36,602 nt of DNA, from IMG/VR virus record IMGVR_UViG_3300027969_002404, positions 1 through 36,602 of that record; one strand, given 5' to 3'. The translations under genes were made by a program, and so were the position numbers. Positions within the stretch are counted from its first letter, which is position 1. Each line of letters starts with the position of its first letter. Positions 1-36,602 of the stretch are shown here, one piece after another. The stretch comes from a virus. The notes beneath the pieces are model-generated. The model was not told the DNA's origin, did not search any database, and was given only the letters and a program-made list of their open reading frames with translations.

Positions 1-509
1 GGAAGTACCCCAGTTGTGTACTACAAGGGGAAGGCTCAGTCGGGGAATTTTACTCAGTTGCTGTTACCAAAGGCCATCAACAGGCTGACACTGGTACAAA
101 AATGATTCACATCGGTGCTAATACCCGTAGTAAGATTATCAGCAAAGGTATTAGCTTGGGCAATAGCACAATGACTTATCGTGGACTAGTTCGTATGACA
201 CCTAGTGCTAAGAATGCTAGAAACTATACACAATGTGACAGTTTGATGATTGGCAACAATAGTCGTAGCAATACTGTGCCTTACACAGATTGTAGAAATG
301 ACACAGCACAGATTGAACATGAAGCAACAACGGGTCGTGTCAGTGACGAGGAATTATATTACTTGGCTACACGCGGATTAGATCCTGAGCAGGCAGCCAG
401 TGCCATTGTCAACGGCTTTTGCCGTAGTGTATTAAACACGCTGCCTTTGGAATTTGCGGCAGAAGCAAATAAATTATTATCAGTAACCATGGAAGGAAGC
501 ATAGGATGA
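1..509 (+). CDS. sufB: SufB, Fe-S cluster scaffold subunit (3' part; 5' end outside window)
   Basis: The open frame runs from base 3 to the TGA at 507-509, and the start lies upstream of the window. The translation follows the C-terminal beta-helix and tail of SufB closely ([34 protein letters not shown]). SufB with SufC and SufD forms the cytosolic scaffold on which Fe-S clusters are built. The scaffold cysteine equivalent to E. coli Cys405 is encoded at 234-236, and the His-Glu pair equivalent to His433/Glu434 at 318-323, so the assembly residues are intact. The preceding in-frame bases are also SufB-like, so the methionine codon at 102 is internal and not the start. The stop overlaps the glutaredoxin start (ATGA), placing it first in the visible suf string. 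Confidence 0.95.
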
Positions 510-811
510 ACTTAGAAGAAATTAAACAATTGGTAGAAACAAACAAGGTAGTACTTTTTATGAAAGGTACACCACAAAGCCCTGGCTGTGGATTTAGTCA
601 TCAAGCGGCACAAATCCTAAAGGCGTCGGGTGTAACAGAATATGAAGTACGTAATGTCCTTGAAGATGATGAACTTAGATCAAATATTAAACAGTTTAGT
701 AACTGGCCCACTATCCCGCAACTATATGTCAAGGGCGAGTTTATCGGAGGCAGCGATATTATGATGGAAATGTATCAAGCTGGCGAACTGGAAGAATTAT
801 TAAATGATTAA
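506..811 (+). CDS. grxD: Monothiol glutaredoxin (Grx4/GrxD type, CGFS)
   Basis: 101 residues, a normal length for a single-domain monothiol glutaredoxin. The active site CGFS is at residues 28-31 after a KGTP motif (20-23), and the cis-proline segment [16 protein letters not shown] with the GSD tail is present. CGFS glutaredoxins bind a [2Fe-2S] cluster between two monomers and glutathione and hand it to A-type carriers or client proteins; they do little thiol reduction. The gene sits between sufB and sufC with 4- and 8-base overlaps, so translational coupling to the scaffold genes is likely. The CGFS site and the position inside a suf operon point to cluster transfer rather than ribonucleotide reductase support. 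Confidence 0.95.
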
Positions 812-1457
812 AGTAAACAATCTATCAGCAAATATTGGCGATAAACATATACTCGACAATATTAGTTTTGTAGTAGAGCCCGGAGAATGTTTGTTGATCA
901 CAGGTCCAAATGGCAGCGGTAAAAGCACATTGTTGCATACTATTATGGGTAGACCAGACATTACTGCTACTGGCAGTATTACCATTCGTAGTGGAGAAAT
1001 AATCAATATGCCCTGTCATGAGCGTAGTCGAGCAGGAGTTTTTATGGCACATCAAAGTCCTCCTGCCATTGACGGTATCAATACTATGACATTGTTTAAA
1101 GAAATACAAAAAGTTCAAAATGTTGCGGGTAGTACCGGTGAATTAATTAAACTTACCAAGTCATTATTCAATTGGATTGGATTGCCCGAGGGCTGGGAAA
1201 AGAGACAGTTCAATAATGGTGCCAGCGGCGGCGAGCGTAAAAAGAATGAACTCACACAGGCTATATATCTACAAGGCAAAACACAAGTCTTACTGTTAGA
1301 TGAACCTGATAGTGGATTAGAACAAAGTAGTCGTCAGAAGATCATTGACTTAATTCAAGAAACTAAAAATAGAAACGGGTGTGTACTTCTAGTCACACAC
1401 GATAAAGAACTACAAGAATTGTATAGTGCTAAGAAATTGGATCTAAGTAATGCGTAA
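804..1457 (+). CDS. sufC: SufC, ABC-type ATPase of the Fe-S scaffold
   Basis: 217 residues. Walker A GPNGSGKST is at 34-42, Q-loop Gln near 84, ABC signature ASGGER near 140-145, Walker B LLLDEP near 163-168 with the SufC-typical DSGLE D-loop, and the switch His in VTHD at 199. All ATPase motifs are intact. SufC hydrolyses ATP to drive conformational change in SufB/SufD during cluster assembly. It is about 30 residues shorter than E. coli SufC (248), so helical-subdomain and C-terminal segments are trimmed. The start overlaps glutaredoxin by 8 bases and the end overlaps the mini-SufD by 8 bases. A transporter ATPase is unlikely because no permease gene is nearby and the flanking genes are all suf. 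Confidence 0.95.
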   Translation: MIKVNNLSANIGDKHILDNISFVVEPGECLLITGPNGSGKSTLLHTIMGRPDITATGSITIRSGEIINMPCHERSRAGVFMAHQSPPAIDGINTMTLFKEIQKVQNVAGSTGELIKLTKSLFNWIGLPEGWEKRQFNNGASGGERKKNELTQAIYLQGKTQVLLLDEPDSGLEQSSRQKIIDLIQETKNRNGCVLLVTHDKELQELYSAKKLDLSNA

Positions 1458-1881
1458 AGTATATTTAGATGCAGAAAGTTTAGATTTAACGTTAGTACCA
1501 ACACGACCTGAATATGAATTTGTATTCATACAAACAGAAGGTAAATGTGCAGTTAACATTAAATTAAAACCTTTTCCAGATACTAAATTTAAAGTAAAGA
1601 TTTATATATATGCTGAAGGTAACAGTGAAGTAGATTGTGTATGTACATTAGATATACCAAAAGATGTTAGTGGCGTAGAAACTGATATTCAAATACGTAG
1701 TTGGCCGTTTGACAAGAGCAAGATTAAAGCTCGTCCCGAAATGTTTATTGCCAATAGCAATATCATTGCCAATCATGGTAATGCTCTAGGTACTTTAAAG
1801 CCAGAAGATAAGTATTATCTTGCCAGCAAAGGTATCACCGATTATAAAGAATTAGTTAAGCAAAGTTTATTAAATGCGTGA
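1450..1881 (+). CDS. sufD: Miniature SufD-like scaffold protein
   Basis: 143 residues with the C-terminal signature of the SufB/SufD family: ARPEMFIANSN (near 96-106), then ANHGNALG containing His109, then LKPEDKYYLASKGI. These match the SufD segment around the functional His360 of E. coli SufD and the following helix. The N-terminal part is beta-rich, as expected for a shortened beta-helix. E. coli SufD has about 423 residues, so most of the N-terminal domain and helix turns are gone. The gene is in the canonical place between sufC and sufS and overlaps both by 8 bases. Assignment as SufD rather than a second SufB rests on position and on the His without a scaffold Cys. A decayed remnant is possible, but the intact frame and overlaps argue for function. 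Confidence 0.75.
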   Translation: MRKVYLDAESLDLTLVPTRPEYEFVFIQTEGKCAVNIKLKPFPDTKFKVKIYIYAEGNSEVDCVCTLDIPKDVSGVETDIQIRSWPFDKSKIKARPEMFIANSNIIANHGNALGTLKPEDKYYLASKGITDYKELVKQSLLNA

Positions 1882-3070
1882 ATATTTTCCATTTTTCAAA
1901 CGTAGACCAGATATAACATATTTGGATTCTGCGGCCACAAGTCAAACATTATATTCAGTTGCTGAAGATCAGCGTGACTTTATGTTTGATCATAAAAGCA
2001 ATGCACATCGTAGCGGCAATAGCATGGGCACTTATGTCGACCAACAATATCAACTAAGCAAAGAACTTATTGGTAAGTGGTTGAACATTAATAAACCCGA
2101 AAAGCGTATTGTTTATAACAGTGGTACAACACAGGGTTTAAATGATGCCGCATCGATGATTATGTCAGCTATGTCATCTGGTGTAGTATTCATTGGTATC
2201 GACAGTCATCATAGTTTAATCTTACCTTGGACGCAGTCAGGTAATGCTAAATGGAAAGTTGTGTTTATTGATTTAGACAGAGACGGTCGCATAGATTTAG
2301 ATGACTTACAAGCAAAGATTAAATTAGAGCCAATGGCGTCTAGTAAAGTCATTGCTGTAAATGCTGTTAGTAATGTATTAGGATTAGTCAATGATTTAGA
2401 TGCTATTAAAAAAATTGCACTAGATATTGCGGCAGTAAGTATCATTGATGCTAGTCAAATTATCAGCAAAAGAAAAATAGATATTAGTGGATTTGACTTT
2501 GTTGCTTGGTCATGGCATAAGGTATACGGACCTATGGGATTAGGATGTTTGCTTATAGATCCTGTTTGGTTAAACTTTGATCCTGTGCGGCCGGGCGGCG
2601 GCAATGTCACTAGCGTAACAACAGATCATGTAACGTGGACAGACAATGCTACTAAATTTGAAAGTGGCACACAAAATTTGTCTGCTATCTGTGCATTACC
2701 TAAACTTGTAGAATGGCTAATGGAACATCAAACTGATATAGAAACTCATGATATTAGTCTTAGTAAAATTATTAACGATCAAGTTTCATTGGCACAATTT
2801 ACACCTACAAGTAAAACAGATTCTGGATTAATTTGTTTAGATCCTGTTGTTGGCAGCGTGGAAGATTATACTATGATGTTAGATGCAAAAAACATTATGA
2901 TTCGCAGTGGTAAACTTTGCGCTGAACCTTTAGTTACTCAATTAAGTAATAACGGATTATTAAGATTAAGTTGGGGTTGTTACACAACCAAACAAGAAAT
3001 AGAATTAGCTTTAGATAGCTTAGGAGAAATACATGCTCGTCTTTCAAGACATGTTCAGCGAACTGTTTGA
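1874..3070 (+). CDS. sufS: SufS, group II cysteine desulfurase
   Basis: 398 residues, close to the 406 of E. coli SufS. It is a fold-type I PLP enzyme that takes sulfur from cysteine as a persulfide. Landmarks are YLDSAATSQ (near 16-24), NSGTTQGLN, the PLP-stacking His in DSHHS, SNVLG, the IIDASQ aspartate, and the PLP lysine K216 in SWHKVYGPMG. The catalytic cysteine is C349 in RSGKLCAEPL, aligned to E. coli Cys364, followed by LRLSWGCYTT. The gene overlaps mini-sufD by 8 bases and sufE by 38 bases, the normal partner order. All catalytic residues are visible, so an active desulfurase is expected. Confidence 0.95.
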   Translation: MREYFPFFKRRPDITYLDSAATSQTLYSVAEDQRDFMFDHKSNAHRSGNSMGTYVDQQYQLSKELIGKWLNINKPEKRIVYNSGTTQGLNDAASMIMSAMSSGVVFIGIDSHHSLILPWTQSGNAKWKVVFIDLDRDGRIDLDDLQAKIKLEPMASSKVIAVNAVSNVLGLVNDLDAIKKIALDIAAVSIIDASQIISKRKIDISGFDFVAWSWHKVYGPMGLGCLLIDPVWLNFDPVRPGGGNVTSVTTDHVTWTDNATKFESGTQNLSAICALPKLVEWLMEHQTDIETHDISLSKIINDQVSLAQFTPTSKTDSGLICLDPVVGSVEDYTMMLDAKNIMIRSGKLCAEPLVTQLSNNGLLRLSWGCYTTKQEIELALDSLGEIHARLSRHVQRTV

Positions 3071-3407
3071 ACTAGAAGACCAATTAGACAAATATGATTG
3101 GATCATTGAATATGGTGCTGTTGCTAAGCCTGTATTTTCTGTGAAGAAAATAGATATTAACTTAGTTCAAGGATGTACCAGTAATTTATGGATTGAAAAA
3201 ATTGAAAGTAATATCTATTGTTACGGTCAAAGTTTAATTGTGCAAGGTATTGCATCGATGATCTGTGATTGGTATAACCAAGCAAGTCAAAAACAGCAAT
3301 TGGAATTTAGTTTAAATACATTAGCTGATATAGGATTAGCCCCGCTACTAAGTATGGGACGACAAAACGGTGTTGCTAATTTAATAGCAAAGATTAAAAC
3401 ATTATGA
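3033..3407 (+). CDS. sufE: SufE, sulfur acceptor/activator of SufS
   Basis: 124 residues with the SufE pattern: a helical start, the VQGCTSNLW loop with the sulfur-accepting Cys48, an IVQGIASMI helix, and a C-terminal LAPLLSMGRQNGVANLIAKI helix matching the family's LSPSRxNGL end. SufE takes the persulfide from SufS and passes it to SufB. The ATG at 3033 has an AGGAG at 3022-3026, six bases upstream, inside the end of sufS, so the 38-base overlap is real and implies coupled translation. A later ATG at 3051 has no comparable ribosome binding site. Confidence 0.92.
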   Translation: MLVFQDMFSELFELEDQLDKYDWIIEYGAVAKPVFSVKKIDINLVQGCTSNLWIEKIESNIYCYGQSLIVQGIASMICDWYNQASQKQQLEFSLNTLADIGLAPLLSMGRQNGVANLIAKIKTL

Positions 3408-3583
3408 ACGAACTTGAGACTTTGTTGAAAACACATGACTGGGGCTATGCAGGATACATTACTCGACTAGCAGTGGATCAAGCCATGCGAGCCAATGCAG
3501 GTACCGAAGCCACTATACTTTGGGAAAAATACTGTCCTTGGAGTGATACTAATGGTGGTTATGTTAACTGGATTAAAAAATGA
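3404..3583 (+). CDS. Small unknown protein in the suf operon (59 aa)
   Basis: A 59-codon frame linked by ATGA overlaps on both sides (3404-3407 with sufE, 3580-3583 with sufT), which is the main evidence that it is translated. The protein starts MNELETLLKTHDWGY and is rich in aromatic residues: WGYAGY, TILWEKYCPW and GGYVNWIKK. It has one cysteine and no membrane segment or recognisable metal motif. I do not recognise the family. Position between SufE and SufT suggests a role linked to cluster assembly, but it may be only a phage orphan. Confidence 0.7.
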   Translation: MNELETLLKTHDWGYAGYITRLAVDQAMRANAGTEATILWEKYCPWSDTNGGYVNWIKK

Positions 3584-3909
3584 ACAAACAAATTGAACAA
3601 GATATTATTGCCGGTTTAAAAACTGTATACGACCCAGAAATTCCAGTGAATATCTATGATTTGGGATTGTTTTATAATATTGATATTGATGATGTTAAAG
3701 TTCATATTATTATGACGTTAACATCGGCATTTTGTCCTAGTGCAGAAGAAATTCCAGCACAGGTGCAGACCGTGGTAGAAAATGCTCTTAAAGAGTTAAA
3801 TACTACGAGAACTACTTCAGTAGAAGTAGTATTTGATCCTCCGTGGACTCCGGATCGAGTCAGCGAAGAGGCAAGATTAGAAATGGGAATGTACGATTAT
3901 GATCAATAA
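3580..3909 (+). CDS. sufT: SufT / MIP18-family (DUF59) Fe-S maturation protein
   Basis: 109 residues forming a single MIP18 domain. The DPEIPVNIYDLGL motif lies at residues 18-30, the hydrophobic strand HIIMTLTSAFCP carries the conserved Cys52, and VEVVFDPPWTPD is the family's C-terminal signature. SufT-type proteins act late in Fe-S maturation, helping transfer clusters to targets; they are not part of the core scaffold. The gene follows the desulfurase pair and precedes the A-type carrier, a plausible transfer module. It overlaps the preceding small gene by ATGA and the next gene by 11 bases. Confidence 0.9.
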   Translation: MNKQIEQDIIAGLKTVYDPEIPVNIYDLGLFYNIDIDDVKVHIIMTLTSAFCPSAEEIPAQVQTVVENALKELNTTRTTSVEVVFDPPWTPDRVSEEARLEMGMYDYDQ

Positions 3910-4288
3910 ATTAATAAATTGGCTTAAAGGCGATAGAGTTGCAAAAAGCGTAGAACTAGAAGTACCTTATAAAGTTGACGCACCAGTGTTAGTAGACCCG
4001 TTGCCAGCAGGCATCGAAGCTGTAATGGTTGCACCAGCTGCCGTAGTACCAGAAGCAGTTGTACCTGTTGCCGCAGTAGAAGTTGCACCAGCTGCCGTAG
4101 TACCAGAAGCAGTTGTACCTGTTGCCGCAGTAGAAGTTGCACCAGTTACAGTTAAAGCAAAATATAAAAAAGCTGACTTGACTGCAATGACCAAAGCTCA
4201 GTTAATGGAACTTGTTACTAAACATGGAGTCGAAGTTAAAGCTCGTAGTACCAAAGAAGAACTAGTAAAAGTATTAGTAAAAGTATGA
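3899..4288 (+). CDS. Ala/Val/Pro repeat protein with C-terminal SAP/Rho-N-like helix pair
   Basis: 129 residues. The N-terminus (MINKLINWLKGDR) is a short amphipathic helix. The middle (about 44-83) is a low-complexity Val-Ala-Pro-Glu linker built from an exact tandem repeat of 18 residues. The C-terminus (about 92-129) reads LTAMTKAQLMELVTKHGVE followed by a Thr-Lys-Glu-Glu-Leu helix, resembling the small helix-extended-loop-helix fold of SAP or Rho N-terminal domains that bind nucleic acid. I do not recognise a specific family. It may be a flexible tether between a membrane- or protein-binding helix and a nucleic-acid-binding end. It overlaps sufT by 11 bases and the A-type carrier by 4. 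Confidence 0.75.
   Translation: MINKLINWLKGDRVAKSVELEVPYKVDAPVLVDPLPAGIEAVMVAPAAVVPEAVVPVAAVEVAPAAVVPEAVVPVAAVEVAPVTVKAKYKKADLTAMTKAQLMELVTKHGVEVKARSTKEELVKVLVKV
4028..4147 (+). repeat. Exact 54-bp in-frame tandem repeat
   Basis: Two identical 54-bp units (4028-4081 and 4082-4135) are followed by a 12-base start of a third unit ending at 4147. Each unit encodes 18 residues of the Val-Ala-Pro-Glu linker in the gene at 3899-4288. Being exact and a multiple of three, it is probably a recent duplication that can change copy number without breaking the frame. Confidence 0.97.
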
Positions 4289-4614
4289 TAGTTCTTACCA
4301 TTACGGAAGAAGCAAAAACGCACATCATTAGTATGTTGGATAAAGCCGACATGCCTGCTGTTCAATTGGCTTTAGAAGAACAAGGATGCAACGGATACAA
4401 ATATACGTGGACTCCTGTTTCTGATGCATATGGTGAAGTAATAGAACTTGACGACTTGCATTCTGTAGTGTATAATAAGTCTATTACACCGCATATCATA
4501 GACAGCATTGTAGAGATTGAAAAATCTGAATTTTATTCTAGATTAGTATTGACCAATCCAAATGTTGCTTATGCATGTGGATGCGGAGAAAGTGTAAACT
4601 TTAAAAATGTCTGA
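4285..4614 (+). CDS. A-type Fe-S carrier (IscA/SufA/ErpA family)
   Basis: 109 residues, the usual size. The three cluster ligands are C35 in GCNGYKY and C98/C100 in ACGCGESVNF, the standard C-x62-64-C-G-C arrangement. The LTITEEAKTHI opening and the LVLTNPN strand also fit the family. A-type proteins receive clusters from the scaffold or CGFS glutaredoxin and deliver them to apo-enzymes. Sequence alone does not let me choose between SufA and ErpA; SufA-like is likely from context. It is coupled to the previous gene by ATGA and overlaps the next by 8 bases. Confidence 0.92.
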   Translation: MIVLTITEEAKTHIISMLDKADMPAVQLALEEQGCNGYKYTWTPVSDAYGEVIELDDLHSVVYNKSITPHIIDSIVEIEKSEFYSRLVLTNPNVAYACGCGESVNFKNV

Positions 4615-4834
4615 TCAAGATCTAAATAAACAGCTAAACGATTTAATAGAACGTGAGCGTGAGATTCTTAAAAAAATGAATGTCGCTAGACGTGCAGGTG
4701 CCAGTGAAGGCATTATTGGTCAAATGATGTTTATGTTAGATGAAGTGCAATTTGCACAACAGGACATTAGAGCTAAACAAGCCTCTGGCACAGGCAAAGA
4801 TAATGACTTTGGTAGTTTTATCAGTATTGGATAA
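4607..4834 (+). CDS. Small helical phage protein of unknown function (75 aa)
   Basis: A 75-residue protein, highly charged and predicted helical: QLNDLIEREREILKKMN, then a Gln/Met-rich segment, ending DFGSFISIG. No domain is recognised. It overlaps the A-type carrier by 8 bases, and its stop shares a base with the next start (TAATG), so it is translated as part of the long operon. No cysteine is present, so it is not an Fe-S protein itself. Confidence 0.75.
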   Translation: MSDQDLNKQLNDLIEREREILKKMNVARRAGASEGIIGQMMFMLDEVQFAQQDIRAKQASGTGKDNDFGSFISIG

Positions 4835-5313
4835 TGTTAGACAACAAGGGTAATATGTACGTTGAAGAAGATGATATCATCGAATTGATGCTGTTAAATA
4901 GACAAGCAAAAATTCTACCACGTAATGTTCAAAGTTTTAAAACGTTTGAAACAACTTGTAAATCATATGGTATTAAAAGTCCATTTGAATTAGATAGTTC
5001 AACGGACGATATAACTTGGAATATGCCCAATGACTATCGTATACTAGATGTTAGGAATTATATTGTTTCTAACAATACATTAAATAAACTACAACTAGCA
5101 AGAGTTGATTTAGAATTAAATGAATTCAATCAAAGAAAATTAGTTGATTTGTTGCGCTTCTTAGTGTATTTTATTGACACAGTCAGGACAAATAACATTG
5201 TTTATGGTGTAGGCAGGGGTAGTAGTATTGCTAGTTATGTATTATACTTACTTAAAGTTCATCGTATAGACAGTTTAAAGTATAATTTAGATATCAAGGA
5301 ATTTTTAAAATGA
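4834..5313 (+). CDS. DnaE-like fragment protein (PolIII alpha palm-entry motif)
   Basis: 159 residues. The C-terminal third contains YGVGRGSSIASYVLYLLKVH followed by RIDSLKYNLDIKEFL. This strongly resembles the bacterial DNA polymerase III alpha (C-family) segment VGxGRGSxAGSLVxYxLxIxxxDPLxYxLxFERFL at the start of the palm. The catalytic aspartates downstream in DnaE, the PHP domain and the fingers are absent, and the upstream 100 residues are not DnaE-like to my eye. It is therefore a standalone protein using one piece of the C-family fold, perhaps nucleotide- or DNA-binding, not a polymerase. Starts by TAATG coupling and ends with a 4-base overlap. Confidence 0.7.
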   Translation: MLDNKGNMYVEEDDIIELMLLNRQAKILPRNVQSFKTFETTCKSYGIKSPFELDSSTDDITWNMPNDYRILDVRNYIVSNNTLNKLQLARVDLELNEFNQRKLVDLLRFLVYFIDTVRTNNIVYGVGRGSSIASYVLYLLKVHRIDSLKYNLDIKEFLK

Positions 5314-5684
5314 GCAATCATAGAACAGCTAGAGGCAGAGAATTTAATATGCAGGGTTTTGTTTCCGACAAAGGAAAAACCACTGCGGTAGGTAATTCAA
5401 ATAGAAATGCTCAAGGTGATTTATTGGGTCGAGGTGGACAGGTTGTAGCAACTGCCAAAGAAGTTACAAATGCAGTTTATAATAATCGACCAGGCAGTAA
5501 AAAAGTAAAACTGGATCCAATGGAGCAAGAAATTGCCCGTAAAGACATTATCGGTGCCGATGGTGTCGGCCGTGTTGAAATAACATATGCAGACGGCAGC
5601 GTAGAGATTCAAACTAAGGAAGGTGCTGTTGCTCCTTCACAACCATTAGATTTTGATTTTAGAGATATAAGCAAGGAACTATAA
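5310..5684 (+). CDS. Phage protein of unknown function (124 aa)
   Basis: 124 residues beginning MSNHRTARGREFNMQGFVSD. The N-terminal half is polar and Gly/Asn-rich, probably disordered. The second half has a basic linker (RPGSKKVKLDPMEQEIARKD) and a short beta-hairpin-like stretch VEITYADGSVEIQTKEG. No domain is recognised. It is ATGA-linked to the DnaE-like gene and TAATG-linked to the GroES-like gene, so the reading frame is secure although the role is unknown. Confidence 0.75.
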   Translation: MSNHRTARGREFNMQGFVSDKGKTTAVGNSNRNAQGDLLGRGGQVVATAKEVTNAVYNNRPGSKKVKLDPMEQEIARKDIIGADGVGRVEITYADGSVEIQTKEGAVAPSQPLDFDFRDISKEL

Positions 5685-6055
5685 TGAAGGTTAGACCATT
5701 ACCAGGTAACATTTTTGCCGTGTTGGAACAAGGCGAACGTGTAACTAAAAGCGGTATCGTACTCAAAGACGATAACGGTAAGATGGAAGGTATTCGCCCA
5801 CGTTGGGGCAGAGTATGGCAAGTCTCTGATGACGTCACAGATGTTAAACCAGAAGATTGGATTTTAGTGGAACACGGTCGTTGGACTATGAGCATTGAGA
5901 TAAAAGATGATGCTGGTGAGATATTTAAATTCCAAAAGATTGATCCCGAATGCATTCTTATGGTATCAGATCACAAACCCGATGACTTGATGTTTGGCGA
6001 AAGTTTTGATGCCAGCAGTCCTGCTCATCGACCCGAAGACTTCGGCGCTAGATAA
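5684..6055 (+). CDS. GroES-like co-chaperonin (gp31-type role)
   Basis: 123 residues with the Cpn10 pattern: MKVRPLPGNIFAVLEQGE (family MKIRPLxDRV), a mobile-loop-like stretch RVTKSGIVLKDDNGKMEG, then WGRVWQVSDD and VKPEDWILVEHGR (family VGDxVLF). GroES-type proteins cap the host GroEL chamber. Phage versions such as T4 gp31 replace host GroES to fold large capsid proteins. The C-terminal about 25 residues after LMVSDHKP are an extension beyond a standard 97-residue GroES. No GroEL gene is seen, so it would work with host GroEL. It is the last gene of the overlapped suf string; 38 bases separate it from the clamp loader. Confidence 0.82.
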   Translation: MKVRPLPGNIFAVLEQGERVTKSGIVLKDDNGKMEGIRPRWGRVWQVSDDVTDVKPEDWILVEHGRWTMSIEIKDDAGEIFKFQKIDPECILMVSDHKPDDLMFGESFDASSPAHRPEDFGAR

Positions 6056-6058
6056 GTC

Positions 6059-6093
6059 TTGACATTCGTCAGGGCTTAGTATATAATAACACT
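6059..6093 (+). promoter_or_regulatory. Consensus sigma70 promoter of the clamp-loader gene
   Basis: TTGACA at 6059-6064, a 17-base spacer, and TATAAT at 6082-6087: both hexamers perfect and spacing optimal. The expected transcription start, seven bases after the last T, is 6094, the A of the ATG. No Shine-Dalgarno sequence precedes the ATG. This looks like a host-polymerase early promoter giving a leaderless mRNA. Confidence 0.9.
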
Positions 6094-7035
6094 ATGACTA
6101 CAACAAATTATCTCTGGGTTGAGAAGTATAGACCCGCCACTATTAAAGACTACGTTTGGATTAATCCCAGTCAAAAACTCATGGTAGAAGGCTGGGTTAA
6201 AGATAAAAACATTCCTCACTTACTGTTAAGTGGACCTCCGGGCACAGGCAAAACTACACTGGCCAAAGTTTTATGTAATGAACTAGAAGTGCAAAAAGCA
6301 GACATTATGTTTATTAATGCCAGCCACGAAACCGGTGTTGATAACCTGCGTGAGAAAGTTAATAACTTTTGTCGCAGTATGAGCTTTGGTGACTTCCGTG
6401 TTATTATTCTAGACGAAGCAGACTATCTAAGTCCCAACGCACAGGGTGTATTGCGTGGTATGTTAGAGCAGTACAGTAATGTGGCAAAGTTTATTTTAAC
6501 TTGTAATATGCCACACAAGGTCATGCCAGCATTGCATAGTCGTTGCCAAGGCTTTAGTTTCAACAACTTAGATGAAACAGACTTTACAGTTAGACTGGGA
6601 CAAATCTTAGCTGATGAAGGCCGAGACTTTGATGTAGACACGTTAACTAATTTTGTTAAAGCAACATATCCGGATCTGCGTAAAGCAATTAACACAGCAC
6701 AACAATACAGCCGCAGTGGTAAGTTAGAAATGCCTGCGGCTGGTCAAGGCACAGATTCTAGTGAATGGAAGTTAGAAGCCATTGCGTTATTTCAAAACGG
6801 CAAAGTTAGACAAGCACGTGAAATGATCTGTAAAAAGATTACGTTGGAAGAATACGAAGAAGTTTATAAGTTCTTGTATCGTAATTTAGCGTTCTGGGGC
6901 GATGATGAAGACACGCAGGACGCAGCCATTATCATCATTAAAGAAGGAATGGTGAATCACAGTTTGTGTGCTGACCCCGAAATCAATTTAAGTGCTACTA
7001 TTGTCAAACTAGACCGTATGCGCCGCGGATTATAA
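6094..7035 (+). CDS. Sliding-clamp loader ATPase subunit (gp44/RFC-small type)
   Basis: 313 residues, an AAA+ protein of the RFC/gp44 class. WVEKYRP is at 8-14 (the RFC box I signature), Walker A GPPGTGKT at 47-54, Walker B LDEAD at 106-110, sensor-1 ILTCNMP near 134-140, and the arginine-finger SRC at 149-151. T4 gp44 forms a complex with gp62 that loads the sliding clamp for replication and, in T4, for late transcription. No gp62 or gp45 homologue is in the window. The gene has its own strong promoter, unlike the overlapped genes upstream, and no ribosome binding site. Confidence 0.93.
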   Translation: MTTTNYLWVEKYRPATIKDYVWINPSQKLMVEGWVKDKNIPHLLLSGPPGTGKTTLAKVLCNELEVQKADIMFINASHETGVDNLREKVNNFCRSMSFGDFRVIILDEADYLSPNAQGVLRGMLEQYSNVAKFILTCNMPHKVMPALHSRCQGFSFNNLDETDFTVRLGQILADEGRDFDVDTLTNFVKATYPDLRKAINTAQQYSRSGKLEMPAAGQGTDSSEWKLEAIALFQNGKVRQAREMICKKITLEEYEEVYKFLYRNLAFWGDDEDTQDAAIIIIKEGMVNHSLCADPEINLSATIVKLDRMRRGL

Positions 7036-7074
7036 AGTAAAGTGGACTACCCCAAGTTAACTATTACTTACAAT

Positions 7075-7800
7075 TTACTCTTCACCGTAAATCTTTAATA
7101 CCTCGGCTACTGCAACGTGGCGTTCTACGTCACATCGCTCAAACTCTACTACCCCAATCATTTTACTCGATGATTTTTTTAGTCTTGCTGTAAAATCTCG
7201 TAGACCGTTTTCTTCGAACCCACGATCATGTTGGTTCAAGTCTCCGGTTACAAATATTCTACTTTCATCTCCAATGCGTGTTAACAGCATTTTCATTTGA
7301 CTTGGTGTAGCATTTTGCATTTCGTCTGCTAGAATGATAGATTTTTTAAATGTTCTCCCCCTCATATAAGCTAAAGGTGCTACTTCGATAACATTTTCCT
7401 CGATCATATTCTCAATGTATTTCGGAGCCCAATATTGTTCAAAAACGTCAAATATAGGTCGAGTCCACGGAGCCATCTTTTCGATTAATGTGCCAGGCAA
7501 AAAGCCATGTTGTTCGTCAACGCTGACTGCTGGTCTTGTAATAATAATCTTTTCAATTCTGCCAGCTTTTAGTTCGCGAATGGCATGCATACATGCTAGT
7601 AGAGTCTTGCCCGTTCCGGCTGGTCCTACAGCAAATACAATGCTTTTTCTTTGATCTTCTAAAAGTGCTAGGTAGTCTTCTTGTCTAAGATTCTTAGGCA
7701 GGATTTCTACGTGTCGACTACGATCCTTGCGGAATTTGTCGATGTGCAGAACAGATGCGTGTTCTTGTGGCTGAACACGTTTTTGTTGTCTTTTCGTCAT
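7075..7800 (-). CDS. phoH: PhoH-family P-loop ATPase
   Basis: 241 residues from the ATG at 7798-7800, which has a perfect GGAGGT (complement at 7807-7812) six bases upstream. An upstream in-frame start would add 18 residues but has no such site. The protein carries a PhoH domain: Walker A GPAGTGKT at 59-66, ITRPAVSVDEQHGFLPG (88-103), Walker B ILADEMQN near 156-163, and TGDLNQHD. PhoH is an ATPase linked to RNA metabolism and induced by phosphate starvation in some bacteria. It is common in large and marine phages; its phage role is unsettled. It is transcribed leftward, convergent with the clamp loader and divergent from the fibre gene. Confidence 0.93.
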   Translation of the reverse strand: MTKRQQKRVQPQEHASVLHIDKFRKDRSRHVEILPKNLRQEDYLALLEDQRKSIVFAVGPAGTGKTLLACMHAIRELKAGRIEKIIITRPAVSVDEQHGFLPGTLIEKMAPWTRPIFDVFEQYWAPKYIENMIEENVIEVAPLAYMRGRTFKKSIILADEMQNATPSQMKMLLTRIGDESRIFVTGDLNQHDRGFEENGLRDFTARLKKSSSKMIGVVEFERCDVERHVAVAEVLKIYGEE

Positions 7801-7859
7801 TCTAATACCTCCAATTTGGATTTGATTAGTTAGACTTGAGGTTTGTTTGTCCACAAAAG

Positions 7860-7913
7860 TATTTAACCTTGATTTGGTTTTTGGCTACGTTATATGTTTA
7901 AAAACGGTAAATA
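7860..7913. promoter_or_regulatory. Divergent pair of TAAATA late-type boxes (phoH / fibre)
   Basis: On the minus strand TAAATA occupies 7865-7860 (context GGTTAAATAC), facing phoH with a leader of roughly 54 bases. On the plus strand TAAATA is at 7908-7913 (context GGTAAATACT), facing the fibre gene at 7933, whose ATG is preceded by an AGGA. The boxes resemble the T4 late -10 element TATAAATA, with no -35 needed. Each box is AT-rich and short, so single-site confidence is moderate; the pattern across the window is stronger. Confidence 0.55.
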
Positions 7914-7932
7914 CTAAAAACAGGAATACTCT

Positions 7933-9054
7933 ATGTCATTGATTACGAAAAGCACATATTTAAGAGGCCCAAAGGGTGATATCGGACTAGCAGGACCACG
8001 TGGCGAACGTGGTATAGCTGGAGCAGTTGGTCCTCAAGGCATACAAGGACCGGATGCAGATCCTCAATATATTAGAGGACAATTATCTGCCACAGGCAAT
8101 ATTACATATAATTCTACTACCGGAGCAATAGGATTTACAAATCCTGGATATGCTACTACAACTTATGTAGATACTGCTATTGCAAATTTAGTAAATGGAG
8201 CTCCTGATTTATTGAACACATTAAATGAATTAGCGTCGGCTATTGGTAATAATGCCGACTTTATAAATTCTGTAGTTATTAAAACTGGTAGTACAATGAC
8301 GGGCGCACTAATACTTAATGCTGATCCAGTTACTAGTTTAGGTGCGGCAACAAAACAATATGTAGATGCAGCCACGTTAGGGATAGCTGTTAATGATTCA
8401 GACGATGTTCCAGAAGGCGATGTTAATTTATACTATACAACTGCTAGATTTGACACTAGATTATCTACAAAAACAACAACCAACTTAACTGAAGGCACAA
8501 ACAAATATTATACAGATGCTCGGGCAAGAACAGCGATTAGTGTAACTGGAAATTTAAATTATAATAGTAGCACCGGTGTAATGAGTTACACTGAGCCCGG
8601 GCGTACTATCGATGATCTAACTGATGTTGATGTGTCGACTAATACTCCGCAAGATGGGCAGACGCTGGTGTGGAGCGCAGTTAACAATCAATGGATACCA
8701 GGAAGAAGTGCTGTTAATATTTCAACATATAATTATGATGCTACTGCGGGTCAGATAATATTTACAGGACAAGGACAAAATCAACAGGCATTATCTTATA
8801 CAGACTATGACCTAGTACAAGTATTTAAAAATGGTGTATTATTAAGAAGAAATATACAATATGCGTTAAATGACAGTGGGTATGTTGATTACGTGGCTAT
8901 GGGAGATAGCATAGAGTTAAATTCTCCGGCTAGTTTAGATGATTGGATATACATCATAGTTACCAATACAACTGGCTCAAATCCAGACTTTACCACAGAT
9001 GGTGGTGCATATGCCGATGTTATGGAACCTGGTTTAGATGGTGGCCCATATTAA
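7933..9054 (+). CDS. Collagen-like phage fibre protein
   Basis: 373 residues. Residues 12-40 are Gly-X-Y collagen repeats (GPKGDIGLAGPRGERGIAG and on). After this come fibre modules: TTTYVDTAIANLVNGAPDLL, MTGALILN with GAATKQYVD, and two YYTxARxDTR repeats (LYYTTARFDTRLS, KYYTDARARTAIS). A C-terminal beta-rich region includes LTDVDVSTNTPQDGQTLVW. Trimeric fibres of this build form host-contact or whisker structures in tailed phages. The same modules recur in the 1146-residue protein at 14673, so the two are modular paralogues. No signal peptide, as expected for a virion protein. Confidence 0.85.
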   Translation: MSLITKSTYLRGPKGDIGLAGPRGERGIAGAVGPQGIQGPDADPQYIRGQLSATGNITYNSTTGAIGFTNPGYATTTYVDTAIANLVNGAPDLLNTLNELASAIGNNADFINSVVIKTGSTMTGALILNADPVTSLGAATKQYVDAATLGIAVNDSDDVPEGDVNLYYTTARFDTRLSTKTTTNLTEGTNKYYTDARARTAISVTGNLNYNSSTGVMSYTEPGRTIDDLTDVDVSTNTPQDGQTLVWSAVNNQWIPGRSAVNISTYNYDATAGQIIFTGQGQNQQALSYTDYDLVQVFKNGVLLRRNIQYALNDSGYVDYVAMGDSIELNSPASLDDWIYIIVTNTTGSNPDFTTDGGAYADVMEPGLDGGPY

Positions 9055-9064
9055 TTTTAAAGCA

Positions 9065-9075
9065 TAAATATTACT
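9065..9075 (+). promoter_or_regulatory. Late-type box placing transcription start on the ATG
   Basis: ATAAATA at 9064-9070, five bases, then ATG at 9076. In T4 the late element spans -13 to -6, so +1 would fall on the A of this ATG. There is no Shine-Dalgarno, suggesting a leaderless late mRNA. Confidence 0.65.
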
Positions 9076-9609
9076 ATGATTGATATCGACACAATATACA
9101 CAACTCTAGACGATGTTTACGGCAGCGAAAACGTACTAGACATTCTCGTTGAATTTGAACGAATCTTTGACCAACTTGACATCTATGTATTCAAGAACTG
9201 GATCAAGGGTGAAATCGTTGAAGGTCCAAAAATTGACCGCTACTGGATTACAGTTACTTTAATGTATCCTTACAAAATGATGCCTGACCCAGCTGGCGCA
9301 GAACGTCTAATGGATCGTGGCTGTAAAGTTTGGTATGGACAGGATACACTTAGCCACGTTGCTAAGATCAAAGGTCCAGAAAGCTACGAACGAGACGAAG
9401 AAGGTAAACTAGAGCCTAAGTTAATTAAAAGTCCAGTATGGACAGTTAAAGTAACTATGCCACGTCACTTTGTCGATGAGATCCAAACTAATAAAGTTGA
9501 AGCAGGTGACCATACTATTGACATGGATGAAGTAACCAGTGCTTATGACGAAAATTTAAATGATGATGAAGTAGCAAAAGGTAATGCCGCAGATGAAACA
9601 CAACAATAA
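9076..9609 (+). CDS. Phage protein of unknown function (177 aa, probably late)
   Basis: 177 residues, soluble. It has an acidic helical opening (MIDIDTIYTTLDDVYG), a middle beta-rich stretch (WIKGEIVEGPKIDRYWITVT, then LMYPYKMMPDPAGAERLMDRG) and a Glu/Asp-rich tail ending ADETQQ. I do not recognise the family. The TAAATA box directly upstream and the position after a fibre gene suggest late expression and perhaps a virion or assembly role. Its end overlaps the start region of the next gene. Confidence 0.75.
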   Translation: MIDIDTIYTTLDDVYGSENVLDILVEFERIFDQLDIYVFKNWIKGEIVEGPKIDRYWITVTLMYPYKMMPDPAGAERLMDRGCKVWYGQDTLSHVAKIKGPESYERDEEGKLEPKLIKSPVWTVKVTMPRHFVDEIQTNKVEAGDHTIDMDEVTSAYDENLNDDEVAKGNAADETQQ

Positions 9610-10141
9610 GCACCTCAGTGAAAGCCTATTCGAAGACGACCTTAAGTGGTTAGTCGACGACAGCATTCTCATTGACATGCACAAGACAAAACTAGGTGCT
9701 AATAAAGATTATATCGTATTGGCTATTATTGTCAATGATAGAACACCTGCTCATGATTTAGCAAGTTTCATCGAAAACTCTGTCTACGATTTTGAAGATG
9801 TAGAAGTAAGTAGTGCCACTGATACAAAAGGTCGTTATTTGATCTATGTTGAATTAAATCGCGATCCTGGTGCATTTAATACTATCAATGGTATTTTAAA
9901 TGACGCTAAAAAATTAACAGGCATCGAAGACTGGAAATTCAAAGGCATGGGAATGAATACATCTGTTCCATTTGATGAAGAAACATTCACAGCAAATATC
10001 ATCACTAACCCCAGTGAATACGATCAACTTCATCCAGAAGTCGAAGAAGAACCTGCACAAGAGCCTAGTCCAGAAGAAGTGGCTCAAGAAGAAGTAAGAG
10101 AATCTATAAAAAATAGATTAAAATTTTTAATGAGTTATTAA
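9593..10141 (+). CDS. Phage protein of unknown function (about 182 aa)
   Basis: The frame is open from an ATG at 9584, but the ATG at 9593 is preferred because an AAAAGG at 9576-9581 lies 11 bases upstream of it and only 2 bases from the earlier ATG. The start is not certain. The protein begins MKHNNKHLSESLFEDDLKWL, has a mixed alpha/beta core (YIVLAIIVNDRTPAHDLASF, GRYLIYVELNRD) and a Pro/Glu-rich acidic tail before a basic end IKNRLKFLMSY. The acidic linker with a terminal basic helix is typical of phage assembly or scaffold-associated proteins, but no family is recognised. It overlaps the gene at 9076 by 17 bases. Confidence 0.72.
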   Translation: MKHNNKHLSESLFEDDLKWLVDDSILIDMHKTKLGANKDYIVLAIIVNDRTPAHDLASFIENSVYDFEDVEVSSATDTKGRYLIYVELNRDPGAFNTINGILNDAKKLTGIEDWKFKGMGMNTSVPFDEETFTANIITNPSEYDQLHPEVEEEPAQEPSPEEVAQEEVRESIKNRLKFLMSY

Positions 10142-10144
10142 TTA

Positions 10145-10369
10145 ATGAGCAAAGAAGAAACAATTAAACTTGAAGGACAAGTTATAGAATGTTTGCCAAA
10201 CGCAACATTTAGAGTTAAGTTAAACAACACACAGACAGTTATTACAGCAGTGATTAGTGGCAAGATTAGAAAACATAATATCAACATTTTAAATCTTGAT
10301 AGAGTGGAAGTAGAAATGAGCCCGTATGATTTAACTAAAGGCAGAATTACCTTTAGATTCAAAGGATAA
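10145..10369 (+). CDS. infA: Translation initiation factor IF-1
   Basis: 74 residues, the full length of bacterial IF-1 (about 72). The sequence tracks the family across its whole OB fold: [20 protein letters not shown], then [40 protein letters not shown]. Key surface residues of the family (the SGKxRK loop and the PYDLxKGRI strand) are conserved. IF-1 binds the 30S A site and tunes start-site selection with IF-2 and IF-3. It sits three bases after the preceding gene and just before the spanins, inside a late-looking gene string. A phage IF-1 could compensate for host loss or alter initiation. Confidence 0.93.
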
Positions 10370-10373
10370 ACTT

Positions 10374-10832
10374 ATGTGGATACTTACATGGTTACCAGAT
10401 TGGGTCACACACGCAATATTTTTTGCTGGTGCCGCTGGTATATTTTTAGGATTTGTTTTAACATTCGTTCCGTTTGTTAAACAATACAAAATGGCAATAC
10501 AAATTGCCAGCTTATTTGTTTTTGCACTAGGCGTTTACCTAGAAGGTGCCATGGCAGACAACAACGAATGGCTAGCCAAAGTAAAAGAACTTGAATCAAG
10601 AGTAGCTATTGCCGAAGAGAAAAGCAAAACTGAAAATATAAAAGTTGAAGAAAAGATTGTAGAGAAAACTAGAGTAGTCAAAGAAAAAGGCCGTGACATT
10701 GTTCAATACATTGACCGAGAAGTTGTCAAGAATAATGAAATCATCAAATACGTTGAAAACTGTCCGGTACCAAAAGAAGTACTTAATATTCACAATCAAG
10801 CCGCAACAATGAACAGAGGAGATAAGAAATGA
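10374..10832 (+). CDS. Putative inner-membrane spanin (i-spanin), two membrane segments
   Basis: 152 residues. Two hydrophobic segments lie at about 12-32 (HAIFFAGAAGIFLGFVLTF) and 40-60 (MAIQIASLFVFALGVYLEG). A long charged coiled-coil-like stretch (66-125; repeated EEKIVEKTRVVKEKG and EVVKNNEII patterns) follows, ending with a short Pro/Cys region. An N-terminal anchor plus a periplasmic coiled coil is the build of Rz-type i-spanins, which fuse inner and outer membranes at lysis. Two membrane segments instead of one is unusual. The next gene is a small lipoprotein overlapping by ATGA, the usual partner arrangement. An AAAGGA precedes the start by about 5 bases. Confidence 0.7.
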   Translation: MWILTWLPDWVTHAIFFAGAAGIFLGFVLTFVPFVKQYKMAIQIASLFVFALGVYLEGAMADNNEWLAKVKELESRVAIAEEKSKTENIKVEEKIVEKTRVVKEKGRDIVQYIDREVVKNNEIIKYVENCPVPKEVLNIHNQAATMNRGDKK

Positions 10833-11098
10833 AATACTTAATTTTAAGTTTATCCATTTTACTATCTGCTTGTTCAACAGTAGTACCAGTTAAACAAAAG
10901 TTTCCAGAAGCTCCTGCTAAGTTAATGACCAAATGTCCAAATCTAAAACAAATAGAGGGCGACAAAGTATCAATCACAGACATGCTCAAAGTGGTTGTAG
11001 AAAATTATTCTACATATTATCAATGTGCCGTAGTCACTGATGGTTGGCAAGAATGGTATCAAATCCAAAAAATTATTTTCGACCAAACAAACAAATAA
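10829..11098 (+). CDS. Putative outer-membrane spanin lipoprotein (o-spanin)
   Basis: 89 residues. MKYLILSLSILLSACS is a lipoprotein signal peptide with the lipobox LSAC, the acylated Cys being residue 15. The mature part of about 75 residues begins with a Pro-containing stretch (VVPVKQKFPEAPAKL) as in Rz1-type o-spanins, has further cysteines in KCPN and QCAVV, and ends in an aromatic helix. The ATGA overlap with the coiled-coil membrane protein upstream supports a two-component spanin pair that would act after holin and endolysin. No endolysin is seen in the window. Confidence 0.72.
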   Translation: MKYLILSLSILLSACSTVVPVKQKFPEAPAKLMTKCPNLKQIEGDKVSITDMLKVVVENYSTYYQCAVVTDGWQEWYQIQKIIFDQTNK

Positions 11099-11106
11099 TA
11101 GCAGTG

Positions 11107-11177
11107 AATTAGTGTTTTGGTTTAGTAAATAGTTGACAATAGTGTAACTATTTGTTATACTAGCTGTAACACTAATT
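11107..11177 (+). promoter_or_regulatory. Sigma70 promoter of clpA-like gene with nested inverted repeats and a TAAATA box
   Basis: TTGACA at 11133-11138, 17-base spacer, TATACT at 11156-11161; predicted start near 11168. AAATAGTT (11127-11134) and AACTATTT (11146-11153) form an 8-bp inverted repeat over the -35 and spacer. AATTAGTGTT (11107-11116) and AACACTAATT (11168-11177) form a 10-bp inverted repeat flanking the whole promoter. A TAAATA box lies at 11126-11131. The arrangement resembles an operator-controlled early promoter with a possible late start. Confidence 0.8.
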
Positions 11178-11201
11178 TCTGTGCTATTTAAGGAGTACCG
11201 T

Positions 11202-13403
11202 ATGGAAGAAAATCAACACCACTCAATCAATGAGATATTGGAACAAGCATTTAAACTTGCTTTGCATCGTGAACACGAATATGTTACTTTAGAACATTTA
11301 ACCATTGTACTACTAGAAAAAGAAGAAGTCCGAGAATATTGTCATACAATGGAGGCAGATGCAGATGCTATCATTGATGATCTAACAGAATTCCTAAATG
11401 GACAAGACTACCTAGTAGTCACAGGTTTAACTCGTCCACGCAAAACACAGACATTAGAACGTGCATTTAATCGTGCGTTTACTCAGGCTATCTTTAATGG
11501 TCGTGCAGGCATTGCTCCTCAGGACATGTTATTAAGTATTCTCAGCGAACGTAATAGTCATGCTTGTTACTATTTGGCACAGCATAATGTTACCAAAGAA
11601 GCATTTTTAGAAGTACTTGGTAAAAATAACAAATCGGAAACAAAAATTAAAAATAGTGCTGAAAAAATTCTAAATGAATTCTGTATCAATCTAAATGAAG
11701 AAGCTAAGAATTTAAAAATTGATCCTTTAATTGGACGTAATAAAGAAGTAGAAAAACTTACACAAATTCTTGCTCGACGAAAGAAACGTAATGCTATTCT
11801 AGTTGGCGAACCAGGTGTAGGTAAGACTGCTATTGTAGAAGGTCTTGCTCGTAAGATTTTTGAAAAGTCTGTGCCACATACACTCAAAGACTGTATAATT
11901 TATAGCTTGGATATGGGTGCTATGATGGCAGGTACAAAATATCGCGGCGACTTTGAAGAACGTGTTAAACAAGTTATTGATGTGTTAGAAGCGCGAACAG
12001 ATGCTATTCTATTCATCGACGAAATTCACACAATGGTGGGCGCCGGTGCCGCGGGTAATAGTAATACTGACATGGCTAATTTGTTAAAGCCTGCACTAAC
12101 TCGTGGTAAAGTACAGATCATTGGAAGTACAACCTACGAAGAATATCGCGAATCAATTGAACCCGAACGTGCTCTTGCTCGTCGTTTTACCAAACTAGAT
12201 GTAGTAGAAATGAGCCCCGAAGATTGTAAAAACATGCTTCATTGTATTATGCCAGAATATGAAAAGTATCACGGAATTGATGTAGAAAGCGACGCCATCG
12301 ATGCGGTAGTAGACTTAACTGTTAAACACATGCATGACAAGTTTTTACCAGACAAAGCCATTGATATTTTAGATAGTGCCATGGCCAAAGCCAAAGTCGA
12401 TAGTCGTGAAACTTTAGTAACATTGTTCCATGTCAAAGAAGAAATTAGTATTCAAGCCAAAGTCCCTATGGAACAACTCAACACTCAAATTGAGCCATTG
12501 AATTTAGACTATGAATCACAAATTAAAAAATCTGTGTTTGGTCAAGATTCTGCAATTGAAAAACTACTTGACAATGTTTACATTGCTAAGGCAGGTTTAA
12601 AAGATCTTACTAAACCCATGGGCAGTTATTTGTTTGTCGGACCAACTGGTGTTGGTAAAACAGAACTTGCACAACAACTTGCTAACAGCCTAGGTATGAA
12701 ATTGCTACGCTATGACATGGGCGAGTATATGGAAAGTCACAAGGTTGCTAGTTTGATTGGTGCTCCTCCTGGCTACGTCGGCTATGGTGAAGGCGGCACT
12801 GGCGCTGGTAAACTTATTAATGATCTGGAACAAACCCCCAGTGCTGTATTGTTGCTAGACGAAGTCGAAAAAGCTCACCCAGACGTCCTTAATATCTTGT
12901 TAGGTGTAATGGATAATGGTATGCTGACAAGCAGTAATGGCAAAACTGTTAGCTGTCGTAATCTAATTCTTATTATGACCAGTAACTTAGGTGCCCGTGA
13001 TGGTGAACGTAGTAAGATTGGTTTTAACAATAGTTTAAATAGCACAGCCAGTTTGGAAGCAGTTAACAAACACTTTACTCCAGAGTTTAGAAATCGTTTA
13101 GACGCAGTTATTGAATTCAATAGACTTGCGCCTGAACAAATCACACCTATTGCTATTAAGTTTGTTAATGAACTTAACGATTTGCTGGCAGCTAAAAATA
13201 TTACCCTTACGTTAAATAGTTCAGCGTTAGACAGATTAGTAGCTGAAGGTTTTGATGAAAAGATGGGTGCCCGTCCGATGAAACGTTTAATTGCTGACAA
13301 GATTAAAAAGCCATTGAGTAAACGAATTGTCTTTGAAAATTTAAGTAACTGTGCGTTAACAGTATCACATAACGGCACTGATTATGAACTTATTAATACC
13401 TAA
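11202..13403 (+). CDS. clpA: ClpA-type AAA+ unfoldase with ClpP-docking IGF loop
   Basis: 733 residues from the ATG at 11202, which has AAGGAG at 11190-11195; an upstream in-frame GTG at 11181 would put this site inside the gene. Domain order is that of ClpA (758 in E. coli): Clp N-domain with two repeats (1-140), D1 with Walker A GEPGVGKT (202-209) and Walker B ILFIDE (269-274), then D2 with GPTGVGKT (480-487) and LLLDEVEK (550-557). No ClpB middle coiled coil is present. IGF at 606-608 matches the ClpP-binding IGL/IGF loop, so it should dock host ClpP and direct proteolysis. No ClpP gene is in the window. It has its own decorated promoter. Confidence 0.93.
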   Translation: MEENQHHSINEILEQAFKLALHREHEYVTLEHLTIVLLEKEEVREYCHTMEADADAIIDDLTEFLNGQDYLVVTGLTRPRKTQTLERAFNRAFTQAIFNGRAGIAPQDMLLSILSERNSHACYYLAQHNVTKEAFLEVLGKNNKSETKIKNSAEKILNEFCINLNEEAKNLKIDPLIGRNKEVEKLTQILARRKKRNAILVGEPGVGKTAIVEGLARKIFEKSVPHTLKDCIIYSLDMGAMMAGTKYRGDFEERVKQVIDVLEARTDAILFIDEIHTMVGAGAAGNSNTDMANLLKPALTRGKVQIIGSTTYEEYRESIEPERALARRFTKLDVVEMSPEDCKNMLHCIMPEYEKYHGIDVESDAIDAVVDLTVKHMHDKFLPDKAIDILDSAMAKAKVDSRETLVTLFHVKEEISIQAKVPMEQLNTQIEPLNLDYESQIKKSVFGQDSAIEKLLDNVYIAKAGLKDLTKPMGSYLFVGPTGVGKTELAQQLANSLGMKLLRYDMGEYMESHKVASLIGAPPGYVGYGEGGTGAGKLINDLEQTPSAVLLLDEVEKAHPDVLNILLGVMDNGMLTSSNGKTVSCRNLILIMTSNLGARDGERSKIGFNNSLNSTASLEAVNKHFTPEFRNRLDAVIEFNRLAPEQITPIAIKFVNELNDLLAAKNITLTLNSSALDRLVAEGFDEKMGARPMKRLIADKIKKPLSKRIVFENLSNCALTVSHNGTDYELINT

Positions 13404-14055
13404 ATTTGTCAAACAATTTAGCATCGAAAGGAAGTATTATAAAAAGTACTTCTATAAGATAGTTCTTAAAGTTGACGACAACGTTGTCAAGACCAGCGTT
13501 CCACGAATGTATCATCCTTTTGGCTTTTCGGCCTTGTATGCGGCCCGTCAAAATCTTGTAAAAGAAATTGCCGCGCTACCCATCCAAGATGCTGATTGTA
13601 AAATCCGCAGTGAAAGTCGTTGGGTAAGTGTGTTTACCAACGATCCTGCTTTAATTGAATTATTATTTCAAAATTTAAGCTGTCATATTACTGAATACCA
13701 TAGTCCTGTAAGTGACGCTCATAAATCGATCGTAGATCAAAATAGGCGCATTAGAGTTAGAAAACGACTGTTTGAAAACGAATTCAAATACAAAGTTTAC
13801 TTTAGTCAAGACTGGAAATATCGAGAAAATAAATACATTGATGTTAAAAATTGGTTGTCTGGATTAGAAAATTTAGACGGAACTCGATGGGCTGTTAACA
13901 AAACATTACAGCAACATTTTGGTAATATGCCAGGTTATAAAGGCTATACAGCGGCAATTTACTTAAATGACCCAGAGGATCTTATGATGTGTCAGATTAG
14001 ATTTAACAACGAAATTTATTACATAGAAGAAGCTGTGCTTATTAGCAGTTTATAG
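13384..14055 (+). CDS. Phage protein of unknown function (223 aa)
   Basis: 223 residues, basic and aromatic-rich: KFVKQFSIERKYYKKYFYKI at the start, RIRVRKRLFENEFKYKVYFS in the middle, and a C-terminal part with GYTAAIYLNDPEDLMMCQI. No signal peptide, membrane segment or catalytic motif is recognised. The start overlaps the end of clpA by 20 bases without an obvious Shine-Dalgarno, so it is probably co-translated. A strong terminator follows 20 bases after its stop, so clpA and this gene form a two-gene unit. It might be a ClpA partner or adaptor, but that is only from position. Confidence 0.72.
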   Translation: MNLLIPKFVKQFSIERKYYKKYFYKIVLKVDDNVVKTSVPRMYHPFGFSALYAARQNLVKEIAALPIQDADCKIRSESRWVSVFTNDPALIELLFQNLSCHITEYHSPVSDAHKSIVDQNRRIRVRKRLFENEFKYKVYFSQDWKYRENKYIDVKNWLSGLENLDGTRWAVNKTLQQHFGNMPGYKGYTAAIYLNDPEDLMMCQIRFNNEIYYIEEAVLISSL

Positions 14056-14074
14056 TAAATTTTGCTTAAACCCC

Positions 14075-14107
14075 AAAAGGTGTAATTTCGGTTACACCTT
14101 TTCTTTT
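14075..14107 (+). terminator. Rho-independent terminator after the clpA unit
   Basis: AAAAGGTGTAA (14075-14085) pairs perfectly with TTACACCTTTT (14092-14102) around a 6-base loop containing TTCG, followed by CTTTT. The A-tract on the left makes it bidirectional in form. It separates the clpA operon from the late fibre operon. Confidence 0.88.
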
Positions 14108-14110
14108 GGC

Positions 14111-14116
14111 TAAATA
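14111..14116 (+). promoter_or_regulatory. Late-type box starting the tail-fibre operon
   Basis: GGCTAAATACA immediately follows the terminator. The predicted start, near 14122, leaves a short leader with CGGAG at 14124-14128, seven bases before the ATG at 14135. Confidence 0.65.
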
Positions 14117-14134
14117 CACATAACGGAGAATAAA

Positions 14135-14308
14135 ATGGCAAAGATCCAAGAAGAACTAATTGTTATTAAACTTAGCAAACTACACAAAGATAGTCAACAT
14201 CAAACTTCTAACCTAGCAGGCGACGAAGTTATCAGCGGATTAGAAGCAGTTGTGCAAGAATTGGTAGGTTCTGATGTAATTGTAGAGGTTATACAAGACA
14301 ATGAATAA
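14135..14308 (+). CDS. Small phage protein at the head of the fibre operon (57 aa)
   Basis: A 57-codon frame with a CGGAG Shine-Dalgarno at 14124-14128 and a TAAATA box just upstream. It starts MAKIQEELIVIKLSKLHKDS and ends VIVEVIQDNE; the pattern is strand-helix-strand, with an acidic C-terminus. It overlaps the next gene by 8 bases, which supports real translation. No family is recognised. It may be a small structural or chaperone protein for the fibres that follow. Confidence 0.72.
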   Translation: MAKIQEELIVIKLSKLHKDSQHQTSNLAGDEVISGLEAVVQELVGSDVIVEVIQDNE

Positions 14309-14669
14309 TACTACAGTAGCAACATTAATGCTGGGTGATACAGAAGATGATCAACTCAGCGATGCAATTCGCGGGGATGGATATTATGGTTATCGTGATG
14401 GTAGTCAAACATTAGCAGTTACATTTAATAATTTTATTGGTAGAATTCAAGTTGAAGCAACTCTAGAACTCCACCCAACTGAGCGAGATTGGTTCCCGGT
14501 TTGGATGAATAGAGCAACACCATACAAACAATATGGCACAGCTACAAACGGCACTGAAAGTTTCAGTCTCCGTGGAAACTTTGTTTTAATACGTTTTAGA
14601 AAAATGCGTAGTTATTTGAGCGACACGTCATCAGTAGGTGATATTACTAAAGTAATGTTGAGTATTTAA
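14301..14669 (+). CDS. Unknown, probably structural protein (122 aa)
   Basis: 122 residues, beta-rich: TVATLMLGDTEDDQLSDAIR, GYYGYRDGSQTLAVTFNNF, RIQVEATLELHPTERDWFPV and ESFSLRGNFVLIRFRKMRSY. The composition and short strands suit a virion jelly-roll or fibre-head domain. No catalytic motif is present. It overlaps the preceding small gene by 8 bases and lies three bases before the large fibre gene, so the three are likely co-expressed and may be assembled together. Confidence 0.72.
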   Translation: MNNTTVATLMLGDTEDDQLSDAIRGDGYYGYRDGSQTLAVTFNNFIGRIQVEATLELHPTERDWFPVWMNRATPYKQYGTATNGTESFSLRGNFVLIRFRKMRSYLSDTSSVGDITKVMLSI

Positions 14670-14672
14670 AAT

Positions 14673-17600
14673 ATGGCAATATATATCGATGATATTGGGC
14701 AAGGCGAACTTCCCCTACAAATTAACAATCCACAGGACGGCGAAAGCCTAATATGGAGCGAAGAACTTGGCGCTTATGTAAACGCACCTGGCGGTAGCTC
14801 TAGTACTGAACAGATACAGGATACTGTAGCAGACATGCTAGAAGTAGATCCTGATGGTACTCAAGTTGCACTACGCTTAGTCAGCACATATGACGATGTC
14901 ACTGGTAAGATTACTTTTAACGTAGTCAGTGGTTCTGGCGGTAGTGGTTCTGGCAGTAACAGTATCATTGTTAAAGAGAATGGTGCTACTCGTGGCGTTG
15001 CTACAACTTTAGATTTCATCGGACCAAGCATTAGTTTTAATCAAGGTGTTGCTACTCTAACAGGTATGTTAGACAGCGTTTTAGTTAAGAACGCAGGAAC
15101 AAATATTGGCGATGTCGGCGGCTTTAACTTCGAAGGCTTTGAAATTAGTGTAGCAGATGGTATCGCCACAGTTGTTGCTCCTTTAACTGGAAATAATTAT
15201 ACATTACCAACCGCATCAACAAGTGTACTTGGTGGCGTTAAAGTTGACGGCACAACTATTTTAATCAGCAATGGTGTTATTAGTTCAGTAGGTGGAGGTT
15301 CGGGTGGTGGCATTAGTATCAATGATGTTAGTTCATATTTGACTACAAATGGTTATACTACACAAACTTATGTTAACACTCAAATTACTAATTTAGTAGA
15401 AGGTGCTCCGACATTACTAAACACATTAGATGAATTGGCGGCGGCACTTGCTGATAATCCAAACTTTGCCACTGACGTATTATTAAAGTCTGGTGGCACA
15501 ATGACAGGCGCATTAACATTGTCAGGAGCACCAACAACAAACTTACATGCCGCAACCAAGAAATATGTTGATGACAGTATTTCAGCAATTCCGGCACCAA
15601 CAACAAACTTGGATGCACTAACTGATGTAAACTTATTAGGTGCAACTGCTGGTCAAATTTTAGGCTGGAATGGAACAACATGGGTTCCGGTTAATAACAG
15701 TGGTGCCAAAGGTGACAAGGGCGATACTGGTAATATTGGTCCACAAGGATTGTCAATCACAGCCGCTACTGTAACTATTGCAGGTCGTTTACAATTAACA
15801 TTAAGTGATAACACAGTAGTTGATGCCGGCAATGTGTCTGGTGTTAAAACAGCCGCAGTTAATGGCAGCGGTGATTTAATCTTAACAAAACAAGATAATA
15901 CAACAATTAATGCTGGTAGCGTAATTGGTCCAAAGGGTGATACAGGAAATGCCGCTACAGTAACAGTAGGTAGCGTAATAACCGGAACTGCTGGTAGTAG
16001 TGTAGCAGTTACCAATACTGGATCAAGTGCTGCCGCTACACTAAACTTTACTATCCCTCGTGGCGATAAAGGTGAAACAGGTGTTGGTATTAGTACTGCC
16101 GCAGTTAATGGCAGCGGTGATTTAGTTATTACTAAAACAGATAGTTCAACTGTTAATGCAGGTAGCGTAATTGGTCCAAAGGGAGATACTGGAACTAAAG
16201 GTGACGCAGGTACAATTACACTTGGTGCAGTTGCTACAGGTGCGGCAGGTACCGATGTATTAATTACAAATACTGGTACTGCTAGTTCTGCTACATTAAA
16301 CTTTACCATTCCAAAAGGTGACACCGGTGTCGGTGTTTACAGCGCAGTAGTTAACAGTGGTGGTAATTTAATACTTACATTAGACGATACTAGCACAATC
16401 GATGCTGGTAGTATTGTTGGTCCAAAAGGCGACAAGGGAAATAAAGGCGATGCTGGTTTATCTGTTACTGCTGCCGCAGTTAGCGGTGACGATTTAACTA
16501 TTACACTATCTGACTCTACTGTACTCAATGCTGGTAATGTACGTGGTCCACAAGGTACACAAGGTATTCAAGGTAATGCTGGAACAATTACTGTTGGCAG
16601 CGTAACAACTGGTGCCGCTGGCAGTAGCGTAGCTGTTACAAATACCGGTACTAGTTCAGCGGCTACATTAAACTTTACAATCCCACAGGGTGCTAAAGGT
16701 GATACCGGTACAAGTTATACAGTCAACGGCAAGAGTGGTAGTGTACAAATTTATGGTGTACAAAATACAACTCAACCAGGTTATGATTTAGAAGTTGATT
16801 TATCCAATAAAGCAGGTAAATTAAACACAGCAAGAAATATTAGTTTAAGTGGTAAAGTTACTGGTTTGGTCAGCTTCGATGGTAGTGCCAACGTTACTAT
16901 GACCACAGCATTGAATGCTGTTACAACAAGTGATATAACAGAAGGCACTAGATTATATTATACTGATACTAGAGCAAGATTAGCGTTAAGCTCTACTGCC
17001 GACAGTAATATTAGTAGCTTGATTAGCTATGATGATACAACTGGTGTTATTAAATATCGTGCTAACACAAGTTACATCACAGAAGGTAGTAACTTATACT
17101 TTACAAATACTCGTGCTGATGCTCGTGCAGATACACGTATTGCGGCAAGTAGCATTAATGCATTGTTAGACGTTGATACAGTTACAGCGGCTCCCACTAA
17201 TGGACAAGTATTGACTTGGACCGGTAGTGCATGGACTCCAAGTACAGTCAGTGGTGGCAGTGGTGCAGTTGCCAGTGTCAACGGCTTAACTGGCGCAGTA
17301 ACATTGAACACCGACAGCGTTGGCGAAGGATCAACTAATTTATATTACACAGCATCACGTTGGGATACAAGATTAGCAACAAAAACAACTGATAATTTAA
17401 CTCAAGGTAGTATTAACAAATATTATACAGATACACTTGCTCGTGGAGCATTTGGAGCCGGAACTGGTTTAAGTTATAATTCAGGAACTGGTACTTTTGC
17501 TCTTAATACGTCTACTGACAACGTTTCAGAAGGCAGTTCAAACTTATATTATACAAGCGCACGTTTTGACACACGTCTAGGACAAAGTAACTTAAATGCA

Positions 17601-18113
17601 TTTGCCGACGTTGCTAATACAACGCCTACCACAGGACAAGCACTTGCTTGGAATGGTAGTGCATGGGCTCCAGCAACTATTAGCTCGGGTGGCGGTGGTG
17701 GAGGTAGTTCTGGAGTATTCCGTGCTACTGTTCAAGTCGAATATGACGCCAGTGCTAACTTAGCAAGTGTTAGTGTATTAAGTGGTGGTATTAGTGCTGC
17801 CATTGCTACTGCGGTATCAACAACTGCTACAGTAACATTTACATTTACAGGTAGTGCTTGTTCTCCATTAAATGTACAAGTATATGGATATCAACGAGCA
17901 AGTAACATTTATGTTACCAGAGGCATTGGTAGCGATTTTACATCAAGAACAATGGCAGGCGGTGGTTCAAGCGGTACACCATCAGCGTTTAGCGCATTTG
18001 ACCCTGCTGTTAATACAATGACACTAAGTTTAACTAAAGCCTTAACTGGAGCAAGTAGTCCTATTGGACAAACGACACATTGTGTAGTACATTTCTTATT
18101 GAGTAGCGTATAA
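14673..18113 (+). CDS. Large modular collagen-like tail fibre (1146 aa)
   Basis: 1146 residues. An N-terminal attachment-like region (about 1-190) leads to a TYVNTQITNLVEGAPTLLNT module and MTGALTLSGAP with HAATKKYVDD. Residues about 344-681 mix Gly-X-Y collagen stretches (GAKGDKGDTGNIGPQG and similar) with repeated beta modules. Next come several YYTxxRxDxRL repeats and a Gly-rich hinge SSGGGGGGSSG. A C-terminal domain of about 140 residues (FRATVQVEYDASANLASV to the end) may be the receptor-binding tip. Long collagen-containing fibres bind host surfaces. No chaperone-like adhesin gene directly follows. No frameshift is apparent, and codon use matches its neighbours. Confidence 0.88.
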   Translation: MAIYIDDIGQGELPLQINNPQDGESLIWSEELGAYVNAPGGSSSTEQIQDTVADMLEVDPDGTQVALRLVSTYDDVTGKITFNVVSGSGGSGSGSNSIIVKENGATRGVATTLDFIGPSISFNQGVATLTGMLDSVLVKNAGTNIGDVGGFNFEGFEISVADGIATVVAPLTGNNYTLPTASTSVLGGVKVDGTTILISNGVISSVGGGSGGGISINDVSSYLTTNGYTTQTYVNTQITNLVEGAPTLLNTLDELAAALADNPNFATDVLLKSGGTMTGALTLSGAPTTNLHAATKKYVDDSISAIPAPTTNLDALTDVNLLGATAGQILGWNGTTWVPVNNSGAKGDKGDTGNIGPQGLSITAATVTIAGRLQLTLSDNTVVDAGNVSGVKTAAVNGSGDLILTKQDNTTINAGSVIGPKGDTGNAATVTVGSVITGTAGSSVAVTNTGSSAAATLNFTIPRGDKGETGVGISTAAVNGSGDLVITKTDSSTVNAGSVIGPKGDTGTKGDAGTITLGAVATGAAGTDVLITNTGTASSATLNFTIPKGDTGVGVYSAVVNSGGNLILTLDDTSTIDAGSIVGPKGDKGNKGDAGLSVTAAAVSGDDLTITLSDSTVLNAGNVRGPQGTQGIQGNAGTITVGSVTTGAAGSSVAVTNTGTSSAATLNFTIPQGAKGDTGTSYTVNGKSGSVQIYGVQNTTQPGYDLEVDLSNKAGKLNTARNISLSGKVTGLVSFDGSANVTMTTALNAVTTSDITEGTRLYYTDTRARLALSSTADSNISSLISYDDTTGVIKYRANTSYITEGSNLYFTNTRADARADTRIAASSINALLDVDTVTAAPTNGQVLTWTGSAWTPSTVSGGSGAVASVNGLTGAVTLNTDSVGEGSTNLYYTASRWDTRLATKTTDNLTQGSINKYYTDTLARGAFGAGTGLSYNSGTGTFALNTSTDNVSEGSSNLYYTSARFDTRLGQSNLNAFADVANTTPTTGQALAWNGSAWAPATISSGGGGGGSSGVFRATVQVEYDASANLASVSVLSGGISAAIATAVSTTATVTFTFTGSACSPLNVQVYGYQRASNIYVTRGIGSDFTSRTMAGGGSSGTPSAFSAFDPAVNTMTLSLTKALTGASSPIGQTTHCVVHFLLSSV
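15702..16716 (+). repeat. Collagen/beta-module repeats in the fibre gene
   Basis: Gly-X-Y stretches alternate with a repeated module of the type TVGSVTTGAAGSSVAVTNTG followed by ATLNFTIP. Copies begin near 15957, 16212 and 16583. A second module of the type TAAVNGSGDLxxTKxD with NAGSVIGPKGDTG also recurs. The copies differ in sequence, so this is old modular duplication open to recombination. Confidence 0.85.
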
Positions 18114-18123
18114 AGGAAGTTAA

Positions 18124-20127
18124 ATGACTATTAATGCTTGGAAAACTAGTTTCGAAGGACTTAATAAACCTTCAAGAGTTTTATCCGGAACTGCCGATTC
18201 ATTCCAAGGAGCATCTCTATGGCCTTATGCTAATGGCCAAGATGATCCATATTGGAGCGGTGGTAGTAACCCACAATTTTATCAATGGGAAGTAACTTTT
18301 ACAGTTAATGAGAAATCGCATGGTAGCCATTTAACACGTACACCATTTAAATTTGATGCTCAGGACATTGAAGTAGGAGACTTTGTTGCCGGAGCATCCG
18401 ATGGCAAAGTTTGCCAGATTATGAGTATCACTTCTAAAACTAACAGCACGTTAACTGCCGTAGTTGAAGATAGATTACGCTATAACACATTTCGTGATCC
18501 CACAGGCTTTGGATTATTCGTCGCACCTGGTCCTGTTATATTTTTCCAAATTAACGAACTTGGTTATCCAATGTTGGATCCATTACCTCCAGAAGGTGCC
18601 GCAGACTTTTTTAGTAATGTTGCAAGTAGATTCCAATATTTAAATCCATTGACAAACTATCTACTTGAAAAAACTAACAACGGTTTTGAAGCAGGTGATG
18701 CTATCTGTATAGAAAATGGTGAATTTGTACTCAGTGACAGCGACAATGTAACAAAATTTATTGGTACTGTGTTACATCCTGGTCCAGGTCCCGATCAATT
18801 TATTTTAAAACCAGCTAATGGCATTATCGACTTTGTTGCTAGTTTGCCAGGCAATGTAGGCGATTACATTTATCCGAGTATTGATGGAAGCGGAGATTTA
18901 ACCACCAATGATCAAAGTCGTCGTCCGATCTTTATGAAGATTGCCAATGCTATTCCTTGTATTACTACTGGCACTGGTATCGACCCACAAGGCACTGATG
19001 GTGATATTTATGATTTCAATAGAACTCAAGTAACTGTTTTCGGTTCAGGTAGTGGCACATATAGTATTGACGATGCAGTATCGGCAATTAATTTATTAAC
19101 AACTGATCATAAAATTACAGCAGTTAAAGTAGGTGCTGCCACAGAAGTTGCCAGCGACATTGCAGGACAGGGTAATGCTTATGGCGTTATTGCTGGTTAT
19201 ACTCCTTTTAGTGCAAGCATCAACGGAGTAACTGTTAGCTTTATAACAACTACCAGCGGTAGTACTGCCTACGGCGATCCTGCAATCGCAGACGCCAATG
19301 ACATGGTCAAAGATATTAACGCGGCAAAAATTACAGATATTGTTGCCAGTATCGTTAATGGCAGTGAAATTAAACTACGTCATAATGCTGGTGGCGCAAT
19401 TACTATTGTAAATATTACAGCAGATACAAATTCTAGCAACTTTGCAGGCACAGGTTCAGTAACAAGTTTACCATTAACTACAGCCGCAAATACTACTACC
19501 TATGCGCTACGTTTAACTAGAGACGATGGCGGACCGTTGACAATTAGAGATCTTCAAGGTAGCTTTTTAAATACCGCCGGAGTTATCAGTGGACAAAACG
19601 GACGCTATGCTCTAGGCTTATACATCGAACAAGGTCTACGTAACAGTAATACTACTGTAGTTGCTGACATTGCCGCACGTGATGCATTGTATCCACTAGT
19701 GGGAGACTGTGCTTATGTTATAGATGCAGGTCATGGTGAATGGGCACAGTTTATGTTTGACGGCAGCGTCTGGGCCAGAGTTGGCAATAAACGCAGTGAC
19801 GAAACAGATGCAAGAACATTGGTATTAGATGTAGATTTATCTACAACTTTAGGCACACAGAGTTTAGGTTATATCAGCGCAGACAGAACAGTTATTAGTG
19901 TAAAAGTATTAGTAACTACTCCTGGACCAGATGACGCTGAAATAACAGTTGGAACGGCAGCAAGTCCTGCTGAATTTTTCCAAGCACAAGACGTTGTATT
20001 GTATAAATCAGGACAATACTCAACAACCAGTGATTACAGAACAACAGCCTACACAGAAGTTGTAGCAGATATTACTAATCCAACACCTGGAGTTGGACAA
20101 TGTACAATTATTTTAACATACGTATAA
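18124..20127 (+). CDS. Large virion/tail-associated protein (667 aa)
   Basis: 667 residues with no signal peptide. The N-terminal part is WKTSFEGLNKPSRVLSGTAD and a Trp/Tyr/Pro-rich region. The middle (about 300-440) is beta-rich and Ala/Thr-rich with a repeated NxxAGAITI-like pattern. Near 520-560 the segment VADIAARDALYPLVGDCAYV followed by GEWAQFMFDGSVWARV matches a motif often seen in phage fibre and baseplate-associated proteins. The C-terminus is a beta domain ending CTIILTYV. It sits ten bases after the big fibre with an AAGGAAG Shine-Dalgarno. A fibre, hinge or baseplate protein is most likely; I cannot name it further. Confidence 0.75.
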   Translation: MTINAWKTSFEGLNKPSRVLSGTADSFQGASLWPYANGQDDPYWSGGSNPQFYQWEVTFTVNEKSHGSHLTRTPFKFDAQDIEVGDFVAGASDGKVCQIMSITSKTNSTLTAVVEDRLRYNTFRDPTGFGLFVAPGPVIFFQINELGYPMLDPLPPEGAADFFSNVASRFQYLNPLTNYLLEKTNNGFEAGDAICIENGEFVLSDSDNVTKFIGTVLHPGPGPDQFILKPANGIIDFVASLPGNVGDYIYPSIDGSGDLTTNDQSRRPIFMKIANAIPCITTGTGIDPQGTDGDIYDFNRTQVTVFGSGSGTYSIDDAVSAINLLTTDHKITAVKVGAATEVASDIAGQGNAYGVIAGYTPFSASINGVTVSFITTTSGSTAYGDPAIADANDMVKDINAAKITDIVASIVNGSEIKLRHNAGGAITIVNITADTNSSNFAGTGSVTSLPLTTAANTTTYALRLTRDDGGPLTIRDLQGSFLNTAGVISGQNGRYALGLYIEQGLRNSNTTVVADIAARDALYPLVGDCAYVIDAGHGEWAQFMFDGSVWARVGNKRSDETDARTLVLDVDLSTTLGTQSLGYISADRTVISVKVLVTTPGPDDAEITVGTAASPAEFFQAQDVVLYKSGQYSTTSDYRTTAYTEVVADITNPTPGVGQCTIILTYV

Positions 20128-20137
20128 GGAATTAATC

Positions 20138-20725
20138 ATGCCAAAGATGGAAGAAGACGATTTTACAAACGCAGGCAATTTGCCGCAGATTGCCGCAACT
20201 AGAAGTCCACCAGGACCAGCTAGTTCGTTTGGAGGCTTTGGCGGATCAGCATCTGATACAGGATTTGGAGGATCATCAAATGGATTTGGGAACACATCAT
20301 CAAGCGGGGCTTCAGCATTTGGCCAACCTTCGTCAGGAGGCTTCGGCTCATCCAGTTCGTTTGGTTCATCAGTGCCATCAGCAGGTTTTGCAACAGCCGC
20401 AAATAATAATACAAGCACACAGGCCGCAGGAGCAATGCACTCAGGTGGAGAATCAACAGTTGCTCTAGACAAAGATGCTCAAGATTGGATCAACAAAAAA
20501 TGGCGCCCGGTTATGGGATGGGTCTATATGCTTACTTGTACCATGGACTTTGTTGTATTCCCAATTTTATGGAGTTTGTTACAAGCTCTAAGCAAAGGAA
20601 GTGTAACCAGCCAATGGCAACCATTAACACTACAAGGTGCTGGTTTATATCACATCGCTATGGGTGCTGTTCTTGGTATTGCTGCTTATGGGCGTACAAA
20701 AGAAAAAGTTGAAGGCAAAGCGTAA
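20138..20725 (+). CDS. Holin (3-TM GTA-holin type) with FG-rich N-terminal extension
   Basis: 195 residues. Residues 1-105 are Gly/Ser/Phe-rich and probably disordered, with repeated FGG, FG and SSFG units. Residues about 110-195 form the holin part: KWRPVMGWVYMLTCTMDFVV, PILWSLLQAL, then WQPLTLQGAGLYHIAMGAVL and GIAAYGRTKEK. This matches the GTA_holin_3TM pattern (RPxxGW, LTLQGxGLxHxAMGAxLG, GRTxEK). Holins open the inner membrane to set lysis time. A standard member has only the C-terminal part, so the extension is notable. AAGGA precedes the ATG. It lies about 9 kb from the spanin pair. Confidence 0.8.
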   Translation: MPKMEEDDFTNAGNLPQIAATRSPPGPASSFGGFGGSASDTGFGGSSNGFGNTSSSGASAFGQPSSGGFGSSSSFGSSVPSAGFATAANNNTSTQAAGAMHSGGESTVALDKDAQDWINKKWRPVMGWVYMLTCTMDFVVFPILWSLLQALSKGSVTSQWQPLTLQGAGLYHIAMGAVLGIAAYGRTKEKVEGKA

Positions 20726-20733
20726 GTAACACT

Positions 20734-21093
20734 ATGATCATAGATGAATTTGACCACTACTTTAGATTATGCTTAGATAGAACACTTACTAGTGAAGAAG
20801 CAAAGGCGTATCTAATGGTGGTCAATGAACTTGCCGACGTTGAACCAGAAGATGATGATACTGTAATGGTTTATCATTTAGACGACAAAGAAGAAGATGG
20901 CAATCCACATTGTTACGATGTTAGATTAGCTTCTAGTATAGACGCAGAGCAGGGAGACCAAATCCTTGCCAGTCTAGAAGAAATGTTTCCAGATGATGAT
21001 TTTGACTGCGAAAGTAGTATGGAAATTAACGAAGCTCAATCCTATTTGCACTCAGCTGTAATGGAACAGTTAAATAAACGATTAACCTTTTAA
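20734..21093 (+). CDS. Small acidic phage protein (119 aa)
   Basis: 119 residues, very acidic (ADVEPEDDDTVMVYHLDDKE, MFPDDDFDCESSMEI), soluble, with helical ends. No family is recognised. Strongly acidic small phage proteins can be DNA mimics or inhibitors of host DNA-binding proteins, but nothing specific shows that here. It begins nine bases after the holin stop with no clear Shine-Dalgarno. Its last 12 bases overlap the 3' end of the convergent radical-SAM gene, so no terminator fits between them. Confidence 0.72.
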   Translation: MIIDEFDHYFRLCLDRTLTSEEAKAYLMVVNELADVEPEDDDTVMVYHLDDKEEDGNPHCYDVRLASSIDAEQGDQILASLEEMFPDDDFDCESSMEINEAQSYLHSAVMEQLNKRLTF

Positions 21094-22233
21094 CATTGCA
21101 TACCATTCAGGATCTACATCTCTGAATGCACGATAGTTTTTGTATAGATTATTTGCAATTACAGTATCGTCTTTCTTGTCTATATATTTTACAATTTCCA
21201 AAGTATCAATTTTATTTTCAAGGTTAACAAACTTTAATATTTTTGGATATTTGTCTTTGTACAGTTCATTTAGATAATTTTTTGCACGTTGATTAATATT
21301 ATATGTACATAGCTCGTTTGGTGCAAATAGCATATTTGCTGTGACTTTGACTCCGGCATTTGTAAAATATTCGTAGACGGTGTCATATTTGTGAATATTA
21401 AATGCACTTAATGTACAAACAATATTTAAATAATGAGAAGGCAGATTTAAAAATTCATTTTGGTATTCTTTAAAATTTTCAATCCATCGATCCCACACAA
21501 CATTAGTTCTAATATATTCAGCTAATGATGCGGTACCGTCTATGCTAACGTCGATGTCGACTTTTTTAAATAATTTAAGTAAGTCACAACGCCGCTGATT
21601 TAATTTAACTGTACCATTCGTATTAACTTTGAACGTTATATCTTTATTATAACCTTTTTTGCAGATAGTTTCTAACAACGTCCACATTTCTTCGTGTAAC
21701 AAAGGTTCACCGCCACTAAATCTAATATATCTAAGTTTATCTAAATTATCTAATATACTAGCATATAGCTTAGAGTTTCTATCAATCATAGTTTTTATTG
21801 GCGGTCCGTTGCCAGTAAAGGTCCCTAACAATTCCATTTCTTGATGCAATAAATTAGAATTTTTGTGGGAACATATTCTACAAGCCAGATTACATACATT
21901 ACTAAAATCAATGTGCAAGTAACTTAATGATGGATTTTCTAAATGATTAATATTTTCATTTGTATAATTACTATGATGTTCACTGTGTGATAAATCTAGT
22001 CTACAATTAAAACAATTTTGATGAATCGTCCCTTTGATAAAATCCTGTCTTAAATATTCGCTGGCCTTATTGAAATGTTCTAAAATTGACTTATCATTTT
22101 CTATTTCTATTTCGTTTTTTTGATCATATGTAATATGACAACATGGTTTTGCAGATGTATTGCTAATCAACATAGAACTAAACGGAGCCACACATGCTAC
22201 CGTTTTATAATTTCTATATTTTTCATCTTTCAT
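21082..22233 (-). CDS. Radical SAM protein (twitch/SPASM-like architecture)
   Basis: 383 residues from the ATG at 22231-22233. Longer upstream starts exist, but the TAAATA box lies directly upstream of this one and the extra residues are low-quality. The cluster motif CNLACRIC gives C114-x3-C118-x2-C121 for the [4Fe-4S] that cleaves SAM. FSGGEPLLHEE is the SAM-binding GGE motif, and VDIDVSIDG follows. N-terminal cysteines (ACVAPFSSMLIS, KPCCH) and the HQNCFNC pair suggest an auxiliary-cluster or twitch region. The substrate is unknown. It is an evident client for the Suf genes at 1-4614. It is transcribed leftward, divergent from uvdE. Confidence 0.88.
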   Translation of the reverse strand: MKDEKYRNYKTVACVAPFSSMLISNTSAKPCCHITYDQKNEIEIENDKSILEHFNKASEYLRQDFIKGTIHQNCFNCRLDLSHSEHHSNYTNENINHLENPSLSYLHIDFSNVCNLACRICSHKNSNLLHQEMELLGTFTGNGPPIKTMIDRNSKLYASILDNLDKLRYIRFSGGEPLLHEEMWTLLETICKKGYNKDITFKVNTNGTVKLNQRRCDLLKLFKKVDIDVSIDGTASLAEYIRTNVVWDRWIENFKEYQNEFLNLPSHYLNIVCTLSAFNIHKYDTVYEYFTNAGVKVTANMLFAPNELCTYNINQRAKNYLNELYKDKYPKILKFVNLENKIDTLEIVKYIDKKDDTVIANNLYKNYRAFRDVDPEWYAMLKG

Positions 22234-22237
22234 AACG

Positions 22238-22281
22238 TATTTATGATTGACATTAATTAAAATATAGTGTATAATCTTAAC
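22238..22281. promoter_or_regulatory. Divergent late box (radical SAM, leftward) and consensus sigma70 promoter (uvdE, rightward)
   Basis: Rightward: TTGACA 22247-22252, 17-base spacer, TATAAT 22270-22275, giving +1 at 22282, the A of the uvdE ATG. Leftward: TAAATA at 22243-22238, four bases, then the radical-SAM ATG at 22233. Neither gene has a Shine-Dalgarno. Early and late control are packed back to back in 48 bp, and both messages would be leaderless or nearly so. Confidence 0.85.
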
Positions 22282-23292
22282 ATGACTAAACGAATTGGTT
22301 TTGCTTGCAAATGGATTGACCACCCACATCAAGTCGATGGGATTAAACCCAAAGACGACTGTAAACAGTATAACACTGGTACAACTACTATCACTTGGCT
22401 TAAACGCCAAACTAAAGAAGTAGCTGAACAAAAGCTATGGGACTTAATGGTTCAAAATTTAGAAGCAACAAGAAAACTTGTAGAAAGAGTGGGACAACTT
22501 GAAGAAAGTCTTAGGATGGTGCGTATTAGCAGTGATCTGCTGCCTGCTTATACTGAACCCACATGGAGTTACTTCTGGCGCCGTACAGATGTTATGGATT
22601 ACTGTAGTAGAGTTTTTTCGAACATTGGCAACATTGCTAGGACTAATAACGTTAGGCTTAGCTTTCATCCTGGACAGTTTTGTGTTTTGGCTAGTGAAAC
22701 TGCTAGCATTGTTGATCGCAGTATAGAAGATTTTGAATATCATGCTGACATGGCTCGTTTCATGGGCTATGGTAAAACGTTTCAGGATTTTAAGATTAAT
22801 GTACATATTGCAGGACGACGTGGTCCACAGGGTATTAAAGATGTAATGAAACGTTTAACACCTGAAGCACGAAACATGATTACCATTGAGAATGATGAAA
22901 TTTCTTGGGGTATTGATTCGAGCATAGAATTAGTGGATACTTGTGCTCTAGTACTTGATATCCATCACCATTGGATTAAAACAGGAGAATATATTGAGAA
23001 CAATGATGACCGCATTAAAAAGATTGTTGATAGTTGGCGTGGTGTTAGGCCTGTTATACATTACTCCGTCAGCCGTGAGGATGTACTTGTCGGACATTCC
23101 GGACACGAACGCCCCGCTCTTATTCCGTTAATGGAAAATGGCTATAAAAAAGGCAAGCTAAGAGCGCACAGTAATTTCTATTGGAATGACGCAGTAAATA
23201 CATGGGCTATAACACACAGCACATGGGCAGACATCATGTGCGAAAGCAAGGGCAAGAACCTTGCTAGTTTTAAATTAAAGGAATTATTGTAA
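22282..23292 (+). CDS. uvsE: UV damage endonuclease (UvdE/UvsE family)
   Basis: 336 residues. The ATG at 22282 is chosen because the sigma70 -10 box ends six bases before it; an upstream in-frame start would lie over the promoter. The UvdE TIM-barrel metal-binding motifs are present: LRMVRISSDLLP, RLSFHPGQFCVL, KINVHIAGRRG, ITIENDE, LVLDIHHHW, HYSVSRED. UvdE nicks DNA 5' of UV photoproducts and other lesions using a divalent-metal centre. In a phage of sunlit water it would repair the genome soon after entry, which fits an early promoter. The gene directly downstream starts three bases after its stop. Confidence 0.93.
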   Translation: MTKRIGFACKWIDHPHQVDGIKPKDDCKQYNTGTTTITWLKRQTKEVAEQKLWDLMVQNLEATRKLVERVGQLEESLRMVRISSDLLPAYTEPTWSYFWRRTDVMDYCSRVFSNIGNIARTNNVRLSFHPGQFCVLASETASIVDRSIEDFEYHADMARFMGYGKTFQDFKINVHIAGRRGPQGIKDVMKRLTPEARNMITIENDEISWGIDSSIELVDTCALVLDIHHHWIKTGEYIENNDDRIKKIVDSWRGVRPVIHYSVSREDVLVGHSGHERPALIPLMENGYKKGKLRAHSNFYWNDAVNTWAITHSTWADIMCESKGKNLASFKLKELL

Positions 23293-24705
23293 ATGGAATT
23301 TAGAATTAGAGATGATATTGAAATTAAATCACTATCGTTTAGAAAAAACGAAATAACAACATATACCAGCGAAGATACTGCTAGACTAGTTTCATATTTT
23401 TTATCTGAGATTAATAAAATAACTGATCTAAGTAAACCAATTGGAGTCAAACATGGCTTAATTAGTCATATATCTGCATGTTGCATGTTGGCCTTAATTA
23501 AATCTGGTCGAGATTACGGATTAATTTATTATAAAACTGGCAGTAATCGAGAAAATGCCGATGTTCATTTCTCGCATATTTTTGAATTAGGCCCACTATA
23601 CACATTATATTCTGATGATGCAACCATTATGATGAAATATGAAGCTGAGGGTCTCTCTCATCCAATTGAAACAGATTTAACTTTTAGATTTAGTGAAGCA
23701 CAGACAGTTTATGCATTATCTCTAGAATCTGACGTATTGGAAATTTTAACAAACACTGGTAAAATAGAAGAAAGTGCAGTCAAGGCTGCAATGGAACATT
23801 ATTTTTCAGAAGACGATTTTTGTGTTTTTAGCAGGCCACTGAGGCATGTTGGTGTAGCAACCCTTTGTATATATCCGGCTTTATTTAAAGCCAAAGGAAT
23901 TGCATTCTGTAGAGAAATTGAAGATTGGAAAAAATTATATCATCTAGCTACTCACGTGCATATGGGCTATGATATGATGACTACTAAATTTCCATTGCCA
24001 CAGAAATTGCGGATGTTAACTACCGGTGGATATGATTTCAATAAAGATTTTATAGAATATGCACATTTACAATCAGAAATAGAAAACATTGTAGATTGCT
24101 ATGGAACCAGAAATTATCCACCACCTATGGCAATTCGTCATTTGAGGGGGTCTAATTATCCCATTCCATTTAAATGGATTAATGAATATATTAAGCCAAA
24201 ATTTGAAAATAATTGGTTATATTTGTCAGATGATGAATTAACTTTTAAAGGGACAGATTATCAATATAAAAGAATCGATACAGTATTTGCAGTAGATGAC
24301 AATACCTTTCATTTACTAGATATTTCTACTTTATACAAAGATCCTTTGCCGGAGGTTGATATTTCTACAGTGGAAGTTTCTGAGATCGCTGTCTTAAACA
24401 AAGATATTTTCCAAGAAATTGACGTTTCCACTCTACACGAAAATTTCTTAAAAAAGATTAAAAAAGAAAAATTAAATGCAATTTCGAATATAAGAATGAA
24501 TCATCAAAATTATTCGGATAATGATTTTGTAGATTTTGTAAGCCGTAATTCAAATTTAAATTTGAAACTTGCATACCATCATGAAAACGGACATTTTAAT
24601 CCTAAAATATTAGTTAACGCAAATGAATTAGACGACAGTTTAAAATTTGTCAAGGATAATGATATCGAAGCAGTGATTTATATCAAATATGATGTGCCGC
24701 AATGA
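23293..24705 (+). CDS. Divergent adenylate-forming (ANL-like) protein, function unknown
   Basis: 470 residues. A central region resembles acyl-CoA synthetase/ANL enzymes: RPLRHVGVATLCIYPALFKA (181-200), KLRMLTTGGYDF (238-249, family LRxxxxGG), IVDCYGTRNYPPP (266-278, family xxxxYGxTE) and a later YKRIDTVFAVDDN (family GRxDDxI). The usual N-terminal phosphate-binding loop TSGTTGxPK is not obvious; KTGSNRENADVHFSH (81-95) occupies its place. The C-terminal 120 residues include a repeated acidic DIST/DVST pattern. Such enzymes activate carboxylates with ATP. It is co-transcribed with uvsE. The assignment is by eye and could be wrong; the frame itself is secure. Confidence 0.5.
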   Translation: MEFRIRDDIEIKSLSFRKNEITTYTSEDTARLVSYFLSEINKITDLSKPIGVKHGLISHISACCMLALIKSGRDYGLIYYKTGSNRENADVHFSHIFELGPLYTLYSDDATIMMKYEAEGLSHPIETDLTFRFSEAQTVYALSLESDVLEILTNTGKIEESAVKAAMEHYFSEDDFCVFSRPLRHVGVATLCIYPALFKAKGIAFCREIEDWKKLYHLATHVHMGYDMMTTKFPLPQKLRMLTTGGYDFNKDFIEYAHLQSEIENIVDCYGTRNYPPPMAIRHLRGSNYPIPFKWINEYIKPKFENNWLYLSDDELTFKGTDYQYKRIDTVFAVDDNTFHLLDISTLYKDPLPEVDISTVEVSEIAVLNKDIFQEIDVSTLHENFLKKIKKEKLNAISNIRMNHQNYSDNDFVDFVSRNSNLNLKLAYHHENGHFNPKILVNANELDDSLKFVKDNDIEAVIYIKYDVPQ

Positions 24706-24836
24706 CCAACGAACAAGCATTAGAATTGTATGCCGCAATGGAAGTAGAGTTTGGTGTACTGCCCGACTTTGAGCACTATCCAATTCAATTTCAATATTAC
24801 TATAAACTTTTCAAATTAATTAAAAGTAGGAATTAG
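24702..24836 (+). CDS. Small unknown protein (44 aa)
   Basis: A 44-codon frame coupled by ATGA to the end of the preceding gene. MTNEQALELYAAMEVEFGVL is an amphipathic helix, followed by an aromatic patch (HYPIQFQYYYKLFKLIKS). No family is recognised. The short length and lack of its own Shine-Dalgarno leave some doubt, but the start-stop overlap matches the style of this genome. Confidence 0.6.
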   Translation: MTNEQALELYAAMEVEFGVLPDFEHYPIQFQYYYKLFKLIKSRN

Positions 24837-24865
24837 TGATCAAACACTAAAATAATAGCAGAAAA

Positions 24866-24957
24866 ATGTTGCGTCGCAACATAAATAATGTTATAATAAA
24901 CACATAGCGTCTAAGGATAGAGCTATTTTATTACTTGCTTACATTAAGGAGAAAATT
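24866..24957 (+). promoter_or_regulatory. Phasin-gene control region: 17-bp palindromic operator, extended -10, late box, strong RBS
   Basis: ATGTTGCG-T-CGCAACAT (24866-24882) is a perfect palindrome with 8-bp arms. The candidate -35 TTGCGT (24869-24874) lies inside it; 17 bases on is the extended -10 TGTTATAAT (TATAAT 24892-24897). TAAATA at 24882-24887 sits in the spacer. TAAGGAG at 24945-24951 is six bases before the ATG at 24958. This looks like a repressible strong early promoter with a possible second late start. Confidence 0.82.
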
Positions 24958-25233
24958 ATGTTTACAGTAGATTCAACAGTAGATACCATTCAAAATGGTA
25001 AAAAACAATTCGTTAAGACTTTCGTACAAAACGAAACAGCGGCAACAGCAATGAATGAGTTCATTGATGCACAGGCCGAATACACTAAGAAAGCCGCTAA
25101 AGTTGGTATGGATACATTCACAACATTGGCCACAGAGTCAACTAAAGCCATGCAAAATGCTATGAAATTTGACTACACTAAGTTCGGTGAAGGCATTATG
25201 AAGGCTTACACAGCTACTACATCTAAGAAATAA
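24958..25233 (+). CDS. Phasin-like small helical protein (91 aa)
   Basis: 91 residues, almost all helical, with no cysteine. The pattern AQAEYTKKAAKVGMDTFTTL and TKAMQNAMKFDYTKFGEGIM resembles phasins (amphipathic helices that coat polyhydroxyalkanoate granules), although at 91 residues it is shorter than most. Phasin_2-type proteins also act as regulators or chaperones. The gene is monocistronic, with a near-ideal promoter, operator palindrome, strong Shine-Dalgarno and terminator, so it is probably very highly expressed. If truly a phasin, it implies a PHA-storing host. The alternative is a phage-specific helical protein with only compositional resemblance. Confidence 0.55.
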   Translation: MFTVDSTVDTIQNGKKQFVKTFVQNETAATAMNEFIDAQAEYTKKAAKVGMDTFTTLATESTKAMQNAMKFDYTKFGEGIMKAYTATTSKK

Positions 25234-25254
25234 TTAAATTTTACTTCTAGATCA

Positions 25255-25290
25255 ATCCTTGCTAAATAACATATTAGCAAGGATTTTTTT
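25255..25290 (+). terminator. Terminator of the phasin gene with nested late box and Shine-Dalgarno
   Basis: ATCCTTGCTAA (25255-25265) pairs perfectly with TTAGCAAGGAT (25274-25284), followed by seven Ts (25284-25290) that end exactly at the next ATG (25291). TAAATA (25263-25268) spans the end of the left arm and the loop. AAGGA (25279-25283), the ribosome binding site of the next gene, is in the right arm. Confidence 0.9.
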
Positions 25291-25836
25291 ATGAGATTTA
25301 ACGAATTCAATGAAGGCATAGACCCTAGTGCAAAAGCCGCAATCAAAGGTATGCGTGAACTAAGCGGTGATCAATACTATGGTTTATACAAAACTATGAA
25401 AGATGTTGCTGGCCATGATGGCGAAAAGCAAACAGCTCCTGAAGGTGTAACAGATCACGAAGTCAGCGACAAGCCATTTGCTTATGCTTATACTGATGAA
25501 GAAAAGAATATGATCAAAGGTGTAGATCCCAAAGCTAAACAGATTACCAGCGATAAGAGTGAAGAACTAGATGAAGGTGTAGCAGAAGCAGGCAATAATT
25601 ATCATGCTAACCGTACAGGTTTTGCTAAACCACAAGGACATAGAGATGATGAGCGTCATGATTTAGATGTAGCCCGTCCGCTAATCTACGGATTAAAAAT
25701 CAACGGCAAGATTTGGCAGAAAGACGGCAACACAGTTACATTCTTTACTAAAGAACGTGCCTTGGCTGCTAGAAATGCTATACTTGCAAAACGTCCGGAC
25801 GTAGAAGTTGGACTAGCACAAAGACCACAGGATTGA
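25291..25836 (+). CDS. Phage protein with MRFNEFNEG start (181 aa)
   Basis: 181 residues, polar and charged. It starts MRFNEFNEGIDPSAKAAIKG, has a disordered middle (KQITSDKSEELDEGVAEAGN) and a C-terminal folded part (RPLIYGLKINGKIWQKDGNT, ERALAARNAILAKRP). No catalytic motif is recognised. The N-terminus resembles the short capsid-targeting sequences of T4 internal proteins, which are cut by the prohead protease at [LI/F]xE sites. This is an inference from the first ten residues only. A late start inside the preceding terminator would drive it. Confidence 0.75.
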   Translation: MRFNEFNEGIDPSAKAAIKGMRELSGDQYYGLYKTMKDVAGHDGEKQTAPEGVTDHEVSDKPFAYAYTDEEKNMIKGVDPKAKQITSDKSEELDEGVAEAGNNYHANRTGFAKPQGHRDDERHDLDVARPLIYGLKINGKIWQKDGNTVTFFTKERALAARNAILAKRPDVEVGLAQRPQD

Positions 25837-25840
25837 TATT

Positions 25841-26239
25841 ATGCGTTTAGATGAATTCACAGACAACGATGTTCCAGAAGTTGGAGACATACTAGAAGTA
25901 GAGATAGGCGACGAAGTTGTTGAAACTGTGATCGCTGCCATAGACAACGGTGACTATATCTGCGAAACAGACAATGATGTAAGTATGTCTTTGTTAGAAG
26001 CAGAGTATCACGGACGTAAAGTTAAATTAGGCAAACCCATGCCAGGCGATGTTAAAAAATCAAAGGTGTATGTTAGAAATCCTAAAACAGGTAAAGTAAT
26101 TAAAGTAAACTTTGGCGATCCTAATATGCGTATTAAGAAAAGTAACCCTGCACGTAGACGTAGTTTTAGAGCAAGACATAACTGCGCTAATCCTGGACCA
26201 AGAACTAAAGCACGTTACTGGAGTTGTAGTAAGTGGTGA
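25841..26239 (+). CDS. Phage protein with conserved basic Cys-containing C-terminus (132 aa)
   Basis: 132 residues. The N-terminal half is acidic (MRLDEFTDNDVPEVGDILEV). The C-terminal half is strongly basic and reads VYVRNPKTGKVIKVNFGDPN, then RIKKSNPARRRSFRARHNCA, then PGPRTKARYWSCSKW. I have seen this ending in many large environmental phages as a protein of unknown function (I believe DUF5872-like; unverified). The basic end with two cysteines and conserved aromatics looks nucleic-acid-binding. It shares the MR[FL]xEF opening with the preceding gene and is separated from it by four bases. Confidence 0.78.
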   Translation: MRLDEFTDNDVPEVGDILEVEIGDEVVETVIAAIDNGDYICETDNDVSMSLLEAEYHGRKVKLGKPMPGDVKKSKVYVRNPKTGKVIKVNFGDPNMRIKKSNPARRRSFRARHNCANPGPRTKARYWSCSKW

Positions 26240-26868
26240 CCTTGACGGATAATGAATTTAACTCAGATGGCTATTGGCGAAACCCAATAGCCAAATTGCT
26301 TTATACGCCCACATACGAAGATGTTGAATTGTTTGATCAAAACGGCTACGATCTAACACAATTAGAACAGCACTTTGCTTACGGTAATTATGTTAAACCT
26401 AAACGACAACGTGAACATAGATTTGCAATTAAAAAAGACTGGCATACACAATTCGTTAAATTAGAAGGTTGCGTGTTAAATCACAGCAGTCTATTTGAAC
26501 GCAAAGCCTACGCTGATCTTGCCTTAGAACAATTACAGCATTGGGCAGACAAACTTCCGTTAATACACAAAGTTATATCTATACGAGCAAAGTGGGGTTT
26601 AGACTTTAGTATGGATTATGTTGACCGTCAAGGTAATGCCTTTGAAGTATTGCATTGGGAATGGGACAGTTTTGATTTCAATGAAATATCTGCAATTAAG
26701 CAAGAGATAGAACCAATACTGACCAGCATAGATTGGACAGACGCTGTGAACCATTTGATTAAATACAAAGAGAAATGGCACCATTTAGACTTCTTTGCAC
26801 AAAGCGATTGGAAGTGTAATTACTTTGGAGTACCAAAGGAACGATTCAAAATGGTCATATGGAAATAA
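26233..26868 (+). CDS. Phage protein of unknown function (211 aa)
   Basis: 211 residues, soluble, rich in Trp and His: FNSDGYWRNPIAKLLYTPTY, RFAIKKDWHTQF, KVISIRAKWGLDFSMDYVDR, EVLHWEWDSFDF and KEKWHHLDFFAQSDWKCNYF. No domain is recognised and no metal motif is clear. The start overlaps the preceding gene by 7 bases; the first codon is either GTG at 26236 or the ATG-like start at 26233, and no strong Shine-Dalgarno distinguishes them. It ends two bases before the nuclease gene. Confidence 0.7.
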   Translation: MVTLTDNEFNSDGYWRNPIAKLLYTPTYEDVELFDQNGYDLTQLEQHFAYGNYVKPKRQREHRFAIKKDWHTQFVKLEGCVLNHSSLFERKAYADLALEQLQHWADKLPLIHKVISIRAKWGLDFSMDYVDRQGNAFEVLHWEWDSFDFNEISAIKQEIEPILTSIDWTDAVNHLIKYKEKWHHLDFFAQSDWKCNYFGVPKERFKMVIWK

Positions 26869-26870
26869 TA

Positions 26871-27683
26871 ATGAAAAGAATAATATCTGTATTTTTAATG
26901 CTTGTAAGTACACAAGCATTCGCCTGGGAACAACGTAACCCATTACCCTTAGAACAATGTAAAGTTCACAGCCCATACGGCTTTGCGTCTACACAACGTC
27001 CTGCTAATCCTATATGCAGAGAAGCATACCTGGTTGCTTATGATGCTCCTGTTAAGATTCCTGCCTATGTTGCTTATACATTAACACCTCCTAACGCACT
27101 AGGATGCTGGCCACGTACAAATGCTTTTGTAGCAGACAAATCAGTACAAGGTGGTGCTCGTCCAGATGACTACGCTGGCACAGGCTACGATAAAGGACAT
27201 GCCGCACCAGACGGCGATTTGAGCTGGAGTGAGATTGTCGAATACGAAAGTTTTTTAATGACAAACATGTATCCTCAGCACGGCAGTTTAAACAGGGGAA
27301 TATGGAAGTTGTTAGAGACGTCCATCAGAGGTTGGACAGTCCAACGCAACCAGCCTTTTACCATATACGTTGGCGCATTCTATGGCGCTGGTAATGAAAC
27401 AATCGGTGCTGGCGTAATTGTCCCGCATGGTTACTATAAGATTGTAATTAACAATGCCACTAAAGAAATTGCAGGGTGGGCGTTTCCGCACACAAAACCC
27501 TATGTTAACTTAGGCAATGATTTAACCAAATTCCGTTTACCTATTAGTCAAATTCAAACAACTGCAGGTGTACAATATAAGTTTCCTGCAGGTGCCAAAG
27601 AATTAAATCCTGGTGCAGAATGGGCAGTTGATTATGGTGCGTTGACTAATGCTAAACGTGCTAAATGTAAGACTAACGATTAA
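26871..27683 (+). CDS. Secreted DNA/RNA non-specific endonuclease (NUC1 family)
   Basis: 270 residues from the ATG at 26871, which gives a clean signal peptide MKRIISVFLMLVSTQAFA with cleavage before WEQ. The ATG at 26859 would overlap the preceding gene and spoil the signal. The ββα-metal nuclease motif is DKGH at 107-110, with catalytic His110 followed by AAPDGD; the usual form is DRGH. MTNMYPQHGSLNRGIWKLLE (130-149) holds the metal-binding Asn and the N-x3-W-x-x-LE motif. It would act in the periplasm or outside the cell, degrading DNA and RNA. For a phage this could recycle nucleotides or block competing DNA. Confidence 0.88.
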   Translation: MKRIISVFLMLVSTQAFAWEQRNPLPLEQCKVHSPYGFASTQRPANPICREAYLVAYDAPVKIPAYVAYTLTPPNALGCWPRTNAFVADKSVQGGARPDDYAGTGYDKGHAAPDGDLSWSEIVEYESFLMTNMYPQHGSLNRGIWKLLETSIRGWTVQRNQPFTIYVGAFYGAGNETIGAGVIVPHGYYKIVINNATKEIAGWAFPHTKPYVNLGNDLTKFRLPISQIQTTAGVQYKFPAGAKELNPGAEWAVDYGALTNAKRAKCKTND

Positions 27684-28414
27684 AGTTTAGTATACGCAAA
27701 GTACAATCTATCGTTGTTATCCTTCTTAAAGGTATCTAATTTTAGATTGTACTTTTCAGCAAATTCATTTACAACTTCGAAACTCCACGGGAATATGTCT
27801 ACATAAGGACCTGTCTTATGTAGAATTCCTGGATTAGCACGTAGATAAAACTTACCGCCTTGTTTTAACAAGTTAACACAATGACTAAATCTTGCTTCAA
27901 TTTCGTCCTTGCTATTAAAGTTAATACTACCTAAGGCCATAATAACATCATGACTTTCTGGTTTCACTTTGTAATCTAAAATATCAACTTCATAATCAGC
28001 TTGATTGTTATATGGATCAATACCTATGATATTTTGTATACGTCCTTTGAAAGGATGATATCCACAGCCCACATCTAATACTTTTTCTGGGTTAAGTTTA
28101 TTAACTTCTTCAGCTAATTCCCAACCTGTATGTTCGTAATCGCCTGTACGTGGCTTCCATATCTCACCAAAGAAACGATTGATATACCGTTCACTTAAAT
28201 CTGCTGTGATTTCTTTTAGTGTGCCAATATAATCGCAGGGTAAATGAAGTTCAGCTTCTACAGCATCTTTGAACTTGCTATATCGAGCAGGTGTCCAAGG
28301 TAAATCTTGGACTATGGTATTTTCTTCGAAACCATTAAAAATTTTTTCATACTTGGGTAAATTAAACGCAAGTTGTAAATTTTTTTGTAAAAGTGTAAAA
28401 ATTTTAGTATTCAT
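27680..28414 (-). CDS. Class I SAM-dependent methyltransferase
   Basis: 244 residues from the ATG at 28412-28414. A TTG-started extension to 28447 is possible but has no ribosome binding site. The Rossmann core has motif I VLDVGCGYHPF, motif II IIGIDPYNN, then DYEVDILDY, and motif IV HDVIMALGSINF, followed by LLKQGGKFYLRANPG. The substrate is not evident; there is no DNA-methyltransferase catalytic motif (such as DPPY or PC), so a protein, lipid or small-molecule target is more likely. It is transcribed leftward, with its stop overlapping the nuclease stop by a few bases. Confidence 0.85.
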   Translation of the reverse strand: MNTKIFTLLQKNLQLAFNLPKYEKIFNGFEENTIVQDLPWTPARYSKFKDAVEAELHLPCDYIGTLKEITADLSERYINRFFGEIWKPRTGDYEHTGWELAEEVNKLNPEKVLDVGCGYHPFKGRIQNIIGIDPYNNQADYEVDILDYKVKPESHDVIMALGSINFNSKDEIEARFSHCVNLLKQGGKFYLRANPGILHKTGPYVDIFPWSFEVVNEFAEKYNLKLDTFKKDNNDRLYFAYTKL

Positions 28415-28435
28415 AGTGTTTTTTGATTCTTTGTC

Positions 28436-28483
28436 ATAAATAAACAATGTAAACTAATATATATCAGATTAGTTCACTATTTA
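28436..28483. promoter_or_regulatory. Facing late boxes around a hairpin (methyltransferase / TctC-like gene)
   Basis: Plus strand ATAAATA at 28436-28442 faces the gene at 28501; minus strand TAAATA at 28483-28478 faces the methyltransferase. Predicted starts (about 28448 and 28472) would make the two 5' leaders overlap in antisense. AACTAAT (28452-28458) and ATTAGTT (28468-28474) form a 7-bp inverted repeat between them. AAAGGA lies about 4 bases before the ATG at 28501. Confidence 0.5.
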
Positions 28484-28500
28484 AATTGTAAAGGAACATC

Positions 28501-29475
28501 ATGAAAAAGTTATTGGCAATATTAGCCCTAATCCCAGCACTAGCATTTGCGTGGGAACCCTCCAAACCAGTACAAGTATATATTGGTAATACGCCAGGTG
28601 CCGGCAATGAAATGGCATTTAGAAAACTAGCAGAAATCGTACAAAAACAAAATCCCAAGTTTACTTATGTTGTACAAAACATTCCTGGTGCTGACTCTGT
28701 TATCGCCAACAACAAGTTCTTAGATGTACCAAATGATGGCCACACAATTAACTTACCAAGTCACATGAGCAGTTATGTTACTAATGACATTTGGGAAAAG
28801 AATATTAAAAAATACAACTACGATAGTTTTGTTGATGTTTTAACAATGGGCAAGAGTCCTTTAGTATTAGTTGCTAGTGTTAAAAGCGACGTTAATACTC
28901 CGGAACAATTTGTACGTTTGATTCGTACTGCAACAAGTCCTGTTAATGTAGCTATTGGTGGCGGAGCACATAGAACAGCTTTTGAATATTTGATGGACAA
29001 AGGCAAAGGTAATAAAGACGTAGTTAAGAGTATTAAGTTTAATGGTCCATTACCAGCTGTTACTAGTGTAGCAAGTTATGATGGTAAAGTTGGTACAGAG
29101 TTTGGTATTATGCCTATTGCTGTTGCTAAGCCATTAGTAGAAGCAGGTAAAGTAAAAGCTATCGGATTCACTGGCACACAACGTATGGCACAGTTTCCAA
29201 ACGTTCCATTGTTGCGTGATGTAGCACCAGGCATTAACGTGTATGCGGCTTGGAGTATTCAGTTACCTCCAGGTACAGACAAAGAAATTACTGCATGGTA
29301 TCAGCAACAATTTGCTGCCGCTGTTCGTAGTAAAGAGTATAGAGAATACACAGATGCCAATGTTATTTTTTACGCAGAAGATGAATTAACTCCTGCAGGA
29401 TTGAAAAAGCACATGGATGAACTACGCACGGCATTTATCCCTGTACTAAGTAAAATTGATCTTAGCAAGGAATAA
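28501..29475 (+). CDS. TctC/Bug-family periplasmic solute-binding protein
   Basis: 324 residues with signal peptide MKKLLAILALIPALAFA, cleaved before WEP. The mature protein follows the tripartite tricarboxylate transporter receptor family: PVQVYIGNTPGAGNEMAFRK (binding-loop region PGxGN), VVQNIPGADSVIANN, VNVAIGGGAHRTAFEYLM, VKAIGFTGTQRMAQFPNVPL and QLPPGTDKEITAWYQQQF. Bug proteins capture carboxylates or other small anions for TctAB or act in sensing. The membrane subunits are not here. A phage-borne receptor would have to use host TctAB or change surface/periplasmic binding. Length matches the family (about 320). Confidence 0.9.
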   Translation: MKKLLAILALIPALAFAWEPSKPVQVYIGNTPGAGNEMAFRKLAEIVQKQNPKFTYVVQNIPGADSVIANNKFLDVPNDGHTINLPSHMSSYVTNDIWEKNIKKYNYDSFVDVLTMGKSPLVLVASVKSDVNTPEQFVRLIRTATSPVNVAIGGGAHRTAFEYLMDKGKGNKDVVKSIKFNGPLPAVTSVASYDGKVGTEFGIMPIAVAKPLVEAGKVKAIGFTGTQRMAQFPNVPLLRDVAPGINVYAAWSIQLPPGTDKEITAWYQQQFAAAVRSKEYREYTDANVIFYAEDELTPAGLKKHMDELRTAFIPVLSKIDLSKE

Positions 29476-29477
29476 AA

Positions 29478-30110
29478 TTGAAATATATATTTGTAGCAGG
29501 TGCTCCAGGCAGTAAATGGAGCTCCGTAGTTAAAAACATTTACTACAGTCCGGACATCGATAACAGTGATTACAGAGATGAATGGACTTATTATCATGAC
29601 GCTGGTGATACTGGCGTTAAAGATTTAATGCATTTAGGTGCATACTTTGATCCTGGCATGATTAGTCCATTGCCAGAAGATTTAACAACATTAAATCGTG
29701 AACAATTAGAAGCACTATTTGAACCACCATTTCAATTTAAAGAATCCAAAGGTACACGAATTATTAAAAGCCATGTGTTTAGCAATCACATTGAACATTT
29801 ACGTAAATTGTTTCCCGAAGTTCCTATTGTAATTGTACATCGCAGTGATGACAGTTGTTTGGGTTGGTGGGTCAAATGTGGACACTTTGATATTACATAT
29901 CCTGATTATCATGAATACTTTAAAGATTTAAAGAACATGGCTAAGATTATTAAAAGTCAAAATGCTGATATTTTAACTGCATGGTGGAAATACAATGGTA
30001 AAATTGTCACAGACAATATTCAATTAGCCAAGGCATTAAAAATTGAATTACCCACTAAAGAGTATTTCCAAGATTACGCAATATCCGATATACGGGTTAT
30101 GGTAATTTAA
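29478..30110 (+). CDS. Sulfotransferase-like P-loop protein (210 aa)
   Basis: 210 residues. MKYIFVAGAPGSKWSSVVKN is a P-loop of the sulfotransferase kind, with a Ser/Trp pattern after the glycine instead of the strict GKS/T. IVIVHRSDDSCLGWWVKCGH resembles the 3'-phosphate-binding segment (RxPxxxxxS) of PAPS-dependent sulfotransferases. RIIKSHVFSNH matches the KSH strand of that family. Transfer of sulfate to a carbohydrate or similar acceptor is the likely reaction, but the match is remote. It follows the TctC-like gene after two bases and overlaps the next by one base (TAATG). Confidence 0.6.
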   Translation: MKYIFVAGAPGSKWSSVVKNIYYSPDIDNSDYRDEWTYYHDAGDTGVKDLMHLGAYFDPGMISPLPEDLTTLNREQLEALFEPPFQFKESKGTRIIKSHVFSNHIEHLRKLFPEVPIVIVHRSDDSCLGWWVKCGHFDITYPDYHEYFKDLKNMAKIIKSQNADILTAWWKYNGKIVTDNIQLAKALKIELPTKEYFQDYAISDIRVMVI

Positions 30111-30733
30111 TGAAAACTATGTTAATTGTCACAGGGCCGCAAGGCTCTGGCAATCATTTGTTTAGTAAAATATTTGCGCTTAACAATAAAGTCTACGGTT
30201 GGAATCAATTATTAGATACATTTTGGATAGCACATAAAGATGAACCGTTTGCAGAGCATTGGAACAATCCTGAACTGTTAAAGTCATTTGATTGGATGCA
30301 AAGTGATTACTATGTTACTAGTATTAGTTGTCCATATCACAATATAGATATTCCTACAATTCCTAACTATCAACAATTTATTGCTACGTTACAAGAATTA
30401 AATATCAAAGTTAAACTAGCAATTATTGGACGTGATCAAAATATTTTAAAAAGTCAGCAACAGCGTGTTAGAAATCGTGTGTCGTTGAATGATTTTATAG
30501 AACAATTAGACTATCTCAATACTTTAGATCCTATATACCTAAGTCAAGAATTATTATACTTGTACAAAGAACATTATGTTAATAACATTGCTAAGTTGTT
30601 AGATTTTCCTATGAATAGCAATGATCCTAGGATTGCAGAGATATTAGAATCCGATGCAAATAGTAAATACATCAACGACATTGAAATTCAAGAATTAGAC
30701 AAATTTGTCAGAAAGGTCAGTTTTATAAAATGA
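30110..30733 (+). CDS. P-loop NTPase/sulfotransferase-like protein (207 aa)
   Basis: 207 residues starting MKTMLIVTGPQGSGNHLFSK, a P-loop GPQGSGNH with Asn where kinases have Lys. IKVKLAIIGRDQNILKSQQQ occupies the place of the R..S nucleotide-3'-phosphate segment, as in the preceding protein. The two genes are therefore probably distant paralogues with sulfotransferase-like folds. The missing Lys makes a standard kinase unlikely. Position between the sulfotransferase-like gene and a 2OG oxygenase suggests a surface- or sugar-modification set. It is linked by TAATG upstream and ATGA downstream. Confidence 0.6.
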   Translation: MKTMLIVTGPQGSGNHLFSKIFALNNKVYGWNQLLDTFWIAHKDEPFAEHWNNPELLKSFDWMQSDYYVTSISCPYHNIDIPTIPNYQQFIATLQELNIKVKLAIIGRDQNILKSQQQRVRNRVSLNDFIEQLDYLNTLDPIYLSQELLYLYKEHYVNNIAKLLDFPMNSNDPRIAEILESDANSKYINDIEIQELDKFVRKVSFIK

Positions 30734-31404
30734 TTAGTAGTTGGGACACATCAAAAGAAAAAAGTAAATATCACTTTGATGATCAATTTGCACATGATCC
30801 AAAATTTGATACAGTAATAAATTTAGGGCAAATTAAACCTTGCTGGGACGAAGAACTCAAAGAGATTATTGCCACAGCAAAACCTTCAACATGGCGTACT
30901 CGTGGCTATAAGGGTGAGGGTGTAGAAGCACCACGTGAAGATCAAATTGCCGAAGAGTATGATATGACTCGTGTAGGCATGGATCCAGAAATGACTATTA
31001 CACATTTGAACTGGAAAATACCTCCAGTGTTAAAACAAATCACAGAATTGTTTGCATTAGATGATGTAATGGAACGTATTCACGTACAAATGCCAGGAGA
31101 AGTTTGGAACCGTCACTTAGACAAGCTACAAAAATGGTGTCTGGAAGACCCGAGTAAAGTCATGCGTATTATGATTCAACTTACAGACTGGGAGCCAGGA
31201 CAGTTTTGGGAATATGGCAACTACCATCATAGTAAATGGCGTGCAGGTGAAGTGACAACATTTGAATGGGCACACGTTCCGCACAGTACGGCCAATGCTG
31301 GATTTAAGCCTAGAGTTACATTTCAGTTAACGGGTGTTAAAACAGAAAAGACTATGTCTTTTCTAAATACACTTAGCCAGTGTGAATATAATTTACTTCG
31401 CTAA
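30730..31404 (+). CDS. 2-oxoglutarate/Fe(II)-dependent oxygenase
   Basis: 224 residues. The double-stranded beta-helix facial triad is readable: H129-x-D131 in NRHLDK and H185 in VPHSTAN, with R195 in KPRVTFQLTG placed ten residues after the second His to bind 2-oxoglutarate. PGQFWEYGNYHHSKWRAGEV lies between, as in aspartyl/asparaginyl hydroxylase-like enzymes. The substrate is unknown. Such oxygenases are common in large aquatic phages. It is ATGA-linked to the P-loop gene upstream, and a TAAATA box begins inside its stop region, starting the next unit. Confidence 0.8.
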   Translation: MISSWDTSKEKSKYHFDDQFAHDPKFDTVINLGQIKPCWDEELKEIIATAKPSTWRTRGYKGEGVEAPREDQIAEEYDMTRVGMDPEMTITHLNWKIPPVLKQITELFALDDVMERIHVQMPGEVWNRHLDKLQKWCLEDPSKVMRIMIQLTDWEPGQFWEYGNYHHSKWRAGEVTTFEWAHVPHSTANAGFKPRVTFQLTGVKTEKTMSFLNTLSQCEYNLLR

Positions 31405-31478
31405 ATATCTGTAACACTCTACCTTAGGACCTTTGCGTTATAAGAGTGTAGGCGGCTGCTGCCTAAAATGTAAGTTAC
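31402..31478 (+). ncRNA. Candidate short structured RNA with its own late box
   Basis: TAAATA at 31402-31407 predicts a start near 31413, at the foot of a three-helix fold: GTAAC (31411-31415) with GTTAC (31474-31478); ACACTCT (31414-31420) with AGAGTGT (31443-31449); TAGGC (31449-31453) with GCCTA (31461-31465). TTAGG (31424-31428) can alternatively pair with CCTAA (31462-31466). No ORF fits. The family is not recognised; a 5'-UTR element of the next gene is the alternative. Confidence 0.5.
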
Positions 31479-31503
31479 GCCAGACTTCATTTAAAGTGAG
31501 CAC

Positions 31504-31514
31504 TAAATAATGCT
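31504..31514 (+). promoter_or_regulatory. Late-type box placing transcription start on the ATG
   Basis: CTAAATA at 31503-31509, five bases, then ATG at 31515, so +1 would be the A of the start codon. The only purine-rich stretch upstream, GTGAG, is too far for a good Shine-Dalgarno. Confidence 0.62.
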
Positions 31515-32363
31515 ATGAAGACAGCAATCATAGTTAATGGAATATGCCGCCAAACATTGGTATCTTCAATGTCTTGGGGCGTGTTTCCTTTTAAAGCCGA
31601 TTGGTATCTTAGTACTTGGGATTACACACAAGAAACATATTTTCCAGAAGTTGTTCCAAGCAAAAAAGAAATTGATAACATTAGACATTTATTTAAACAT
31701 ATAGAAATTAGTGACTACGAAGAATATTTTACAACTAATATAGTAAATGGTCATATTAATCCAATGTTTAGAAGTTTTAAATTGTTAGATTCTATTAGAA
31801 ATACAATTTTATCACAGAATTATGAACGTGTTATTGTATTCCGTCCCGATTTATATCTAGAAAAATTAGAACATCTTACTGACAATGATTTTGATGTTAG
31901 CAATAATACTGTTAAAATTTTAGGATTACATGCACCGCAAGACTACTATGATGTAAGAAAACAAAAATCAGATGATTTATTTTTTGTAATGCCAATTAAT
32001 ATTTTTGAAAAATATGCTGATTTAGATTTTGTAAAGAATTTAGATAGAAAATTTAAATATTCAGGCAATATACACAAATTTACGTATCATTTCTTTACTT
32101 CATTGGCAACTAAAGTAGAACCTATAACAAAAATGAAATCCATATTAGTTAGAAGAGAAGCAGAAAACTATTACATTCAACACAACAAAATAGATTTTGA
32201 TAAAATTGTAGATATTTTTATGGAAGTATACATTAATAAAGATTTAAAAGGTATAGGTAAATTCTGGAATCAATTTAATAAGATAGTAATTCAAATACCT
32301 GATACAGAAAAGATTAAAATATCACAAGAAAATGGCGGAATTTTAAAATTAAGGAAACAATGA
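31515..32363 (+). CDS. WavE-like/glycosyltransferase-like protein (282 aa)
   Basis: 282 residues. MKTAIIVNGICRQTL opens like the nucleotide-binding strand of WavE-type and related glycosyltransferase-like proteins. KADWYLSTWDYTQ, YERVIVFRPDLYLE (a DxD-like position) and SDDLFFVMP (family DxxxF) fit the fold. Asn/Ile/Lys-rich codon use is more AT-rich than in the fibre genes. Membership is by general pattern, so moderate. Together with the sulfotransferase-like and radical-SAM genes it suggests glycan or surface modification. It ends with an ATGA overlap to the next gene. Confidence 0.55.
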   Translation: MKTAIIVNGICRQTLVSSMSWGVFPFKADWYLSTWDYTQETYFPEVVPSKKEIDNIRHLFKHIEISDYEEYFTTNIVNGHINPMFRSFKLLDSIRNTILSQNYERVIVFRPDLYLEKLEHLTDNDFDVSNNTVKILGLHAPQDYYDVRKQKSDDLFFVMPINIFEKYADLDFVKNLDRKFKYSGNIHKFTYHFFTSLATKVEPITKMKSILVRREAENYYIQHNKIDFDKIVDIFMEVYINKDLKGIGKFWNQFNKIVIQIPDTEKIKISQENGGILKLRKQ

Positions 32364-32893
32364 AAACATTAATATTGGTAGCGTTACCAGAAGAATTAGA
32401 TAAAAGTTTAGTAGACTGCCCAGTAGTTTATACAGGTGTCGGCTTATCAAATGCCGCAATGCATACGACATTGGCTATCATGCAACATAGACCCAAGTTA
32501 GTTATTAACTATGGAAGTGCCGGCAGTTTAAAAGGCATCACAGGATTAAACAGCGTTACTAGTGTTTGTCAACGCGATGCTGATTGCAGTCCGCTTCGCC
32601 AAAGAGGTTACATGTTAGGTGAAAATGTGTTATACTATAACAGTAAAGAAGTAGGCGTTAGAGTAGGATCAGGCAATAACTTTGTTACAAATCCAGATTC
32701 ATGGACACTAGAGCATTGTGACTTAGTAGACATGGAACTTTGGAGTATTGCCAAAGTCTGTGAGCATGTTAAAATACCCTGGATAAGCCGCAAATGGGTC
32801 AGCGATAATGCAGACGGAGAAGCAGGTGCAACTTGGGAAGATGCGCTACTAGCAGGACAAACAGAATTCGTTAATTGGTTTAATAACCGTTAA
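32360..32893 (+). CDS. MTA/SAH nucleosidase-like (PNP/UDP phosphorylase family) protein
   Basis: 177 residues, shorter than E. coli MTAN (232). Family landmarks: the start ILVALPEEL with Glu11-Glu12, VVYTGVGLSNAAMHT (GxGxxNA), LVINYGSAGSLKG (50-59), VDMELWSIAKVCEHV with the ribose-binding Met-Glu (E126), and WVSDNAD with the catalytic-acid-type Asp149. Enzymes of this family cleave the adenine of methylthioadenosine and S-adenosylhomocysteine. The missing about 50 residues are in the middle, near the purine loop. In a genome with radical-SAM and methyltransferase genes, removing inhibitory SAM by-products is a reasonable role. Confidence 0.78.
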   Translation: MKTLILVALPEELDKSLVDCPVVYTGVGLSNAAMHTTLAIMQHRPKLVINYGSAGSLKGITGLNSVTSVCQRDADCSPLRQRGYMLGENVLYYNSKEVGVRVGSGNNFVTNPDSWTLEHCDLVDMELWSIAKVCEHVKIPWISRKWVSDNADGEAGATWEDALLAGQTEFVNWFNNR

Positions 32894-33344
32894 CACAAAA
32901 TCATATACACGGTTGTTTGATTAGCGTTGGCTAATCCCTATTGAGGTTGTACAGGTTGTGCTGTGCCGTCAGAGTCTTAGGTTGTGTACGTCAGGAACTA
33001 ACGAAAGGTTCTAAAAGATTGCGGAAATGTGAAAAAGATACAACCGCAGATATTTACAATTTCGCTGTATGGGATTGTAAAATCACCGCTGACAGTCAAA
33101 TCTTGAGTAAGGGGTACAGGTCAACCGCCTCTGTTTTAATTAAATCTCATCAATACAGTATGAAAGCAGGACTCACGAAATGTTTTTATTTTTTGCCGGT
33201 AAACGGCAAATTATGACCGAATCTACGAAATATTTAATCAGCATTAAATCACAGTCCAAAACAATAAAAAGAATAGAAAATTGTTTCGAATACGTAGTAT
33301 GAAGAAACAAATGTGCAAAGCACATAGAAAAGTGCTTGTAATAT
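32894..33344 (+). ncRNA. Gene-free stretch with many hairpins: candidate large structured RNA
   Basis: About 450 bases without a credible gene. Perfect hairpins: GATTAGC/GCTAATC (32919-32936), TTTACAAT/ATTGTAAA (33053-33081), TGCGG/CCGCA (33020-33048), TTTGCCG/CGGCAAA (33192-33210), ATGTGC/GCACAT (33311-33325), with GTGCTT (33332-33337) able to compete with the last. AGGTTGT occurs three times (32944, 32953, 32979). Strand and ends are unknown. It does not match tRNA, tmRNA or RNase P by eye. Confidence 0.45.
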
Positions 33345-33363
33345 ATGGATAGTCATGACTGGA

Positions 33364-33374
33364 TAAATAATTTT
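33364..33374 (+). promoter_or_regulatory. Late-type box deciding the start of the GNAT-like gene
   Basis: ATAAATA at 33363-33369, five bases, then ATG at 33375. An upstream in-frame ATG at 33345 would place this box inside the gene. The identical box-to-ATG spacing at 9076 and 31515 favours 33375 as a leaderless start. Confidence 0.6.
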
Positions 33375-33911
33375 ATGCTAATAGAAGAAATAATTGACGA
33401 ATATAGAGTAATGCACAGACGTTACGATCCAACTGCTCACATTGACGACGGGAATCGTAACAAGTCTAAATTCAAAAAAGTTAGTACTCCATTAACTGAT
33501 TTTGAAGTACGTTATAGAGATAGTGGCAAATATCACGATTATTTCTTATACAGTAAAGAAACAGGCAGATGTGTAGGGTTGTTTACTATTGAAGATATTA
33601 AAGGTAGATATAAAGGTGCAAAACCAGGCGTACGAGCTGTTACTCCACATATGGCATTGGCTCCTGAAGCACAACGTCAAGGCATTAGTACACTGGCGTA
33701 TACAACATTTTTACGTGGCGGACCATGGATATTTGTAACAGATGAGCATACAAGAGCTGCATCAAAATTATGGGACAGTATTGCTACGGGAGATATTATT
33801 AGTTTTTATATCGATGTTGTTACACAAGAAAAAATTGATACTCCTGGTTCTTATGGTCTCGACCTAAGAGTGTTAGGTCCTGCAGATAGATTTATTAAAA
33901 CAAATGTTTAA
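33375..33911 (+). CDS. GNAT-like acetyltransferase (178 aa)
   Basis: 178 residues from the ATG at 33375 (188 if the ATG at 33345 is used). The start begins MLIEEIIDEYRVMHRRYDPT. YFLYSKETGRCVGLFTIEDI is a GNAT beta-hairpin, and HMALAPEAQRQGISTLAYTT is the acetyl-CoA-binding strand-turn-helix (family VxPxxRGxGIGxxL), here with RQGIST. FVTDEHTRAASKLWDSIATG matches the later helix region. The acceptor is unknown. It lies between the hairpin-rich region and the nucleotidyltransferase set, in the same direction. Confidence 0.68.
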   Translation: MLIEEIIDEYRVMHRRYDPTAHIDDGNRNKSKFKKVSTPLTDFEVRYRDSGKYHDYFLYSKETGRCVGLFTIEDIKGRYKGAKPGVRAVTPHMALAPEAQRQGISTLAYTTFLRGGPWIFVTDEHTRAASKLWDSIATGDIISFYIDVVTQEKIDTPGSYGLDLRVLGPADRFIKTNV

Positions 33912-33918
33912 TTTATAA

Positions 33919-33941
33919 TAAATACTAGTTATATATTGGAG
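33919..33941 (+). promoter_or_regulatory. Late-type box and Shine-Dalgarno of the nucleotidyltransferase set
   Basis: ATAAATA at 33918-33924; the predicted start is near 33930. GGAG at 33938-33941 is five bases before the ATG at 33947, so this late gene has a normal short leader, unlike the leaderless ones. Confidence 0.6.
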
Positions 33942-33946
33942 TTAGT

Positions 33947-34690
33947 ATGATTTTAAACGAAGGCGGTAATGTATTTGCAGATGCTACGCCATTTGACCAT
34001 AAAGATGTCCCTGCTATTTTAAAAACAATTAACGGCGCCTTACAGGGTACTGGAATTACAGTTATTCCAGTTGGTAGTGCCGCTACACCCAAGCACGGAC
34101 ATCAAAGTGGCGACATGGATGTACTAGCAGATGAAGCCGCAGTTATGAATTACTTTAATGCCAAAGATGCTAAAACAGCACGTAAGGCATTAAATGATTA
34201 TATTGCTAAACAAGGTCTAGCCACAGCACAAACAGGTATCAACGTTCACGTGAATGTTCCTGTGGGTCAAGCACATCACCAAGTTGACATTATGGTAACT
34301 GCCAATGCACCGCAGATTGCTAAATTCCATACACACAATATTCCAAAAGGCAGTCCTTACAAAGGTGTAAACAAACAATTATTAATGGCCATGCTGGCCA
34401 AAGACAAGGGCTATATGTGGAGTGCTTGGCAGGGACTATTTGCCCGTGATGGCCTAGGCAAGAAAGCAGACTTTGTCACTGACGACTTGGCTAAGATAGC
34501 AGAGATACTAACTGGCAAGGCTGATCCTAATGTACTGGGTAGTGTTGAAAGTATATTGGCAGCATTACCACAACAACAGGCCGCTGACTTATTAGCCAGG
34601 GGCAAAGCAGATCCCAACTGGAAAGAAGTTAAACAAGAAAGCAGAGTCGGTACTAATGAATGGTTCCGTAATATGTTAAATCGACTATGA
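33947..34690 (+). CDS. Polymerase-beta-fold nucleotidyltransferase-like protein (247 aa)
   Basis: 247 residues. VIPVGSAATPKHGHQSGDMD (39-58) gives the Gly-Ser (43-44) and the paired metal-binding acids D56-x-D58 of the polymerase-beta nucleotidyltransferase fold. HHQVDIMVT supplies a third acid, D114. The Gly-Ser to Asp-x-Asp gap is longer than usual. The C-terminal half is helical (KQLLMAMLAKDKGYMWSAWQ). Substrate unknown. It is followed by two genes for different nucleotidyl-transfer folds with ATGA overlaps. The N-terminus MILNEGGN is of the short hydrophobic-x-E kind seen in neighbours. Confidence 0.65.
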   Translation: MILNEGGNVFADATPFDHKDVPAILKTINGALQGTGITVIPVGSAATPKHGHQSGDMDVLADEAAVMNYFNAKDAKTARKALNDYIAKQGLATAQTGINVHVNVPVGQAHHQVDIMVTANAPQIAKFHTHNIPKGSPYKGVNKQLLMAMLAKDKGYMWSAWQGLFARDGLGKKADFVTDDLAKIAEILTGKADPNVLGSVESILAALPQQQAADLLARGKADPNWKEVKQESRVGTNEWFRNMLNRL

Positions 34691-35835
34691 GATTATTAGA
34701 ACTAAAAGAATTACTAGAAGCCGTAGATCCCAAGCTGGGACGAGCATTCAATCACTTAGAAGATCTTGTATTCTTTTATGGTAGTCAAGGTACTATTGAA
34801 GCATTAGAACATTTAAAAGATATGAACACAGAACAAGGTAGTTCCAGTGTTCGTATGAAGTGGGACGGTAATCCTCAAATCTACTGGGGTCGTGAAAATG
34901 GAGTGTTTATTCCTCCACATGGACATGCTCAATGGGGCAAAGGTGTTATGCCACAAAGTGGTGAAGATGTAGCAAAATACATTATGAGCACTGGCAAGGC
35001 AGTTACTCCAGAAGAGGTTGCTAACAGACAACAGTTTGCAGATGCGTTTGCTAGTCTAGCACCATTGTTCGAACCAGGTACTCCTGAACAGTTAGATGGC
35101 AACAGCACTTACTATGTATATGCTGATGCGTTATTTCTAAGTCCACCAGAGTTAGTGGATGGCGTTTATAGTTTCCATCCTAATCCAAAAAGTGATACAA
35201 CTTATCATGTTAGAGCAGACAGCGAACTAGGACGTAGAATAGCACAGGCAGAAGTCATGGTTGTTGGCCATGCTTACTTTACTGAACATGGTGCACCGGA
35301 CAGCGCACAAATTCCTATCAAAGACTTTACAATGTTTAATGCTAATCCAAAGCTAATTGTATTAGGTCCTATATACAATGTAGCACCAGTTAAAGTTGAT
35401 ACTAGCATGATTAGTCAAGTTGAGAATCACATTAAGCAACATGCCAATCAAGTTGATACATTCTTACAAAGCGTAGCCGGAATGGCAGACTTAAAACAAA
35501 TCATTTATAACTATGTAAATCAAACAGCAAAAGCAAAACAGTTAGATAGTTTAAGCACACAGCATTTCTTTCAATGGATGACTAGTAAAGTCAGTGTGCC
35601 TAAACAAGCAAAGATCAAAGAATTAGATTCAGCACAGAACAATGTATTGGAAGAGATATTCAAAATTGTTCGTGCTATACAAATATTAAAAGACAATGTC
35701 ATTGACCAAATTGAGTCAGGACCAAAAGCAGATATCTGGGACACAAACGGCGAAGGCCGTGTGCGTTATGCAGATGGAAATAAACAATTCGGTAACGTGA
35801 AGTTTGTACCGAGAAAGCGTTGGACACCACAATGA
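34687..35835 (+). CDS. KxDG ligase-like covalent nucleotidyltransferase candidate (382 aa)
   Basis: 382 residues. SSSVRMKWDGNPQIYWGREN contains K58-W-D-G61, the motif I signature of ATP-dependent DNA/RNA ligases and capping enzymes, followed by the N-P-x-I and G-R segments expected after it. YYVYADALFLSPPELVDG sits where motif III is found, and AEVMVVGHAYF may correspond to a later strand. Motif V (K-x-K) is not obvious. I recall a family of large-phage proteins with this build annotated as DUF6267 (from memory, unverified). It is ATGA-linked on both sides to other nucleotidyltransferase-like genes. Confidence 0.6.
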   Translation: MRLLELKELLEAVDPKLGRAFNHLEDLVFFYGSQGTIEALEHLKDMNTEQGSSSVRMKWDGNPQIYWGRENGVFIPPHGHAQWGKGVMPQSGEDVAKYIMSTGKAVTPEEVANRQQFADAFASLAPLFEPGTPEQLDGNSTYYVYADALFLSPPELVDGVYSFHPNPKSDTTYHVRADSELGRRIAQAEVMVVGHAYFTEHGAPDSAQIPIKDFTMFNANPKLIVLGPIYNVAPVKVDTSMISQVENHIKQHANQVDTFLQSVAGMADLKQIIYNYVNQTAKAKQLDSLSTQHFFQWMTSKVSVPKQAKIKELDSAQNNVLEEIFKIVRAIQILKDNVIDQIESGPKADIWDTNGEGRVRYADGNKQFGNVKFVPRKRWTPQ

Positions 35836-36602
35836 AAATAAATCAAGTATTAGTAGAATCCACAGGAGCAACAGTGGCATTTGCCTTTGGCAGATTTAAT
35901 CCTGCACATCAAGGACATATTGAAGTATGGCGAGCAGTAGAACAAGCTGGCGCAAATTGGTTCATTGGAACTAATCCAAGTACACTCGGTCCTAACGATC
36001 CTTTAACATTCCAACAAAAGTCAGCATGGATGGAAGAAATATATCCTCCTATTAGTGGACATATTGTTGCTGAACAAAGCGTATTAACATTAGCGGCTTA
36101 TATCTTTAAGAAGGTGCGAAAGAATGAAAATGCCACAGTAGCTTATATCACCGATGCCGCTGACTGGGCATGGAGTGGTAAGTTGTTAAATCAATATAAT
36201 GGTGTGGAAGGAGCTCACGGTTATTATAAGTTTGCACAAATCATTCATGAGCCAAGTCCCCGTGTAAGTAGTGCCACAGCATTACGTGATGCGGCTCGTG
36301 CTGATGACAGAGTTGCGTTTTATCACGCCAGTGGTACAGATCCTAAACTAAAAGTTGCCGGACTAACATACTTTGACACAGTTAAACAAGCAGTTGAGAA
36401 ATATCCATTGCCAGTTAAACGTGTTAAGAAGGTTAAAGAGCAAGGTGTGGCGGAAGGCAATCTAAAAGAATTTGCACCAGGCAACGGAGGCGGTGAATCA
36501 GGGCGTTGGTACACAGACGACCAAATCACTGACATAGTAGGCGATGGATGGTATAACGATTTAGATGTAAGTGGTGATATACCTAAACAACAAATGATAC
36601 AA
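35832..36602 (+). CDS. Cytidylyltransferase-like (HxGH) protein, 3' end outside window
   Basis: At least 257 residues, open to the last base. VAFAFGRFNPAHQGHIEVWR holds GRFNPxHxGH with H26 and H29, the nucleotide-binding motif of the cytidylyltransferase/adenylyltransferase fold (NMN or pantetheine-phosphate types). EPSPRVSSATALRDA matches the C-terminal (I/V)SSTxIR motif. FIGTNPSTLGPNDPLTFQQK is the loop between. After about residue 200 come a basic linker (KRVKKVKEQGVAEG) and a Gly-rich extension not found in small nucleotidyltransferases, so it is probably a fusion or virion-associated version. ATGA overlap with the ligase-like gene. Confidence 0.8.
   Translation, partial: MKINQVLVESTGATVAFAFGRFNPAHQGHIEVWRAVEQAGANWFIGTNPSTLGPNDPLTFQQKSAWMEEIYPPISGHIVAEQSVLTLAAYIFKKVRKNENATVAYITDAADWAWSGKLLNQYNGVEGAHGYYKFAQIIHEPSPRVSSATALRDAARADDRVAFYHASGTDPKLKVAGLTYFDTVKQAVEKYPLPVKRVKKVKEQGVAEGNLKEFAPGNGGGESGRWYTDDQITDIVGDGWYNDLDVSGDIPKQQMIQ

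Follow-up and report, generated by a model that had tools for sequence, protein, structure and literature searches.

A predicted insulated restart element combining a terminator hairpin, a late promoter box and a ribosome-binding site in a T4-like environmental phage

A terminator-like hairpin holds a putative late promoter box and a Shine-Dalgarno sequence

Can one intergenic hairpin end a transcript, start another and hide the ribosome-binding site of the gene that follows? The question is raised by IMG/VR record IMGVR_UViG_3300027969_002404, a fragment of a T4-like environmental phage whose 36,602 nt (36.6 kb) were analysed as a whole (the window), and for which an initial annotation had proposed that a single element stops early transcripts, starts late ones and blocks early translation. 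A repeat search of the window revealed a 12-bp, 100% complementary inverted repeat with an 8-nt loop (25254–25265 / 25274–25285) in the gap from the end of a 91-aa phasin-like ORF to the ATG at 25291, and a terminator scan of the window independently listed the same hairpin as terminator-like. The element consists of the following parts:

25254–25265, plus strand: 5' arm AATCCTTGCTAA (inverted repeat, folding, alignment)
25262–25268, plus strand: putative late promoter box CTAAATA, unchanged across 11 relatives, with CTAA in the stem and ATA in the loop
25266–25273, plus strand: 8-nt loop ATAACATA (inverted repeat, folding)
25274, plus strand: predicted late transcription start (±2 nt, from box spacing), first base of the 3' arm
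25274–25285, plus strand: 3' arm TTAGCAAGGATT (inverted repeat, folding, alignment)
25279–25283, plus strand: Shine-Dalgarno (SD) sequence AAGGA inside the 3' arm, 7 nt from ATG 25291
25284–25290, plus strand: T7 tract, predicted terminator U-tract and SD-to-ATG spacer, its first two T paired

Folding of 25250–25292 gave a minimum free energy of -15.4 kcal/mol (z = -6.1), which none of 200 shuffled sequences equalled, and this stable 12-bp hairpin, with G-C at 4 of its 12 pairs, is followed immediately 3' by the U-tract (T5, 25286–25290, when only unpaired bases are counted), the arrangement of an intrinsic terminator. The extended pairing between the hairpin flanks and the ATG region seen in the fold was A/U-rich and coding-constrained. 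The TAAATA that had been assigned to the loop is present at 25263–25268, preceded by C, but only its ATA is looped out, as CTAA (25262–25265) belongs to the 5' arm and pairs with TTAG; the AAGGA described in the 3' arm, seven bases before the ATG, was found exactly there. An Rfam search returned nothing above threshold. A bidirectional terminator was considered and rejected, the 5' side having no A-tract and no opposite-strand gene being evident nearby.

TAAATA behaves as a late promoter box in these phages

Thirteen related contigs were retrieved in pieces. Among 980 occurrences of TAAATA, 213 (22%) were located in intergenic DNA at most 60 nt upstream of a start codon, compared with 1.5–6.5% for 13 of 14 permuted hexamers in the same position test and 11% for the fourteenth, ATAAAT, which overlaps the box. 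The 235-kb contig G002 carries a homologue of the T4 late sigma factor gp55 (phmmer 1e-7; PHROG late sigma 1.8e-62), and a gp55-type factor is present in the other large record with a nested element (that of locus L150); homologues were also detected in G026 and in three sigma70-class relatives. None was found in the 36.6-kb window or in G004, G009, G011 and G018, which are possibly fragments. This enrichment before genes relative to permuted hexamers, together with the encoded gp55-like factor, suggests that TAAATA behaves as the late box of these phages. According to PMC1524935, the late promoter of phage Aeh1 is CTAAATA, starting at -12; since this placement, applied here, puts the start at 25274, the position predicted in the initial annotation was reproduced.

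Two other places in the window show related arrangements. At 11125–11161, GTAAATA directly precedes TTGACA-17-TATACT upstream of an ORF for a ClpA/B-like protein with two AAA domains (11181–13403), which looks like late and sigma70 promoters in tandem. At 14075–14116, a 12-bp terminator (AAAAGGTGTAA...TTACACCTTTT) is followed by CTAAATA (14110), a tandem version after which a short ORF has its own SD.

Stem, box and Shine-Dalgarno sequence are conserved together

Relatives were located via the upstream gene, in 80 viral contigs at first and in further ones later. The nested element was present at the same place in 11 distinct phages (the window, L001, identical to L002, L003, L005, L022, L032, L045, L054, L063, L155 and L150, the last adjoining a remote phasin-like gene). 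In the alignment of the 11 elements CTAAATA was invariant, 98.5% of the stem cells were paired, and 15 cells showed compensatory change, in 4 pairs altered on both sides. Stem covariation was 0.364 versus 0.176 ± 0.028 in shuffled alignments (0 of 500 shuffles as high), and slid registers all scored far lower. The initial annotation had asked whether the stem covaries in relatives with box and ribosome-binding site kept, and across these 11 phages box and purine-rich 3'-arm SD were indeed retained together. Because the distance from box to arm is nearly constant, the predicted start falls at or beside the junction of loop and 3' arm in all 11. At least six T lie beside the stem in 10 of the 11; in L155/L156 stem, box and SD are kept and the T-run is broken (GGATTTTCCACC), and termination is therefore not always kept. 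As all 11 elements occupy one syntenic site, they represent one element lineage and not 11 independent origins.

TAAATA was found inside 10 of the 98 intergenic terminators of 14 contigs, always in the one after the phasin-like gene and in no other intergenic terminator of these contigs. A stricter scan of 16 contigs found the box once on the sense strand of each carrying contig and on the reverse strand in a single instance overall, and two pattern scans of 2.9 million viral contigs recovered essentially only this site and one unrelated false-positive family, in which the flanks are unpaired. The pattern matches L142, L146 and L149 were discarded since the bases flanking their boxes form no stem. 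Taken as sequence evidence, these data argue that the element is more than chance.

The 3' arm holds a putative ribosome-binding site that is predicted to be free only in RNA started at the box

Each of the 10 nested terminators in the 14 contigs had a 3' arm with an anti-SD energy of -5.2 to -6.1 kcal/mol and an ATG 4–8 nt past the stem; the median energy of the other 88 terminators was -0.4. A start codon within 12 nt was found for just 4 of 84 of the others, and the sole case with a strong SD among these is itself a nested sigma70 promoter. The SD was located in the 3' arm of all 11 late-nested elements, although it is a modest GGGG in several relatives. Judged by box position, the predicted late RNA would lack the 5' arm in all 11. 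Modelling of the two RNAs gave an unpaired probability for the SD of 0.00 in read-through RNA and of 0.27–0.66 in box-started RNA, again in 11 of 11, which is in line with the earlier proposal that the site is hidden in the former and free in the latter.

The upstream gene also carries a late-type box

The gene ahead of the hairpin and its promoter region comprise these features:

24866–24882, plus strand: palindrome ATGTTGCGTCGCAACAT in the upstream gene's promoter, holding the -35-like TTGCGT (24869–24874)
24882–24887, plus strand: late-type box TAAATA of the upstream gene, present there in 10 of 11 relatives of the nested class
24892–24897, plus strand: sigma70 -10-like TATAAT, 17 nt after TTGCGT
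24958–25233, plus strand: phasin-like ORF of 91 aa, its family weakly supported

The name phasin, used in the initial annotation, draws on weak hits to Phasin_2 in 3 of 11 members (best E 0.007), and neither NCBIfam nor PHROGs yielded a phasin match for this gene. The promoter region (24866–24897) appears composite, with the palindrome TGTTGCGTCGCAACA, TAAATA and TTGCGT-17-TATAAT; a similar palindrome was seen in most relatives' upstream-gene promoters, and it is kept where the -10 decays. We take it to resemble the operators of host PHB regulators (PhaR-type).

The upstream gene thus has both sigma70-like and late boxes, and it is probably transcribed late too. Given that TAAATA at this promoter, late RNA carrying the left arm probably exists, and such RNA would also be stopped or mute. 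Of the proposal of an early-stop, late-start element, the structural logic stands, carried by 11 phages, covariation and folding, but the clean division into early and late has less support. Because of this second late box, 'insulated restart' describes the element better than 'early off, late on', and the split into early and late is the least secure part of the reading.

An insulated restart is the favoured reading

We consider it probable that this is a module for insulated restart, in which a terminator is combined with a nested late start and with occlusion of the SD in read-through RNA; start, termination and translation are inferred here from the observed sequence, conservation and covariation and from the modelled pairing. 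A polymerase that comes in from the phasin-like gene, or from further upstream, would transcribe the whole hairpin and be released at the U-tract. Polymerase with a gp55-type late sigma factor would bind CTAAATA in the same DNA and start near 25274; as this RNA would have no 5' arm, no hairpin could form and AAGGA would be exposed seven bases before the AUG of the presumed late gene. In a transcript that escaped termination the SD would be fully paired and translation poor. The 3' arm would thus serve both as one half of the terminator and as ribosome-binding site, the U-tract would be both terminator tail and spacer between SD and AUG, and the downstream unit would be expressed from box-initiated RNA only, whether the incoming RNA is early or late.

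That the hairpin is an ordinary terminator, whose A/T-rich loop contains TAAATA, and whose purine-rich arm contains AAGGA, by coincidence or ancestry, is very improbable: the window is 63% A+T and contains TAAATA 50 times on its two strands, but CTAAATA is invariant while the stem letters change by compensation, other intergenic terminators of the 14 contigs lack the box, and the box is enriched before genes. More weight, though still little, can be given to a purely translational off-switch of the type of T4 gene e and I-TevI, the T-run being an AU-rich spacer that terminates nothing. The leaders of T4 e, soc and I-TevI, read directly in the T4 sequence, have the box in the hairpin and the SD in the 3' arm with no terminator T-run, the L155 hairpin is kept despite its broken T-run, and the stem is A-T rich; against this stand the T-runs of the other 10 elements and the ordinary terminators that relatives carry at exactly this spot.

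Mere compaction is a stronger contender, which we nevertheless regard as rather unlikely. Terminator and late promoter would overlap for economy of space; the SD would lie in the stem just because the ATG is close, and its hiding would have no regulatory importance. Relatives (L004, L050, L067) have a terminator and late promoter in tandem at the same site and an SD that is not part of the hairpin, the SD of most sigma70-nested versions lies downstream (L012, L021), and efficient termination would leave little read-through RNA to silence. However, the SD is in the arm in every late-nested element and far stronger than at other terminators, and T4 employs the same occlusion as real regulation.

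Relation to T4 and Aeh1 elements

In T4, the SD of e, soc, 49 and I-TevI is hidden in a hairpin made only by RNA initiated upstream, and the late promoters of these genes are placed such that the 5' arm is missing from late RNA; in gene e the structure cuts synthesis about 100-fold (PMC3014915, PMC2988022). SD-sequestering hairpins with a nested or adjacent late promoter are known for T4 e, soc, 49, I-TevI/II/III and segB and for Aeh1 mobE (PMC3014915, PMC2988022). By analogy and by the modelled folds, the window element would work like these hairpins, with upstream RNA that would hide the SD and a late box in or beside the 5' arm or loop that would start the translated RNA. It differs in that its stem is followed by U7 and lies after the stop codon of another gene, and in that CTAAATA replaces T4's TATAAATA. 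The tandem terminator and late promoter sites of T4 (87187, 100551) likewise end one unit and start a late one across a short gap, but there the box follows the hairpin, whereas in the window it is inside and the 3' arm is the SD. With Aeh1 late promoters the window shares the box and the C at -12, and the available part of PMC1524935 does not describe the Aeh1 boxes as lying in terminators.

The translational logic is thus known from T4 e, soc and I-TevI, and what is new is the added T-tract of an intrinsic terminator; the element counts as a new version because it combines the T4 SD hairpin with a terminator-plus-late-box. No earlier case of a promoter lying inside the loop of a terminator was found in the open literature, which does not prove its absence. 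If the reading is true, termination, initiation and translational occlusion are packed into about 40 bases of a wild phage and the paradigm of T4 lysozyme and I-TevI is extended; it would offer a simple rule by which a newly gained gene is fitted into a late operon with no leak either way, and a compact insulator design that is directly testable.

Predicted restart promoters of two types follow the phasin-like gene

Among 77 distinct loci, 69 had a terminator after the phasin-like gene, most with a restart promoter, which was of the late type and nested at 11 loci or in tandem at 5, or of the sigma70 type and in tandem at 25 or nested at 15 or more. The sigma70-nested class is undercounted, since some loci classed as 'terminator only' (L018, L044, L046, L057, L059, L069–L071) have a nested sigma70 promoter whose hexamers are weak. 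Tentatively, and with somewhat less than even confidence, we suggest that large T4-like environmental phages use such 'restart terminators' as a general device whose promoter is late or sigma70, the type having been exchanged in evolution. If true, a restart terminator with the 3' arm as SD and the U-tract as spacer would allow insertion of a cassette with its neighbour kept insulated both transcriptionally and translationally.

Terminator hairpins next to the phasin-like gene or at a distance from it were also seen to hold nested sigma70 promoters (G008:56899, G006:172127, G002:201953 and the minus strand of G011; pieces L245–L279, L092–L103 and L115–L121). Those at G008:56899 and G006:172127 have the same triple design, which combines TTGACN, a TATAAT inside the hairpin, a 3' arm with AGGA, a T spacer and ATG. 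The nested sigma70 terminators that follow the phasin-like gene in L018, L033, L038 and L153 have an ATG within their loop or 3' arm; that of L018 reads MNRIFLLC... into a lipoprotein-like signal peptide, which suggests a near-leaderless start with coding through stem and T-run.

The element stays and the cargo changes

Two ORFs of the downstream unit follow the hairpin:

25291–25836, plus strand: ORF of 181 aa (MRFNEFNE...), no family match
25841–26239, plus strand: next ORF of the unit, 132 aa, PHROG match to phrog_7595 (unknown function)

The product of the first is presumed to be a late virion-internal protein. No relatives of this ORF were confirmed among viral contigs, and the sole match from a DNA search of isolated phages was a weak one of 232 bp to two Pelagibacter phages. 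The downstream ORFs of the 11 elements are not all homologous, and 10 of them start with MR[FL]; by sequence comparison, the element appears to stay in place as its cargo changes.

An N-terminus of the form M[RK][FLI]xE[LF] was observed on unrelated bodies in many late-region ORFs (window 25291, 25841 and 34687; G002 87494–108810). It is similar to the leaders of T4 internal proteins (ipII, MKTYQEFIAEA; Alt, MELITELFDE), and by this analogy these N-termini may be leaders that target interchangeable cargo to the capsid. In the same ORF cluster of G001, G002, G004, G009 and G011, a few proteins share the pentapeptide GVAE[AGS], which occurs up to 7 times per contig as against 0–1 for permuted versions and resembles hydrophobic-x-E prohead protease sites.
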